Source: Gammaproteobacteria bacterium
GTDB lineage: Bacteria; Pseudomonadota; Gammaproteobacteria; Enterobacterales; Alteromonadaceae
Length of the DNA: 64,000 nucleotides
Reading direction: 5' to 3'
Assembly (NCBI GenBank): GCA_018222405.1
Contig: JAAFAI010000007.1
Span: forward strand, 1 to 64,000
Position numbers and translations under genes: made by a program. Positions 1 through 64,000 of this stretch are shown here, one piece after another. Numbering within the stretch: the stretch's first letter is position 1; each line of letters begins with the position of its first letter. Below the pieces are notes generated by a model. That model was not told the origin of the DNA, searched no databases, and worked only from the letters and a program-made list of their open reading frames with translations.

Positions 1-240
1 CGTACAGTACAAGGTCGTGTGGTTAGCAACAAAATGGATAAAACCATTACTGTTGCGGTAGAACGTTTTGTTAAACACCCTATCTACGGGAAGTTCATCA
101 AGCGTACTACTAAACTGCACGCTCATGACGAAAGCAACGTGTGCAACGAAGGCGATACAGTTACTGTACGCGAGTGTGCACCAATCTCTAAGAACAAATC
201 TTGGATGTTGGTTGACGTTGTTGAGAAAGCTGGCGTTTAA
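1..240 (+). CDS. rpsQ: 30S ribosomal protein S17 (5' end outside window)
   Basis: Primary rRNA-binding protein of the small subunit, binding 16S rRNA near the 5' domain. The frame is open from base 1, reading [15 protein letters not shown], so only about five N-terminal residues are missing. The internal methionine at base 34 is not the start. The family block [19 protein letters not shown] and the C-terminal [12 protein letters not shown] are diagnostic. In enterobacteria rpsQ is the last gene of the S10 operon, which fits the strong terminator 20 bases after the stop. The next genes here are unrelated: rplN and the spc operon do not follow within the window. Confidence 0.97.
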
Positions 241-260
241 TCGCTACTTTCTAAGCGTTT

Positions 261-292
261 AAAAAAAGCCGCTCTTATGAGCGGCTTTTTTA
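261..292 (+). terminator. Intrinsic terminator after rpsQ
   Basis: Perfect 8-bp stem AGCCGCTC/GAGCGGCT (267-274 and 279-286) with a TTAT loop, followed by a T-run. An A-run on the other side makes it potentially bidirectional. It ends the S10 operon transcript. Confidence 0.93.
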
Positions 293-799
293 TTCTCTGT
301 AGTGCTAGTAGAGTTATGGAATATGGTGTTTAAGCTGGATTGTCAGTTAATGCCTTATTAAATAAGTCATAACTAAATTAAGTCACTGATAAAACGGGAT
401 TTACCAGAGGTCTTTTTATAGTTAAGTTTATGGTTAGACTGTGTTAAGTGAATCTTTAAGTTTGATATCAGCGTGTTAAAGTCGAGCTGCCATTCAAAGC
501 AATACAGCAACCATTTTTGCAGAGTGAGGTATGAAATTGATTTTGAAAATGTTTTCTATCCTCATGAATAGTATGATTTTATTCTCTTAAAATTATGATT
601 TTTTAAACTGTGTCAAAAATAAACAGTTACTCAGTTTTCTATTTATCTCGTTAATACATTGATAGTTAGCTATACACAGGCGCGAAGCCTGGCAAAAGGA
701 TATAGCTTGAAGCAATGCACCTGGCGGCTGGCTCAATCGTGATAACTTTCATGAAATCTATTGTCAGACTACTCAGAAGCAGAAGAGCGGTAGCGTGGT
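293..799. other. AT-rich intergenic stretch, one compound hairpin
   Basis: About 500 bases without a credible reading frame lie between two converging genes. The only structure I see is at 668-707: outer arms agctata/tatagct enclose a caggc/gcctg hairpin with a GCGAA loop (677-691). It could be a terminator-like structure or a small RNA, but I recognise no family and there is no T-run. The rest shows nothing I can support. Confidence 0.4.
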
Positions 800-1789
800 C
801 TAATCCGTGTCGTGCCGGTTAAGCCAGCTGGTTAATATTGCCTGGGTAATTATCGGTCGGTCACCGTAAAAGCCGTGCGCACCACCCGGCACTACAGCAA
901 GCTCAGCTCCCGGGGTTAAGGCGAGGTAATCCTGAACCGTGTCGATGCGGGCTGAGTCGTACTGGCCAATCATAAACAGGGTTTTCTCCGGGGTAATACG
1001 GCTGAGTAAGTGGGTAGCATCGTAATGCTTTAATACTCCGGTGGAAGAAAATTCACTTGGGCCCCACATAGCGTTATAAATCACCGGATTAAATCCATTT
1101 CCGCCGACTTTACTATAATACTCCTCCCTGGCCTTTGAAGCCTTGCCCGGCGTGTAGTAAGCGGAATACAACTTGGTATAGGCTGCATTGCATTTGTCTT
1201 CGCCCGGCGGCTCAGATGACTCGCACTCACGCAGTGTTTGCTGTACTGCTTCGGGAGCCCCTTTTACCAGCAAGTTAGCATCCATGATCCAGTGTGGGGT
1301 AGAGATAAACGTGCCGCCAAGCACCGTGGATACTACATTGTTGGGGTACTTCGCGGTATATTCCAGCGCCAGAGCCGACCCCCAGCTGTGACCAACCACA
1401 TGCCAGCGAGAAATATTCAGGTGCTGGCGAATAGTCTCGATAGTTTCCACAAACCTTTCTACGCGCCAGTTGTCCGGATTATTAGTTTGCTCAGACTTAC
1501 CGCTGTCGAGTTGGTCGTACATGATTACCATGCGGTCATCAGCGAGGCCAGTCATCCCCGCAAAGCCATTGTGTGTGCCGCCCGGCCCGCCATGAATAAA
1601 TATAACCGGTGTGGCTGCCTTATGGTCTAAGCCATTTAGTCTGACATATACCTTGCCGCCTTCAACGGGCACCATTAATTCTTTTTCAGCTGGAGCATAG
1701 GGCGGTGTTTTAGCATAAACCTGAGGAATAAAAGGCAATACCAAAGTCAGTAGCAGCGGTGATAACAATAAACGGCAGAATATCTTCAC
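800..1789 (-). CDS. Secreted alpha/beta hydrolase, proline iminopeptidase-like
   Basis: An alpha/beta-fold hydrolase of the prolyl aminopeptidase/S33 type. Residues 1-26 are a signal peptide (hydrophobic LLLSPLLLTLVLPF, cut likely after VYA), so the protein acts in the periplasm or outside. The oxyanion-region motif HGGPGG is at about 66-71 and the nucleophile elbow GHSWGS (Ser about 135) follows. A likely acid is Asp in GQYDSAR (about 278) and the catalytic His is in GGAHGFYGD (about 305), so the triad is complete. The HGGPGG motif is typical of proline iminopeptidases, but substrate cannot be read from sequence. It runs in the same direction as the glycosyltransferases upstream, 65 bases away, and may be read from their transcript or its own promoter. 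Confidence 0.88.
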   Translation of the reverse strand: MKIFCRLLLSPLLLTLVLPFIPQVYAKTPPYAPAEKELMVPVEGGKVYVRLNGLDHKAATPVIFIHGGPGGTHNGFAGMTGLADDRMVIMYDQLDSGKSEQTNNPDNWRVERFVETIETIRQHLNISRWHVVGHSWGSALALEYTAKYPNNVVSTVLGGTFISTPHWIMDANLLVKGAPEAVQQTLRECESSEPPGEDKCNAAYTKLYSAYYTPGKASKAREEYYSKVGGNGFNPVIYNAMWGPSEFSSTGVLKHYDATHLLSRITPEKTLFMIGQYDSARIDTVQDYLALTPGAELAVVPGGAHGFYGDRPIITQAILTSWLNRHDTD

Positions 1790-1854
1790 AACGGAACCTT
1801 TAATTTAATTGGTCCCCGTCAGTATAAAAGGGTTTAACTCTGTGCTCCAGCCGC

Positions 1855-2937
1855 CTATCCCTTAATTTGCTGATACAGACTAACATATCCGTTTGCCATA
1901 GCTTCGGTCGAGAAGTGAGTGCTTACATGTAGAAATAGAGAGTCGCCGTAGGCATGCCTTAAGGCGTCATTGTGCAGGGCAGCGCTGATTGTCGCGGCCA
2001 ATTTGTCTGAATCGCCAGCAGGGGTCAGCCAGCCAGTTTTCTCATGTTTAATAATCTCCGGAATACCCCCGGACGGGCTTGCGATCACCGGTACCTTACA
2101 GGCACCGGCTTGCAACAAAATAACGCCGAGGCCTTCGGCATATGCCGGATGTACCAGCAAATCAATATTAGGCAGTATTCTGGCTACCTGTTCGGTGAAG
2201 CCGCACAGGCGGACATTATCGCTTATCCCGGTCTGGTCTATCTGAAGCTGATAATCGTCGGCCAGACTGCCTTTCCCAAACAATAAGCAGAGGGTTTTAG
2301 GCTGCTTTGCAACAATCAGCTTCATTGCCGCAATGAGGTCGCGCTGTCCCTTACGCTCGATAAGCTGGGCGAAGTTTGCCAATACCCGGTAACCCTCTGG
2401 TATGGCAAACTTACGGCGAAACCAGTCAGGGTCTGCAGCATAGTGAAATTCCGACAAGTCCACCGACGAATGGATAACCTGCTGAAATACCGATGCAGGA
2501 CAACGCTGTTTAACGACTTTCCGTACACCTTCGGAGATACTGATAACGGCCTTGTACTGCGCATATTTGCGGCGGCTTATGACAGACTCCGGGTTATCTA
2601 CCCGCCGCGTACAAATGGCTGGTATACCAGTATATCTGGCGATTATTGCGCCCCACAGGTCGGCACCACGACGACTGTGTACATGCAGAATGTCAGGCTG
2701 TAATGCCCTGACCAACCCGGCCAGACGCCACAAAATACTGAGATCCGGTTCACCCGCATAGGGCAGGGCGTGTGTTTCACATTCACTAAGGCGTAAAGCG
2801 GCAATATCACTGCCCTCAGCACACACCAGATGTTGTTCAACAGCGTTGCTTTGTAAAGCAATGGCTTTAATAAGGTATTCCACCTGCTTGGCACCGCCAT
2901 ACAGATGCCTGCCCAGTTCCAGATGCATTACACGCAT
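1855..2937 (-). CDS. Glycosyltransferase family 4 (GT-B fold)
   Basis: A cytoplasmic GT-B glycosyltransferase of family GT4, probably adding a sugar to lipopolysaccharide core. It starts with the Rossmann-like strand MRVMHLELGRHLYGGA and has an N-terminal acceptor domain containing DILHVHSRRGADLWG. The C-terminal nucleotide-sugar domain carries the family motif HPAYAEGLGVILLQAGACKV, including the E-x7-E type region, and then SPSGGIPEII. Its start lies two bases after the stop of the heptosyltransferase gene, so the two are very likely co-translated. Donor and acceptor sugars cannot be deduced. The context (heptosyltransferase and divergent waaA) supports a role in lipopolysaccharide core assembly. 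Confidence 0.88.
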   Translation of the reverse strand: MRVMHLELGRHLYGGAKQVEYLIKAIALQSNAVEQHLVCAEGSDIAALRLSECETHALPYAGEPDLSILWRLAGLVRALQPDILHVHSRRGADLWGAIIARYTGIPAICTRRVDNPESVISRRKYAQYKAVISISEGVRKVVKQRCPASVFQQVIHSSVDLSEFHYAADPDWFRRKFAIPEGYRVLANFAQLIERKGQRDLIAAMKLIVAKQPKTLCLLFGKGSLADDYQLQIDQTGISDNVRLCGFTEQVARILPNIDLLVHPAYAEGLGVILLQAGACKVPVIASPSGGIPEIIKHEKTGWLTPAGDSDKLAATISAALHNDALRHAYGDSLFLHVSTHFSTEAMANGYVSLYQQIKG

Positions 2938-2939
2938 GG

Positions 2940-3974
2940 CTATTGCAATCCTTGCAATGTGGTGAACACCTGCCCCGGTGTTATTGCCTGCATACAGTCA
3001 AAGCGGCCATCACAGACAGGGCGACGCTTACAGGGGGCACAACTTAGATCTGCATACAGAATACGGGCATGCGGGTTCTGGGTTTGGGTATACGGCCGGG
3101 TCGAGCCAAAGATAGCTACTGTGGGCCGTTGATAAACCATGCCCATGTGGGTCAGGCCGGTATCAACGCCGAGGAGCGCCGCACATTGCTCAATTACCGC
3201 AGCACTCTGGGTTAAGCTCAATGAGCCAGCCAGGTTAAGGCAGTGTGGATTGCCGCTGGCAAGATGTTCAGCACTTTGCTTATCGGACGGCCCACCAAGG
3301 ATTATCACCTGATATCCATTGTTCCCCAGCATAGCAATGAGCTCGTGCCAGTACGGTATTAACCAGTGTTTTTGAGGGCGCGTTGTAAAAGGGGCGATGA
3401 CGATAAAGTTGCCGTGAAAGCCTTCTTGATTAAGCTGATTATGCACAGTTGTCCGATCTTTTTCGCTCACCTCAAGGGAAAGTTGATAGGGTGAGTTACT
3501 AAACTTACTGGCCAGAAATTTGTACTCGCTACTAATGTCATCTGACAGGGGCTTATCGAAAGACTGGGTTAAAAACCACTGGCTGTGTTCCTTACTATTG
3601 AACCCCACCCGTTTACGCGCGCCGGTAAACCAGGCTAACAGTGCACTTTTAAGTAACCCCTGGGCGTCAACAACCAAATCGAACCTTAACGCTCTTAAGG
3701 TGCGCCGAAACCGCAGCAGCGCTTTAAACAGCGTAAAATACTGTCGTTTTTTAGCCAGTACCCGCCATTCCTGTTTAGGCCAGGTAATAACGTTATCTAC
3801 GTCCGGGTGGCCTGCTACAAGAGCGGCATAAGGGCTTTCAACCAGCCAGGATATGGTCACATCGTTGTCAAAATGCTGTTTTAAGCTGGACGGCAGACCT
3901 GAGGCCATTACAATATCGCCCATTGCACTTAACCTGATTATGAGCACTGCGGGTTTGGTGACACTTGATGACAT
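2940..3974 (-). CDS. Glycosyltransferase family 9, LPS heptosyltransferase-like
   Basis: A GT9 enzyme, the family that transfers heptose from ADP-heptose to the Kdo/heptose inner core. The N-terminal IIRLSAMGDIVMASGLP is the canonical GT9 start, FDLVVDAQGLLKSALL follows in domain 1, and the C-terminal half has the donor-site segment GVDTGLTHMG. The C-terminus carries a cysteine cluster (CAPCKRRPVC and DCM), common in this family. ATG at 3972-3974 is the only start that keeps the full N-terminal strand. It is the first gene of a two-gene unit with the GT4 gene and is divergent from waaA, 91 bases away, so promoters for both lie in that gap. Which heptose is added (waaC or waaF type) cannot be settled. 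Confidence 0.9.
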   Translation of the reverse strand: MSSSVTKPAVLIIRLSAMGDIVMASGLPSSLKQHFDNDVTISWLVESPYAALVAGHPDVDNVITWPKQEWRVLAKKRQYFTLFKALLRFRRTLRALRFDLVVDAQGLLKSALLAWFTGARKRVGFNSKEHSQWFLTQSFDKPLSDDISSEYKFLASKFSNSPYQLSLEVSEKDRTTVHNQLNQEGFHGNFIVIAPFTTRPQKHWLIPYWHELIAMLGNNGYQVIILGGPSDKQSAEHLASGNPHCLNLAGSLSLTQSAAVIEQCAALLGVDTGLTHMGMVYQRPTVAIFGSTRPYTQTQNPHARILYADLSCAPCKRRPVCDGRFDCMQAITPGQVFTTLQGLQ

Positions 3975-4065
3975 GCAATAAAAGTAAACGAGAAAACCTG
4001 TGTGTCAGTGAAACAAAACTTCACGACATTTTGATGACGGCCAGCATAACGGTGAACAAGGCAAC

Positions 4066-5373
4066 ATGAGCAAGCAACGCGCAACATATTCTCCTAAGTG
4101 GTATCAGGACGCCTTTCGCTGGCTCTACTCCTGTATTCTGGCATTGCTCATTCCGTTTGCTTTTTTCACTCTCGTTAAACGCGGGATGACCCGCCAGAAA
4201 GACTATAACCGCCGCCGCTTTGAGCGGTTTGGCTACGTAGCTCACGCACCAAAGGCCAATGGCTATCTGTTTCACTGTGTGTCGGTGGGGGAGGTGGTCG
4301 CGGCGTCGGTACTGATTAAACGCATTATGCAGGAGCAACCAGAACGCCAGATAACTGTTACCACTACTACGCCTACCGGTTCGGCCCGGGTCCGCGCAAT
4401 TTTTGGTGATAAGGTGCATCACTTTTACCTGCCCTATGACTTACATATGGCCATGGCAGGCATGTTGAGACGGATTAAACCCAGCGTGGTATTTATCACT
4501 GAGGTTGAGCTCTGGCCTAACCTGATCCATGCCTGCTGGAAACGTGACATTCCGGTACTGGTGGTCAATGCCAGAATGACCGACCGCTCGGCACGACGTT
4601 ATGCGAAGTTCCCCATCCTGTTTGAGCCAATGCTTAACAAGCTGGCGCATGTATGCGCGCAGGGCGACAGGGATTATGCGAACTACCGGTTTCTAGGCAT
4701 GCCGGAAAGTAAGCTCACGCTAACCAATAATATTAAATTCGACCAGGCCTCTGCCCTGGATGCCTCGGTAAGCGGCTTTTTAGGACTGGAGCACAGTGGC
4801 CGGAAAGTACTTGTGGGAGGAAGCACCCATGATCCTGAGGAAACGATATTGCTGCAAACCTACCAGGCGGTGAAAAAGCACTGCCCGCAACTTCTGCTGG
4901 TACTGGTTCCCCGCCATCCTGAGCGGTTCGAGACGGTAGCCCGACTGATACAGAAATCCGGCTTAACCATGACACAAAGTGCGTCGGCCGACAGTTTACC
5001 CGATGATTGTGACGTGTTACTGGTAAATGAAATGGGTAAGCTTAATGCGGTGTATACCGTGGCCGATTTTGCCTTTGTCGGCGGCAGTATTGCCGACCGG
5101 GGCGGGCATAATGCGCTTGAACCGGCAGCCAGAAAACTGCCGGTGATGATGGGGCCGAATACTTACAACAACCCGGTGATCTGTGCCAAATTAGCAGAAT
5201 CCGGTGGACTGTTTATTGTTGAGGATGCCGATGCCATGACCGAACTTACCCTTTCCTGGTGCAATGATGCAGATGCCGCTGTGCAGGCCGGCCTTGCCGG
5301 TTACGCTGTACTGGCTCAAAATAGTGGTGCGCTGGATAAAACAATGAAAGTTGTTGAGTTATATAACAACTGA
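4066..5373 (+). CDS. waaA: 3-deoxy-D-manno-octulosonic acid (Kdo) transferase
   Basis: Transfers Kdo from CMP-Kdo to lipid A precursor at the inner membrane, the first step of inner-core synthesis. An N-terminal membrane anchor (about residues 17-36) precedes the GT30 domain. CVSVGEVVAA contains the conserved catalytic Glu (about 76), and TTTTPTGSARV and FITEVELWPNLI are family signatures. The C-terminal domain has VGGSIADRGGHNALEPAA and PVMMGPNTYNN, which bind the CMP moiety. The length of 435 residues is normal. It is divergently transcribed from the heptosyltransferase gene. One or two Kdo additions cannot be predicted from sequence. Confidence 0.96.
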   Translation: MSKQRATYSPKWYQDAFRWLYSCILALLIPFAFFTLVKRGMTRQKDYNRRRFERFGYVAHAPKANGYLFHCVSVGEVVAASVLIKRIMQEQPERQITVTTTTPTGSARVRAIFGDKVHHFYLPYDLHMAMAGMLRRIKPSVVFITEVELWPNLIHACWKRDIPVLVVNARMTDRSARRYAKFPILFEPMLNKLAHVCAQGDRDYANYRFLGMPESKLTLTNNIKFDQASALDASVSGFLGLEHSGRKVLVGGSTHDPEETILLQTYQAVKKHCPQLLLVLVPRHPERFETVARLIQKSGLTMTQSASADSLPDDCDVLLVNEMGKLNAVYTVADFAFVGGSIADRGGHNALEPAARKLPVMMGPNTYNNPVICAKLAESGGLFIVEDADAMTELTLSWCNDADAAVQAGLAGYAVLAQNSGALDKTMKVVELYNN

Positions 5374-5637
5374 TAGGCTAAGTTCTGTAGTGAATTCTCC
5401 CCAGGGCGTTTCCGCAAAGATGTGTCCGCCGGTAAGGGCTTCAAAACGTATTTTCTAGTGCTACTTGCCGTGGCATCGACTTAGATATCTACTTGACGGC
5501 TCCTGTCAGGCTGACTTATCCGGCTTGGTTCGACAAATACAGGAGCAGGAAGTATCTGATGATATTTTGCGCTACTTCAATAACTGCGGTACAAATATCC
5601 TACTGAGCCTTGTAGTAAAACGCCTTTACTTACCGGC

Positions 5638-6642
5638 ATGAATTGCAGAACATGTCTGATAACCATCAAAAATAAAAAGGAAAATCAGATCAAGGTTATT
5701 TTCCGACTGCCAACGATGCTGCTCGCCATTTCGCTGATCATCTGGTCTTCGTATAGTCAGGCCAGCACCCCGGCACTTCCCCTTGAAAAGGCTAGCCGTC
5801 TGGCTTCTCTACCGCTTAAATATACCCAGGTGGAGTATCCTAATAAACTCAATCAGGTGCTGGATGGTGACGAGTATCTGAAGTCACCCAAAGCACTACC
5901 CCTGGCTTTTTATGGCTGCTTTGACTGGCACTCGAGTGTGCATGGTCATTGGATGATGATCAATCTGCTGCGCAACTTTCCGGATCTGGCCGAAAGAGAG
6001 GCCATTAAGGCAATCCTGAAAACTAATCTGACGGCAGAGAAAATTGCAGCAGAAGTGGCTTTCTTTGTGACCCCCGGCAATAAAAACTACGAACGCACTT
6101 ACGGCTGGGCGTGGCTACTAACCCTGGCAGCTGAACTGCATAGCTGGGATAACGCGCTGGCCAGAAAGCTGGAGTAAAACCTACAACCGTTAACCGAGTC
6201 AATGGTAAGTAAGTACGAAACCTTTTTACCTAAACTAATCTATCCTATTCGCACCGGTGAACACCCCACTACCGCATTCGGGCTTTCTATGGCGTATAAC
6301 TTTGCCGTGGCTACAGGTAACGATGCTCTGACCGAACTCATCAGAACGCGTACCTTGCACTGGTACCTTAATGATAAGCAGTGTCCACTTGCTTGGGAGC
6401 CTGCCCGGGTAAGCGATCGCACCGATGGTAAGTTGGTTCACCTGGATGGGCTTAATTTCAGCCGGGCGTGGTTGCTGTATGGGGTTGCCAAAGCTTTTCC
6501 TGCGGAATACGGTCACCTGTAAGTTATCGGCGATGCGCACGTTAATGCGGCACTACCGACTATTGTGGATAACCACTATGTAGGAATACACTGGCTAGGT
6601 AGCTTTGCCATGTATGCACTGCTTAGTCGCCAGGGCCATTGA
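5638..6642 (+). pseudogene. DUF2891 gene with two in-frame stops and a deletion
   Basis: One continuous reading frame with the DUF2891 signatures FYGCFDWHSSVHGHWMM, YGWAWLLTLAAEL, KLIYPIRTGEHPTTAF, DRTDGKLVHLDGLNFSRAW and GIHWLGSFAMYALL. It is interrupted by TAA at 6175-6177 and TAA at 6520-6522, with the natural end probably TGA 6640-6642. Both stops sit where a Gln codon would fit (KLE-stop-NLQPL and GHL-stop-VIGDA), consistent with CAA-to-TAA changes. The segment between CPLAWEP and ARVSDRTDGK lacks about 50 residues usual in the family. The start may be 5638, or ATG 5716, which begins a signal peptide (MLLAISLIIWSS). DUF2891 has no established function. The gene is clearly non-functional as a whole. 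Confidence 0.88.
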
Positions 6643-6771
6643 CGGCATGCTCCGGGGTATTGAGATCCCTGTCACAGGGCCGATTTCAGCACTATTCTTC
6701 AAGCCCAAAGAAAAAAAACGGAGTAGTCCTATGATGGAAGTGCAAAGAAACATCACTATGATAATTTTTAG

Positions 6772-7179
6772 CCAAAGCCAGGCGAGCCTGCAGCCCACTT
6801 TGTTGAAGTGACCTGGTCACATCCATCGCATATCCAGCTCACGGTGGGTGCCACCCAGGATGGTGTAGCAATGGATTACGACAGCACTATTTCGCAGTAT
6901 GACCTGCATACCTGTACGCCGGAGACGGAATACAGCACCCACTATTTCTTTGCTACCCGTCGGAACCATAACGTGGAGGACGCAGAGTTTAATAAAATTA
7001 AGATTGAGGGGATGCATGGTGCGTTTGAGGATGAAGACGGCCCCATCCTGGATGCGGTTCAGGACCAGATGGAAACCAACGATTTTCTTGCTCTTGAACC
7101 GGTGTTAATCAGTAGCGATGCGGGCCCTGTGCGGGTAAGACGCATCCTTAAATCAATGATCGAGCAGGAGTCAGCGTAG
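6772..7179 (+). pseudogene. 3' remnant of a VanA-like Rieske oxygenase gene
   Basis: The open frame from 6772 (after TAG 6769-6771) reads HFVEVTWSHPSHIQLTVGAT, then HTCTPETEYSTHYFFATRRN, then GAFEDEDGPILDAVQDQM, and ends PVRVRRILKSMIEQESA. This matches the C-terminal part of vanillate O-demethylase oxygenase subunits (VanA family). In that family the C-terminal region packs on the mononuclear iron site. The Rieske domain (CxH and CxxH motifs) and the iron ligands of the catalytic domain are absent upstream, where only 129 unreadable bases separate it from the DUF2891 remnant. A GTG at 6808 could start translation, but the product would be an inactive fragment. Most likely a truncated relic. 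Confidence 0.8.
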
Positions 7180-7462
7180 GTTGATACGCGTTCGCCGGGC
7201 GCGATTGAGTATCGTGCCTGGCGGGTTAACCAATTTGGTGCGCTTAAGCATATTATGCTTTATTGTGGTGCTTTGTAAGCGCATACTTTTGGTGAAATTA
7301 GCGAGGTTGATTTATAAAGTTCCAATATTTCAGTTGCTTATAAATTATGCTAAAGTTGGCCTGCTGATTGCTATAACCAAGCGACGCTGTAATTAGGCAA
7401 AACAAAAATTCAAAAGGTTGCACCTAACGCACCATCTAATTGCTCGTTGTTTCCAGGGAGAG
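7180..7462. other. Intergenic remainder of the decayed region
   Basis: AT-rich sequence after the oxygenase relic, with no conserved reading frame or recognised signal. It probably belongs to the same decayed segment. Confidence 0.4.
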
Positions 7463-7486
7463 GCACCCTGTCCACAGACAGGGTGC
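7463..7486 (-). terminator. Perfect 10-bp hairpin after the antiporter gene
   Basis: GCACCCTGTC/GACAGGGTGC (7463-7472 and 7477-7486) around a CACA loop, eight bases after the antiporter stop on the minus strand. There is no clear T-run, so it may act as a 3' stability hairpin or Rho-assisted end rather than a classic terminator. Confidence 0.6.
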
Positions 7487-7493
7487 TATTCCG

Positions 7494-9317
7494 TTAGTCC
7501 TTAGACGGCTTCACGACTTTTTCTGAATCCAGCATTTCAGCCTCCACCAAACTAACCAGCTTACTGCCAGCACGCGGAATGGTTTCATCTGAACTGAGCA
7601 GCACATGCATGCGGTTATTTTCGTTGATGTACATCAGCGGTGTGGCTGCATCACCGTATTTTTCTACATAGTCCTTAAACGTAAACTCAGGCGTGAGTGC
7701 CGTGGTTTTAATTTGCGCTCCGCGACTAACCGCACTGGCCAGGTAACCGTAGGTGATGCCTTCAGCAAACAACGACAGTTTTTTAGCATAGTCCTTAGAC
7801 ACCTGATGGCTAGGCCGGGTGGCCAGTTCGTTATTGGTTAAGCCCCAGACTTTATCCTTACCCAACGTGTACTCAAAATGATAACCAATCATCGGGTTTA
7901 GCTGTTTATAGGGCGACAACAGTAGTACCGTACCTATGGTGTTTAAATCCAGATGAATGGCGGCGTGCTCAGACGTGGGATTACCAAAATACACCGGGAT
8001 ATCCTGCATTCTGGCCGCCCGGATAGCATCCCAGTTGGTATCGGCTACTCTAACCGGCACCTTATGCTTAATCAGTTCCTTGGCCAGCATGCGACTGAAT
8101 TCGCTGGCACCAAACAGCAGAAATCCATTAGGCACCGGGGCCCGCACCTTAAGCAACGCCGCTACGGGCTTAGCTGTCAGGCCCTGTAACACCACGGTGG
8201 TAATGATCACCAGGAAAACCAGTGGCACGATGATTTCTACCTGGGCATAGCCGAGTTGTTCCAGTTTAAGTGAAAACAAAGCGGACACAGCCGCCGCAAC
8301 GATACCTCGTGGAGCCAGCCAGCTAAGCAGGGCGAGTTCGCGTAGGTTAAGTCCGGTGCCGATGGATGAGACAAATACCGCCAGCGGACGGGCAATGAAG
8401 ATGATCGAGAATAGAACCACCGCTGCTGCCCAGCCTACATCGGCCACAGCACCTAAATCGAGGCGGGTAGCGAGTAATATAAACAGCCCGGAAATAAGCA
8501 AGACACTGAGCGTTTCCTTGAACTCCAGGATGTCCTCAACGTCTACATCACGCATGTTGGCCATCATGACGCCTATCACGGTAACGGTTAGCAAGCCGGA
8601 CTCGTGGGCAAAGTAATTGGAACCGGCAAAGGCTGCCAGGATGATAGTTAGTACCGCAGTGTTGCGTAAGTAGTGGGGAACCAGATTGTGGCGAAGGGTG
8701 ATCCCCAGGAAGTAGCCTACCGCCATACCCAGGCCAAGCCCGATACCGAGGGTTTTACCAAAAGCGACCAGGGTGTGAGACACGGCGCTCTGCGACGAAA
8801 TGATGTATTCGTAGACCAGTACCGCCAGTAATGCACCGATGGGATCAATAATAATCCCTTCCCAGCGCAGTATGTTACCAAGGTTTGTCTGCGGGCGCAC
8901 GGTCCGTAGCATCGGCACAATAACGGTGGGCCCGGTTACGGTGACGATGGCACCAAATAAGAACGATAGCTGCCAGCTAATGTCCAGCGCATAGTGGGCT
9001 ACTGTGGCAGCGATGATCCAGGTGACCAGAACCCCGATACTGCAGAGATTTCTGACCATGTTACCGTGACCGGCAATATCGCTGTATTTAAGGGTTAGTG
9101 CGCCTTCAAACAGGATAATGGCGACCGATAGCGACACCACCGGAAAGAGTAAATCACCAAACAGGGCGTCTGCATTTAACACATTGAAAACCGGCCCAAC
9201 CAGAATGCCTACGACTAACAGAGGCAAAATGGCCGGTAAACGGATTTTGTAAGCTAAATACTGACAACTGATTGAAAGCAGGCCTACGGCGACCAGAGCA
9301 ATAGTTGGATCTGACAC
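7494..9317 (-). CDS. Sodium/proton antiporter (CPA1/NhaP type) with cytoplasmic tail
   Basis: An inner-membrane cation/proton antiporter. The first about 400 residues form around 12 hydrophobic segments. The family block SVAIILFEGALTL, the unwound-helix motif TGPTVIVPML, and the ion-site helix WEGIIIDPIGALLAVLVYEY with its conserved acidic residues are all visible. LSWLAPRGIVAAAVSALFS matches the conserved Arg helix of CPA1 proteins. After about 400 residues comes a soluble, nucleotide-binding-like domain (FLLFGASEFSRMLAKELI, a TrkA-N/RCK-like beginning), suggesting control by nucleotide or ligand. The gene stands alone. Its promoter lies in the 269-base gap to the divergent VWA gene. Na+ versus K+ preference cannot be told. 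Confidence 0.9.
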   Translation of the reverse strand: MSDPTIALVAVGLLSISCQYLAYKIRLPAILPLLVVGILVGPVFNVLNADALFGDLLFPVVSLSVAIILFEGALTLKYSDIAGHGNMVRNLCSIGVLVTWIIAATVAHYALDISWQLSFLFGAIVTVTGPTVIVPMLRTVRPQTNLGNILRWEGIIIDPIGALLAVLVYEYIISSQSAVSHTLVAFGKTLGIGLGLGMAVGYFLGITLRHNLVPHYLRNTAVLTIILAAFAGSNYFAHESGLLTVTVIGVMMANMRDVDVEDILEFKETLSVLLISGLFILLATRLDLGAVADVGWAAAVVLFSIIFIARPLAVFVSSIGTGLNLRELALLSWLAPRGIVAAAVSALFSLKLEQLGYAQVEIIVPLVFLVIITTVVLQGLTAKPVAALLKVRAPVPNGFLLFGASEFSRMLAKELIKHKVPVRVADTNWDAIRAARMQDIPVYFGNPTSEHAAIHLDLNTIGTVLLLSPYKQLNPMIGYHFEYTLGKDKVWGLTNNELATRPSHQVSKDYAKKLSLFAEGITYGYLASAVSRGAQIKTTALTPEFTFKDYVEKYGDAATPLMYINENNRMHVLLSSDETIPRAGSKLVSLVEAEMLDSEKVVKPSKD

Positions 9318-9454
9318 TCAAAGAGTCCTTATTATTGTTTGGCTGTTATTTAAAATGACAGCAATTAGATTCCTACCAGATGTTATACACCAGAATTGTA
9401 TCATGTGTTCACTTTCCGCTCTGGAAACGGCTTTACCGATACCGGTATAATTAT

Positions 9455-9496
9455 GTCGAAGTTTTTTACAAACATGATGATAATGTTGACTTCGAC
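9455..9496 (+). promoter_or_regulatory. Nested dyad upstream of the VWA gene, candidate activator site
   Basis: Outer arms gtcgaagt/acttcgac (9455-9462, 9489-9496) surround an inner aacat/atgtt dyad (9471-9475, 9483-9487). It ends 36 bases before the sigma-54-like promoter, where an enhancer-binding activator could sit. The binder is unknown. Confidence 0.4.
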
Positions 9497-9532
9497 TTTG
9501 ATAAATCAATGATCTAGAGCCACTTTTTTAAA

Positions 9533-9548
9533 TGGAATGATTATTGCA
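9533..9548 (+). promoter_or_regulatory. Sigma-54-type (-24/-12) promoter of the PEP-CTERM gene
   Basis: TGGAATG-ATTA-TTGCA fits the RpoN consensus TGGCACG-N4-TTGCW in spacing, with the invariant GG and GC present. It lies 38 bases before the ATG. RpoN control of PEP-CTERM genes through PrsK/PrsR is known in other proteobacteria; applying it here is inference. Confidence 0.55.
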
Positions 9549-9586
9549 TTTTTTCTTTTATAACAACGCATTACCGTAGTAAAAAA

Positions 9587-10384
9587 ATGAAAAGACAGAA
9601 CAGAAAAACGTGGTCAGCCCTGATAGCCGCCGTTATGCTCGGGTTTGGTTTATTCACTGTTACGGCCCCAGCTAATGCGGCCCTTATTAAAACCGATATT
9701 GTTATGCTGGTGGATGAAAGTGGTTCAATGAGCACTATTCACAATAACCTTCGTGACAGCATTGGTGCGTTTGCCAGTATTTTGCAAAACGGTGGGCTGG
9801 ACGCTCAGTTTGCATTGATAGGGTACGGCTTTGCTGGTAATAGCATCCGTCTTCTGTCTGATTTCGTTGATGCGGCGGGCTTTGCCAGTGCTATGACGGG
9901 GATCACGCCTGTAGGCGCTGATGAACCCGCTTATGATGCGACTGCTTACGCCTTGGAGGCGCTGCCTTCAGAACAACCAGGACTGAGTTACCGTGACGAT
10001 GCGGTGAAAAATCTGATTTTGTTTGCCGACGAGGCCAGTAATGGCGACAACTATTTCGATGCAGATTCATTGGATGGCGTGTTAAAAGACAATTCTGCGT
10101 TGTTTAATGTGGTATTGGGTGGTGAATTCGGCGAGCTGATTGATTTAGCCCTGAATAATGGCGGTAACAGCTTCGATTTAAACGAGCTGAATACCACCGT
10201 TCAGAGTGAAATCGATGATTTCGTCACTAATTTCGCCGAAGTGAAATTACAGGAAACCTTGGATTTCTGTGCGGAAAACCCGGATCACCCCGCTTGTACA
10301 GACAGTGAACCGGTTCCAGCGCCTGCCGGCATTGCGTTGCTTTCTCTGGGGCTGCTGCTCCTTACCCGTAAAAAGCTCGGCTAA
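9587..10384 (+). CDS. PEP-CTERM-type von Willebrand factor A protein
   Basis: An exported protein with one VWA domain. Residues 1-31 are a signal peptide ending ANA-A. The metal-ion-dependent adhesion site begins with VDESGSMS (DxSxS at about 43-47), giving a divalent-cation-dependent binding surface. A short acidic, cysteine-containing linker (FCAENPDHPACTD) leads to the C-terminal tail VPAPAGIALLSLGLLLLTRKK: a Pro-rich signature, one hydrophobic helix and a basic end. That is the tripartite plan of PEP-CTERM sorting signals, with PAPAG replacing PEP. Such proteins are processed by an exosortase and released to the surface or exopolysaccharide. No exosortase is in the window. A sigma-54-like promoter precedes it. 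Confidence 0.85.
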   Translation: MKRQNRKTWSALIAAVMLGFGLFTVTAPANAALIKTDIVMLVDESGSMSTIHNNLRDSIGAFASILQNGGLDAQFALIGYGFAGNSIRLLSDFVDAAGFASAMTGITPVGADEPAYDATAYALEALPSEQPGLSYRDDAVKNLILFADEASNGDNYFDADSLDGVLKDNSALFNVVLGGEFGELIDLALNNGGNSFDLNELNTTVQSEIDDFVTNFAEVKLQETLDFCAENPDHPACTDSEPVPAPAGIALLSLGLLLLTRKKLG

Positions 10385-10406
10385 ACCTTACAGGGCCAGC
10401 TGATAT

Positions 10407-10437
10407 ACCCGGCAGACAAAATCGCTGTTTGCCGGGT
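10407..10437 (+). terminator. Hairpin after the VWA gene
   Basis: Arms ACCCGGCA/TGCCGGGT (10407-10414, 10430-10437), 23 bases after the stop. There is no T-run, so termination strength is uncertain. Confidence 0.5.
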
Positions 10438-10500
10438 CAGTACAAATCGCCAATCTGATTAGCGGCAAAAAATGGAACGTTTCACCGCGTTAATTGAGTT

Positions 10501-11367
10501 ATGAAAAATTTTTCTTTTATGGCAGGTGCTGGAAAAGCATTTGTAATGAGCCTGTTATTCCTTCCGGCCGCTTGCAGCAGCACGGATTCCGGCATCGACA
10601 GCGGTATCGAAGTACTCGAAGACATTGTTTTAGACGAACAGTTAGTGGAAACCTCGGGCTTACATTGTGATGCCAATAACATTTTCACCATTAATGATTC
10701 GGGCAACAGTCCCGACTTATTTACTCTGAATACGACTGGCACGATTGTGAAAAGTGAGCGATTGCCGCTTAAAAATACAGACTGGGAGTCGGTAACGGCA
10801 GACAGCGAGTTCTTCTACATTGGTGATTTTGGTAACAATGCCGGTAAACGCAGTGACCTGGCAGTGTTAAAGATCAGCAGGGCAGACCCGAGCGTTATTA
10901 TGCCTTTGCCTGTCAATTATGAAAACTATGACATCGCCAAAAACGAGTACTATGCGCACGATTATGATGCAGAAGCGATGGTCTCCCGGGGCGACCACCT
11001 GGTGCTGTTCTCCAAAAGCTGGCTAACTCGCGTGGTGAAGGTTTATTATCTCAACAAAGATCAGACAACCCCGCTTTTATCGCCGGTAGCTGAGGTATCA
11101 GGGATCCCCGGAGTGGTGACAGGTGCTGATTTTGACGCACAAAATAACCGCTATGTGATTGTTGGCTATACCAGTAATGCACTGGGCATGTTTAAGCCTT
11201 TTATTGCCACACTGTCAGCTGAGTTTGACTTAATCAGTACCTATAAGCTAAACGGCTATGGGCAGGTCGAAGGTCTGTGTGTTCGCGAAAATAATACAAT
11301 CTGGCTAACTCAGGAAAGCTCGCCACTCAGTGCTGCAAAGCTCATCAAGGTGAAGTTGCCCGAGTAA
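10501..11367 (+). CDS. Predicted lipoprotein, beta-propeller-like, function unknown
   Basis: The N-terminus ends in the lipobox LPAAC (Cys at about 25), so this is a membrane-anchored lipoprotein. The mature part has repeated strands of the kind IFTINDSGNSPDLFTLN, FFYIGDFGNNAGKRSDLAV and YDAEAMVSRGDHLVLFSK. These resemble SdiA-regulated or esterase-like-phytase beta-propellers, with the sequence ETSGL near the start that is frequent in that group. I do not recognise a catalytic site and give no function. It follows the VWA gene by 116 bases on the same strand, with a hairpin between them, so it may be a separate unit. It converges on the M3 peptidase gene and shares its terminator. Confidence 0.78.
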   Translation: MKNFSFMAGAGKAFVMSLLFLPAACSSTDSGIDSGIEVLEDIVLDEQLVETSGLHCDANNIFTINDSGNSPDLFTLNTTGTIVKSERLPLKNTDWESVTADSEFFYIGDFGNNAGKRSDLAVLKISRADPSVIMPLPVNYENYDIAKNEYYAHDYDAEAMVSRGDHLVLFSKSWLTRVVKVYYLNKDQTTPLLSPVAEVSGIPGVVTGADFDAQNNRYVIVGYTSNALGMFKPFIATLSAEFDLISTYKLNGYGQVEGLCVRENNTIWLTQESSPLSAAKLIKVKLPE

Positions 11368-11381
11368 ACCGGGCTGAAAAC

Positions 11382-11413
11382 AAAAAGGCCAGCCTTGCGG
11401 CTGGCCTTTTTTT
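11382..11413. terminator. Bidirectional intrinsic terminator
   Basis: Stem AAAAAGGCCAGCC/GGCTGGCCTTTTT around loop TTGC. A-run on one side and T-run on the other, between two converging genes. Confidence 0.92.
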
Positions 11414-11427
11414 ATTAACCGAGACGG

Positions 11428-13611
11428 TTATTTATCCTGCTCTGATGTTACCGGAAAGCCACGGTCACGCATAAGCGCTTCAACGTTAGCGTCGCGGCCA
11501 CGGAACATACGGTAGGCCTCAGCCGGATCCATGGCATTGCGTACCGAGAACAAGTACTTCACCAGCTTGGCTGACACTTCTTCATCGTAAAAACCGCCCG
11601 GCGCTTCTTCAAAGGCTTCTGCTGCATCCGCGGTTAATACTTCTGCCCACATATAGCCGTAGTAACCCGCTGAATAACCCTCACCAGAGAAAACATGGCC
11701 AAAGTGAGGCGTACGGTGACGCATCACAATTTCTTCAGGCATTCCCAGTGCTTTGAGTTGTTCACGCTCAAAAGTATCAGGTTCGATATTGGCAGGATCT
11801 GTGGTGTGATAGAGCAGATCCATGATGGCAGACGCCATATATTCGGTCGTTTTAAACCCTTCATTGAAGGTCGATGCCTTCTTGATTTTAGCAATCAGGC
11901 TATCCGGAATGGGCTCACCGGTTTCATAATGTACCAGATACTCATCAATGACTTCATCAGTGGTCAGCCAGCGCTCCAGCAACTGCGACTGGAACTCAGT
12001 GTAATCTCTGACACCAGAGTGTGAAGTCGGGTATTTAACGTTTGCCGACAGGAAGTGCAGCGCGTGGCCAAACTCATGGAAGTACGTCTCAGCGTCATCC
12101 CAGGAAATCAGCGTTGGCTCACCTTCAGGTCCTTTCACAAAGTTTGAGTTGTTAGACGACAGAACGTTTTTGTCACCATCAAAAGTGGTGTGTCTACGAT
12201 AGGTAGTTGCCCAGGCGCCGGAGCGTTTACCCTGACGAGCGAACGGATCCAGGTACCACAGGCCAACCAGTTCACCGGAATCCTTATCGGCCACTTCCCA
12301 CACTTTTACATCAGGATGGAATACCGGTACTGTGCCTGCCGGAACCGGTTTAAAGTCAAAGTTAAACAGGCGTCCGGCCACATAAAACATGGCTTCGCGC
12401 AACTTATCCAGCTGCAGGTATTGTTTCACTTCGTTGGAGTCGAGATCGTATTTCGCGAGACGAACTTTTTCGGCGTAAAAACGATAATCCCAGGGTTTAA
12501 TTTTAATGTCCGCACCTTCGGCATCGGCAATGGCCTGCATGTCGGCCACTTCTTCCTCTACCCGGGCCAGTGCCGCTGGCCAGACTTTCATCATCAGCGC
12601 CATGGCATTCTCCGGGTTCTTCGCCATGCGGTCTTCGAGGCGCCACTGGGCGTAGTTATCGTAACCGAGCAGCTGAACGCGTTCATGGCGCAGGGTAAGA
12701 ATTTGCTTGATGATGTCGTTGTTATCAAACTCGTCGCCGTTATCGCCACGGTCGTAATAGGTGCGCCATACTTTTTCGCGTAAATCCCGCTGCGTTGAGT
12801 AGGTCAGGAAAGGATCCATTGATGAACGCGTATTGGTAATGGCATACATGCCTTCCTTACCGCGGTCTGCGGCAGCAGCGGCAGCTGCTTTAACAAAGCT
12901 TTCCGGTAAGCCGTCGAGTTGCTCAGCTGTAATATACGTGACGTAATTTTCTTCGTCTGCCAGTACGTTATTGGAAAAACGGGTATGCAGGCTCGCCAGC
13001 TCTTTGTTGATTTCGGCGTAACGAGCCTTAGCTTCACCCTCAAGGGTAGCCCCATTGCGGGCAAAACTGTTATAGATAAGCCACGTGATACGCTGCTCTT
13101 CGTCAGTAAGAGTATTTAGTTCGTCACTTTCATAAACCGCTTTAATGCGCTCAAAAAGCTTGCTGTTCTGATTGATTTTGGAACGGTAGGCTGACAGCTT
13201 GGGGGATAATTCCCGCTGCAGTTCACGGAACTCCGGGCTGGATACATTAGAGCTCCAGATACCATAATAGGTGTAAACCCGGCCAATGGTGTCGCCGGCC
13301 TTCTCATAAGCCACAATCGTATTAGCAAAATCAGGTGCTTCGGGATTATTGGCAATAGCATCAATTTCGGCCAGATGTTCAGCCATAGCGGCTTCCATGG
13401 CCGGCATCAGGTCGGTCAGTTGCATATCCTCAAATGCCGGTACGCCACCATAAGGGCCTTTAAAAGGTTGCAGTAAGGTGTTTTCAACTGTCTGGCTTGC
13501 TGTTTCGGCTGCACCTGAAGCGGTAGTTTCGTTGCCTGATGGTGCGTCAGAGCAGCCTGCCAGTGCGAGCACTATGGCGGCGGCAGTGAGCGTCTTTTTT
13601 ATTGTAAGCAT
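11428..13611 (-). CDS. M3-family metallopeptidase lipoprotein (peptidyl-dipeptidase Dcp-like)
   Basis: A zinc oligopeptidase of the thimet/Dcp family (M3). A lipobox LAGC puts the lipidated Cys at about 20, so unlike cytoplasmic OpdA this copy is exported and anchored in the envelope. The zinc site HEFGH is at about 512-516, with a Glu ligand about 27 residues on (DYTEFQ). HFGHVFSGEGYSAGYYGYMW, containing the substrate-loop Tyr/His residues, and the downstream MFRGRDANVEALMRDRG match Dcp. Full length is about 727 residues, close to Dcp plus a lipoprotein leader and a Ser/Thr-rich linker. Likely role: cutting peptides in the periplasm to release dipeptides. It is monocistronic. Confidence 0.93.
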   Translation of the reverse strand: MLTIKKTLTAAAIVLALAGCSDAPSGNETTASGAAETASQTVENTLLQPFKGPYGGVPAFEDMQLTDLMPAMEAAMAEHLAEIDAIANNPEAPDFANTIVAYEKAGDTIGRVYTYYGIWSSNVSSPEFRELQRELSPKLSAYRSKINQNSKLFERIKAVYESDELNTLTDEEQRITWLIYNSFARNGATLEGEAKARYAEINKELASLHTRFSNNVLADEENYVTYITAEQLDGLPESFVKAAAAAAADRGKEGMYAITNTRSSMDPFLTYSTQRDLREKVWRTYYDRGDNGDEFDNNDIIKQILTLRHERVQLLGYDNYAQWRLEDRMAKNPENAMALMMKVWPAALARVEEEVADMQAIADAEGADIKIKPWDYRFYAEKVRLAKYDLDSNEVKQYLQLDKLREAMFYVAGRLFNFDFKPVPAGTVPVFHPDVKVWEVADKDSGELVGLWYLDPFARQGKRSGAWATTYRRHTTFDGDKNVLSSNNSNFVKGPEGEPTLISWDDAETYFHEFGHALHFLSANVKYPTSHSGVRDYTEFQSQLLERWLTTDEVIDEYLVHYETGEPIPDSLIAKIKKASTFNEGFKTTEYMASAIMDLLYHTTDPANIEPDTFEREQLKALGMPEEIVMRHRTPHFGHVFSGEGYSAGYYGYMWAEVLTADAAEAFEEAPGGFYDEEVSAKLVKYLFSVRNAMDPAEAYRMFRGRDANVEALMRDRGFPVTSEQDK

Positions 13612-13711
13612 AGAGTTCCTGTCATTTTTATTGTTGAATTATATTTTGTAGTGCTTTGCCTCTCAGGTATGTAACTGGCTGGCGTCGTATTCACTGCCAG
13701 CGACAAAAGAA

Positions 13712-14566
13712 CTAGGCAAAAACCACAGTTTTGTTGTGATGAATAATGACCCGGTCTTCGAGGTGGTTACGGACACCGGTAGCCAGCGCATTCACTTCAC
13801 AGTCTTTACCTTTACGCACCATGTCGGCAGCTGTATCACTGTGGCTGATGCGTTTAACGCTTTGCTCAATAATCGGGCCTTCATCGAGGTCACGGGTAAC
13901 GTAATGGCAGGTTGCACCAATGAGCTTCACGCCGCGATCATAGGCTTGCTGATAGGGTTTAGCCCCGGCAAAGGAGGGCAGAAAACTGTGATGGATATTA
14001 ATTGCTCTGCCGGCCAGTTTTGAGCACAGGTTGTCGGGCAGGATCTGCATAAAGCGTGCGAGTACCGTGAGGTCGATGGCATATTCATCGAGCAGTACTT
14101 CAATTTGTTTAAATGCGTTTTCTTTCCCCAGCGTTTTAAAGTCTACCCAGTGAAAAGGCACTTTGTACCAGTCAGCAAATTGCTTCATTTGCGGGTGGTT
14201 ACCAATGATACAGGGAATATCGCAATACAACTCGCCGGTATGCCAGCGATGCAAAATATCCACCAGACAATGGGATTCAACACTGCTGAGCAGTGCCACG
14301 CGCTGGCGCTTGGATGAATCAGTTACCTTCCACTGCATCTGAAATTCATTCGCCAGCGGGGTAAATTCTTCAATAAAACGATCGTAAGAGAGCGTTAATG
14401 AATCAGTGCTGATTTCATGACGCATAAAAAACCGGCCGGTCTGAACGTCGGTATGATGGCTGGCTTCGAGAATTGACGCATCATGGTCAGCCAGAAACTG
14501 AGATACGCGTGCAACCAGGCCAACCTGGTCCGGGCAATCTATAATAAGTCTGAAAGTTTGGTGCAT
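13712..14566 (-). CDS. purU: Formyltetrahydrofolate deformylase
   Basis: Hydrolyses 10-formyl-tetrahydrofolate to formate and tetrahydrofolate, balancing the one-carbon pool and feeding formate to PurT. The N-terminal ACT domain (residues 1 to about 80) starts with FRLIIDCPDQVGLVARVS. The formyltransferase-like catalytic domain contains LARFMQILPDNLC and the active-site segment NIHHSFLPSFAGAKPYQQAY. GATCHYVTRDLDEGPIIEQ includes the catalytic Asp. The length of 284 residues is normal. It is followed by a 67-base gap after thpR on the same strand, so the two may be cotranscribed. Confidence 0.96.
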   Translation of the reverse strand: MHQTFRLIIDCPDQVGLVARVSQFLADHDASILEASHHTDVQTGRFFMRHEISTDSLTLSYDRFIEEFTPLANEFQMQWKVTDSSKRQRVALLSSVESHCLVDILHRWHTGELYCDIPCIIGNHPQMKQFADWYKVPFHWVDFKTLGKENAFKQIEVLLDEYAIDLTVLARFMQILPDNLCSKLAGRAINIHHSFLPSFAGAKPYQQAYDRGVKLIGATCHYVTRDLDEGPIIEQSVKRISHSDTAADMVRKGKDCEVNALATGVRNHLEDRVIIHHNKTVVFA

Positions 14567-14634
14567 GTTACTGGTGTTCTCTAAAGTGATGTGTCTTTTT
14601 ACCGAGCAGCGACAGTGCTGTAAAGAGGCAAAGG

Positions 14635-15234
14635 TTAAAAATTCCCGCGTAGTAATTTTTCGCGTACTGAATTGCTGTTGCGCAGCTGCCAGCTCTGGCG
14701 GATAGGGTATGTTACACCAGATTGGGTAGAGACCGATTCAAATAAATGGAACTGACTAAACTGACAGGCAACTGACGGCGGAAAAAGCGGTGGGGGAAAG
14801 TCAGCTTTAACGTTGCGAATTATCGTAACATGAGGCTGATAGTCGCGCTTCTCGACGGCGATGTCTGCCTGACGGGCGGCGGCAGTTGCTTTTGCGGCCA
14901 GATCTGACAACGGTTCGGGAACCTGTTCGGGGCCAACATAGAAAATCTTCGGCCCCGACCAAAAACCGGTGGTATCGAGCGATAACTCAAAGGGTTGCGA
15001 GGTCACTTCAGCAAGGCGCTCAGTCACCGCTTCCAACTGACGTGGTGAGATAGACCCTAAAAAGCACAGAGTAATATGAAAGTTAGCTGCTGGCACCGGG
15101 CGCGGCTGGCTTTTGGGCGCTTTAGTATTCAGCGGCATTTTGACGCGCGGAAGTTCCGGCAGGCTTTTCTCCCGCCAGCTGTCCAAGGCCAGTTTGTTCG
15201 CTGGCGATAAATCCAATCCAATAAAATAACGCAT
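14635..15234 (-). CDS. thpR: RNA 2',3'-cyclic phosphodiesterase (LigT/ThpR)
   Basis: A 2H-phosphoesterase that opens 2',3'-cyclic phosphates or ligates tRNA half-molecules in vitro. The two catalytic HxT motifs are FHITLC and HVTIIR, spaced as in the family. I start at ATG 15232-15234 (MRYFIGLDLS), which is preceded by a good ribosome site (CAGGACG). An upstream ATG at 15279 would add 15 residues that overlap the repeat element and have no homology. The MITE-like element ends only 32 bases upstream, so the promoter may lie within the element or have been displaced by it. The C-terminus is slightly longer than usual (NSVREKLLRGNF). Confidence 0.93.
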   Translation of the reverse strand: MRYFIGLDLSPANKLALDSWREKSLPELPRVKMPLNTKAPKSQPRPVPAANFHITLCFLGSISPRQLEAVTERLAEVTSQPFELSLDTTGFWSGPKIFYVGPEQVPEPLSDLAAKATAAARQADIAVEKRDYQPHVTIIRNVKADFPPPLFPPSVACQFSQFHLFESVSTQSGVTYPIRQSWQLRNSNSVREKLLRGNF

Positions 15235-15266
15235 GTTACGTCCTGGCCTGTTAAGCTCAAAGGTTA

Positions 15267-15550
15267 TACCAATCTGCATAGAAGTTTACCCTCTCAGAGT
15301 GATCCCTGAGGGCTAGACTAAAACGACTTAGATCACGACGCGTTCTCTGCGGCATAGTTATTCTATGTCCAGAGGACGCAACACAGATGTAAGTCGTTTT
15401 GGCCACTCCCTTCGGGCAATTCCCTGAGGGTGAGCTGGCAGGCTTTCTGGCTACGCTTGCTTGATTTGGAACCACCAAACCTGTGCAACCAAGCCTAGCC
15501 ACAAAACCTGCCAGTCTTGCTGAGTGGGCAAACTTCTATGCAGATTGGTA
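15267..15550. mobile_element. MITE-like element with terminal inverted repeats
   Basis: A 284-base non-coding element. Terminal inverted repeats of 31 bases (15267-15297 and 15520-15550) start TACCAATCTGCATAGAAGTT and differ at two positions. A 3-base direct repeat TTA flanks it (15264-15266 and 15551-15553), consistent with a target-site duplication. Inside, 15320-15400 form a long imperfect hairpin with arms AAAACGACTTA/TAAGTCGTTTT and an apex CATAG-TTATT-CTATG. No transposase gene is present, so it would depend on an enzyme elsewhere. The reading frame crossing it on the minus strand extends out of the element and is not credible. Confidence 0.82.
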
Positions 15551-15692
15551 TTATATGTTGGCAGTTTATCCGGCGCAGAACAAGACAGGTTTATGTCTTA
15601 ACCGGCCATGGCTATACTGCCCCTATGCACTCAACTGTAGTGTAAATAATTAAAGAACAGCTATTCTTTAGTGCGTTGCCAAAGTTATTCTG

Positions 15693-18167
15693 ATGTCGAA
15701 ACTATTACCTGTAGAAAACATAATACCTGATTTACTTACCGCTCTGGATACCACTGATGTGTTGCTCAGTGCGCCACCCGGTGCCGGTAAATCCACCGCT
15801 GTACCCATGGCCTTGTTACGGTCAACCTCTGCCAGGATTTTGCTATTACAACCCCGCCGTGTGGTGGTGAAGCAACTGGCGGGATATCTGGCCCGGCAGT
15901 TAGGCGAGGAGGTCGGTGAGACGGTCGGCTACCGTATTCGCGGCGAGCAGAAAACCAGTGCGGCTACCCGTCTGGAAATTATTACCGAAGGGATCCTCAC
16001 CCGCAGATTGCAGCAGGACCCCGAACTGGCCGGCGTGGATATTGTGTTGTTTGATGAATTTCATGAGCGCAGCCTGCACAGCGACTTCAGTCTGGCGCTC
16101 GCCACTGAGGTGCGACAAACCCTGCGTGATGACCTGCGCCTGGTTGTGATGTCAGCAACGCTGGACGTTACCCCTCTGCGTAAACTGTTGCCGGAAGCTA
16201 CGGTATTATCCAGCCAGGGGCGCCGCTTCGACGTGGAAGAAGTGTATGTGGGCGAGTGTCATCTTTCGCAGCTAAGCCCGCGTATTGGCGCCCTGATTAC
16301 CGAGGTGCTCACTAAAGAGTGTGGCGATATGCTGGTGTTTTTACCCACCGTAAAACACATTAATCAGGTGTTGGGTGCTCTGTCTGGCATAGAGGGAAAA
16401 GAAGTGGCAATCCTTCCTCTTCATGGTGCCTTGCCACTTCAGCAACAGCAGTCAGCTCTTAGGCCTCATGTAGAGGGCTTAAGAAAAGTCATACTAGCTA
16501 CTAATATTGCAGAAACCAGCTTAACCATTGAAGGTATCCGCCTGGTCATTGATAGTGGCCGGGAGCAGGTAGCTCAGTTTCATCCGACAACCGGCATGAC
16601 CGAGCTGTCATTAAAAATGATTTCACAGGCCTCAGCTGAGCAACGTAAAGGTCGTGCTGGCCGGGTACAGGAGGGCACATGTTACCGGCTATGGAGTAGA
16701 GAAGCCCACAGCCGACTGGCAGAATTCGCTCTACCCGCCATACGCACTGAAGACATCACGTCTCTGGTGTTACACAGTGCTGACTGGGGCACTTCTCTTG
16801 ATGCCCTGCCACTGTTGGACAAGCCGAGTGAAGCGCAATTGAATGCGGCGACTCAGACGCTGCAGGAACTGCGATTACTGGATAATACCGGACGGATTAC
16901 GCCACTTGGCAAAGACAGTCTTAAACTACCGGTCGATGCGAAATTCGCCAGTATGCTGTTACAGCTAAAGGAGGAAGGAGAGTTAACAGATGACCAGACA
17001 CTGCTGACTGCTGGTTGCGTGGTGACTGCCCTCGCCGAAGAAGCGCCCCGAACTGAACACTGGCTGGTGAGCGACGTTCTCCGCTCTTTACCTCCTTCGG
17101 TCAGACAATCGGTAAGCCGTCAGGCGTCAAGGTATGCACGTTTGCTAGGCAGCGATGCACAAATAGACGCCAGACTGAATGTGCCAGAACACTATCTTGG
17201 CCTCGCAATAAGTCTGGCCAGGCCAGGCTGGATTGCCCGGGCGCGCAACTTACAGGAATTTAAGCTGGCGATGGGAACCGGTGCAGAGTTGGTTCAGCCT
17301 GCGGCGACAGAATATCCCTGGCTGGCGGTATTAGCCGGTCAACGTAAAGGCACTAATTTACTGATTCGTTTAGCACAACCAATCGAAGAGCAGCTTATCA
17401 GTGAGCATTTCGCCGCTTCTGTTTCATCACAGCAGGTTGCCTTTTATGACGCCCAAAGCGACACAATGAAAGCCGAAGAGCGGCGTTACTTTAACCAAAT
17501 CCTGCTATCCCGCAAACCACTTGCCAAACTGGGCGAAACCCAGCGTATTCAATGTTGGCAAGACTGGTTAGGCGAAAAAGATATTAAAGACTGGCCATTC
17601 TTTAACGAGTTTGAAGAGACTCTAAACCGACTTAACATGGCGCGAACACACAATCTTGTGGCCAGTGGTTTTGACGGCGATGCGACCTGGCCGGACGTAT
17701 CGACGAGCTGGTTACTTGGCCAGGAGGTGATGCATGCCGTTTTTGCCCGGTGTACGTCACTTAGTCAGCTTAAAAAAGCACAATGGGCGGATGTATTGCT
17801 GCAAGCATTGAGTTGGCCTCAGCTTCAGGTCATCGAGCAATTGTTGCCTGCCAGTCTTAAAGTGCCCAGTGGCACCACACGACGTTTGCGCTATGAAAGC
17901 GAATCGCGGGTAGTGTTGTCAGTCAAAATGCAGGAAATGTATGGCAGTGCTGCACCAGTGACCGTTGCTCAGGGGCGGCAGATGGTTACGGTAGAGTTGT
18001 TATCACCGGCTGGCCGCCCGATTCAGACCACCAATGATTTACCGCGCTTCTGGCAGGGCAGTTATGCTGAGGTGAGAAAAGATATGAAGGGCCGTTATCC
18101 CAAACATTACTGGCCTGAAGATCCGACCACTGCAATTCCTTCTGTTAAAACAACGAAGAATAAGTAA
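15693..18167 (+). CDS. hrpB: ATP-dependent helicase HrpB
   Basis: A DEAH/RHA-type helicase of the bacterial HrpB family, 824 residues. Motif I is APPGAGKST (about 27-35), motif II DEFH (about 121-124), motif III MSATLD, and motif VI is in AEQRKGRAGR. The HA2 domain and the C-terminal HrpB region (RYFNQILLSRKPLAKLGE; SWPQLQVIEQLLPASLKVPS; FWQGSYAEVRKDMKGRYPKH) complete the family plan. The cellular role in most bacteria is unclear; HrpB can unwind RNA or DNA duplexes. The gene has its own 140-base upstream region after the MITE-like element and no close partner. Confidence 0.95.
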   Translation: MSKLLPVENIIPDLLTALDTTDVLLSAPPGAGKSTAVPMALLRSTSARILLLQPRRVVVKQLAGYLARQLGEEVGETVGYRIRGEQKTSAATRLEIITEGILTRRLQQDPELAGVDIVLFDEFHERSLHSDFSLALATEVRQTLRDDLRLVVMSATLDVTPLRKLLPEATVLSSQGRRFDVEEVYVGECHLSQLSPRIGALITEVLTKECGDMLVFLPTVKHINQVLGALSGIEGKEVAILPLHGALPLQQQQSALRPHVEGLRKVILATNIAETSLTIEGIRLVIDSGREQVAQFHPTTGMTELSLKMISQASAEQRKGRAGRVQEGTCYRLWSREAHSRLAEFALPAIRTEDITSLVLHSADWGTSLDALPLLDKPSEAQLNAATQTLQELRLLDNTGRITPLGKDSLKLPVDAKFASMLLQLKEEGELTDDQTLLTAGCVVTALAEEAPRTEHWLVSDVLRSLPPSVRQSVSRQASRYARLLGSDAQIDARLNVPEHYLGLAISLARPGWIARARNLQEFKLAMGTGAELVQPAATEYPWLAVLAGQRKGTNLLIRLAQPIEEQLISEHFAASVSSQQVAFYDAQSDTMKAEERRYFNQILLSRKPLAKLGETQRIQCWQDWLGEKDIKDWPFFNEFEETLNRLNMARTHNLVASGFDGDATWPDVSTSWLLGQEVMHAVFARCTSLSQLKKAQWADVLLQALSWPQLQVIEQLLPASLKVPSGTTRRLRYESESRVVLSVKMQEMYGSAAPVTVAQGRQMVTVELLSPAGRPIQTTNDLPRFWQGSYAEVRKDMKGRYPKHYWPEDPTTAIPSVKTTKNK

Positions 18168-18328
18168 CTGAATACTATTATTAAAATGTCATATAGACCG
18201 AATAGGCTATTGACTTGGAGAATAGTTTATAGACCAACGTCTGATTTTCACGGTGGAATATTCAAGCTATAGATGATTATATAGTAATCAGTTGTACGTT
18301 GAGCATTATCAAACAAGAAGGAAATAGC

Positions 18329-19051
18329 ATGAGCAGAGTAGCACTCGTTACAGGTGGAACACGCGGTATTGGTGAAGCAATCTGTACGACACTGAAGAAT
18401 GCGGGTTATACCGTAGTGGCTAACTATGGCGGAAATGATCAGGCGGCACAGGAATTTACCGAGCGAACAGGTATCGCTGCGATGAAATTTGACGTGTCGG
18501 ATTTTGAGAAGACAAAAGCCGCTATCGAGCAGATCGAGTCGGATTTCGGACCGGTAGATGTGTTGATCAATAACGCCGGTATTACTCGTGACGGTACCAT
18601 GCACCGTATGACGTTTGAACAGTGGAACGCGGTTATTCAGACTAACCTGGCTTCGTGTTTTAACACATGCCGTGCGGTTATCGAGGGGATGCGCGAGCGT
18701 TCATTTGGCCGTATCGTAAACATTGGTTCAATTAATGGTCAGGCGGGTCAGTATGGTCAGGTAAACTATGCTGCTGCCAAATCCGGTATACATGGATTTA
18801 CCAAAGCTCTTGCACAGGAAGGCGCTGCGAAAGGCATTACTGTAAACGCTATCGCTCCAGGCTACATTGATACTGATATGGTACGAGCAGTACCAGAAGA
18901 CGTACTGAAGAAAATTGTTGCGAAAATCCCGGTTGGCCGTTTAGGTAAGCCAGAAGACATCGCAGACGGTGTGTTGTTCCTGATTAAAGATGAGTCGAGC
19001 TTTATCACAGGCTCAACGCTGTCTATTAACGGCGGTCAGCACATGTACTAA
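18329..19051 (+). CDS. phaB: Acetoacetyl-CoA reductase
   Basis: NADPH-dependent short-chain dehydrogenase that makes (R)-3-hydroxybutyryl-CoA, the monomer for polyhydroxybutyrate. The cofactor motif TGGTRGIG is at 8-15, NNAG at 81-84, and the catalytic Ser134-Tyr147-Lys151 lies in NIGSINGQAGQYGQVNYAAA. The GQxGQ stretch is typical of PhaB rather than FabG. I start at ATG 18329, behind AGAAGGAAA. An in-frame start 30 bases earlier only adds unrelated residues. It lies near phaZ and phaC, but separated by a transglycosylase gene on the other strand, so it is transcribed alone. The thiolase phaA is not in the window. Confidence 0.93.
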   Translation: MSRVALVTGGTRGIGEAICTTLKNAGYTVVANYGGNDQAAQEFTERTGIAAMKFDVSDFEKTKAAIEQIESDFGPVDVLINNAGITRDGTMHRMTFEQWNAVIQTNLASCFNTCRAVIEGMRERSFGRIVNIGSINGQAGQYGQVNYAAAKSGIHGFTKALAQEGAAKGITVNAIAPGYIDTDMVRAVPEDVLKKIVAKIPVGRLGKPEDIADGVLFLIKDESSFITGSTLSINGGQHMY

Positions 19052-19059
19052 ACCGAAAA

Positions 19060-19104
19060 AGCCGGGCATGCTTTGATTAGAAAGCGCTGTCCGGCTCTTT
19101 TCAT
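19060..19104 (+). terminator. Terminator after phaB
   Basis: Imperfect stem beginning AGCCGG and closing CCGGCT, with inner GCTTT/AAAGC pairing, followed by CTTTTC. It lies between phaB and the converging transglycosylase gene. Confidence 0.65.
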
Positions 19105-19113
19105 CCAATACAG

Positions 19114-20406
19114 TTAAGAGGTGGGGGTAACTTCTATTCCCAGTGCCTGCATGACGGCCAGCGAAGGAAAACCATCGGCAATCATGTCACTACGGCGCTG
19201 AAATTCGCGGATGCCCTCGCGGGTAGCCGGCCCTAAAATACCGTCTGCGCCACCTACATCAATTCCTTTCTGATTTAACTGTTCCTGCATGGCTTTGATA
19301 TCGTCGCGACGATAATTCGGCAAAGGAGGCAAGGATGCAACCAGTTCACCGTCGCCAGCTATTCTGTCTGCCAGTCGGCCCACCGCAATGGCGTAAAACT
19401 CCGAATTGTTCCAGCGCATGATCACCCTGAAATTAGGGTAGGCGAGAAAGGTTGGCCCCTCATGACCGGCAGGCATGACTAAATACGCATTCATATCACT
19501 GCTACCCAGTGCTTCACCGTTGGCACGGGTCACCCCGAGTTCGTTCCAGTCGGTCACGGTGCGACGTTTAGAATAGCCCAGTAATGAGTAATCAAAACCG
19601 CCCGGCAGTTTGACTTCTCTGCCCCACCGAAACCCGGGTTGCCAGCCCAGCTGAGACAGAAAATTGGCCGCTGATGTTAACGCATCTGCCTCGCTATCCC
19701 ATAAATTAATTTGCCCGTCACCATCACCATCAATGGCGTAGTTAGCATAGGCTGATGGCATAAACTGGGTGTGACCCATGGCACCCGCCCAGGATCCCAC
19801 CATTTTTTTCTGCTCTAAAGACTGCTCTTCCAGCAACTTTACGGCAGTGAGCAATTCGCGGGTGAAAAATGTGCTGCGTCGCGGATCACAGGCCAGGGTT
19901 GCCAGAGAATCGAGTACCGGCATTTTCCCTTTATAGCCGCCGAAATTTGTTTCCAGGCCCCAGAACGCCAGCAAATACTGAGCGGGAATGCCGTACTGCT
20001 TTACCAAACCCTGCAGTAGCGCTTTGTGCTCGCCGGCAAGCTGGCGACCTTTGTTGATTCGCCAGTCATTGACCCGTTTGCTGAAGTAACCGGGAAATGT
20101 TTGCACAAATTCTGGCTGACTGCGGTCAAGCTCAATGACTCTGGGCTGATATTTGATATTGGCAAACACCTGTTCGGCAGTGGCTGGTGTAATACCCGCC
20201 TCTAAGGCTGATTGCTGCAGGCTTTGCTTGCAGACGTTAAATGCCTGAACCGGATCGACATTAGCTGAGGGTTGCTCATCGGTATTTTGCTGGGCAAAAG
20301 CCGCCGGCTGAAAACTCAGCGCTGCCACTGACAGCATAAAACAGGAGGTTAACCGTGGGAACAAACGCTGACCTTTAGCGGATGTGCAACGGGAAAAAAA
20401 GCGCAT
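19114..20406 (-). CDS. Lytic murein transglycosylase (MltB type) with peptidoglycan-binding domain
   Basis: Cleaves peptidoglycan glycan strands to 1,6-anhydro-muramyl products. A signal peptide ends near AAFAQQ, and no lipobox is visible, so it is likely a soluble periplasmic form. The SLT_2 domain has the catalytic Glu in FWGLETNFGGYKGK, then SWAGAMGHTQFMPSAYANYA and DGDGDGQINLWDSEADALTS, which are MltB hallmarks. A C-terminal PG_binding_1 domain (VGGADGILGPATREGIREFQ) ends the protein. I choose the start at 20406, which has AGGGAGA eight bases upstream; an ATG 30 bases further up lacks a ribosome site. It interrupts the PHA genes and has no obvious functional link to them. Confidence 0.92.
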   Translation of the reverse strand: MRFFSRCTSAKGQRLFPRLTSCFMLSVAALSFQPAAFAQQNTDEQPSANVDPVQAFNVCKQSLQQSALEAGITPATAEQVFANIKYQPRVIELDRSQPEFVQTFPGYFSKRVNDWRINKGRQLAGEHKALLQGLVKQYGIPAQYLLAFWGLETNFGGYKGKMPVLDSLATLACDPRRSTFFTRELLTAVKLLEEQSLEQKKMVGSWAGAMGHTQFMPSAYANYAIDGDGDGQINLWDSEADALTSAANFLSQLGWQPGFRWGREVKLPGGFDYSLLGYSKRRTVTDWNELGVTRANGEALGSSDMNAYLVMPAGHEGPTFLAYPNFRVIMRWNNSEFYAIAVGRLADRIAGDGELVASLPPLPNYRRDDIKAMQEQLNQKGIDVGGADGILGPATREGIREFQRRSDMIADGFPSLAVMQALGIEVTPTS

Positions 20407-20431
20407 AGAAATCTCCCTGAAATTAAGAGCA

Positions 20432-20460
20432 CCCATGCTAACCTAAGTTGCTAGCATGGG
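20432..20460 (-). terminator. Hairpin between phaZ and the transglycosylase gene
   Basis: Perfect 9-bp arms CCCATGCTA/TAGCATGGG (20432-20440, 20452-20460), 11 bases after the phaZ stop. There is no T-run, so it may only attenuate read-through. Confidence 0.5.
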
Positions 20461-20470
20461 CGAGATAACG

Positions 20471-21688
20471 TCAGGCAAATTTATGAATAAAATCGGTGAT
20501 CAACGGACGAATATGTTTGCGGAATTGTGAACCGCTAAAAATACCGTAGTGACCGGCACCTTGCTGAACGTGATGTTTACGTTTAGATTTTGGAATGCTC
20601 TTACATAAATGCTGAGCTGCTTCGGTCTGACCCAAACCACAAATGTCGTCGTTAGCCCCTTCAACAGTTAACAGCGGTGTATTTTCGATAGACTCGAAGT
20701 TAACCGGTTGACCTTTATAGGTGATGGCGCCGCGAGCCACTTCATTATTTTTAAATACCCGTTCGATAGTTTCCAGGTAGAACTCCGCCGGCATATCCAG
20801 TACCGCCAGGTATTCGTCATAGAATGCCCGGAAACGGTCGGCATCTTCTTCTTCACCCAGAAACAGATTCTGGTAAAAATCGATGTACTTCTGCATGTGT
20901 GCCTGTTGGTTCATGCTGATAAAACCGCCAAGTTGCATAAAGCCAGGATACACCTTACGCCCTTCGCCAGGATAACCGTGCGGAACAGTCATAATGGCAA
21001 CATTACGGAACCAGGACATCGGGTGTTTCTTGGAAAACTCATTAACCCGGGTAGGGTTTTTGCTGGTATCGATTGGGCCCGCCATCAACGTTAGCGTGTG
21101 AGGCGTAGCCGGGCTTTTTTGCTCGGCCATTACCGCGGTGGCAATCAATGCCTGAACGGTGGGCTGGCAAATAGCCATTAAATGGGTATTCGGACCAAGA
21201 TACTCCATGAAGTTAATCAGGTATTCAACATAACAGTCAAAGCTGAAAGGGCCCTCATCCAGGGGCACTTCGCGGGCATCCGCCCAGTCGGTAATATATA
21301 CTTCATGGTCTGGCAACAGTGCTTCTACCGTGCCTTTTAGTAATGTAGCAAAGTGGCCGGAGAGCGGTGCAACAAGCAATACTTTATGATCGTCGTGCAC
21401 ACCTACGCGATTAAAGTGAATTAAATCGCAAAACGGTTTGGATACTGCAACTTCTTCCTTAACGGCGTGGTATTTGCCATCAATGGTGATCTCGTCAATG
21501 TTAAAGCCAACTTTCTCGTAACGGCGGGTGAGTCGCATGGCGGTCTCAAGACTCGCACGGCTGACACGGCCTGGAATAGTGTGGGAAAATGGATTCGACG
21601 GGTGGCTGGCAATATCGTTTAGCAGACTAAACCCTTCATGCATGATTTGCGCACCGCGAGCCATGTAGTCGTATGCTTGGTAATTCAT
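20471..21688 (-). CDS. phaZ: Intracellular polyhydroxyalkanoate depolymerase
   Basis: Breaks down stored polyhydroxybutyrate in the cytoplasm. The 405-residue protein has the intracellular-depolymerase features: no signal peptide and a Cys nucleophile in AICQPTVQAL (Cys about 174) instead of a lipase-box Ser. The conserved start MNYQAYDYMARGAQ, the block LLVAPLSGHFATLL, and the His region QQGAGHYGIFSGSQFRKHI also match. The gene lies downstream of the phasin pair in the same direction, but a strong terminator lies between, so it is probably expressed from its own promoter in the roughly 90 bases before the ATG. Confidence 0.95.
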   Translation of the reverse strand: MNYQAYDYMARGAQIMHEGFSLLNDIASHPSNPFSHTIPGRVSRASLETAMRLTRRYEKVGFNIDEITIDGKYHAVKEEVAVSKPFCDLIHFNRVGVHDDHKVLLVAPLSGHFATLLKGTVEALLPDHEVYITDWADAREVPLDEGPFSFDCYVEYLINFMEYLGPNTHLMAICQPTVQALIATAVMAEQKSPATPHTLTLMAGPIDTSKNPTRVNEFSKKHPMSWFRNVAIMTVPHGYPGEGRKVYPGFMQLGGFISMNQQAHMQKYIDFYQNLFLGEEEDADRFRAFYDEYLAVLDMPAEFYLETIERVFKNNEVARGAITYKGQPVNFESIENTPLLTVEGANDDICGLGQTEAAQHLCKSIPKSKRKHHVQQGAGHYGIFSGSQFRKHIRPLITDFIHKFA

Positions 21689-21784
21689 TGTTTCACTCCC
21701 GGAGGTACTACTTTTTGAGTGATATGTGGACCGACAAAAACGCCCTTGGTTCCACAGATGTCAAAAAAATGTAATACAAATATC

Positions 21785-21817
21785 AAAAAAGGGCTATTAA
21801 GTATAACAGCCCTTTTT
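21785..21817. terminator. Bidirectional terminator between phasin and phaZ
   Basis: Stem AAAAAGGGCT/AGCCCTTTTT with a 12-base loop. On the minus strand it ends in a T-run, so it can stop the phasin transcript before phaZ. Confidence 0.85.
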
Positions 21818-21821
21818 CTGG

Positions 21822-21875
21822 GCCCGCATAACACTTTTGTTCTATTTTCAGAGCAAGTGTTGCGGGCATTTTTAG
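21822..21875. terminator. Second hairpin after the phasin gene
   Basis: Arms GCCCGCA-t-AACACTT and AAGTGTTGCGGGC (21822-21836, 21855-21867), followed by ATTTTT on the plus strand. It directly follows the phasin stop and could be a 3' stabiliser or a plus-strand terminator. Confidence 0.6.
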
Positions 21876-21887
21876 CCTGGCGGAGTC

Positions 21888-22226
21888 TTACTTAGCAGTA
21901 AACTTAGTAGTGAACTCTTCGCTCATGCCTTTCATCATCTCGCCCGCCTTTTGCTGGGTTTCAGTGATCAGCGTGTAGCTGCTTTTCGCAGACTCAGTCA
22001 TTTTTTCCTGCAGGCTTTCTAAATACGCTTTTTGCGCTTCAGCAAGGCTCATCAGGTCCTTTTGCTGGCTGGCGGTCTCAACAAAAGACATACCGTCAGA
22101 CATCAGGGTAGAGAACAGAGAATTTTGCTTTTCAGCTAATTCCTGCATGGTGTTCATGTTCAAAGTCGCAAGTTCAGTTACAGGCTTCATTGCTGTTTGA
22201 AATTTTTCAGTCATTTGCTCTAGCAT
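21888..22226 (-). CDS. phaP: Phasin family protein
   Basis: A small amphipathic helical protein of 112 residues that coats polyhydroxyalkanoate granules and limits their fusion. Its composition (Met, Gln, Glu, Lys, Ala; no Cys, no Trp) and the segment MLEQMTEKFQTAMKPVTELA with following heptad-like helices fit the Phasin_2 type. The gene starts 25 bases after the stop of the larger phasin gene, so they form one unit under the promoter and PhaR-like operators upstream. Two hairpins follow its stop. Confidence in the family is high; the gene number (phaP1, phaP2) cannot be assigned. Confidence 0.88.
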   Translation of the reverse strand: MLEQMTEKFQTAMKPVTELATLNMNTMQELAEKQNSLFSTLMSDGMSFVETASQQKDLMSLAEAQKAYLESLQEKMTESAKSSYTLITETQQKAGEMMKGMSEEFTTKFTAK

Positions 22227-22251
22227 TAGTCTCTCCTTAAAGAGTCGTTAA

Positions 22252-22881
22252 TTAATTGGTTGATTTGGTTTCGGCCGCTTTAGTTGCAGGCTTTTTAGCT
22301 GTCGAAGTTGTTCTACGCGTACGCGTGGTTTTCTTTGCAGCCGGCTTAGCTGCAGGCTTTGCCTCAGCTTCAGCAGGTTTCGCCGCTGCTTCAGCTTCCT
22401 TTGCCGGGGCTGGCTCCTCTTTTGGCGCCGGGGCCGGAATAGGAGCGGCCTTTGCTGCGGCCTTTGGCGCTGCTTTCCTCGCAGGCGCTTTTGCCGGTGC
22501 CGCCTTGGCTGCTGGTTTTTCAACAGCCTTGGTTACCTCTTTCGTGACTTCTTTGGCGGCTTCTGCACTATCTTCAATCGATGATTTCACTACGTCTTTC
22601 ATGTCAGACTGTAAGTGACTTAATGTTGAATAAGCGCCTTTAGAAGCAACAGCCAAACGGTCGCGCATGGCTTCAGCAAATTCAGAATTTGCGGCAAAAA
22701 CACCTTTCGCTTCGGTTTGCACCGACACGGTTTCGAGATATTTCACGCTATCGCTCAATAAACCGGTAAACAACTCGGTTTGGTTTTGCGATAAGTCTTC
22801 CAGCATTTTTGCATTCACGGCCATCCATGAATTTACCGGCTTGGAAGACTTCTTAAGTTGCTCTGAAAATTTGCCAAACAT
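22252..22881 (-). CDS. Phasin with Ala/Lys/Pro-rich histone-like tail (PhaF-like)
   Basis: Two-part protein of 209 residues. Residues 1 to about 120 form a phasin domain (MFGKFSEQLKKSSKPVNSWM, NQTELFTGLLSDSVKYLETV). From about 120 to the end runs a low-complexity tail rich in AAPAKAPARKAAPKAAAKA and KPAAKKTTRTRRTTS repeats, like the DNA-binding tails of PhaF in Pseudomonas and of histone H1. Such tails tie granules to the nucleoid and help share them out at division; that function is inferred here. The tail also contains acidic-proline stretches (PAPKEEPAPAKEAEA). First gene of the two-phasin unit. Confidence 0.88.
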   Translation of the reverse strand: MFGKFSEQLKKSSKPVNSWMAVNAKMLEDLSQNQTELFTGLLSDSVKYLETVSVQTEAKGVFAANSEFAEAMRDRLAVASKGAYSTLSHLQSDMKDVVKSSIEDSAEAAKEVTKEVTKAVEKPAAKAAPAKAPARKAAPKAAAKAAPIPAPAPKEEPAPAKEAEAAAKPAEAEAKPAAKPAAKKTTRTRRTTSTAKKPATKAAETKSTN

Positions 22882-22907
22882 ATAACACTCCCGTTCGAAG
22901 TTTATAC

Positions 22908-22923
22908 TTGCTGCGTTGCAGCA
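22908..22923. promoter_or_regulatory. PhaR-like operator 1
   Basis: TGCTGC-GTT-GCAGCA, a perfect dyad (22909-22923) placed about at the transcription start of the phasin promoter. It fits the CTGC-N3/4-GCAG dyad known for PhaR repressors. Confidence 0.8.
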
Positions 22924-22935
22924 TTCGTTGGTTAT

Positions 22936-22965
22936 ATATTAGACAGCAGAGGGCGGAATGGTCAA
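22936..22965 (-). promoter_or_regulatory. Sigma-70-type promoter of the phasin unit
   Basis: On the minus strand TTGACC (22965-22960), an 18-base spacer and TAATAT (22941-22936). The predicted start lies near 22929, between operators 1 and 2, so bound PhaR could block polymerase. Confidence 0.6.
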
Positions 22966-22971
22966 GGGGTA

Positions 22972-22992
22972 TTTTGTTGCAATGCAGCAAAA
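22972..22992. promoter_or_regulatory. PhaR-like operator 2
   Basis: TTTTGTTGC-AAT-GCAGCAAAA, a dyad with one mismatch, just upstream of the -35 box. Confidence 0.7.
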
Positions 22993-23029
22993 TGACTAGA
23001 ACAATATAGAATAACCATACAACTTTTTA

Positions 23030-23044
23030 TGCTGCGGTGCAGCA
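23030..23044. promoter_or_regulatory. PhaR-like operator 3
   Basis: TGCTGC-GGT-GCAGCA, a perfect dyad five bases after the phaR stop codon. With the other two sites it spans about 140 bases, allowing cooperative or looped binding. Confidence 0.75.
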
Positions 23045-23049
23045 AGTGG

Positions 23050-23478
23050 CTATTTTTTCTGATCTTTTGTTGATTTGGTCCAGGCGTCGATATTCTGTTC
23101 CATGATTTTACTGAACATACCCAGCGGGCTGGTATCTACCATATTCTTCATCATTCCCTGCAAACTGTCCTGCTGTTCCATAAAACTAATCAGGCTTTGT
23201 TCAAGGTATTCGCGGAGGAATAACTGCATATCAGAATCGTAAAAACGGATAAGTTGCTTGAGGAGTTTATTCGTGAGCAGCGACTGATGCTCATTGGTTT
23301 CTGACTCACTTATAATCTGTAACAGGATGGTTTTAGTCACATCGTCACCGGATTTTGAGTCGACCACGTTAAAATCGGTGCGCTCATTGACCAGTGTTTT
23401 AATGTAATCCATGTTCACATACTGACTGCGTGACGTGTCATAAAGCCTGCGATTTGGATATTTCTTAATAGTAACCAT
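23050..23478 (-). CDS. phaR: Polyhydroxyalkanoate synthesis repressor PhaR
   Basis: DNA-binding repressor that senses polyhydroxybutyrate granules: it leaves DNA when it binds polymer, allowing phasin expression. The conserved N-terminal domain starts MVTIKKYPNRRLYDTSRSQY, with the DNA-binding PHB_acc_N region up to about residue 60 (VVDSKSGDDVTKTILLQII). The second domain (FYDSDMQLFLREYLEQSL) follows, then a C-terminal helix. At 142 residues it is shorter than PhaR of Cupriavidus. It sits between phaC upstream and the phasins downstream, all on the minus strand. The three dyads that follow are its likely targets; it may not repress itself. Confidence 0.94.
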   Translation of the reverse strand: MVTIKKYPNRRLYDTSRSQYVNMDYIKTLVNERTDFNVVDSKSGDDVTKTILLQIISESETNEHQSLLTNKLLKQLIRFYDSDMQLFLREYLEQSLISFMEQQDSLQGMMKNMVDTSPLGMFSKIMEQNIDAWTKSTKDQKK

Positions 23479-23711
23479 CGGAACCTGTGCTTATCTTGTT
23501 TGAACGTGAGTGAAAAGCCATAACTGCTGCTCAGCCGGGCTGTTGGTCACTGCCCGGCAGTGGTACTGGCAACCTCAGAATCTGGTTTACAGAGTGATGA
23601 AAAAACCAAAAAGGGCCCCGATGCAGGGCCGGCAGGTTTAGAAAACCCTGTCAGCTATTCTGCAATGTAGCGCAGAACAGGCCGACAGAGCAAATATCGG
23701 GCGGTTTATCG

Positions 23712-25496
23712 TTAGCCGAGACGTCGTTTAACGTAACTGCCAGGTGCGTCTTCAATAATCGGATAAGACTTATGTTTACCCGGTTTGGGTGAGGTAACCT
23801 GTTTATCATTGTGTGACTGCAGCCAATTGTACCAGTCCGGCCACCAGGAGCCTTCATGCTGGGTGGCACCATCAAACCACGCGGCGGCATCTGCTGGCAG
23901 GTCTTCGTTGATCCAGTGAGGATACTTGCCTTTGGCGGGAGGGTTAATTACCCCTGCTAAGTGCCCGGAACCAGCCAGGACAAAGCGGGTATCACCGCCC
24001 ACCAGCTGTGTGCCTTTATAGGCGGCTTGCCAGAGCACAATGTGATCGGCAATGGTGGCCAGGAAGTAAACCGGAACATCGATATTGCTCAGATCGATTG
24101 GTACGCCGTCAATCACCATACCACCCGGTTCCCGCAGTTTATTTTCCCAGTACATGGTGCGCACATACTGTTTAAAGCAGGCGGCGGTGATATTGGTGGC
24201 ATCACTGTTCCAGAACAGAATATCAAAGGCAGCAGGATCCTCGCCTTTTAAATAGTTATTGATAAAGTACGACCAGAACAGGTTGTTCTCGCGCAACAGG
24301 CTGAAGCTAAGCCCCAGTATACGGCCGTCATACACGCCTTTAATGTCGGCGTTCTGCTCCATAGCATTAAGGCTTTCTTCGGTCAGGTAGTTACCAATTT
24401 CACCAGGCTCACTGAAGTCGGTCAGGGTGGTTAACAGGGTAAGTGACTGGATCCGCTCATCGCCCTGGGCGCGCAGGTAAGCTGCCGTTACGGCAGACAA
24501 GGTGCCGCCCACACAGAACCCGGTCATGTTAACTTTGGGTTGTTTGGTGATCTCACATACCACATCCAGTGCGGCCTGCGGGCCGTGCTTCATGTAACTC
24601 ACGAAGTCATGGTCGGCAAGGGATTTATCCGGGTTAACCCAGGAAATCATAAATACACTAAAGCCGTTTTCGAGCAGCCCTTTTACCGCGGATTTCTTTT
24701 CATCCAGGTCGAGAATGTAATATTTGTTGATAAACGGCGGTACAAACAAAACCGGTGGTGCGTAGGTTTTGGCTTTTTTCGGCGTGTAATGAATGAGCTG
24801 GATCAGGTCATTCTGGTATACCACCTTGCCTTCGGTTGTGGCGAGGTTTTCACCCAGCTCAAAAGCCGACATATCGGTTTGCGTAATCTTAAATGCTTCC
24901 AGGGGGCTTTGTTCCAGGTCGCGCATGAAGTTCTCAATGCCTTTAAGCATGCTCTGCCCTTTGGACTTGAGGATTTCTTCACACACATCCGGATTTGAGA
25001 ACAGGTAATTGGTTGGTGCGACCGAGTTAATATATTGCCGGGTGTAAAATTTAACCTGTTCAGCAGATTTAGGGTCAGCAAACGTCATGGAGTCCATCAT
25101 GCCCTGCAGCATTTTGGAGTTGATCAGATAAGCTTGCTTTAAATAATTAAAAACCGGGTTGTCATTCCAGTCGGTGTGGCTGAACCGTTTGTCACCACGT
25201 GACTCACTGACTACTGCTTCGGCCTTCTCACCAAACATGGCTCTGCTTGCCTGTTGCCAGAGCTCGGTTTGCTGGCGCATAAACTCCATCTGGTTTTCAA
25301 CCAGCTTAGAAGTATCTACTTCTACCTTATCGGCCAGTTTTGTGGTCAGTAGCTGTTGCAAGTGCTGCGGGTCGAACATCTTTGCAGCGTCGTTCGAATC
25401 AGCCTGACGGGTAAGAATTTTCTGTACCATGCTATTAAACTGCTCAGCATACTGGTTCAGCGTGTCCAGAATTTCCTGCTTATCCTGTTGCTCCAC
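23712..25496 (-). CDS. phaC: Class I poly(3-hydroxyalkanoate) synthase
   Basis: Polymerises (R)-3-hydroxyacyl-CoA on the granule surface. The 594-residue protein has the PhaC N-terminal domain (PVFNYLKQAYLINSKML) and an alpha/beta-hydrolase core. The lipase-like box GFCVGG carries the catalytic Cys (about 328). The catalytic Asp is in IADHIVLWQAAYKG and the His in AGSGHLAGVINPP. WFDGATQHEGSWWPDWYNWL and the final SYVKRRLG are conserved. It starts 18 bases after the DUF6489-like gene, so the two share a transcript. No PhaR-like dyad was seen upstream, so control may differ from that of the phasins. Its length and the absence of phaE indicate class I. Confidence 0.96.
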   Translation of the reverse strand: MEQQDKQEILDTLNQYAEQFNSMVQKILTRQADSNDAAKMFDPQHLQQLLTTKLADKVEVDTSKLVENQMEFMRQQTELWQQASRAMFGEKAEAVVSESRGDKRFSHTDWNDNPVFNYLKQAYLINSKMLQGMMDSMTFADPKSAEQVKFYTRQYINSVAPTNYLFSNPDVCEEILKSKGQSMLKGIENFMRDLEQSPLEAFKITQTDMSAFELGENLATTEGKVVYQNDLIQLIHYTPKKAKTYAPPVLFVPPFINKYYILDLDEKKSAVKGLLENGFSVFMISWVNPDKSLADHDFVSYMKHGPQAALDVVCEITKQPKVNMTGFCVGGTLSAVTAAYLRAQGDERIQSLTLLTTLTDFSEPGEIGNYLTEESLNAMEQNADIKGVYDGRILGLSFSLLRENNLFWSYFINNYLKGEDPAAFDILFWNSDATNITAACFKQYVRTMYWENKLREPGGMVIDGVPIDLSNIDVPVYFLATIADHIVLWQAAYKGTQLVGGDTRFVLAGSGHLAGVINPPAKGKYPHWINEDLPADAAAWFDGATQHEGSWWPDWYNWLQSHNDKQVTSPKPGKHKSYPIIEDAPGSYVKRRLG

Positions 25497-25514
25497 AAGT
25501 GCTCCTTGAAGTTG

Positions 25515-25757
25515 TTATTTTTTGCCTGAGGCGGTGCTGGTGGCAATGCCTTCCATCATTTTCTGGTAGAAAGAAAAGGCCTGTTGACTGCCATCAAGGT
25601 AGGGTTTCAGAAGGGTCATCATTGTTTCCTGATTACCGTTTTTTAATTGTTCGGTAAACATGGCAATGGTGGCTTCATGGATTTTGGTCATGTCCGGCCA
25701 GCCTAAGAGTTCGCGAGCTTCTGACGGTGACAGATCGATATCGACGGTAATTTTCAT
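25515..25757 (-). CDS. Small DUF6489-like protein upstream of phaC
   Basis: An 80-residue soluble protein beginning MKITVDIDLSPSEARELLGW with MTKIHEATIAMFTEQL and a helical C-terminus (AFSFYQKMMEGIATSTASG). It resembles DUF6489, small proteins often encoded by PHA producers; assignment is from memory of the pattern. Its function is unknown. Position immediately before phaC in one transcript suggests a role at the granule, perhaps as a PhaC accessory factor, but this is inference. The ribosome site AGGAG lies seven bases before the ATG. Confidence 0.7.
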   Translation of the reverse strand: MKITVDIDLSPSEARELLGWPDMTKIHEATIAMFTEQLKNGNQETMMTLLKPYLDGSQQAFSFYQKMMEGIATSTASGKK

Positions 25758-25963
25758 GGTAAACTCCTTACTTTAGCCAGTATCATGGCTTTCCCAAAGG
25801 CTGATAGACTTACAGAGTAAAAAGCGAACAATCACTTGTCTAGTCTGATGAGCCTAAAGTTGCATACAGGTAATTGACACAGCGCAAACAAAACCACTGT
25901 GTCCCTTGCCCGGTCTGAATGCCAGCAACCGGTCGTACCCGCAAAGTATTTACAGGAAGCGTT

Positions 25964-28288
25964 GTGACATCAAAAAAAGCCGAGCCTACTTCTAATCCTA
26001 ACCGAAAACGCCGACTCTGGCGGTTTTTCTGGAAGTTATCTTTAATTCTGCTGGTCCTGTTTGGGGCCTACATCATTTATCTTGATGCCCAGATTAAGCA
26101 TCACTTTTCAGGCAATAAGTGGCAGGTGCCTGCACAAATCTATGCCCGCCCGCTGCAATTGCAAAAGGGCGAGGAGATTACTCGCAAAGAAGTGTTGGAC
26201 GAGCTAAAACTGTTGGGCTACCGGCGGGTGAATCAGATTCAGGGCAGTGGCGAATACAGTGTTAGTCAGGCCAGCATTAATATTTACCGCCGGGCGTTCC
26301 ATTTTCCTGATGGCTTTCAGCCTCTGAGACAGTTATCTATCCGCTGGAATGGTGCGCGCATCACCTCAATCACTGATCTGCAAACTGACCAGTCATTGCA
26401 GCAGGTCAGGCTGGAGTCGTGGCTGGTAACCCGTCTTGCCAGTGGCAGTCAGGAAGACCGCATGCTGGTGACACTGGAAGATGTGCCGCCGCTTCTGGTA
26501 AAGGCATTAACGCTTACCGAAGATCGTGATTTTTACAGTCATCACGGTATCGCCCCGTTGTCTATCATCCGTGCGCTACTGGCGAATATCGCAGCCGGAC
26601 GCACTGTTCAGGGCGGTAGTACGCTCACTCAGCAACTGGTTAAAAACCTCTATCTGAGCCGCGAACGTTCGCTGGAACGAAAAATCAAAGAAGCGCTGAT
26701 GGCCATCATCATTGATGCCCGTTACAGCAAAGACAAGATTATCCAGGCGTATCTGAATGAAGTGTTCCTCGGTCAGAGCGGTGATATGGCTGTACACGGT
26801 TTCGGCCTGGCCAGTTATTTTTATTTCGATCGCCCGGTGTACGAACTCGACGAAACCGAAATCGCCATGCTGGTGGGGATGATAAAAGGGCCTTCTTATT
26901 ATAATCCCCGCAAATATCCTGAACGGGCCGTCGAACGGCGCAATCTGGTGCTGCGTTTGTTACTGGAAGGCAATGAGTTAACCCCGCAGCAATACGAAAT
27001 GGCTGTCTCCAGGCCGGTGGGCATTGCGACCGGCGATAGCCTGGCGACCGGCAAACATCCGGCATTTATGACCCAGGTGCGTAAAGAACTACAAACCATT
27101 CTCGCCGATCCTAACATCCGGGAGTCGGGGGTGAAGGTGTTCACCACCCTGGATATTTATGCGCAACGGCGCGCTGAACAGGCGCTAACCAGCACTCTGG
27201 ACCGCTTGCAACCCGGCCGCGAAGCGCCCCTGGAAGGCGCGATGGTAGTCTCAGACATTGGCAGTGGTGAGGTGCGCGCACTGGTCGGCGGACGCAATGT
27301 CAGCTTTGCTGGCTTTAACCGCGCTCTGGATGCGGTACGGCCCATCGGCTCGCTGGTAAAACCGGCTGTGTATCTGACGGCACTGGAGCAACCGGCGCAG
27401 TATAATCTGGCTACCCCACTTGAAGATAAGCCATTATCTCTCAGCGATGAGCACGGTGATAACTGGCAGCCGCAAAACTTTGATAAAACTTACCGTGGCT
27501 CGGTGCCGCTTATTGATGCCCTTAGTTTGTCGCTTAACGTGCCTACGGTTAACCTGGGGCTTGAGCTGGGCATCGATAATGTTGCCGCCACTTTAAAAAA
27601 ACTGGGTGTTAAACGGCCGGTTCCACAAGTCCCTGCGCTTACCCTGGGCGCGGTAGCACTGACCCCTTTTGAAACCAATCAGATATACCAGACGATTGCT
27701 AACAATGGTGCGTACCGACCGTTACATACGGTGAGTGCTATTGTGAGCGTGAATAACCGTTTAATGTGGCGTCACGCGGAATATGGCGAGCAGCGTGTTA
27801 ACGAGGAGTCAGCGTATCTGCTTAATTACGCGCTTTATAAGGTGGTCACCGAAGGTACGGCAAAAGCCCTTGGCAGAACCTTCGACAACATCAACATGGC
27901 GGGAAAAACCGGTACCACCGATGATTACCGCGACAGCTGGTTTGCCGGGTATGACCGCAATAATCTGGCTACGGTCTGGGTAGGCAATGATGAAAACCAT
28001 TCAACCGGGCTGACCGGCTCTACTGGTGCACTGCCGGTGTTCCTTGCTTATCAGCAGTTACAGGAACCTAAATCCCTGTCCCGACGTTTTCCTAATGGCC
28101 TGGGGATCGCGCATTTCGATCCTTCAACCGGAGCGGTAGTAACGGCCGGATGTCAGAACAGTATGAGTGTACCAGCAGTACTAGATGTTCTCCCCCCTGC
28201 ACAAGGCTGTGCGGGTCAGCCGGGAGACAAAACACCGGCTAAGAAGGCAAAAGAAAAGTCCTGGTGGGAACGCTTGTTTGGTGGTTGA
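25964..28288 (+). CDS. mrcB: Penicillin-binding protein 1B
   Basis: Bifunctional class A enzyme of peptidoglycan synthesis. Order: basic cytoplasmic tail, one membrane anchor (LSLILLVLFGAYIIYL), a UB2H regulatory domain (GNKWQVPAQIYARPLQL to RITSITD), the GT51 glycosyltransferase (ALTLTEDRDFYSHHGI with catalytic Glu, QGGSTLTQQLVKNLYLS), then the transpeptidase. Its motifs are SLVK (Ser nucleophile in PIGSLVKPAVYL), SLN (LSLSLNVPTVNLG) and KTGTTDD. I prefer the GTG at 25964, which has AGGAAG five bases before it. ATG 25919 lacks a ribosome site and would add 15 residues. The UB2H domain implies control by an LpoB-like activator, though a lpoB gene is not in the window. Confidence 0.95.
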   Translation: MTSKKAEPTSNPNRKRRLWRFFWKLSLILLVLFGAYIIYLDAQIKHHFSGNKWQVPAQIYARPLQLQKGEEITRKEVLDELKLLGYRRVNQIQGSGEYSVSQASINIYRRAFHFPDGFQPLRQLSIRWNGARITSITDLQTDQSLQQVRLESWLVTRLASGSQEDRMLVTLEDVPPLLVKALTLTEDRDFYSHHGIAPLSIIRALLANIAAGRTVQGGSTLTQQLVKNLYLSRERSLERKIKEALMAIIIDARYSKDKIIQAYLNEVFLGQSGDMAVHGFGLASYFYFDRPVYELDETEIAMLVGMIKGPSYYNPRKYPERAVERRNLVLRLLLEGNELTPQQYEMAVSRPVGIATGDSLATGKHPAFMTQVRKELQTILADPNIRESGVKVFTTLDIYAQRRAEQALTSTLDRLQPGREAPLEGAMVVSDIGSGEVRALVGGRNVSFAGFNRALDAVRPIGSLVKPAVYLTALEQPAQYNLATPLEDKPLSLSDEHGDNWQPQNFDKTYRGSVPLIDALSLSLNVPTVNLGLELGIDNVAATLKKLGVKRPVPQVPALTLGAVALTPFETNQIYQTIANNGAYRPLHTVSAIVSVNNRLMWRHAEYGEQRVNEESAYLLNYALYKVVTEGTAKALGRTFDNINMAGKTGTTDDYRDSWFAGYDRNNLATVWVGNDENHSTGLTGSTGALPVFLAYQQLQEPKSLSRRFPNGLGIAHFDPSTGAVVTAGCQNSMSVPAVLDVLPPAQGCAGQPGDKTPAKKAKEKSWWERLFGG

Positions 28289-28358
28289 TAGCCTAATAAA
28301 ACCTGGCTAAAACTTCCTGGTTGGTGAAGTTTATAAGCAGAGTGCAATACATCCTTAT

Positions 28359-28516
28359 TTTTGGTTCTTATTGAGCGAGATACTGTCATTGGGCAGATGA
28401 AGTAAAAGCGTAGAGGCGTCATGGACGACGCCTCCGGCCAGCGAGGGCATGGAGCCCTCTCTGGTCGATAGGTTTTACCTGCCCGATGACAGTATGCTTT
28501 TCGTGAGTAAGAACTG
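28359..28516. repeat. Cloverleaf-like inverted repeat element
   Basis: Nested perfect or near-perfect pairings build a Y-shaped fold. Outer stem of 16 bp: 28381-28396 with 28479-28494 (one G-T). Then GTAAAA/TTTTAC (28402-28407, 28473-28478). Arm A: GAGGCGTC-atggac-GACGCCTC (28413-28434), directly preceded by GTAG. Arm B: GGCCAG/CTGGTC outer and GAGGGC-atgga-GCCCTC inner (28436-28466). Both loops read ATGGA. Weaker pairing (TTCTTATT with AGTAAGAA) extends the base to about 28363 and 28512. It is non-coding. It may be a REP/MITE-type repeat or a structured RNA; I do not recognise the family. Confidence 0.75.
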
Positions 28517-28523
28517 CGGGGGT

Positions 28524-28563
28524 CAAGGGGCGTCGCATAACGCCCCTTGGTGCTGTCGGCACC
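28524..28563. repeat. Two further hairpins next to the cloverleaf
   Basis: CAAGGGGCGT-cgcata-ACGCCCCTTG (28524-28549) is a perfect 10-bp stem. It is abutted by GGTGC-tgtcg-GCACC (28549-28563). There is no T-run. They probably belong to the same repeat element. Confidence 0.6.
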
Positions 28564-28691
28564 CCGACAAAATGCCAAGACATCTATCGTATTTAAAGTG
28601 AACGTTATAGCAAAAATAAGTTTGTTGTGAAGAAAAGAGGCTGCTAGCTTGCTATAGCCAAGTAACTGGGAGTGATTAGTCTTTAGCAGAT

Positions 28692-28730
28692 AAAAAACTC
28701 AGGAGATTGCAGAGATCTGCAATTCCTGAG
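28692..28730 (-). terminator. Intrinsic terminator of the membrane microprotein gene
   Basis: A 14-bp stem with one bulge (CTCAGGAGATTGCAG with CTGCAATTCCTGAG, 28698-28712 and 28717-28730). On the minus strand it is followed by six T (28697-28692). It lies 45 bases after the stop of the 39-codon gene. Confidence 0.85.
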
Positions 28731-28775
28731 AAGTGGCACTACGGGAGTGTCCAGGGATACAAATGAGGGAAGCCT

Positions 28776-28895
28776 TTATTGCAGTAACGAGTCTGACGTA
28801 AACAGGTAACGAATCCCGTTAAAAATCCCCAGCGCAACGATATAGGCCAGCACCGGACCTAATAAAAGCCAAATTAAAAAACTGTAAGTAATCAT
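28776..28895 (-). CDS. 39-residue single-pass membrane microprotein
   Basis: A short gene read on the minus strand: ATG at 28895-28893, stop TAA at 28778-28776. The product begins MITYSFLIWLLLGPVLAYIV, continues ALGIFNGIRYLF and ends TSDSLLQ. One membrane helix covers about residues 4-26. GAGG nine bases before the ATG is a plausible ribosome site. The intrinsic terminator 45 bases downstream on the same strand is good evidence for a real transcription unit. It resembles small inner-membrane subunits or regulators (of the KdpF, CydX or AcrZ kind) in size and plan only. I do not recognise it and assign no function. Confidence 0.6.
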   Translation of the reverse strand: MITYSFLIWLLLGPVLAYIVALGIFNGIRYLFTSDSLLQ

Positions 28896-29286
28896 AATCT
28901 TGAACCTCGCTGTTCGTTACGGGCACACCAATAAGCGATTCACGCTCACTGCCCTGTACCCAATCAGAGCCTCATCATGCTCGCCGAGCAGGCTGTCTGT
29001 TAGTCTAAGTCGCAGAATAGTTAGCGATAGTTGTGCCAGTACGGTGAAATTTCTTTAAGCTTTTGATATTAAGTAGGTTTTAATTTATTGGGGAATCTTT
29101 TATAAAAGATGGAGTAGCCTAAAAAACTAAAATGAGGTGAAATTTACCGCTGCTTAGTGATTTTTGCCATGCTGGTTTTGCACTGACACTACAGTCAATG
29201 AAAAAAATTAACTAAACCGATTAATTTTACCGGTTAGTCAGAATGACCAGAAGCGTGGTTAACTTCTCCAAAAGGGGGAATTAGCC
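28896..29286. other. Intergenic stretch between microprotein and azurin genes
   Basis: Divergent upstream region for two genes. A small TGCTC-GGC-GAGCA hairpin lies near 28980, in the probable leader of the microprotein gene. AT-rich sequence follows toward azurin. No confident promoter or regulator site was found. Confidence 0.4.
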
Positions 29287-29733
29287 ATGCGATATATGAT
29301 TTTTTTAGTTACTGCCATTTTGTCTTTTCAGGCATCAGCGACATCTGAGTGTGCTTTGTCATTGAGCGCTAATGACAGAATGCAGTTCGACACTAAGCAA
29401 CTAGTGGTCTCTCAGCAGTGCGAATCCGTGTCGATTACGCTTACACATACCGGTAAACTGCCGGTGACTGCTATGGGACACAATATTGTGATTGCGCTGG
29501 AAAGCGATTTAAAAGGCATTGCTTCTGACAGCAGCAAGGCTGGCCTGAATAATAATTATGTGCAGCCTGGAGACGAGCGGGTAATAGTGTCGTCAAAGGT
29601 CATCGGTGGTGGAGGATCCGTAACCATCAGTGTACCCGTGGATACATTAGATCCTGCAAAGCAGTATGCCTTTTTCTGTGCAGTGCCGGGTCACTGGGTA
29701 ATGATGAAGGGGGAGTTTAAAGTCACCCCCTGA
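29287..29733 (+). CDS. azu: Azurin (periplasmic blue copper protein)
   Basis: A small cupredoxin that carries electrons between periplasmic redox enzymes. The signal peptide ends ASA-T (about 18). The type-1 copper ligands are His65 (in MGHNIVI), Cys131, His136 and Met140, the last three in FFCAVPGHWVMMKG. Cys22 and Cys45 form the conserved N-terminal disulphide. The mature protein is about 130 residues, the normal size. A ribosome site (AAGGGGGAATT) precedes the ATG. It overlaps the end of the converging DUF808 gene by 11 bases. The physiological donor and acceptor are not encoded nearby. Confidence 0.95.
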   Translation: MRYMIFLVTAILSFQASATSECALSLSANDRMQFDTKQLVVSQQCESVSITLTHTGKLPVTAMGHNIVIALESDLKGIASDSSKAGLNNNYVQPGDERVIVSSKVIGGGGSVTISVPVDTLDPAKQYAFFCAVPGHWVMMKGEFKVTP

Positions 29734-30637
29734 TTTTTTGCCATGCCTGAATAACCAAGGCCAGAATTGTGCCCGCGACTAATCCGGCGATACCATCGGC
29801 GGCAATACTCAGAATGAGGGCTATCTGCGGTATCAGCTGAGTTACCGATTCAGCGAGATGATGTAAGAACGGGATACTGTGAGTCAGAATACCGCCGCCG
29901 ACCAAAAACATGGCGATGGTGCCAACAAATGACAGTACTTTCATCAGAATCGGTGCCGCTGTCAGTAAAAAACGCCCGCCTATACGCTGCGCACTGTTGT
30001 AGCCACCAGTGAGTGATTTACGCAGGAGGTATAAGCCCAGGTCATCCATTTTTACAATACCGGCCACCAGACCGTAAACCCCAATGGTAAAGGCGATACT
30101 TAATCCGCTGAGGACCAGAATTTGGGTGGTAAGGTCGGCACCCTGTAGGCTGCCGAGGGTAATCACGACAATTTCTGCTGACAAAATAAAGTCGGTGCGT
30201 ATCGCCCCTTTAATTTTGTCTTTTTCCATTTGCACCAGGTCAATGGATGCATCGGCCAGGTTATTGAGGCGCTCATCGGCTTCCCCGGCGCTGTCGGCAT
30301 GGGGCAGGAAACGATGGAGCACTTTTTCAGCCCCTTCAAAACACAAATAGAGTCCGCCAAGTACCAGCAGTACGGTGATTAGTACCGGTACAAACGCACT
30401 GATCAACAATGCGGCAGGCACCAGGATCAGTTTATTGAGGAAGGAGCCTTTAGCCACCGCCCATACTACGGGGATTTCGCGGTCGGGTTTCACGCCCTGT
30501 ACCTGATTGGCATTCAGTGCCAAATCATCGCCCAGCACACCGGCAGTTTTCTTGGCTGCCATTTTCGACATCATGGCGACATCGTCTAGCAGAGTGGCTA
30601 TATCATCAATGAGTGCAAGTAGGTTGGCTCCGGCCAC
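29723..30637 (-). CDS. DUF808 family inner-membrane protein (YedI-like)
   Basis: A 304-residue integral membrane protein of the DUF808 family. It starts MAGANLLALIDDIATLLDDV, then AKKTAGVLGDDLALNANQV, both diagnostic. There are about six hydrophobic segments, including LILVPAALLISAFVPVLITV and VKVLSFVG-type helices, and a cytoplasmic stretch KEKDKIKGAIRTDFILSAEI-like that is rich in charge (residues about 140-160). The family's function is unknown; transport has been proposed without proof. It follows the TonB-like gene by 10 bases, so the two form a unit. Its 3' end overlaps azurin. Confidence 0.88.
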   Translation of the reverse strand: MAGANLLALIDDIATLLDDVAMMSKMAAKKTAGVLGDDLALNANQVQGVKPDREIPVVWAVAKGSFLNKLILVPAALLISAFVPVLITVLLVLGGLYLCFEGAEKVLHRFLPHADSAGEADERLNNLADASIDLVQMEKDKIKGAIRTDFILSAEIVVITLGSLQGADLTTQILVLSGLSIAFTIGVYGLVAGIVKMDDLGLYLLRKSLTGGYNSAQRIGGRFLLTAAPILMKVLSFVGTIAMFLVGGGILTHSIPFLHHLAESVTQLIPQIALILSIAADGIAGLVAGTILALVIQAWQKIRG

Positions 30638-30647
30638 GGGCAGTCCC

Positions 30648-31385
30648 TTATTGTTCTGGTTGTTTATGTTGTCGTTTGTCGATGAATTGCTGGAATTCGT
30701 TGCGACTATTGCACTTTACATTGCCTCCAAACAGTCGCGCAACTGTTGCCACAGTACTATTCATTGCCTTTTCGCAATTCACGGCATATTCACCGACTGT
30801 CTGCTCGGCTGGTTGGTACTCACCAATGCGTAAATCTGGTGATTTCTGCTCCAGTCGGCGCTGCCGTGTGACTTGTTCGGCGAGTTCATGCTGTTTTTGT
30901 GACTGTAGTCCTGCGATCCCCCGGCTGACGGCGTTCGATAGACGTCGTGAGGGCGGTGCGGGGCTGTCCTCTGCCTGAGTAAGTATTTCACCTGAGGTCG
31001 GCGCAGAGGCTTCGGTACCAGTATCTGGAATTTCTTCTGCTAGCGGTAGCGGGGGCGCGGCTTGGGGTTGTGATAGTTGGTTTTCTGGCTGTGACTCGAT
31101 TATCCCAGGCACTTCAGGTGGAATATCGGTAACGACGGGCTCTGGCAATTCTGTAGCGGTCGGTTGGGTTGGTGCAGGCACAACAGGCGTGTACAGCACT
31201 GCTTGCACCGGCCTGGAATTAACCGGTGGCGAAGCAGGCGGCGGAAACGATAACGCGGCTAGTACTGCAATATGAATCAGCACCGAGCCGACAATCAGCC
31301 ACACCAGTCTGCCAGCCTTCTTCGGGGCTGGTTCAACGGGTTGAAAACGCGTGGGCCCGGTAAAGGCTAAGTCCATTTTTTCCAT
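30648..31385 (-). CDS. TonB/TolA-like proline-rich membrane-anchored protein
   Basis: Unrecognised protein of 245 residues. One N-terminal membrane helix (LVWLIVGSVLIHIAVLAALS, residues about 28-48) is preceded by a short basic cytoplasmic part. A long Pro/Glu/Thr-rich periplasmic segment follows (VVPAPTQPTATELPEPVV, PPEVPGIIESQPENQ), then a charged helical region (GLQSQKQHELAEQVTRQRRL). The C-terminus contains two Cys (NCEKAMNS and VKCNSR) that could pair. The plan is that of TonB or TolA, but the TonB C-terminal domain is not evident. It is upstream of and probably cotranscribed with the DUF808 gene. Function not assigned. Confidence 0.72.
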   Translation of the reverse strand: MEKMDLAFTGPTRFQPVEPAPKKAGRLVWLIVGSVLIHIAVLAALSFPPPASPPVNSRPVQAVLYTPVVPAPTQPTATELPEPVVTDIPPEVPGIIESQPENQLSQPQAAPPLPLAEEIPDTGTEASAPTSGEILTQAEDSPAPPSRRLSNAVSRGIAGLQSQKQHELAEQVTRQRRLEQKSPDLRIGEYQPAEQTVGEYAVNCEKAMNSTVATVARLFGGNVKCNSRNEFQQFIDKRQHKQPEQ

Positions 31386-31456
31386 GCCAGATAGACCGGC
31401 TGTTTTACGCTAAGTTCCCTGCGATAAACGACATTGCTGACAGGATGAAATGTTGT

Positions 31457-31473
31457 GGCACCAAAATGGTGCA
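31457..31473. promoter_or_regulatory. NtrC-like enhancer site 1 of glnK-amtB
   Basis: GGCACC-AAAAT-GGTGCA. It matches the NtrC consensus dyad TGCACC-N5-GGTGCA at 11 of 12 arm positions, about 110 bases before the sigma-54-like promoter. Confidence 0.75.
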
Positions 31474-31485
31474 AACCGAGTCTCA

Positions 31486-31502
31486 TGCATTTAAATGGTG
31501 CG
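31486..31502. promoter_or_regulatory. NtrC-like enhancer site 2 of glnK-amtB
   Basis: TGCATT-TAAAT-GGTGCG, a weaker dyad with the same 6-5-6 layout, centred 29 bases (about three helical turns) from site 1. That suits cooperative binding. Confidence 0.6.
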
Positions 31503-31565
31503 TAAAATTGTAAGAAAATATAACAATTTTTAATTTAGTCTTTGATTTTTATGGATTTTAATTTA

Positions 31566-31580
31566 TGGCATAGGACTTGT
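31566..31580 (+). promoter_or_regulatory. Sigma-54-type promoter of glnK-amtB
   Basis: TGGCATA-GGAC-TTGT fits the -24/-12 spacing, with GT in place of GC at -12. The expected start is near 31592, about 50 bases before the glnK ATG. Confidence 0.65.
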
Positions 31581-31585
31581 TCTAG

Positions 31586-31981
<396 letters not shown>

Positions 31982-32016
31982 GAGCAGTCGACGAGAAATT
32001 TGCGGAGATAAGCATA

Positions 32017-33261
32017 ATGGAAACAACTTTTGAATTAGGGTACGCGTTAGATACCTTTTACTTTTTGATCTGTGGCGCACTGGTAATGTGGATGGCTGCA
32101 GGTTTTGCCATGCTGGAAGCTGGCCTTGTACGTGCTAAAAACACAACTGAAATCTTAACTAAAAACATCGCACTGTTTGCGATTGCCTGTACTATGTACA
32201 TGATTTGCGGTTACGGCATCATGTACGGCGGTGGTGACTGGGTACCTTTCCTGGGCGGCATCGTAGGCGACGGCGCAACTGGCGTTGCTGATGAACCTGC
32301 AACCTATGCACCATCAGCTGACTTCTTCTTCCAGGTAGTATTCGTTGCCACTGCAATGTCTATCGTATCTGGTGCGGTAGCTGAGCGTATGAAACTGTGG
32401 GCGTTCCTTGCTTTTACGGTAGTGATGACTGGTTTCATCTACCCAATGGAAGGTGCCTGGACCTGGGGTGGCGCGTCTGTATTCGGCATGTACACACTGG
32501 GCGACCTTGGTTTCTCTGACTTTGCTGGTTCTGGTATCGTTCACATGGCTGGTGCAGCGGCTGCATTAGCGGGTGTACTGGTACTGGGTGCCCGTAAAGG
32601 TAAATACACTGCAGATGGCAAAGTTAACGCAATCCCTGGTGCAAACCTGCCACTGGCTACTTTGGGTACATTCATCCTGTGGATGGGGTGGTTCGGTTTC
32701 AACGGTGGTTCAGTATTGGCTACCGCTACTGTAGAAAGCGCAAACGCGGTTGCCGTAGTATTCATGAACACTAACGCTGCTGCAGCGGGTGGTACTATTG
32801 CTGCACTGATTGTTGCTCGCATTATGTTTGGTAAAGCCGACCTGACAATGGCTCTTAACGGTGCACTGGCTGGTCTGGTTGCTATCACTGCTGAACCTTC
32901 TACTCCTACGCCACTGACTGCGACTCTGTTCGGTGCTCTGGGTGGTATCCTGGTCGTATTCAGCATCGTTACTCTGGATAAACTGAAAATCGATGATCCG
33001 GTAGGTGCTATTTCTGTTCACGGTGTTGTTGGTCTGTTAGGTCTGTTACTGGTTCCTGTTACTGGTGGCGCGACTTTCTCTGGTCAAATCATCGGTGCAT
33101 TGACTATCTTCGTATGGGTATTCGTAACTAGCTTAGTGGTTTGGTTAATCATCAAAGCAGTCATCGGTGTACGCGTTAGCGAAGAAGAAGAATTTGAAGG
33201 TGTTGATATCAGTGAATGTGGTCTGGAAGCTTATCCTGACTTCACTGGTGGCCGTTCATAA
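32017..33261 (+). CDS. amtB: Ammonium transporter
   Basis: Inner-membrane trimeric channel/transporter of the Amt/Rh family for ammonium uptake. The mature-type protein has 11 hydrophobic helices and begins ETTFELGYALDTFYFLICGA without a clear cleaved signal. Conserved segments are GFAMLEAGLVRAKNTTEI, the vestibule/pore region AGSGIVHMAGAAAALAG with the first pore His, WMGWFGFNGGS, and GAISVHGVVGLLGLLL with the second pore His. The cytoplasmic tail is short and acidic (SEEEEFEGVDISECGLE) and is where GlnK contacts. Codon use is unusually uniform and optimised, suggesting high expression. Confidence 0.96.
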   Translation: METTFELGYALDTFYFLICGALVMWMAAGFAMLEAGLVRAKNTTEILTKNIALFAIACTMYMICGYGIMYGGGDWVPFLGGIVGDGATGVADEPATYAPSADFFFQVVFVATAMSIVSGAVAERMKLWAFLAFTVVMTGFIYPMEGAWTWGGASVFGMYTLGDLGFSDFAGSGIVHMAGAAAALAGVLVLGARKGKYTADGKVNAIPGANLPLATLGTFILWMGWFGFNGGSVLATATVESANAVAVVFMNTNAAAAGGTIAALIVARIMFGKADLTMALNGALAGLVAITAEPSTPTPLTATLFGALGGILVVFSIVTLDKLKIDDPVGAISVHGVVGLLGLLLVPVTGGATFSGQIIGALTIFVWVFVTSLVVWLIIKAVIGVRVSEEEEFEGVDISECGLEAYPDFTGGRS

Positions 33262-33326
33262 TCTTCGGACACATTATTGATTAGGCACCTAAGTTAACAA
33301 TAATAAGCCTAAATCACTTCGACTCA

Positions 33327-33350
33327 GACCCCGCTTATGCGGGGTTTTTT
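33327..33350 (+). terminator. Terminator after amtB
   Basis: Stem ACCCCGC-ttat-GCGGGGT followed by six T. Confidence 0.93.
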
Positions 33351-33369
33351 CTTGCTCGTACCAAGCGCT

Positions 33370-35868
33370 CTATCCCACTGCGTATGCTTCAAAAGCTTCT
33401 GCACTCAGCGGGCGGCTAAAGTAGTAACCCTGAAAATAGTCACAGCCCATCTCCCTGAGCATGTCTACCTGTTCCTTGCTTTCTGTACCTTCTGCGACCG
33501 TGAGCAGCTTCATGTGTTTACCTATTGCGATAATTGACCTGACCAGCTCTTTACTTTGCTGATGGTCGATATTGTCGATAAAGGACTTATCAATTTTGAG
33601 CACGTTTAGCGGTAAATCGCGCAGATAGGAGAGTGATGAGTAGCCGGTACCAAAATCATCCAGTGCTACCGAAATACCTATGTTCTGTAAGGTTTTTAGT
33701 TGCTCAATGGCTTTGTGGCTATCGAATAATAAACTCGATTCAGTCAGCTCAACTTCGATAAGCTGGGCCGGTATGTTGTAGTCAGTCCGTTGTGCCAGCA
33801 GGTAATGAATAAAATCACCTTCGGCAAATTGCGAGGCCGTTACATTGATAGATACCCGGTAAAGCGGCACGTTTCGCTGTTGCCAGTCGCGGATCTGGTC
33901 AAAAACGCGGCGTAACACCCATTTGCCTAACTCATGGATAAGGCCTGTTTCTTCGGCAATGGGTATAAAATGTGCCGGTGAGATAAAGCCTTTCAGCGGG
34001 TGGTGCCAGCGCAGCAACGCCTCACTGCCGGTCAGCCTGCCATAGGTATCCACCTTTGGCTGATAAACCATTGAGAGTTCATCGTTATTTTGTAACGCTC
34101 TGGACAAGTCTTCTTCCAGCTCACGGGCAGCATCCTTGATGGCCAGCATTTCAGGGGCGAACAGTGAGCACTGATTGCGGCCACGCTCTTTGGCTTGTTG
34201 CAGCGCGTGTTCGGCAGAGCTGATCACGTCAAAACGGTTTTCAATTTGTTCGGGGAACAATACGGCGCCGGCGCTGCATTGAACTGATATCTTACGCCGG
34301 CCAATGATAATTTCATCACTGACTATGGCTTTCAAAGCGGCCCAGTGAACATTCAGCAGCGCGGTGTAGTCGGCCTGAAGGTTGGTTAGCAGAATGGCAA
34401 AATCATCGCCGCCATTACGAGCTATAAAAACATCTGCAGAGCGATAGGCAGCAAATCGGTTGCCCAGTATGTGGATCACTTGATCGCCAATCTCGTAGCC
34501 GTACTTTCGGTTAATCTCACCAAAATGATCCAGATCGAGCAGTACTAACAAAACATTCTGCCGATGCCTGATGGCATCAAGGTAGGTAGCATTGAGCACC
34601 TCGAGTAAGCGGGCGCGATTAGGTAAATTCGACAGGTAATCGTAATAAGCCATGGAACGCAGTTTTTGTTCGAGTTGATCGCGCTGTAATTCTGATGCAG
34701 CCCGGGATGAGACGACCTGCAGGGCTTGTTGCAAGGCATTATCAATGCTATCGGGTCGTGACAAGAACATCATAATTAAGCCCGTATTCTCACGGGCGCT
34801 ATTTACAATGGGTATGCCGGTGTAGCTGGCAAAGGCTGGTGCCTCATTGGTTTCACGACCATTAAAGCTGGCGGCGGTGATGTGCTTCGCACTATGCATG
34901 CCCCGGTTTAACACCTCCTGACTGGGTGTGCCCTCAGTTTGATAAGTAAAGTTTGGCCATGGTTGCCCGTGTTTTAGTACAGCCCTGGTTTCTATCTTCG
35001 TCACATCGTCTGCATATACATCACCAACAAAAATGAATTCCGCCGGCGAGAGTTGATAAAGGGTTGCAATCATTTCGACGTGAAAATGATCGGCGTCGTC
35101 GCCTGCCGTGCTGGTAGCGAGGCGTCTGAGGGCAAGTTCGAACTCCCCCTGACGTTTAAGCTGAAGATCCAGCTCTCTGACATTGCGCCTGTATGAAACG
35201 CTGAGCATTAAGGCGAAAGCCAGAGATATCAGAGTAAAGGGCAGGCCACCGGTATAAAAAAGTGGGACACTGCTGCTGTCAATCTGATAACTCAAAAAGC
35301 TCGTGGCTACCGACAACCCCAGGCAAACGGTCAGAGCCAGTGAGGTAAAATTGTTTTGTTGCTTATAAAAACGTATAGCAAACATAAGCAGCACAATCGC
35401 CATAACAATAAAGCCAGCATGGAACAGGGAGAAAAACGTACTGGGTTCACCAACCAGCAGGGACATAGGTTCGCCAAATAAGTTATCAAACCTAACCAGT
35501 TGCGGATTGTTGCCATGCCTCAGAACGGCATCAGAAAAAGTGTTAAACAGAGAGAAAATGGCCGCGATGGTAGCAAAGGCCAGTACCATGAGGTTGGTAT
35601 AGCGGAATCTGCACCAGTGACCAAAGGTATAAATAATAAATGGCCAGCCGAGGATGATGATATTGGTATGCAGCCTGCTGAGAGTAATGGCTTCGGAAAC
35701 CGTTGCGGCCTGGTGAAACCGCCAGGACAAAACATGGTAAGCCACCAGCAGTAAATTAACGATGGCCAGCGAGTAGAAATGATGTTTTTTGTGCTGAATA
35801 CCGGAGAGTAGGATGAATAGAAAACAAACCAGGTTGAGTGTAATAACGGTCACAAAATATATTGTCAT
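33370..35868 (-). CDS. Membrane GGDEF/EAL cyclic-di-GMP protein
   Basis: An 832-residue inner-membrane protein of cyclic-di-GMP turnover. About seven N-terminal membrane helices (residues 1-230, MASE-like) are followed by a GAF-like region (about 240-400), a GGDEF domain and an EAL domain. The GGDEF active-site motif is GGDDF (RNGGDDFAILL), a conservative change that may lower or abolish cyclase activity. The EAL domain is intact: SEALLRWHHP, ALDDFGTGYSSLSYL and KIDKSFI are present. It is therefore more likely a phosphodiesterase, with the GGDEF part regulatory. It is monocistronic and converges on amtB. The signal sensed by the membrane part is unknown. Confidence 0.9.
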   Translation of the reverse strand: MTIYFVTVITLNLVCFLFILLSGIQHKKHHFYSLAIVNLLLVAYHVLSWRFHQAATVSEAITLSRLHTNIIILGWPFIIYTFGHWCRFRYTNLMVLAFATIAAIFSLFNTFSDAVLRHGNNPQLVRFDNLFGEPMSLLVGEPSTFFSLFHAGFIVMAIVLLMFAIRFYKQQNNFTSLALTVCLGLSVATSFLSYQIDSSSVPLFYTGGLPFTLISLAFALMLSVSYRRNVRELDLQLKRQGEFELALRRLATSTAGDDADHFHVEMIATLYQLSPAEFIFVGDVYADDVTKIETRAVLKHGQPWPNFTYQTEGTPSQEVLNRGMHSAKHITAASFNGRETNEAPAFASYTGIPIVNSARENTGLIMMFLSRPDSIDNALQQALQVVSSRAASELQRDQLEQKLRSMAYYDYLSNLPNRARLLEVLNATYLDAIRHRQNVLLVLLDLDHFGEINRKYGYEIGDQVIHILGNRFAAYRSADVFIARNGGDDFAILLTNLQADYTALLNVHWAALKAIVSDEIIIGRRKISVQCSAGAVLFPEQIENRFDVISSAEHALQQAKERGRNQCSLFAPEMLAIKDAARELEEDLSRALQNNDELSMVYQPKVDTYGRLTGSEALLRWHHPLKGFISPAHFIPIAEETGLIHELGKWVLRRVFDQIRDWQQRNVPLYRVSINVTASQFAEGDFIHYLLAQRTDYNIPAQLIEVELTESSLLFDSHKAIEQLKTLQNIGISVALDDFGTGYSSLSYLRDLPLNVLKIDKSFIDNIDHQQSKELVRSIIAIGKHMKLLTVAEGTESKEQVDMLREMGCDYFQGYYFSRPLSAEAFEAYAVG

Positions 35869-36137
35869 TAACTAGATCCTGTGCAGCGGCCATGAAACGG
35901 GGTAGATGGCCAGTGTCTGTTTCTTTCCTTTAAACAGTCAGTTGGGGTTAGGAAACGATAACTGGCTACTACCAAAGTTTAACAGGTGGTGGCAAATTTG
36001 CGTACAAAGTCGCTTGCGATGTGAGCAGTTTGGCCGAGTGAATCGCTTTATCCGTAACGATTGACCGTTAAAATCGATTGGTCGCTTTTTAGTCTTCAGG
36101 CGTAGCAATTTAGAAACTCATAATCAAAGGATAGAAC

Positions 36138-37640
36138 ATGGCTAAAGCACCCAAGCTTACCACCACCGCAGGCGCTCCGGTTTCGTCAAACTCCACTTCA
36201 AAAACGGCAGGCAGTCGTGGTCCGGTTCTGCTGGAGGATTATCAGCTAATCGAAAAGCTCGCCCATCAAAATCGCGAACGTATTCCAGAGCGGGCAGTAC
36301 ATGCAAAAGGGTGGGGATTGCAAGGCACGTTTACCGTTACCCATGACATCACTCAATACACCTGCGCCGATTTATTTTCTGAAATAGGCAAAAAAACCGA
36401 CGTGTTGAGCCGCTGGTCAACGGTAGCTGGCGAGTCCGGCGCAGCCGATACTGAACGCGATGTGCGTGGATTCAGCCTTAAGTTTTATACGGAAGAGGGT
36501 AATTGGGATATGGTGGGCAACAACACGCCTATTTTCTTTATCCGCGATGCCTTTAAATTTCCCGACTTTATTCGCACCCAGAAACGTCACCCCAAAACCA
36601 ACCTAAGAAGCCCGGAAGCGATGTTTGATTTCTGGGCTGCCCAACCCGAATCCGTGCATCAGGTGACAATCTTAATGTCTGACCGCGGTATTCCTAAAAA
36701 CCCGATGTACATGAATGGCTATGGTTCTCATACTTTTAGTATGTGGAATGCTAAGGGCGAGCGATTTTGGGTGAAGTTCCATTTTAAAACCCAGCAGGGT
36801 CATGAGCATTACACCAACGAAGAGTCAGAGCACATTATCGGCAAAACCCGGGAGTCATATCAGGAAGACCTCATCAACGCCATTGATGAGGGTAACTATC
36901 CCAAGTGGACGCTGTACATTCAGGTAATGCCTGAAGAAGAAGCCGGTAACCAGGCCTACAATCCCTTCGATTTAACCAAAGTCTGGCCGCACAAAGACTA
37001 TCCGTTGATTGAGGTAGGTGAACTGGAAATGCATACGGTACCGGAAAATTATTTTCAGATGATAGAAAATGCCGCCTACAGCCCTTCTAATGTGGTGCCA
37101 GGCATTGGGTTTAGTCCGGATAAAATGCTTCAGGCAAGAATCTTCTCTTATGCAGATGCGCACCGGTACAGACTCGGAACGCACTATGAAGCCCTGCCTG
37201 CTAATGCACCAAAGAACGCTAAGGTGAATCACTATCACAAAGATGGCGCCATGCGATTCTTTACCAATGATTTTGATAACCCGGATGCCTATTACGAACC
37301 TAATCAGCATAGCGGCCCACAAGCGCAGGTGGAAAACCCCGAACCACCGCTGCGTATCGACGGCGACGCCGACCGATACAATCAGGAGGAAGCAGATATT
37401 GATTACGTGCAGCCCAGAGCACTGTATGAAATGTTTTCCGACGAACAAAAGGCCCGCTTATGCAAAAATTACGCCGCGGCCATGGGACCATGCTCAGATG
37501 GGGTAAAAGAACGCTGGTATGCGGTACTGGAAAAGGTCCACCCGGACTATGCGGCAGGCGTTAGAGAAGCCGTTGAGTCACTGGATACCGATGTGAATAC
37601 GGTACCGGTAACCGAAGACACACCGCTGAAAGACAAATAA
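36138..37640 (+). CDS. katA: Catalase (small-subunit haem catalase, clade 3 type)
   Basis: Breaks down hydrogen peroxide in the cytoplasm. The 500-residue protein has no signal peptide. The catalytic His is in [14 protein letters not shown] (His about 55) and the catalytic Asn in the [11 protein letters not shown] region. The proximal haem-iron Tyr is in [15 protein letters not shown]. The short length and [20 protein letters not shown] place it with small-subunit catalases. It is monocistronic with its own terminator. Upstream there are two similar decamers (ACGATTGACC, TCGATTGGTC at about 36056-36083), but I cannot identify an OxyR site with confidence. Confidence 0.95.
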
Positions 37641-37659
37641 GTTAGCTAAATGCAAAAAC

Positions 37660-37694
37660 GCCCGGTTCACTTCATGAGTTGTACCGGGCTTTTT
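37660..37694. terminator. Bidirectional terminator after katA
   Basis: Stem GCCCGGT/ACCGGGC (37660-37666, 37683-37689) with T-runs on both strands, between two converging genes. Confidence 0.85.
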
Positions 37695-37707
37695 AATGTC
37701 TTACGTC

Positions 37708-38577
37708 TTAAGCGGTTTGCCGCATTTCTTCAGCAACTTCCGGTTGTTCCTCGCAGGGCTGTTCAATGAAAAACTCTTCCAACTCTTCCTCTGAAGCTAT
37801 GCGGGTAACCCGGATCCCGGCTTGTTCATAATCCGCATTCACATAGCCAAGCTCAGCAAACTTCTCGAAATAGTCGCAGAAGGGATAACAACTCCACTTT
37901 TGTTTAAACAGCTCCGCGTTGGCAACGAGATCGCACAGGTGGTTAAGCGGCGGATTAAAATGCATATGAAATTGTTTAAAGACGTGGCGGCCGGTATTCA
38001 CTAATGTAAGGCCGGCCTGACTGCAACGCATGGCAAAATCCACATCGCTGAAGCCATAGCCATCGTAGTCGGTATCAAAGCCACCGAGACGCTCAAAATC
38101 ATCGCTGGTGATAGCAAATGCTGTGGCATCAAAATGAACAAAAGGAAGTTCTTTTGGCGCCTGAACGGGTATTGTTGCCAGGTCTTGTAACACACTTTCA
38201 GAGACTTCCTCGGCTTTACACGGCAGGTCAGTGATGTTTGCGGTGGTCACTTTGCCGTTTACCAATGGCGCTGTCATTTCCTGCAGCAGCGTTGCCGGAC
38301 ATATACAGTCTACATCCAGGTAGATAATCTTTGCGGTGGTACAGGCTTCAAAGCCACGATTACGGGCTTTGGCTATGGGTAACTCTGAATGCGTGGTGAA
38401 ACAATGCTGAATGTCAAAGTGCTCACTGCTTAATAGCGACTCGTCACTGGGCGAGGTCATCCATACAATCACCACCTCTTTGGGGATAACTGAAGAACGC
38501 TCAATACTGCTTAGCAAATTAGATAACTGCTGGGTGCGATGCTTCACAATAGTAACGATACTAAATTCTGTGCTCAT
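37708..38577 (-). CDS. Glycosyltransferase, GT-A fold (family 2 / 7C-like)
   Basis: A GT-A type transferase. It opens with EFSIVTIVKHRTQQLSNLL, then the metal-binding motif in IIYLDVDCICP (DxD). The later segment GGFDTDYDGYGFSDVDFAMR resembles the galactosyltransferase C-terminal domain (Glyco_transf_7C). There is no membrane segment, so it acts in the cytoplasm, with an acidic C-terminal tail (EEELEEFFIEQPCEEQPE). It stands alone, away from the lipopolysaccharide cluster. Its substrate is unknown; capsule, exopolysaccharide or protein glycosylation are possible. Confidence 0.8.
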   Translation of the reverse strand: MSTEFSIVTIVKHRTQQLSNLLSSIERSSVIPKEVVIVWMTSPSDESLLSSEHFDIQHCFTTHSELPIAKARNRGFEACTTAKIIYLDVDCICPATLLQEMTAPLVNGKVTTANITDLPCKAEEVSESVLQDLATIPVQAPKELPFVHFDATAFAITSDDFERLGGFDTDYDGYGFSDVDFAMRCSQAGLTLVNTGRHVFKQFHMHFNPPLNHLCDLVANAELFKQKWSCYPFCDYFEKFAELGYVNADYEQAGIRVTRIASEEELEEFFIEQPCEEQPEVAEEMRQTA

Positions 38578-38887
38578 GGTACTGACTCTCTGCGGTTGGA
38601 TGTCTCACAAGACAAATTGAAAAAATGGTCCACTGGTACTGCAAGCGAGGGGACAGATGATTAGTTCATAGCAACTCAATTCATTATTACCAACAGCATT
38701 GCAAACATGATTCCAATTCGTCTGCGCCCGCTGATGGTTGCGCAGCCCGCGTATTTAAAGGTGTTTGGTTTTTCAGCAAAAAGTGAAGGATTGTAATAAT
38801 ATGTTATCTTAGGCAAAGCATTCACGCCGGGCTGGTAATTCTTACAGACAGCCAGACACTCACAGTAACAAGGGTAACGTAATAATA
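38578..38887. other. Divergent upstream region, one hairpin
   Basis: A 310-base gap between the glycosyltransferase and ggt. A CTGCGC/GCGCAG hairpin is at 38722-38745 and a TGTCT-caca-AGACA dyad lies near 38606. No confident promoter was identified. Confidence 0.4.
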
Positions 38888-40600
38888 ATGATGTTGAGTT
38901 TAGTAAAAGGCACGGGGATTAAGCTGACTTGTGTGGTTATGGGACTGGCGATATCTGTTTCTGCCATTGCTTATGACAGAATTACCGGTAAACCTTTTGC
39001 CAGTCGCTCCGAAGTGATTGCCCGGGAAGGGATGGTGGCGACCAGCCAGCCGCTGGCAACCCAGGTAGGTCTGGATATTCTTAAGCAAGGCGGCAGCGCC
39101 ATAGACGCAGCCATTGCAGCAAACGCCATGCTGGGTTTAGTAGAGCCTACGGGGAGCGGTATTGGTGGCGATCTGTTTGCTATTGTCTGGGATGCCGAGA
39201 GTAAACAGCTATACGGGCTGAATGCGTCAGGACGGTCGCCCAAATCGCTGACTACTGAGATATTTTCCGCCGCTGGGCTAACTAAGATTCCATCCTTCGG
39301 GCCGTTGCCGGTATCCGTTCCCGGAGCCGTAGACGGTTGGTTTGAACTGCATAATCGCTTTGGCCGCTTACCCATGACGTCACTACTGTCGCCGGCAATT
39401 CGTTACGCTCGCAACGGCTTCCCTGTAAGTGAGCTGGTAGCTTATTACTGGCAAATGAATGTAGACCGAATCGGTCATTACCCGGGATTTGCAACCACTT
39501 TCATGCCCGGTGGAAAAGTGCCGCAAAAGGGCGATATGTTTAAGAATCCGGGGCTGGCTGCGACCTACGAAAAAATTGCTACCGGCGGCCGTGATGCATT
39601 TTATAAAGGCGATATTGCCCGGGTGATTGCGGCTTATATGAAAGAGCAGGGCGGGTATTTGAGTTATGAAGACCTGGCTGCTCACACCTCTGACTGGGTG
39701 ACGCCGGTATCGGCTAATTATCGTGGCTACGATGTCTGGGAGTTACCGCCTAACGGTCAGGGCATTGCGGCGCTGCAGATCCTCAATATTCTGGAACAGT
39801 ACGACATTGAAGGCATGGGATGGGATTCTGCCGATTATATTCACACCTTTGTTGAAGCAAAAAAACTGGCCTTTGAGGACCGCGCTAAGTACTACGCCGA
39901 TCCGGCATTTAATGATATCCCGGTAGCACCGCTGATCAGTAAAGAATATGCCCGGGAGCGACGTAAACTTATCGATCCGCTAAAGGCGGCAAACCGCTAT
40001 GATGCCGGGGTTATCGACGGCGACACTGTATATCTGACTGTTGCCGACAGCCGCGGCAATTTGGTGTCGTTAATTCAGAGTAACTATCGCGGCATGGGCT
40101 CCGGCATGACCCCGCCAGGTCTCGGCTTTATTCTGCAAAACAGAGGTGAGCTATTTACTCTGGAGCCCGGTCACAGTAACGAATATAAGCCGGGTAAACG
40201 CCCCTTTCATACCATTATTCCGGCCATGGTCACGCGCAACAATAAACCCTGGTTAAGCTTTGGCGTTATGGGGGGGGCCACGCAACCCCAGATGCATGCG
40301 CAAATAATCGTCAATCTTATTGATTTTGGTATGAATTTGCAGGAGGCTGGTGATGCGCCCCGGTTTATCCACAGTGGCTCAAGCAGTCCTACCGGTGCCT
40401 TAATGAAAGACGGTGGCTCAATTAGTCTGGAACGCGGTTTTTCGCTGAGCACCGAAAGGGAATTGCTGGAAAGAGGTCACAAACTGGAAAATAAACTGGG
40501 GATTTATGGTGGCTATCAAGCGATTATGTATGATGCCGATAAGCAGATATACTATGGCGCATCAGAAAGCCGCAAAGATGGTCAGGCTGCCGGATATTAA
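38888..40600 (+). CDS. ggt: Gamma-glutamyltransferase
   Basis: Periplasmic N-terminal-nucleophile hydrolase that removes or transfers the gamma-glutamyl group of glutathione and similar peptides. A signal peptide covers about residues 1-29. The precursor is cut into large and small subunits before the catalytic Thr, here Thr about 380 in DGDTVYLTVADSRGNL. The conserved substrate segment GMGSGMTPPGLGFILQN and the C-terminal GGATQPQMHAQIIVN are present. GSAIDAAIAANAMLGLVEPT and SGIGGDLFAIVW are family blocks in the large subunit. The length of 570 residues is normal. It is 42 bases before the DyP peroxidase gene on the same strand, so the two may be cotranscribed. Confidence 0.93.
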   Translation: MMLSLVKGTGIKLTCVVMGLAISVSAIAYDRITGKPFASRSEVIAREGMVATSQPLATQVGLDILKQGGSAIDAAIAANAMLGLVEPTGSGIGGDLFAIVWDAESKQLYGLNASGRSPKSLTTEIFSAAGLTKIPSFGPLPVSVPGAVDGWFELHNRFGRLPMTSLLSPAIRYARNGFPVSELVAYYWQMNVDRIGHYPGFATTFMPGGKVPQKGDMFKNPGLAATYEKIATGGRDAFYKGDIARVIAAYMKEQGGYLSYEDLAAHTSDWVTPVSANYRGYDVWELPPNGQGIAALQILNILEQYDIEGMGWDSADYIHTFVEAKKLAFEDRAKYYADPAFNDIPVAPLISKEYARERRKLIDPLKAANRYDAGVIDGDTVYLTVADSRGNLVSLIQSNYRGMGSGMTPPGLGFILQNRGELFTLEPGHSNEYKPGKRPFHTIIPAMVTRNNKPWLSFGVMGGATQPQMHAQIIVNLIDFGMNLQEAGDAPRFIHSGSSSPTGALMKDGGSISLERGFSLSTERELLERGHKLENKLGIYGGYQAIMYDADKQIYYGASESRKDGQAAGY

Positions 40601-40642
40601 ATAACAACACCGGTCGATAACGATAAAAATAACGGGAAGACT

Positions 40643-41560
40643 ATGTCGCAACCACAAAAAGGTATTTGTGCTGAACCCAATCTGCATGCGCAGTACTTGT
40701 TGTTCAATGTGATTGACGACGATTCACAGGCAGTCCGGGCCAAGCTGGGCCGGGCACTGGAAGTGATTGATCATTACGATAATGAACACTATGAAGCCAT
40801 GGTGTCAGGGGTTATTGCCGTGGGCAGTAATTACTGGAGTGAACTGTATCCGGGTCCTATCCCCGTTGAACTGACGCCGTTTCCTGATATGCAAAGTGAA
40901 GACCGTGTTGCACCCTCCACGCCCTGCGATCTGTTTATTCAAATCCGCGCTGATCGCATCGATATTTGCTATGCCATTGGCCTGGAGATCATGGAGCTAA
41001 TGCGGATCCACGTAGAGCTGGTGGAACAGATACAGGGTTTCCGCTATCTGGATGGTCGCGATCTCAATGGCTATTTGTATGCCCAGGACAATCCCCGGGG
41101 CCTGCAGCGAGCCAAAGTTGCCGTTATCGAAGACGATGACAACGGCTTTGCTGGTGGCAGCTATGTGCATGTACAGCGCTTCAGGCACGATTTACGCCGT
41201 TGGTTGAGCCTGTCTGAACGCCAGCAGGAACAGATCATGGGCACTACCAAAGAGCATAACCTACCCAGTGTAGAGTGTAATCCATCCTCTCATAGCGTCA
41301 GGGCCAGTATTATTGCTACAGAGCAGGGTAAGGCGGACTTGCTCAAGCAGGGCATGCCTTACGGCGATATGACATCGCAAGGTATGTTTTCGGTTATCTG
41401 TGCGGCCAGCTCACAACCCTTTAAACGTATGTTACATAGTCAGATATACGGCAGTGGCGACGGCGAGTACGATCGCTGGCTGGACTATACCGCTGCTGAG
41501 ACAGGCTGCGCTTTTTTTGCACCGTCCATCGCGTTTATTAAAGCCCAGGCCAAGCTCTGA
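40643..41560 (+). CDS. DyP-type haem peroxidase (YfeX-like)
   Basis: A dye-decolourising peroxidase of the short cytoplasmic type (305 residues, no Tat signal). It uses hydrogen peroxide to oxidise various substrates, and relatives act on porphyrins. The GxxDG signature appears as GFRYLDGRDLNGYLYAQDNP, and its Asp is the distal acid. SSHSVRASIIA carries the likely proximal haem His. The C-terminal AAETGCAFFAPSIAFI is family-like. The gene lies between ggt and a NhaR-like regulator gene, all on one strand with gaps of 42 and 15 bases, so the three may form one transcript. No encapsulin gene is present. Confidence 0.88.
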   Translation: MSQPQKGICAEPNLHAQYLLFNVIDDDSQAVRAKLGRALEVIDHYDNEHYEAMVSGVIAVGSNYWSELYPGPIPVELTPFPDMQSEDRVAPSTPCDLFIQIRADRIDICYAIGLEIMELMRIHVELVEQIQGFRYLDGRDLNGYLYAQDNPRGLQRAKVAVIEDDDNGFAGGSYVHVQRFRHDLRRWLSLSERQQEQIMGTTKEHNLPSVECNPSSHSVRASIIATEQGKADLLKQGMPYGDMTSQGMFSVICAASSQPFKRMLHSQIYGSGDGEYDRWLDYTAAETGCAFFAPSIAFIKAQAKL

Positions 41561-41575
41561 TCACACCATCTGCTC

Positions 41576-42454
41576 ATGACGCCAATTAACTACAATCAGC
41601 TGTATTACTTTTACATGGTGGCCGAGCACGGCTCTATTGCCCGGGTTAGCGAATTACTGCATATCACACCGCAAACTATCAGTGGCCAGATAAGTGCGTT
41701 GGAAGACACTATTGGCGCATCGTTATTCACCCGCCAATCCAGGCGGTTGATACCTACGGAGCTGGGGATACTGGTGCAGGGCTATGCGGCAGATATTTTT
41801 CAGCTCGGAGAAGAACTCAAGTCGGTGCTTAATCAGCAGCACAACCAGTGGCAGAGTTTTACCGTGGGGATCACCGATGTGCTGCCCAAAACTCTGGTTT
41901 ACGAGATGCTTAAGCCGGTCCTCCAGTTACCGGTGAAACTGGTGTGCCGGGAAGGAGAACTGACCTCGTTGCTCGGCGAGCTGGCGGTTAACCGTCTGGA
42001 TATGGTGTTATCCGATCAGCCTATTCAAACTGGTAGTCACATTAAGGCATACAGCCACTTGATCACTGAGTCGCCCATGGCTGTGTATGCGGCTGCCGAT
42101 AAATACGACATACTCAGTCAGGATTTCCCCCGTTCACTGCATAACGCCCCTTTTCTGCTGCAAGGCAAAAAGTCGTTAATTCGACAACAGTTGTTAGGCT
42201 GGTTCAGCACCCAGGATATTCAGCCTGATATCACGGCAGAATTTGACGACAGTGCGTTGATGCTGGCTTTTGCCCAGGAAGGGTTGGGGGCTTTCTCAGC
42301 CCCATTATTATTGGCGCCTCAGCTGGAAAAGCAATTTGCTCTGCTCAAAGTAGGCGTGATCAACCGTGTTACCGAGCAGCTCTACGCGATTTCTCCGGAG
42401 CGTAAACTCACTCATCCTGCCGTTCTGCAACTGGTAAAAGCCCTGCGTAGCTGA
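41576..42454 (+). CDS. LysR-family regulator, NhaR-like
   Basis: A LysR-type transcription factor. The N-terminal helix-turn-helix is NYNQLYYFYMVAEHGSIARVSELLHITPQTISGQISALE (given as positions 4-42), with the NhaR-specific NYNxLYYF and HxTPQTISGQ motifs. The effector domain follows. NhaR activates nhaA in response to Na+ in enterobacteria. Here no nhaA is adjacent; the Na+/H+ antiporter gene in this window is 32 kb away. It follows the DyP peroxidase gene by 15 bases, which suggests a regulon other than, or in addition to, sodium. Target unknown. Confidence 0.85.
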   Translation: MTPINYNQLYYFYMVAEHGSIARVSELLHITPQTISGQISALEDTIGASLFTRQSRRLIPTELGILVQGYAADIFQLGEELKSVLNQQHNQWQSFTVGITDVLPKTLVYEMLKPVLQLPVKLVCREGELTSLLGELAVNRLDMVLSDQPIQTGSHIKAYSHLITESPMAVYAAADKYDILSQDFPRSLHNAPFLLQGKKSLIRQQLLGWFSTQDIQPDITAEFDDSALMLAFAQEGLGAFSAPLLLAPQLEKQFALLKVGVINRVTEQLYAISPERKLTHPAVLQLVKALRS

Positions 42455-42584
42455 AACCGGCATCTAATAATTTTTGATCAGGAATTACCTGACTAAATGT
42501 AAGTTATATACGATTTTAACTTACAGTGAATGACCTTATATAATGCACTGTGTTAATTTTCGTTTCTTGTTTAGCGAGGCTTTT

Positions 42585-43463
42585 ATGAAACGTGTAGTGC
42601 TGTTTTTGATCACAAACCTGGCCGTGGTACTGGTACTCGGGATTGTGCTCAGTGTGGTATTTGCCGTGCTGGGTATTAACAGCCAGAGTATGAGCGGCTT
42701 ACTGATATTTGCTGCTGTATTTGGTTTTGGTGGTTCGTTTATTTCACTGTTAATGTCGAAGTGGCTGGCAAAGCGCTCAACCGGCGCTGTTGTTATAGAA
42801 CGGCCGCGAAATGCGACTGAGCAATGGCTGTTGGAGACCGTAAAACGCCAGGCCCAGAAAGCTGGTATCGGCATGCCGGAAGTGGCGGTTTATGATTCGC
42901 CGGAAATCAATGCCTTTGCCACGGGTGCCAATCGCAATAACGCGTTGGTTGCAGTGTCGACAGGCTTACTTCACAACATGACGCAGGAAGAAGCTGAGGC
43001 TGTGCTGGCCCACGAGGTATCGCACGTGGCCAACGGCGATATGATTACCCTGGCGCTTATTCAGGGGGTGGTAAACACCTTCGTGATTTTCCTGGCTCGC
43101 GTGGTTGCAGGCTTAATCAGCAATCTGATGCAAAACGATGAGGATGGTGAGGTAGTAGGCGGTTTCGCTTATATGTTCACGGTTATTATTCTGGAAGTGA
43201 TCTTTGGTGCACTGGCCAGTGTGGTGGTGTTCTGGTTCTCTCGTCAGCGTGAGTTTCGTGCCGATGCGGGCTCCGCTTCATTAGTGGGTAAGCAAAAAAT
43301 GATAGCTGCACTGGAGCGACTCAAGTCTAACCGGGAAAGCGAGCTGGAAGGTATGATGATGGCATTCGGTATTGCTGGTAAACGTAGCTTCTCAGAATTG
43401 TTTATGAGTCACCCGCCGCTGGAACAGCGGATCCAGGCGCTACGCTCTAATGAGCATGTTTGA
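42585..43463 (+). CDS. htpX: Membrane zinc protease HtpX
   Basis: M48-family zinc metalloprotease of the inner membrane that degrades damaged membrane proteins together with FtsH. Starting at ATG 42585 (after AGCGAGGC) gives 292 residues, like E. coli HtpX. There are two N-terminal membrane helices (residues 4-30, 38-57), the zinc site HEVSH at 143-147, and two further hydrophobic segments. The third ligand Glu is in [27 protein letters not shown] is the conserved C-terminus. It stands alone with a strong terminator. In enterobacteria it is a Cpx/heat-shock target; no such site was identified here. Confidence 0.95.
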
Positions 43464-43507
43464 TTAGTCACCCAACCATCGCTACCCGGTGATGGTTGAA
43501 TGCTTTG

Positions 43508-43543
43508 GCCGGACGGGCTTCCACTTCCCGTCTGGCTTTTTTA
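43508..43543 (+). terminator. Terminator after htpX
   Basis: Stem GCCGGACGGG/CCCGTCTGGC (one G-T pair) followed by a T-run. Confidence 0.88.
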
Positions 43544-43563
43544 TTTGGTTTGGCAAAAACAGC

Positions 43564-43773
43564 TTATTTTGCGGTAGCCTGATCAGGTTTATTAAGCAGG
43601 TAGATAAGATACACAATCGCCACAATCGGCACGAATACAGAAATACCCAGAGACAGCGCGGTCAGTATGGGTTTGTCTGTCTTGCGTTTACCTAAAATAA
43701 ACCCCACCACGGTCATGATGATAGCCACGGGGATTAGCCATTGAAAAATAGTCTGTATATCGTAATTACTCAC
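43564..43773 (-). CDS. Small two-helix membrane protein, unknown function
   Basis: A 69-residue protein with two membrane helices (QWLIPVAIIMTVVGFILG and LSLGISVFVPIVAIVYLIYL) joined by a basic loop KRKTDKP, so both ends probably face the periplasm. I do not recognise a family. It starts 16 bases after the cyclase stop on the same strand, so it is likely expressed with the cyclase and may be a partner of it. That is inference from position. Confidence 0.65.
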   Translation of the reverse strand: MSNYDIQTIFQWLIPVAIIMTVVGFILGKRKTDKPILTALSLGISVFVPIVAIVYLIYLLNKPDQATAK

Positions 43774-43789
43774 TTCGGCTTCCTGTTGG

Positions 43790-44863
43790 TTAATGTGCTA
43801 CAGCGCCATCCCAGTCGGCCGGGAGGTCGGTGTGCATCAAAGTTTCAATGGTGTGAATGTGATAATGCAGCAGTCGGTCGTCGGGGGCTATCAGCAAAGC
43901 CTTATTGAAATGACTGAGCGCTTCCTGAAAGTCTCTGGTAATACGACAAGCGAGGCCATCACGAATGTAGGGCGCCACGATAAGCTTTTGTTTACGAGTA
44001 TCCTCGCTCAGGTGGTTAAGGACTTCATAAACCCGCACCGGGGCCTGACGACCTTTAACTCTGACCACATCCAGTACCCTGGACTCTATTTGCTGTTTAT
44101 GGCTAATGGCTTTGAGTGTTTGCGCACTGATAACAATATCGGCATGATACTTCGGCGCCAGTCCTTCCAGTCGAAAGGCGATATTCACGCTGTCGCCAAT
44201 CACGGTGGTATCCATTCTGTCATCGCTGCCCACAGTACCCAGGATAACCGGGCCAATATGAACGCCCACGCCAACCCGAATACCTTCATAGCCGGATTTG
44301 GCCCGGTGGCTGTTGTACACGCTAAGGGCTTTTTGCAGGTCGAGTGCCGCATTCACCGCATCGGTCGCTATGTCGGTGCCATTTCCGCCGGGGTGGTCAA
44401 ACAGGGCCATAATGGCGTCGCCGATGAATTTATCGATAAAGCCGCCATTCTGGTGAATGGGGTCGTTCATGCGCAAAAAATAGGAGTTCAGAAAGTTCAT
44501 CAACTCCTGGGGTTTCATTTTCTCCGACAGCCCGGTGAAGCCGCGAATGTCACAAAACAGAATAGCAACTTCGTCTTCGTCGGCGCGGCCGAGCTCGAGG
44601 GTGTCGATACCATGTTTGGCAAAGTGGTCGACAAACTGTTTCGGTACAAACTTCTGGAAAGTCTGATTCAGCCGCATGGCCTCATCAGCCTTTTCCAAAA
44701 AGCGTTGTTCACTATCATCGTTACGAATGACCGGTTCAGGAATAACGCGGGTCGCGGCCCGGGCAATACGAAGGGTAACCCTTCTCTGCCTGATAAGCAG
44801 CAGGGTAACAATCCCGGCGTAGAGTACCGTTACGCACACAAAGGCTGTGTAAAGCAGCGTCAT
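43790..44863 (-). CDS. Membrane-anchored class III adenylate cyclase
   Basis: Makes a cyclic nucleotide from an NTP. One N-terminal membrane helix (about 4-24), then the class III catalytic domain (about 95-290). The metal-binding Asp residues are D105 in ILFCDIRGFTGLSE and D149 in KFIGDAIMALF. K145 and D218 (RMDTTVIGD) are the purine-specifying pair usual for adenylate rather than guanylate cyclases, and N227/R231 in GDSVNIAFRLEGL are the transition-state residues. All key residues are present, so it should be active. The C-terminal 70 residues (FQEALSHFNKALLIAPDDRL) resemble one TPR unit. It follows hemL by 30 bases. Confidence 0.9.
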   Translation of the reverse strand: MTLLYTAFVCVTVLYAGIVTLLLIRQRRVTLRIARAATRVIPEPVIRNDDSEQRFLEKADEAMRLNQTFQKFVPKQFVDHFAKHGIDTLELGRADEDEVAILFCDIRGFTGLSEKMKPQELMNFLNSYFLRMNDPIHQNGGFIDKFIGDAIMALFDHPGGNGTDIATDAVNAALDLQKALSVYNSHRAKSGYEGIRVGVGVHIGPVILGTVGSDDRMDTTVIGDSVNIAFRLEGLAPKYHADIVISAQTLKAISHKQQIESRVLDVVRVKGRQAPVRVYEVLNHLSEDTRKQKLIVAPYIRDGLACRITRDFQEALSHFNKALLIAPDDRLLHYHIHTIETLMHTDLPADWDGAVAH

Positions 44864-44893
44864 CCCTGCATTGTTCCTGATCCGTCCGTTAAC

Positions 44894-46174
44894 TTAAAGG
44901 TTGGCAAACACTTTGCGCGCCGCCTCAAGTGTAGCGTCGACAATGTCCTGCGTATGCATTTTAGACACAAAGCCCGCCTCATAAGAGGCCGGAGCCAGAT
45001 AAACACCTTCGTTGAGCATGCCGTGATAAAACTGCTTAAAGCGCTCCTGATTGCAGTTAATTGCCTGCTGATAGTTCACAACCTTATCGACGTCGGTGAA
45101 AAACAGGCCGAACATTGAACCGGCGTGGTTGGTGGTAAATGGAATACCGTGCTCATCAGCGATGGCCTGAAATCCTTCAACCAGCGCTTTAGTGCTGTTA
45201 AAGATAGGTTCATAGAGGCCAGGCTCGGCAATTTGTTCCATCGCTGCCAGACCCGCCGCCATGGCGATAGGATTACCTGATAAGGTACCTGCCTGATAGA
45301 CAGGGCCGGTTGGTGCAATATGGGTGAGAATGGATTTTTTACCACCAAATGCACCCACCGGCATACCACCACCAATGACTTTGCCAAGACAAGTCAGGTC
45401 GGGAGTGACGCCATAGCGCTCCTGCGCGCCGCCGCGGCTTACCCGAAAACCAGTCATTACCTCGTCAAAAATCAGTACCGCGCCGTGCTCGTCACAAATA
45501 TCGCGCAGGCCTTGTAAAAACCCATCGACGGGGGGAATACAGTTCATGTTGCCGGCAACCGGCTCAACAATAATACAGGCAATATCGTCGCCCACTTCAG
45601 CAAATACCTGCTTAACGCTATCGAGGTTATTATATTCAACGGTTAAGGTATGCTGTGCTACGTCGGCTGGTACGCCCGGCGAGCTCGGTACGCCAAGGGT
45701 AAGAGCGCCGGAACCGGCTTTTACCAGCAGGGAATCGGCGTGGCCATGATAGCAGCCTTCAAACTTCACCAGCTTATTTTTGCCGGTGTAACCACGCGCC
45801 AGACGAATGGCTGACATAGTGGCTTCGGTGCCTGAGTTCACCATCCTGACCATTTCCATGGATGGCACTATCTCACGCACTTTTTCGGCCATAATAATTT
45901 CGGCTTCAGTGGGGGCACCGAAGCTTAAACCCGAAGCCGCGGCATGGATTACCGCTTCGCGGATTTTGTCGTTGTTGTGGCCCAGTACCATAGGACCCCA
46001 TGACTGCACATAGTCAATGTAACGCTTGCCATCCACATCATAGATATACGGGCCGTCTGCCTTTTCAATAAAGCGCGGTGTTCCGCCGACTGCTTTAAAG
46101 GCTCGCACAGGTGAATTTACGCCACCGGGAATAGAAAGTTGGGCGCGCTCAAATAGTTGTTCGGATCGTTGCAT
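44894..46174 (-). CDS. hemL: Glutamate-1-semialdehyde 2,1-aminomutase
   Basis: PLP enzyme that turns glutamate-1-semialdehyde into 5-aminolevulinate in the C5 route of haem synthesis. [27 protein letters not shown] is the conserved beginning (residues 1-27). The catalytic PLP Lys lies in [17 protein letters not shown], and [18 protein letters not shown] includes the PLP-ring Asp. The length of 426 residues is normal. It starts seven bases after the pyrB stop and is followed by the cyclase gene, so pyrB-hemL-cyclase-small protein may form one transcript. Confidence 0.96.
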
Positions 46175-46181
46175 AATGTTT

Positions 46182-47192
46182 TTAGCTCTTATTGCTATAC
46201 CAGATGACAGGCTTTTCGTATTGACTCACCAGATTTTCCACGCCGAGCGTGAGAGCGAATAACGCCATGCGCACTAATACGCCGTTGTCGGTTTGTCTGA
46301 AAATCGCCAGATTAGGGTTGAGATTGAGGTCGTTATCCAGCTCGTTAGCCTCTGTACGGGAATCCCTCGGTAACGGATGCATAATAACGGTTTTAGATTG
46401 AAAGTGCCGGGTGTAAATTGATTGATTTAAACGGAATTTTCCGCGGTATTTATTGGCTTCATCCTGCGAAGGGAAGCGTTCCTCCTGAATACGGGTCTGA
46501 TAACAAATATCGGCGTCCATATTCCCTTCGAGCTGATCGGTTACCTTTAATGAGTGACCGGCATTTTCAATAGCTTCCAGTATGTAGTCCGGCATCGCCA
46601 GCTCTTTGGGAGATATCAAAGTAAAACGAACGTTCTTGAATAAGCACAGCAGTTTAGACAGGGAGTGCACGGTTCGCCCATAACGTAAGTCACCAATCAT
46701 GGCGATGTGCAGGCCATCAATGGTTTTGTTATTGAACTGTAGTTCTCGCTTAATGGTAAACAGGTCAAGTAAGGCCTGCGTGGGATGCTCATTGGCACCA
46801 TCACCGCCGTTTAACACCGGTACCCGGCTGCCTTCCGCAAATTCAGCAACTGAGCCGGCAGCCGGATGGCGCATGGCAATAATGTCGGAATAGCCGCTGA
46901 GTACCCGGGCTGTGTCGTAAAGGGATTCCCCTTTAGCCAGCGCGGAGTTTGCCATGCCGGTGGTTTCCCGCACTTCACCGCCGAGCAGGTTGAAGGCTGT
47001 ACCAAAGCTCACCCGGGTTCGGGTACTGGGTTCAAAAAACAGGTTACCCAGAATTGCGCCTTCAAGAACAGTGGTTCTCTTTTGACGCCTGGCGTAGGGT
47101 TCCATGCTTTGGGCGACACTAAAGACCAGTTCTATCGCATCACGATCGAACTGAGAGACAGAAAGAATATGATTACCGGTGAAACTCGACAT
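46182..47192 (-). CDS. pyrB: Aspartate carbamoyltransferase, catalytic subunit
   Basis: Condenses carbamoyl phosphate with aspartate, the committed step of pyrimidine synthesis. The carbamoyl-phosphate site [14 protein letters not shown] and the segments [16 protein letters not shown] and [11 protein letters not shown] are conserved. At 336 residues it is somewhat longer than E. coli PyrB (311), and no pyrI follows. This is the type found in several marine gammaproteobacteria that works without the PyrI regulatory subunit, so CTP feedback may be absent; that is inference. First gene of the string leading into hemL. Confidence 0.94.
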
Positions 47193-47392
47193 AGATTTAG
47201 CTGCGGCCTCATTGATTTGTGGCTAGTGTAGCAAAAATCGCTAACTGCCGTGCGGATTATCGTTGCGCGGGATCATATCCCTGTGCGTAAACATTGCCAA
47301 GATTGGCGTGCTAAATATATTCCCTCAGCGTTGCAACCGGGGCATGATAAACTATTTACTCAAATCCGTCGTTTAAATGAACAGTACAGCGT

Positions 47393-47566
47393 ATGCCCAA
47401 GCCTAACAAAATGACGAACCAGAGCCAGACTGAGTCCTCCGGCAAGGGGAGCCAAAACAAAACTGGCTGGTGGTCAACGAACTGCCCTTTTTGTAAGCGT
47501 ATGCGCCTGTATGTGATTTGGACAATATTAATGTTTGTGGTGTATTTCTATGTCTTCCAGCGATGA
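47393..47566 (+). CDS. 57-residue CPFC membrane microprotein
   Basis: A short gene, ATG at 47393, stop TGA at 47564-47566. The N-terminal 28 residues are polar and basic (NKMTNQSQTESSGKGSQNKT). Then comes a possible redox or zinc motif, WSTNCPFCKRMRL, and one membrane helix (LYVIWTILMFVVYFYVF). The end overlaps the start of the DUF2982 gene by 17 bases, which suggests coupled translation. No strong ribosome site is visible before the ATG. I do not recognise the family. A CPxC pair facing the cytoplasm could bind metal or be redox-active. Confidence 0.6.
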   Translation: MPKPNKMTNQSQTESSGKGSQNKTGWWSTNCPFCKRMRLYVIWTILMFVVYFYVFQR

Positions 47567-48239
47567 TTACATTTTTATCCGCTCTACCGCTAAACGCAAC
47601 GGCCTCACCACATTGCTGATTGGCGTAGCCGTATTGCTGATTGCTTCAGTGGCGTTAAACCTTAGTCCTGACTGGTTGTTTTTACCTCTTATATTTGCGG
47701 TAAGTGGTGGTATCGTTACCATATTAGTGGGCTGGTTTAAATTGCGGGAACCGCCGCATAGTCTGGCCATTGGCCGCGATAAAGTGAGCTACCAGCATCG
47801 CTGCGGACAATGGCATATTGCCTGGGATGATATTCAGCGGGTGGATTGCCCCCGGGTGAGTCGCGGGCTGAACCATGACACTCTGGAGCTGGTGGGCTTT
47901 AAACTAAAACGCTACGACGAATTTTTAACGACCATCTCGCCGCGTCTGGCCTCCCATATTATTATTGAGCAGCGGCCACTGATGGTACACGCCCAGGATA
48001 AGTCCTGTTCGACCGGCGGCTGCTACAGCAGTAGTTTGTTCGAAGATAAACCTTTTGTATTGGAAAACGGCGAGACCTTAACCGGCATCAAGGCTATCCT
48101 GGCTAATCGTATGACGGCGGTGAGAAATGCGCTGGGCTATGACGTGTTTATTTCTGCCAGTGAATTAGACCGTGAGCCGGGCGAGTTTGTCGGGCTGTTG
48201 CGCGAGTGTCAGGTGGCGCGGTTACGTGAACAGGCTTAG
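47550..48239 (+). CDS. DUF2982 membrane protein
   Basis: A protein of the DUF2982 family, typical of marine gammaproteobacteria; function unknown. Two N-terminal helices (TTLLIGVAVLLIASVALNL and WLFLPLIFAVSGGIVTILVG) precede a soluble domain with a PH-like start (HSLAIGRDKVSYQHRCGQW, AWDDIQRVDCPR) and a cysteine pair (KSCSTGGCYSSS). I choose ATG 47550 (MSSSDDYIFIRS) inside the end of the microprotein gene; an upstream TTG has no support. The 3' end overlaps the converging hybrid kinase gene by four bases. Confidence 0.85.
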   Translation: MSSSDDYIFIRSTAKRNGLTTLLIGVAVLLIASVALNLSPDWLFLPLIFAVSGGIVTILVGWFKLREPPHSLAIGRDKVSYQHRCGQWHIAWDDIQRVDCPRVSRGLNHDTLELVGFKLKRYDEFLTTISPRLASHIIIEQRPLMVHAQDKSCSTGGCYSSSLFEDKPFVLENGETLTGIKAILANRMTAVRNALGYDVFISASELDREPGEFVGLLRECQVARLREQA

Positions 48240-51200
48240 TGGGTAAAGGCTCCGTTATCCTGAATAAATTTGTCGGCCTGGGCGGCAGCGATTTCGCATT
48301 CCAGAATAATGGTCGGCAGCATTTCAGCCACCTCATAATGATTGCCGAGTTTCAGGGCGGACTCCATCTCGTTGGCCAGCGCCTGGAGTTTTGGCACCCC
48401 AGTGTAACAGCAAGCCCCATGCAGCCGGTGGATCTCATCCTGTACGCCTTTGTAATGGCGCGCATCCCATTCACTTCTGATCACTTCTGCCGCCTGGGGT
48501 AAATGAGCAATAAACTCACCTAGCAGTTCCATCGCCAGGTCCCGGTTCTGATTCGCGCGCTTAAGGGCCAGCTGCCAGTCCAGCGTTGGCAACGCCATCG
48601 CGCTGCTGTCTACGCCCTGACACCAGCGTTTGATAAGGGTGATAAGCGTAGAAAACTCAATGGGTTTGGGCAGATAGTCTTCCATGCCGGATGACAGCAG
48701 GCGCTCCTGCTCTTCCTTAAACGCATGAGCTGTAACGGCAATAATTGGCGTTCCGGCGTTAAGGGACGTTTTGCGGATGTGACGTGTAGCCTGAATACCG
48801 TCCATTCCGGGCATTTGAACGTCCATCAGGATCAAATCAAATTCTTCGTTTTTACAACGGTTCACTGAGTCCTGACCACTGGTGGATAAGGTGAGCTGCA
48901 CCGGTGAGTCAGCCAGCCAGGTATCCAGCAGTTTCAGGTTCATGTCCATATCGTCCACAGCCAGAATGCGGGCTTTGGGCAATGTATTAAGCTTACTCTG
49001 CTGGGATGAGGCTTTCTCTCTAATGTTGCCATGAACAATGCCATCAAGTTTGGTAATGGTGAGTGGCATTCTTACCTGAGCTTCAAAATCCTCGATGTAG
49101 GCCGGAAAGTCGGTCAGCGGTTCTTCACCTGAGTACCATAGAATGCGTTTGGCGGCGTTAAAGACGCACAAGGCTTCGAGCATTTGCTCACGAGCGGCTT
49201 TTTTCAGCGTTGGCAGGGTGGCAAACAGGTAGTCAAACTCTTCTTCAATAGACGTAACATGGGCAATGGACTCCACGCAATATACCCTGGCTCCAAGACT
49301 AATCATCATTTGCGCACTGGCGCGGCGACTCTCCGGATGCGGATCAAAAACTAATACCCGCTTGTTAAGCCACTCTGGTAATGGTGAGAGCGCGTAACGC
49401 TGGCTTAACTGGTTGGTTCGCAGCACAACGGTAAAGGTACTGCCTTGTCCCGGTGCGGTTTTGAGTGTCAGGTGGCCGCGCATTAACTTAACCAGTTCCT
49501 GGCAGATCACCAGGCCCAGGCCGGTTCCCTGGTAGCTGCGGTTAAGCGCGTCATCGATTTGTGAAAAAGCACTGAACAGCTTGTTCTTATCCTTGCGGCT
49601 GATACCAATCCCGGTATCCTCGATTTTAATTTCCAGCTCATGAATTCCGTGTTGCAGTGCCTTACCTTCAACGGCCAGTTTGATATAGCCCGACGAGGTA
49701 AATTTCAGGGCATTACTTAGCAGGTTGTTAAGGATTTGCCGGATACGGAAAACATCGCCAATCAGTTTTTCCGGTAACGGACCCAGTTCAAGAATAAACT
49801 CCAGCCCTTTCATATGCGCCGACTTCGACATAATAGTCACCATCTCTTCAATCAAAGAGTTGGGGGAGAAAGGCTGGTTGTTAATTTGCAGTTTACCGGC
49901 TTCGATTTTGGAAAAATCCAGCACGTCATTCACAATGGTGAGCAGGTTGTCGGCCGCGGTGTTGATGATCCGAACCTGTTCCATTTTATCCACTGGCAGG
50001 GTCAGGTTAGTGAGCTCTTTACTGAAACCTAAAATGGCGTTCAGAGGTGTCCGGATCTCGTGACTCATGTTGGCCAGAAATTGTGACTTAACATTACTGG
50101 CTTTAATGGCGTCTTTACGGGCGATGTCGAGCCTGGCATTTTGCTCTTCTATCAGCTCCATATTGTGGCGCAGTTCGTCGGTCGCCTGGCTGACTTCGTT
50201 CTCAAGCTGACTGCGGCTTTTCTCCATCAGTGCTATTGAAAACAGGCCGGCTTCACAGAATACCGCCACCTGAAAACAATAGGTGGTAAGCAGATTCGAC
50301 GGCAAAATACCGACCAGACTAAGCATGCCAACAATGGCACCAGTGGCCAGAATACCCCAGGCAAAGATAAAGTAGCGCGCCGGTCGGTAGCGTTTGCCGT
50401 AGGCTTCAAAACCTGCGGCGATGTAACTGGTGATCGACAACATGCCAATGCCATACACCAGATTATGCTCCCACACCGGTGGGAAGATATCGACCAGCGT
50501 AGCCAGCCCCATAAAGCCCTGTAACCATAAAAAGCCCACGACCACCGGATGCATGGAGGGTGAGTTGCTTTTGGTTTCCAGAAATATTAGCGAGAAGATG
50601 CCGGAACTGATGCCTATCAAAGAGAATATCAGCGACGTGTAGGGAGAGAGCAGTGGTGACAACGTATCGGCAAAGAAAAAGTCGATATGACCGCCCCACA
50701 CAAATTGCCAGACCAGCACGGTAATGATGTAAGCCACATAGGCAATCAGGCTTGGCTCACGGGAACCAAAATAGAGCACCAGGTTGTAGATAGCCAGGAT
50801 GAACAGTCCGCCGTAAAACAGGCCCCAGATGAGGTTATCTATCTGGCTGATGCGAATTTCGGCCGCCTCAGACATGACATAAATCGGCGCAATCAGGCTG
50901 GAAGAATCGCTTTGTACACGAATAAACAGCTCGGCTTCTTCACCAACAGGGATACTGCTATTAAAGGTCGGCACGCGGTAAAGCTGTTCGCGTTGCAGCT
51001 TGCCCTGGTGACTCTGTGATACCACCTCGTTGTTAATTACCAGGTAAAAATCGACGGTATCGAGCTGACTGAAGTTTAATGAAAATACCCAGTCGGTGTT
51101 GTGCGAGAGGTTGGACAGTTCAGCATGCAGCCACAGGCCTTTATCGCTGAAACCATAGTTGGGGTTGTTGTCAGCCTGATAAATGAACTCATGACGACGT

Positions 51201-51370
51201 TTGAGGATTTCACTGATAGTAAAGGGCGAGGACTGCTCATGCTGAATAGCGAAGTTGTCGGCCAGTAGTTGAGTTTGTTCACCGTCATACAGATGCACAC
51301 CGGCGTGTACTGGCAGGCTGAGCCAGGTAAGCAGGAGTAACCAGAGGATAACGGAGAATTTGCCGATCAA
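48236..51370 (-). CDS. Hybrid sensor histidine kinase (7TMR-DISM, HisKA, HATPase, REC, Hpt)
   Basis: A 1044-residue BarA-like phosphorelay protein. Order: signal peptide (1-23), a periplasmic 7TMR-DISM extracellular domain (about 30-170), seven membrane helices (about 180-385), and a coiled coil. HisKA follows with His437 in NMSHEIRTPLNA, then HATPase_c (N box NLLSNALKF; GTGLGLVICQELV). A degenerate receiver-like stretch comes next (KRVLVFDPHPESRRAS), then a true receiver (LILMDVQMPGMDG, phospho-Asp) and a C-terminal Hpt domain (EIHRLHGACCYTG, phospho-His). The DISM domain suggests sensing of a small ligand, perhaps a sugar. No response regulator gene is adjacent, so the final partner (UvrY/GacA type?) is elsewhere. 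Confidence 0.93.
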   Translation of the reverse strand: MIGKFSVILWLLLLTWLSLPVHAGVHLYDGEQTQLLADNFAIQHEQSSPFTISEILKRRHEFIYQADNNPNYGFSDKGLWLHAELSNLSHNTDWVFSLNFSQLDTVDFYLVINNEVVSQSHQGKLQREQLYRVPTFNSSIPVGEEAELFIRVQSDSSSLIAPIYVMSEAAEIRISQIDNLIWGLFYGGLFILAIYNLVLYFGSREPSLIAYVAYIITVLVWQFVWGGHIDFFFADTLSPLLSPYTSLIFSLIGISSGIFSLIFLETKSNSPSMHPVVVGFLWLQGFMGLATLVDIFPPVWEHNLVYGIGMLSITSYIAAGFEAYGKRYRPARYFIFAWGILATGAIVGMLSLVGILPSNLLTTYCFQVAVFCEAGLFSIALMEKSRSQLENEVSQATDELRHNMELIEEQNARLDIARKDAIKASNVKSQFLANMSHEIRTPLNAILGFSKELTNLTLPVDKMEQVRIINTAADNLLTIVNDVLDFSKIEAGKLQINNQPFSPNSLIEEMVTIMSKSAHMKGLEFILELGPLPEKLIGDVFRIRQILNNLLSNALKFTSSGYIKLAVEGKALQHGIHELEIKIEDTGIGISRKDKNKLFSAFSQIDDALNRSYQGTGLGLVICQELVKLMRGHLTLKTAPGQGSTFTVVLRTNQLSQRYALSPLPEWLNKRVLVFDPHPESRRASAQMMISLGARVYCVESIAHVTSIEEEFDYLFATLPTLKKAAREQMLEALCVFNAAKRILWYSGEEPLTDFPAYIEDFEAQVRMPLTITKLDGIVHGNIREKASSQQSKLNTLPKARILAVDDMDMNLKLLDTWLADSPVQLTLSTSGQDSVNRCKNEEFDLILMDVQMPGMDGIQATRHIRKTSLNAGTPIIAVTAHAFKEEQERLLSSGMEDYLPKPIEFSTLITLIKRWCQGVDSSAMALPTLDWQLALKRANQNRDLAMELLGEFIAHLPQAAEVIRSEWDARHYKGVQDEIHRLHGACCYTGVPKLQALANEMESALKLGNHYEVAEMLPTIILECEIAAAQADKFIQDNGAFTH

Positions 51371-51600
51371 AATGATTGCGCCTTTAAATACAGATTGGCG
51401 GTTGCCGAACGCTTATTAAACCCTAACTTTGGCTCCTCTGCAAAAGCTTGATTGAATACGGATTAATCTGTCCGGGATGACGGAGATGATCTATTGCGCT
51501 TCATGGCGGATTAACTCACAATGGGATGAGAATCATTGCGGCAACTCACACTCCCCCGGCGGATTGGTGTAAATAATAAGACGAGAATAAAACAGTACCC

Positions 51601-53853
51601 ATGAGCGACGAAATTACCATTAACCAAGACGGTGTCGAACAGCTCCCCATTCGACGATTTACTGAAGACGCTTATCTGAATTACTCCATGTATGTCATCA
51701 TGGACCGTGCCTTACCCAATATTGGTGACGGCCTCAAACCCGTACAGCGGCGGATTATTTATGCGATGTCCGATCTGGGCCTGAGCTCCACGGCAAAGCA
51801 CAAAAAATCAGCCCGTACCGTGGGTGATGTACTGGGTAAATTCCACCCTCATGGTGATTCTGCGTGTTACGAAGCTATGGTCCTTATGGCCCAGCCTTTC
51901 TCTTATCGCTATCCGTTGGTCGACGGCCAGGGCAACTGGGGAGCGCCGGACGATCCGAAATCATTTGCTGCCATGCGTTATACCGAGGCGCGGCTGTCTA
52001 AATTCAGTGAAGTGCTGTTGTCAGAACTTGGCCAGGGAACCGTTGACTGGATCCCTAACTTTGATGGCACGCTGAACGAGCCGCTGGTGCTGCCAGCGCG
52101 ATTACCGCATATCCTGCTAAACGGGGTAACTGGTATTGCCGTGGGGATGGCCACCGATATTCCGCCGCACAATGTGCGAGAAGTTGCTCATGCCTGTGCC
52201 AGATTGCTGGATAACAGCAAAACCGAGCTACATGAATTACTTGAGGATATTCAGGGCCCTGACTATCCCACTGACGCCGAAATTATTACCCCGCGTAGCG
52301 ATATTCGTAAGCTCTACGAAACCGGGCGCGGCAGTATTAAGATGCGCGCCAAGTATCATGAAGAAAGTGGTGATGTGGTTATTACCGCACTGCCACATCA
52401 ATCCTCCGGTGCGAAAATTCTGGAACAGATTGCCGGTCAGATGCAGGCTAAAAAGTTACCTATGGTCAGCGATTTGCGCGATGAGTCAGATCATGAAAAC
52501 CCCACGCGGCTGGTGGTTGTGCCACGGTCTAACCGGGTTGATACCGAACAATTGATGCAGCATCTGTTTGCCACGACCGATCTGGAAAAAAGCTACCGGG
52601 TTAACCTGAATATGATTGGCCTGGATGGCCGGCCGCAGGTCAAGGATTTGCGGACTATCCTGAGTGAGTGGCTGGTATTCAGAAAAGATACCGTCACCCG
52701 TCGTTTGCAATTCCGCCTGGATAAAGTGCTGGCTCGCCTGCATATTCTTGAAGGTTTAATGATTGCCTTTTTGAATATCGATGAGGTGATTGAAATTATT
52801 CGCTTCCACGATGAACCCAAAGCGGAGTTAATGCGCCGCTTTAGTCTGAGTGACAAGCAGGCCGAAGCGATTCTGGAACTAAAACTGCGCCACCTTGCCA
52901 AGCTCGAAGAAATGAAGATTCGCGGTGAGCAGGAAGAGCTAGAAAAAGAACGTGACCATCTGCAGCAGTTGCTCGGCTCCGATCGCCGTTTAAAAACACT
53001 GATTAAGAAAGAAATTCTGCAGGATGCTGAAACCTATGGTGACGACCGCCGTTCTCCTATCGTTGAGCGAGCCGAAGCTAAGGCTCTGAGCGAGAAAGAA
53101 CTGGTGCCCAGTGAAGCCGTTACTGTAGTGCTATCTGAAAAAGGCTGGGCTCGGTGTGCCAAAGGGCACGATATTGATGCCGAGGCCTTAAGTTATAAGT
53201 CAGGCGATAAGTACCTTGCCAGTGCCCAGGGGCGCAGCAATCAGCCAGTGGTGTTTCTCGACACTTCAGGGCGGGCATTCTCCTGTGATGCGCATGGCTT
53301 GCCATCGGCCCGAAGTCAGGGCGAACCGCTGACAGGTCGCTTTAGTGTAGTGGCCGGGGAACAGTTTAGTCATGTAGTGATGGGCGCCGATGATGGAAAG
53401 TATCTGATGGCCTCTGACGCTGGCTACGGTTTCGTTGGCACCTTTACTGATATGATCAGTAAGAACAAAGCGGGTAAAGCCTACCTGAACCTGCCGACTG
53501 GTGCCAAAGTGCTCGCCCCGCAGCGGGTGGATAACCTGGATACCGACTGGTGCATGGCTATTTCAAACGAAGGCCGCATGTTGCTGTTTCCATTGCGGGA
53601 TTTGCCGAGTCTGGGTAAAGGTAAGGGGAATAAGCTTATCAGCATCCCATCGGCCAAAGCGCAAACCCATGAAGAGTATGTCAAAGTGCTTGCGGTTGTT
53701 CCGGAAGGCGCGGCAGTTAAAATTACTGCGGGCAAACGGAGTATGACCCTGAGCGCGGAAGATCTGGCGCACTACCAGGGCGAGCGCGGTCGTCGCGGTA
53801 ATAAGCTCCCCCGCGGGTTACAGCGTGTCGACCAGGTCGACATCGAAATTTAG
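51601..53853 (+). CDS. parC: DNA topoisomerase IV subunit A
   Basis: The DNA-cutting subunit of topoisomerase IV, which unlinks daughter chromosomes. The catalytic Tyr (about 127) is in [11 protein letters not shown]. The quinolone-resistance region [12 protein letters not shown] keeps Ser87 and Glu91 (E. coli Ser80/Glu84), the susceptible wild-type residues. GYxF-like domain and coiled coil ([19 protein letters not shown]) are followed by the C-terminal beta-pinwheel. The length of 750 residues is normal. parE is not adjacent in the window, and the gene has its own terminator. Confidence 0.96.
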
Positions 53854-53862
53854 CTGTTTAAT

Positions 53863-53892
53863 GCGCCCTGGCTCCACAGGGCGCAGGCTTTT
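53863..53892 (+). terminator. Terminator after parC
   Basis: Stem GCGCCCTG-gctcca-CAGGGCGC followed by AGGCTTTT. Confidence 0.85.
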
Positions 53893-54020
53893 CTGCAAAA
53901 CCTCTCCCAGTGCTAACACCTACAGTCTAAAAATCTGATTTTATTGGGCAGTTTGTGTGTGCTTTCAGCGACTTCTTCTACACTTAATACCAATCGCCAC
54001 AGGATTTATGGAAAGTCTTT

Positions 54021-54562
54021 ATGCTTGGAATTGTGTTCACGTCGCTGGTGGAAATGCTCGAGGACAATATCTCACCTGAATTTGCCGACGAAGTATTGGT
54101 TGAGGCAAACCTGGAGAACGATGGTGCTTTAACGCTGTGGGTTATTATCCTTTCAGTGAGCTGCAAAAAATTATGGTGGTGCTGGTAAATAAGACCGGCC
54201 GGTCGCTGGACGATTTACTCTATGATTATGGCAAGTACCTGTTTACGGTACTGTCAGCAGGTCATGCTGAGATGATGGCCAATCGCCAGTCGGTACTGGA
54301 AATTCTCGATTGCCTGGATGACGATATTCATGTGCAGGTAAGAAAGTTATACCCCGATGCCGATCTGCCCTCGTTTAAGGTGTTGGAGCGTACTCCCGAG
54401 ACGATAAAAATGGAATATCATTCCATGCACGACCTATACGCCCTGGCTGAAGGCCTTATCGACGGCGCGGCGGCGTATTTTTCGCAACAGGTTGAGCATT
54501 TCGTGACGCCAACCGAATTGCAGCACACTTATCATATAGACGTAAAATTAATCGCATCGTGA
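54021..54562 (+). pseudogene. H-NOX haem-nitric oxide sensor gene with a one-base frameshift
   Basis: An H-NOX (HNOB) protein binds haem and NO and regulates a partner enzyme. The first frame (ATG 54021) reads MLGIVFTSLVEMLEDNIS and on to LENDGA, then runs out of frame to a stop at 54186. The rest, from about 54128, is in the next frame: FNAVGYYPFSELQKIMVVLV, YGKYLFTVLSAGHAEMM with the likely proximal His, and HVQVRKLYPDADLPSF. Restoring one T in the TTT at 54128-54130 rejoins it into a normal 180-residue protein. The YxSxR haem-propionate motif is YHSMH, with His for Arg. Either a true frameshift mutation or an assembly error. It overlaps the GGDEF-EAL gene by four bases. Confidence 0.85.
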
Positions 54563-56715
54563 ATGATATGTCATCCTCCGCAGCCAGTGTTGCCAGCCTG
54601 AGCCGACGGCTGGAGCGGGAAAAGGCGGCCAGAAAACAAGCTGAAACCCTGCTTACGGAAAAGAGCCGGGCCCTTTACGATGCACTGACCACAAGTCGTA
54701 GTGACAAGGAAAAGCTCGAACTGGCGCTATGGGCCAGTCAGGAAAGCTACTTTGAGTGGCATGCAGAGGAGGATACCTTCATCATCCGCTCTTTCGGCTT
54801 ACGCCACAAGCAACTGCGTGAGGTTAAACAAAATGCCATCGCGTTGATGCGCCGGGTACATGCCGATGATTTACCCCAGGTACAGCTGGGCTGGTCTATG
54901 GCGGTCAATGGTGAAAGCGACGATATTGAATTGATTTGCCGGATCCGTGGGGTGGGAGGGTACCAATGGACCCGCGCCCGTGGCAAGGTACTGGAGCGAG
55001 ATAAAACCGGTACCGCCACCTACATCGTAGGTATGGCTAAGGATAAAACCCGTGAACATCACGCTGAGCAGTCTTTTCAGCTTATGGCTTCGGCTTTTTC
55101 CAGTTCCCGCGAACCCATGCTGGTGCTGTCTACCAGTCTGCAAATTACCGAGTGTAATGAGGCGTTCAGGCGGTTAGCCAGACTCAGTGATACTGAGACT
55201 GTCGAGAAGTTGCAGCTGGACTGTTTTCTAAACAATGCTCAGGAACCACTGCAGCGAATTAATCAGACCCGTCAGGAAAGGTTTGAAACCGAGCTCACTA
55301 CCCGGGATGGTCAGGACATTGCGGTTGACGTTTCACTCGCGATATTCGAAACAAGGCACATGAGTTCTTCTTACTTAATTGCCACCTTGCGTGATATTAG
55401 TGAACGCAAGAAGAATGAACAACAGCTTCGCGTGCTGGCCAATCATGACGATCTTACTGGTTTGAAAAATCGCTTGGGCTTGCGCAGTGCACTGGAAGAG
55501 CTGGTGGAGGGACAACAACATTTCGTGTTGTCTTTCATCGACCTGGATGGCTTCAAGCAAATCAATGATATAGCGGGTCACGAGCTCGGAGACGAATGTT
55601 TACAAATTGTGGCGCGCCTGCTGATTAATACCTTTCCCGCCTCTGCGATTGTTACCCGCTGGGGCGGCGACGAATTTATTATCGCCAGCACCGAGACCGA
55701 TAAAACCGCTTTTCATCAGCTCAATCGGCAAGTGATCGACACCCTCGAAAGCCAGACCTTTAAAAGCGGCAAAACCGAATTGACCGTGTCAGCCAGTATA
55801 GGCATAGCGACTTATCCTGCGGACGGCGACAGTATCGAGACGATTATCCAAAATGCCGATGTGGCCATGTACCGGGCTAAAACGGGTGGTAAGGGCAGGG
55901 TATATGAATACCACGATGGCCTGACTGAACATGTCAAAGAACAGGTATCCATGCTCAGCGACTTACGCCGGACCATCCGTAACCGGGGGCTGGAGTTTTA
56001 TTTGCAAGGCAAATATAACGTGGCTGGCGGTCTGATTGGTGCTGAATTGTTATGCCGCTGGTTTTCGCCGCTACACGGTATTGTTAGCCCGGGAGTCTTT
56101 ATCCCGCTTGCGGAGCAACATGGTCTGGATATGGATATCGGTCTGGTGGCCCTGGAATCGGCTTGTGAATATATCAGCATGCTGGAAACAGAGCGCATTA
56201 GCCTGCCACTGTCGGTGAACATCAGTGCGAATCAGTTATTGAGTGAATCCTTTGCCGAAGATGCAGCTGCCATTTGTGCCGAACATTTTGTATCGCCTGA
56301 GTTGGTGGAAATCGAAATTACCGAGTCTATTTTCATTCAGGATGAAGCGGCGGCTATTAAAGGGTTGGCGGCTTTAAAAGCGCATGGGTTTATTATCGCG
56401 CTGGATGACTTTGGCTCCGGCTTTTCGTCGCTGAGTTATTTGCGCAAGTTTGACTTTGATGTGATAAAGCTCGATCGCAGTCTGGTAAAAGAGATCGATA
56501 GTTCTGAACGGGCCCGATCGCTGTTAAATGGGATCTTTAAAATGCTCGAAAGCTTGCGCCTGGAGGTCATTATTGAAGGGGTGGACAATTCTGCTTATCT
56601 GCCACTGCTGGAAAATATTGGCATCAATTCTTATCAGGGGTTCCTGTTTGAAAAACCATTACCTTATGATCAGTTTATATTAAAGCATACCCAGGGATGG
56701 CGTATGATTAAGTAA
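54559..56715 (+). CDS. PAS-GGDEF-EAL cyclic-di-GMP enzyme, H-NOX partner (HaCE type)
   Basis: A 718-residue soluble cyclic-di-GMP enzyme. Coiled coil (about 8-60), two PAS-like domains (about 60-170 and 175-290), a GGDEF domain with the canonical RWGGDEFII, and an EAL domain with the first motif as GAELLCRWFSP (Glu kept) and ALDDFGSGFSSLSYLRKF. Both catalytic halves look intact. In related bacteria such enzymes are encoded right after H-NOX and have their phosphodiesterase activity set by NO-bound H-NOX. The GTG start overlaps the H-NOX stop (GTGA), which implies coupled translation; an ATG at 54568 is an alternative. If the H-NOX gene is dead, this enzyme may be uncoupled from NO or poorly translated. 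Confidence 0.92.
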   Translation: MNDMSSSAASVASLSRRLEREKAARKQAETLLTEKSRALYDALTTSRSDKEKLELALWASQESYFEWHAEEDTFIIRSFGLRHKQLREVKQNAIALMRRVHADDLPQVQLGWSMAVNGESDDIELICRIRGVGGYQWTRARGKVLERDKTGTATYIVGMAKDKTREHHAEQSFQLMASAFSSSREPMLVLSTSLQITECNEAFRRLARLSDTETVEKLQLDCFLNNAQEPLQRINQTRQERFETELTTRDGQDIAVDVSLAIFETRHMSSSYLIATLRDISERKKNEQQLRVLANHDDLTGLKNRLGLRSALEELVEGQQHFVLSFIDLDGFKQINDIAGHELGDECLQIVARLLINTFPASAIVTRWGGDEFIIASTETDKTAFHQLNRQVIDTLESQTFKSGKTELTVSASIGIATYPADGDSIETIIQNADVAMYRAKTGGKGRVYEYHDGLTEHVKEQVSMLSDLRRTIRNRGLEFYLQGKYNVAGGLIGAELLCRWFSPLHGIVSPGVFIPLAEQHGLDMDIGLVALESACEYISMLETERISLPLSVNISANQLLSESFAEDAAAICAEHFVSPELVEIEITESIFIQDEAAAIKGLAALKAHGFIIALDDFGSGFSSLSYLRKFDFDVIKLDRSLVKEIDSSERARSLLNGIFKMLESLRLEVIIEGVDNSAYLPLLENIGINSYQGFLFEKPLPYDQFILKHTQGWRMIK

Positions 56716-56718
56716 ACG

Positions 56719-56748
56719 CGGTCGGGAATTACTGTCCCGACCGTATTT
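56719..56748. terminator. Terminator between HaCE and DUF1338 genes
   Basis: Perfect 9-bp stem CGGTCGGGA/TCCCGACCG (56719-56727, 56735-56743), followed by TATTT, between converging genes. Confidence 0.75.
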
Positions 56749-56754
56749 ACAAGA

Positions 56755-57561
56755 TTAACGCGCGTTGGTGCTTTCGAAAATCTTATCTGCAGACGCTTCT
56801 ACAAAACCCTGATAAAGCTTGCCATCCGGCATAGTGTAGCGCTGGGCAAATTCATAAAAGCAGCTGGGAATATTCAGGCTGCCATCGCTGAACGCCAGGT
56901 TGTACTCATCTGCCATGGTTGATGACTGGGCCAGGTAGACAGACTCACCGCCTTTTATCTCACCGCCTGAAGTATTCAGCACGAAACCGGCTTCTTTCAG
57001 CAGGGTGTTGACATCGGTCAGGGTGTCGATGTTGTTCAGGTGGTTTACACTCACGGTAAAGTGATTGGCCCTAAAGCCCCAGGCGGCCAGCCAGCCGGCA
57101 TATTCAGATTCGTTGATGAGCGATTGGTATTCCTGAGTGGAAATCTGCCAGTGACGGCCAGAGTAAAGAAAGTTTTCGGCTTCTACTACGCTGGCAGGCA
57201 TTTGTTCTACCAGCGCATGGATAATGCGCTGTGTTTCAGCAGAAAACTCATTTACCCGCAGTTCACTGATGAACACTTTGGGCACCGTTGGATCCGGGTG
57301 CTCGAAGTGCTGGGCGGTGACTTTTTTCGCTTTAAAGTCGTAGTCACCCTTAGCTTCGTAACCCAGTGCCAGAAAAAGCTCAGCTAAGTGAGAGAGTCGG
57401 GTTTTATCCAGCGCATAGGTACGAAACGCCACGTGGTCGTTGACGATCTGCGGGCTGTCTTCCTCACCGGCCAGCAGCTTATGAATGCGCAGCGCACTGG
57501 GGGTAATACTAACGTAATCTTTCCAGAGCGCCGAAAACAGGCTATCGGTTGTCTTATGCAT
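56755..57561 (-). CDS. DUF1338 protein (HglS/YdcJ-like metal-dependent dioxygenase)
   Basis: A member of DUF1338, whose characterised relative HglS is a 2-oxoadipate dioxygenase/decarboxylase giving 2-hydroxyglutarate in lysine breakdown. The likely iron ligands are His in IVNDHVAFRTYA, His in FRANHFTVSVN and Glu in CFYEFAQRYTM. At 268 residues it is shorter than HglS (about 460) and belongs to the compact subgroup. It starts 15 bases after the astD stop, last in the arginine-catabolism unit. Whether it acts on an arginine-pathway intermediate is unknown; the neighbours suggest so. Confidence 0.82.
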   Translation of the reverse strand: MHKTTDSLFSALWKDYVSITPSALRIHKLLAGEEDSPQIVNDHVAFRTYALDKTRLSHLAELFLALGYEAKGDYDFKAKKVTAQHFEHPDPTVPKVFISELRVNEFSAETQRIIHALVEQMPASVVEAENFLYSGRHWQISTQEYQSLINESEYAGWLAAWGFRANHFTVSVNHLNNIDTLTDVNTLLKEAGFVLNTSGGEIKGGESVYLAQSSTMADEYNLAFSDGSLNIPSCFYEFAQRYTMPDGKLYQGFVEASADKIFESTNAR

Positions 57562-57576
57562 AACGAATTTCTGTCC

Positions 57577-60128
<2,552 letters not shown>

Positions 60129-60145
60129 GAGCAATTCCCGGTTGA

Positions 60146-61713
<1,568 letters not shown>

Positions 61714-62874
61714 TCAGAGATCGGTCAGTATGGGGAGCTGATGAAGGGTCTGGCTATGCAGTTTTTGGAGCAAATCGGACTCAATAGCACAGCCAGCGAT
61801 GAATTTGTCATTTTCGTCATCGAGGAACAGGTTATTGTCTTTTAACATGCGATATTTGGCGTAATAACGGGACTGTTGCAATACTTGGGTGAGCGGATCC
61901 GCATCCTCTGGTAATACGTCCTGCAACACTTGTTGCATGGCGCTGGTATAGCCAACGCGCTTAAATACCATATATTCAAACAAATGCAGGGCTGCTTTGT
62001 CGCTGTGTTCATCGATTAAAGGCAGCAGGCGTTTGGGATCTGGTACCAGCTGAACCAGCGCCGAGTGCAGATTGCGTAATTTTGCTTTTTGCGCATGGCG
62101 TAAAAAGTCCAGATGCACCTGTTCGAACAGACGAAAATACAGTTTGATAATAGCGCTTCGACCCAACTGGCTAAAAAGGGCCAGGGTGTAGGCCTCAAAG
62201 GGCTTTACCTTATGACTTTTAGCAATGGCTTCGGCGGTTCTGGCGCAGATAAGGCTGTATTCCCAGACCTTGTGCTTTATTTGCGGAAACGGATCGCTTA
62301 TTAACGGCAAGGTCTGTTTGTAAATGAGGGCAGGAATGACCCGCTTTACGTTATCGATACCAATAAAGCTCAGGGCGGTTTTGAGGGTATCTACGGCAAT
62401 CACATCACCGCGGGCATCGCGGCGTCGGTATTGCGGTTGGTTTACCTGTTTAAGCAGCTCATCAACCAGCCAGGGGATATTTACCGCAATGGCTTCCACC
62501 TTGCTGATGGTGGCTGATGGTGTGGCGAGTAAGTCTATCAGGTTAGTAGTATGTTCTGACCAGTTCAGCAGGTTTTCGCATACATCCTGGGTGTCGGCCA
62601 GTGTTTGTAACAGCTTTTTATCGATAACCGTATGCAGTTGCTGATTAATTTGCTGCACATAATTAGCCTGAATCTTCGCCGTTTCCAACTTGTTCTTAAT
62701 GGCGTCCTTTTCAACTTTAAGCAGCTGACGGCGGGTAAAGCTTTGCTCAGACTCGGCATAGCTGACTTCACCAGGTGCACGACGGCCAACCATCGCTTTC
62801 GCAAGCTCAGGCGCCAGCAGTAAATAGTTAAATCGTTTAGCAAAAGCTGGTGGGGCCAGTAACCGCTCTACCAT
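61714..62874 (-). CDS. HDOD-domain protein
   Basis: A 386-residue cytoplasmic protein with an HDOD domain (about 100-330). This is an HD-like alpha-helical fold without the full HD metal residues, often found in signalling proteins. Visible parts are LATPSATISKVEAIAV, ALSFIGIDNVKRVIPALI and ALFSQLGRSAIIKLY. The N-terminal 90 residues are helical and charged (LETAKIQANYVQQINQ). Its role is unknown; relatives link to cyclic-di-GMP or to general stress signalling. It follows pabA by 111 bases on the same strand. Confidence 0.85.
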   Translation of the reverse strand: MVERLLAPPAFAKRFNYLLLAPELAKAMVGRRAPGEVSYAESEQSFTRRQLLKVEKDAIKNKLETAKIQANYVQQINQQLHTVIDKKLLQTLADTQDVCENLLNWSEHTTNLIDLLATPSATISKVEAIAVNIPWLVDELLKQVNQPQYRRRDARGDVIAVDTLKTALSFIGIDNVKRVIPALIYKQTLPLISDPFPQIKHKVWEYSLICARTAEAIAKSHKVKPFEAYTLALFSQLGRSAIIKLYFRLFEQVHLDFLRHAQKAKLRNLHSALVQLVPDPKRLLPLIDEHSDKAALHLFEYMVFKRVGYTSAMQQVLQDVLPEDADPLTQVLQQSRYYAKYRMLKDNNLFLDDENDKFIAGCAIESDLLQKLHSQTLHQLPILTDL

Positions 62875-62985
62875 TGAAGTCCCGCTCTATCCATGTAATA
62901 CCCGAACCTTATCTGTTTTGCAATGCTAAGGCTAGGACATGTTTGTGTTTGTTCAGGCAATCAGACCGTTAAAATAACCAGTGCC

Positions 62986-63639
62986 TTACATCGCTTTATT
63001 CAGTGTAACGGACTGACCGTTGAATTCTGATACACAATTAATATCGGCATCTGCTGAGACAACCTTAGCCAGTAGCAGAAAGTTTAGCAGAACCTGGTGG
63101 CCATATTCGGTCAGCAGCGACTCCGGGTGATACTGAACACCCCATATCGGCAGGTCTTTGTGTTTCACGGCCATGATTTCGGGTGTCTCGCCGTCATCGC
63201 TCCATGCAATTACTTGCAAGCAGTCGGGGATAGAAGCCGGATCGATAACCAGGGAATGGTAGCGGGTGACCACAAACTGGTGCGGAATATTAGTAAACAG
63301 ACTATCCCCGTTATGCTTAACGCCGGATAGTTTGCCATGGCGAACTTGCAGGGCATTGGTTACTGCCGCGCCGAACACCTGGCCGATAGCCTGATGACCA
63401 AGACACACGCCCATAATTGGGATGATTCCGGCAAACTGACGGATTACCTCCAGACTGACGCCGGATTCATTGGGTGTACAGGGGCCCGGCGAGATGACAA
63501 TTGCCTGAATCCTTGCCGGATCGATATCGGCCACTGCAATAGCATCGTTACGCACGACCTGTAACTCACAACCCAGCTCCTGAAAATATCTTGCCAGGTT
63601 GTGACTAAAGGAGTCGTAATTGTCGATCAGTAGTATCAA
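62986..63639 (-). CDS. pabA: Aminodeoxychorismate synthase glutaminase component
   Basis: Class I glutamine amidotransferase supplying ammonia to PabB for folate (or to TrpE for tryptophan). The start MILLIDNYDSFSHNLARY, the nucleophile GVCLGHQAIGQVFG (Cys), and WGVQYHPESLLTEYG (His/Glu) make the triad. The length of 217 residues, slightly longer than usual, comes from a C-terminal extension (ADINCVSEFNGQSVTLNKA). PabA and TrpG are alike; the neighbouring trpS does not settle it, but the argD-type gene nearby is the common pabA context. It starts 15 bases after the trpS stop. Confidence 0.88.
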   Translation of the reverse strand: MILLIDNYDSFSHNLARYFQELGCELQVVRNDAIAVADIDPARIQAIVISPGPCTPNESGVSLEVIRQFAGIIPIMGVCLGHQAIGQVFGAAVTNALQVRHGKLSGVKHNGDSLFTNIPHQFVVTRYHSLVIDPASIPDCLQVIAWSDDGETPEIMAVKHKDLPIWGVQYHPESLLTEYGHQVLLNFLLLAKVVSADADINCVSEFNGQSVTLNKAM

Positions 63640-63654
63640 GGTTTAATCGACTGC

Positions 63655-64000
63655 TCAGGGCTTAGCGATAAATCCCAGCGCCTCGTAGGTGGCCTTGAGC
63701 GTAGCAGCCGCTCGTACCTGGGCTTTTTCTGCGCCCTGGTGCATTACTTCATCCAGATAGGCCCGGTCGGCACGCAGCTCATTGTAGCGCTGTTGTAGTG
63801 GTTCAATCAGTGCTACCACTGCATCCGCCACGTCAGACTTTAAATGACCGTACATTTTATCTTCGTAAGCGGGTACCAGCTCGTCCACTGTTTTGCCGGT
63901 AGCCAGTGATAATAAGGTTAGCAGGTTAGTTACGCCCGGCTTTTCTGCCCAGTCAAAATAGATGCGCGCCTGCTCGTCTGAGTCGGTCACTGCGCGTTTG
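63655..64000 (-). CDS. trpS: Tryptophanyl-tRNA synthetase (3' part; 5' end outside window)
   Basis: Charges tRNA-Trp. Only the C-terminal 114 residues are here, open to base 64000 (reading KRAVTDSDEQARIYFDW on the minus strand). GVTNLLTLLSLATGKTVDEL, KMYGHLKSDVADAVVALIEP and ATLKATYEALGFIAKP are the conserved helical C-terminal region. The KMSKS loop and catalytic core lie beyond the window. It is upstream of pabA with a 15-base gap, so probably cotranscribed. Confidence 0.95.
   Translation of the reverse strand, partial: KRAVTDSDEQARIYFDWAEKPGVTNLLTLLSLATGKTVDELVPAYEDKMYGHLKSDVADAVVALIEPLQQRYNELRADRAYLDEVMHQGAEKAQVRAAATLKATYEALGFIAKP

Follow-up and report, generated by a model that had tools for sequence, protein, structure and literature searches.

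In Shewanella woodyi, an H-NOX protein (SwH-NOX, SWOO_2751) and its GGDEF-EAL partner (DGC/PDE, SWOO_2750) have consecutive locus tags and serve as a model in which the control of c-di-GMP by NO is studied. PMC8738867 lists the pair as well. According to PMC8846402, the S. woodyi enzyme binds SwH-NOX, which is needed for its activity, and carries out mainly c-di-GMP synthesis without NO and mainly degradation with NO. The same paper describes NosP-NahK-NarR as an analogue system.

The pair analyzed here comes from a marine Alteromonas genome that is 99.45% complete (4.96 Mb in 47 contigs), and lies in a stretch of 64,000 nucleotides (bases 1-64000 of contig C20) that we refer to as the window. 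It resembles the S. woodyi pair in that H-NOX has a GGDEF-EAL partner, and differs from it in that the H-NOX gene is split by a frameshift. The solved H-NOX chains closest by sequence are 6bde, 6ocv and 6bdd, which belong to the same family (A. oceani residues 1-159 and 1-164) and are presumably of Shewanella and Vibrio origin. Among the loci compared, the nearest from another genome is that of A. oceani S35 (L032), whose H-NOX region is 88.7% identical in DNA; it shares the gene order, the overlap between the two genes and the motif YHSMH, but its H-NOX is intact (180 aa). In the papers searched, none joins H-NOX, pseudogene and frameshift, and we located no description of such a loss there; one mentions both H-NOX and Alteromonas, with a title on quorum quenching. 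We conclude, with a probability of roughly 0.63, that the only H-NOX found in this genome was inactivated by a real frameshift of very recent date, and that this is ordinary pseudogenization of a known NO/c-di-GMP module.

The H-NOX gene (54021-54562) consists of two reading frames that meet at about 54128-54137 (Table 1). Positions 54021-54134 match residues 1-38 of the A. oceani H-NOX in one frame (97% identity) and positions 54128-54559 match residues 37-180 in another (94% identity). We confirm both frames, the place where they meet and the GTGA overlap with the next gene, as claimed in a sequence-only reading of this DNA. The N-terminal piece ends at a TAA stop (54186-54188) and scores 13.3 bits against the Pfam HNOB model (PF07700), below the cut-off of 25.5; the C-terminal piece scores 90.1 bits. 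Of the 163 positions in this model, the C-terminal ORF, which also has an internal ATG at 54173, covers only 39-160. It holds His104 (numbering of the intact protein), which lines up with two solved H-NOX chains within IHV..K.YP and which we take to be the proximal haem ligand. Given the split, no single frame spans both H-NOX subdomains, and we class the gene as an H-NOX pseudogene rather than an H-NOX. This was the single HNOB match in a profile search of the whole genome; no further match was found.

Table 1. Features at and around the H-NOX locus, in coordinates of the window.
Feature	Position	Strand	Remarks
parC (presumed from its sequence)	51601..53853		upstream of H-NOX
Terminator-like stem	53862..53885	+	between parC and H-NOX; consensus scan alone
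H-NOX N-terminal piece	54021..54188	+	55 aa ORF, of which about 36 residues are genuine H-NOX and the rest an out-of-frame tail
Lesion	54128..54137	+	net one base shorter than intact orthologues, plus an adjacent substitution (DNA alignment with seven relatives)
H-NOX C-terminal piece	54137..54562	+	141 aa ORF, GTG start at 54137
PAS-PAS-GGDEF-EAL gene (HaCE-type)	54559..56715	+	complete, 718 aa; GTG start overlapping the H-NOX TGA (GTGA)
9-bp stem, possible terminator	56719..56743	listed for -	consensus scan alone; between the convergent GGDEF-EAL and presumed DUF1338-like genes

The lesion was located in an alignment of eight sequences (the window and its seven relatives) with no base put back. 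The substitution lies within about five bases of the missing base, so that the exact base lost is not fixed. The earlier suggestion that one T at 54128-54130 would repair the gene is supported as to the one-base shortfall and not as to the identity of the lost base. The site is not in a long homopolymer; most relatives have four T there. Upstream, the leader differs from that of A. oceani at 54008, a change that weakens Shine-Dalgarno pairing at the H-NOX start (-3.6 versus -5.8 kcal/mol; -5.8 to -9.3 kcal/mol in seven relatives). The change at 54008 makes an out-of-frame ATG, 13 bases 5' of the H-NOX start. One relative with intact H-NOX (L033) has an ATG at the same place in its leader, but with a strong Shine-Dalgarno site.

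The partner gene directly adjoins H-NOX, as in HaCE-type pairs, and encodes GGDEF (135.5 bits against Pfam) and EAL (202.2 bits) domains as well as PAS domains. Its protein contains RWGGDEF, NIS, ITES, DDFGSG and KLD, and the EAL signature reads ELL, with the Glu retained; we take all six to be catalytic motifs of GGDEF-EAL enzymes. The intact partner with its catalytic motifs, expected behind the disrupted H-NOX, is thus present, the one correction being that EAL reads ELL. By eye, the partner protein has no RxxD inhibitory site directly before GGDEF.

No Shine-Dalgarno-like site was identified at the GGDEF-EAL start (+0.7 kcal/mol versus a random median of -1.5 over 300 positions). The starts in seven relatives, measured one base off, give +0.4 to +0.5 kcal/mol. 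The GTGA overlap and the lack of a Shine-Dalgarno site at GGDEF-EAL suggest that this gene was probably translationally coupled to H-NOX. A consensus scan of 53800-56800 found no promoter-like site, and four terminator-like sites versus 3.1 expected in shuffles. The terminator-like stem that the scan placed between parC and H-NOX hints that H-NOX and GGDEF-EAL may form their own transcription unit.

To place the lesion among relatives, we searched 60 genomes with the GGDEF-EAL protein, 36 of them in Alteromonas (that of the window included). Matches of at least 49% identity came from 29 of these 36, and from the remaining seven there were only distant matches. A search of a plasmid collection returned no match. 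With four loci from named contigs (L032, L035, L036 and L037) this makes 33 loci. Those from A. oceani, A. alba, A. lipolytica and MAGs are the basis for assigning the window to the genus. H-NOX is unbroken, in one frame over at least residues 1-171, in 30 of the 33. The three broken genes are those of the window, MAG UBA2620 (L036) and A. alba 190 (L037), and the window's lesion occurs in none of the 32 other loci. Comparison of the orthologous locus therefore turned up no relative with the same split. A family search gave a concordant picture: HNOB was found in 54 of 59 Alteromonas species genomes, and the match starts inside the domain only in the window's genome (G000), G061 and G072 (profile positions 35, 43 and 43). 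The latter two are the assemblies of A. alba 190 and UBA2620, respectively, as contig numbers, positions and scores are identical. The parC tree has the form (window,(A. oceani,(UBA2620, A. alba))), with supports of 96, 98 and 100. From the two frames, the restriction of the lesion to one of 33 loci and the absence of another HNOB match in the genome, we infer that the break is real and recent.

A second-type H-NOX in another Alteromonas species (L046:1486-1860, contig G021:C33) has two in-frame TAG stops and an open HNOB frame only in its C-terminal part (124 aa). We read it as another H-NOX gene lost in the genus.

Like the window, A. alba 190 and UBA2620 have a frameshifted H-NOX, but the lesion is a different one: a one-base gain about 20 bases beyond that of the window, and of opposite sign. 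Moreover, the GGDEF-EAL gene is whole in the window and dead in both of these genomes (L036:4408-6165 and L037:4408-6164). Both dead genes are interrupted by the same in-frame stop, at codon 137, and both carry a 399-base deletion, which takes away the end of GGDEF together with the beginning of EAL. Strain 190 has also lost one base near the start of the gene and carries an extra stop, at codon 149. Because the main lesions are common to two separate assemblies, one of an isolate and one a MAG, they are very unlikely to be assembly errors. In A. oceani, H-NOX and GGDEF-EAL are both intact. As the lesions differ and intact A. oceani lies between them, we interpret the alignments as showing that H-NOX was broken twice, independently. 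The independent A. alba break, the decay of the partner gene there and the likely loss of translational coupling had not been foreseen from the window's DNA. We considered whether loss recurs above background, and two events in 54 H-NOX-bearing species are not clearly unusual against 1-2% of frameshift-like genes per contig. A. alba 190 is reported to have narGHI (PMC12388587), and a lack of nitrate-reduction genes therefore does not account for its loss of the module.

The YxSxR motif, which stabilizes haem propionates (review, PMC8196705), reads YHSMH in the C-terminal piece, and the sequence-only reading took this as a sign that the sensor may already have diverged. YHSMH is also found in L002/L033, L003/L034, L032, L036 and L037, with YYSMH in L035, YYSVH in L004/L038, YHSLH in L005 and YFSKH in L008 (paired labels are one assembly each and were counted once). 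In all, YxSxH occurs in 10 of the 43 distinct genomes with an H-NOX that matches the A. oceani query, and seven of these ten genes are intact; the remaining 33 genomes have YxSxR. Seven second-type H-NOX loci (L039-L044 and L046) do not match this query and lie outside the 43. The aligned chains of 6bde and 6ocv have YxSxR, unlike the clade of the window. Since YxSxH occurs in intact genes, the R-to-H change is, on this alignment, older than the H-NOX break and kept under constraint (background omega of about 0.05 in nine genomes). YHSMH is thus not a mark of decay.

The age of the break was approached with a branch-omega codon model (custom script) of nine genomes, with the lesion neighbourhood masked. 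For H-NOX, omega is 0.059 on the window branch versus 0.049 elsewhere (lnL gain 0.09), and an omega of 1 is rejected by 33 lnL units. With the window branch set to 0.10, 0.15 or 0.20, the fit loses 0.9, 3.1 or 5.5 lnL units, which gives an interpolated upper bound of about 0.125. If the gene evolved neutrally after the break, the break fills, as a rough estimate, at most about 8% of the window branch. Derived H-NOX codons (synonymous/non-synonymous) number 36/7 in the window, 6/5 in UBA2620 and 4/0 in A. oceani; codons 1-35 in the window account for 5 synonymous and 0 non-synonymous. In the A. alba clade, H-NOX omega is 0.29 versus 0.044 (lnL gain 4.4), and setting it to 1 costs 1.95 lnL units. 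GGDEF-EAL has an omega of 0.080 on the window branch versus a background of 0.082, and of 0.24 versus 0.080 in the A. alba clade (lnL gain 2.1; an omega of 1 worse by 3.1 lnL units). By this model, the window fragments are under full constraint and constraint on the A. alba H-NOX is relaxed. As constraint on the window branch is not relaxed, the break is, on the same estimates, either very young or a sequence error. The A. alba decay must by this measure not be old either, and the loss of GGDEF-EAL there must be fairly young, because an omega of 1 fits worse than 0.24.

The main rival to a real break is thus a sequencing or assembly error, in which the H-NOX of the strain is intact and the published bases are wrong at about 54130. 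We consider this unlikely on balance, though still a serious contender. An error would give exactly the unrelaxed constraint that both H-NOX pieces show, which counts against a genuine break. The lesion is also private to one assembly among the 33 loci, and that assembly is a draft. Against an error, the lesion is not in a long homopolymer and lies next to a substitution, and A. alba shows, by lesions in two separate assemblies, that loss of the gene is possible in this clade. The rate of frameshift-like genes, moreover, is similar in the window's contig (3/144 with A. oceani queries) and the A. oceani contig (2/142 in the reverse screen, with proteins of the window's genome).

Further screens flagged 3/161 genes in contig C20 with queries from MAG G034 and 2/127 with A. 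alba queries; A. oceani queries flagged 1/123 in A. alba and 3/141 in G034. All of these counts are lower bounds, as the broken A. alba GGDEF-EAL went unflagged and the window H-NOX was not listed with G034 queries. Among the C20 cases found with A. oceani queries, H-NOX alone lies inside the window. The other two are not in long homopolymers, and the one at about 120.7 kb may be upstream, non-coding DNA. We rejected the idea that the assembly is error-prone, given the similar rate in A. oceani, which does not by itself prove the single H-NOX case real. A break in the window at 15.7-16.3 kb, flagged by a G034 query, was also set aside and not counted, as the G034 gene is itself broken relative to A. 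oceani or window queries.

Two side observations concern neighbouring contig sequence and the MAG. Farther along contig C20, beyond the window, the loss of one base splits a gene of some 142 codons (L077, G000:C20:89531-89955) that A. oceani and A. alba have as an open frame. In G034:C66, the contig of L034, apparent frameshifts at about 20.3, 91.7 and 174-175 kb affect three genes that A. oceani has intact.

It is also conceivable, though we regard it as improbable, that the gene is in use as two pieces: re-initiation at 54137 or 54173 would yield a C-terminal piece with the haem histidine, and coupling to GGDEF-EAL would be kept. The C-terminal ORF is open up to the GTGA overlap and strongly constrained, and the ATG at 54173, 13 bases short of the stop that ends the first piece, has a weak Shine-Dalgarno site (-2.8 kcal/mol versus a random median of -1.5). 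However, the N-terminal piece is equally conserved, which survival of the C-terminal piece alone leaves unexplained. The split is in no other locus read, and the C-terminal ORF lacks the first 38 positions of the HNOB model. A programmed ribosomal frameshift joining both frames, for which nothing speaks beyond two overlapping open frames, is extremely unlikely: the 30 intact loci have a single frame and therefore no conserved shift site, the frameshift in A. alba is at a different site and of opposite direction, and the window's lesion is absent from the 32 other loci read, which supports the sequence-only reading on this point.

If the frameshift is genuine, as we favour, a whole GGDEF-EAL enzyme would still be encoded and left without an H-NOX to bind, and would lose its NO/H-NOX input. 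Expression of the enzyme would probably be lower too. Ribosomes that stop at 54188, 370 bases before its start, would reach GGDEF-EAL poorly, because this start lies inside the H-NOX stop codon and has no ribosome-binding site; re-initiation at 54137 or 54173 may occur. A. alba, with its H-NOX frameshifted by another mutation and its GGDEF-EAL carrying a stop and the large deletion, would represent a later state of the same decay. NO sensing need not vanish, as the window's genome still has three FIST-domain genes. One of these, a FIST/FIST_C gene of NosP-like type (L114:1363-3592, contig G000:C18), overlaps a PAS-domain gene downstream and is a possible remaining NO sensor.

The single case is ordinary gene decay and not a new mechanism, and its interest lies mainly in the series formed by A. 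oceani, the window and A. alba. A broader reading is that NO sensing through H-NOX is repeatedly being dismantled in one Alteromonas clade, with the window's enzyme newly sensorless and perhaps sustained by re-initiation on a remnant that keeps the haem ligand; we hold this to be rather doubtful. If true, the three genomes would form a natural series from intact to sensorless to fully dead, in which the fate of an enzyme after loss of its sensor may be observed. With these three genomes one could examine whether a GGDEF-EAL enzyme that has lost its NO sensor does harm, has no effect or remains of use.
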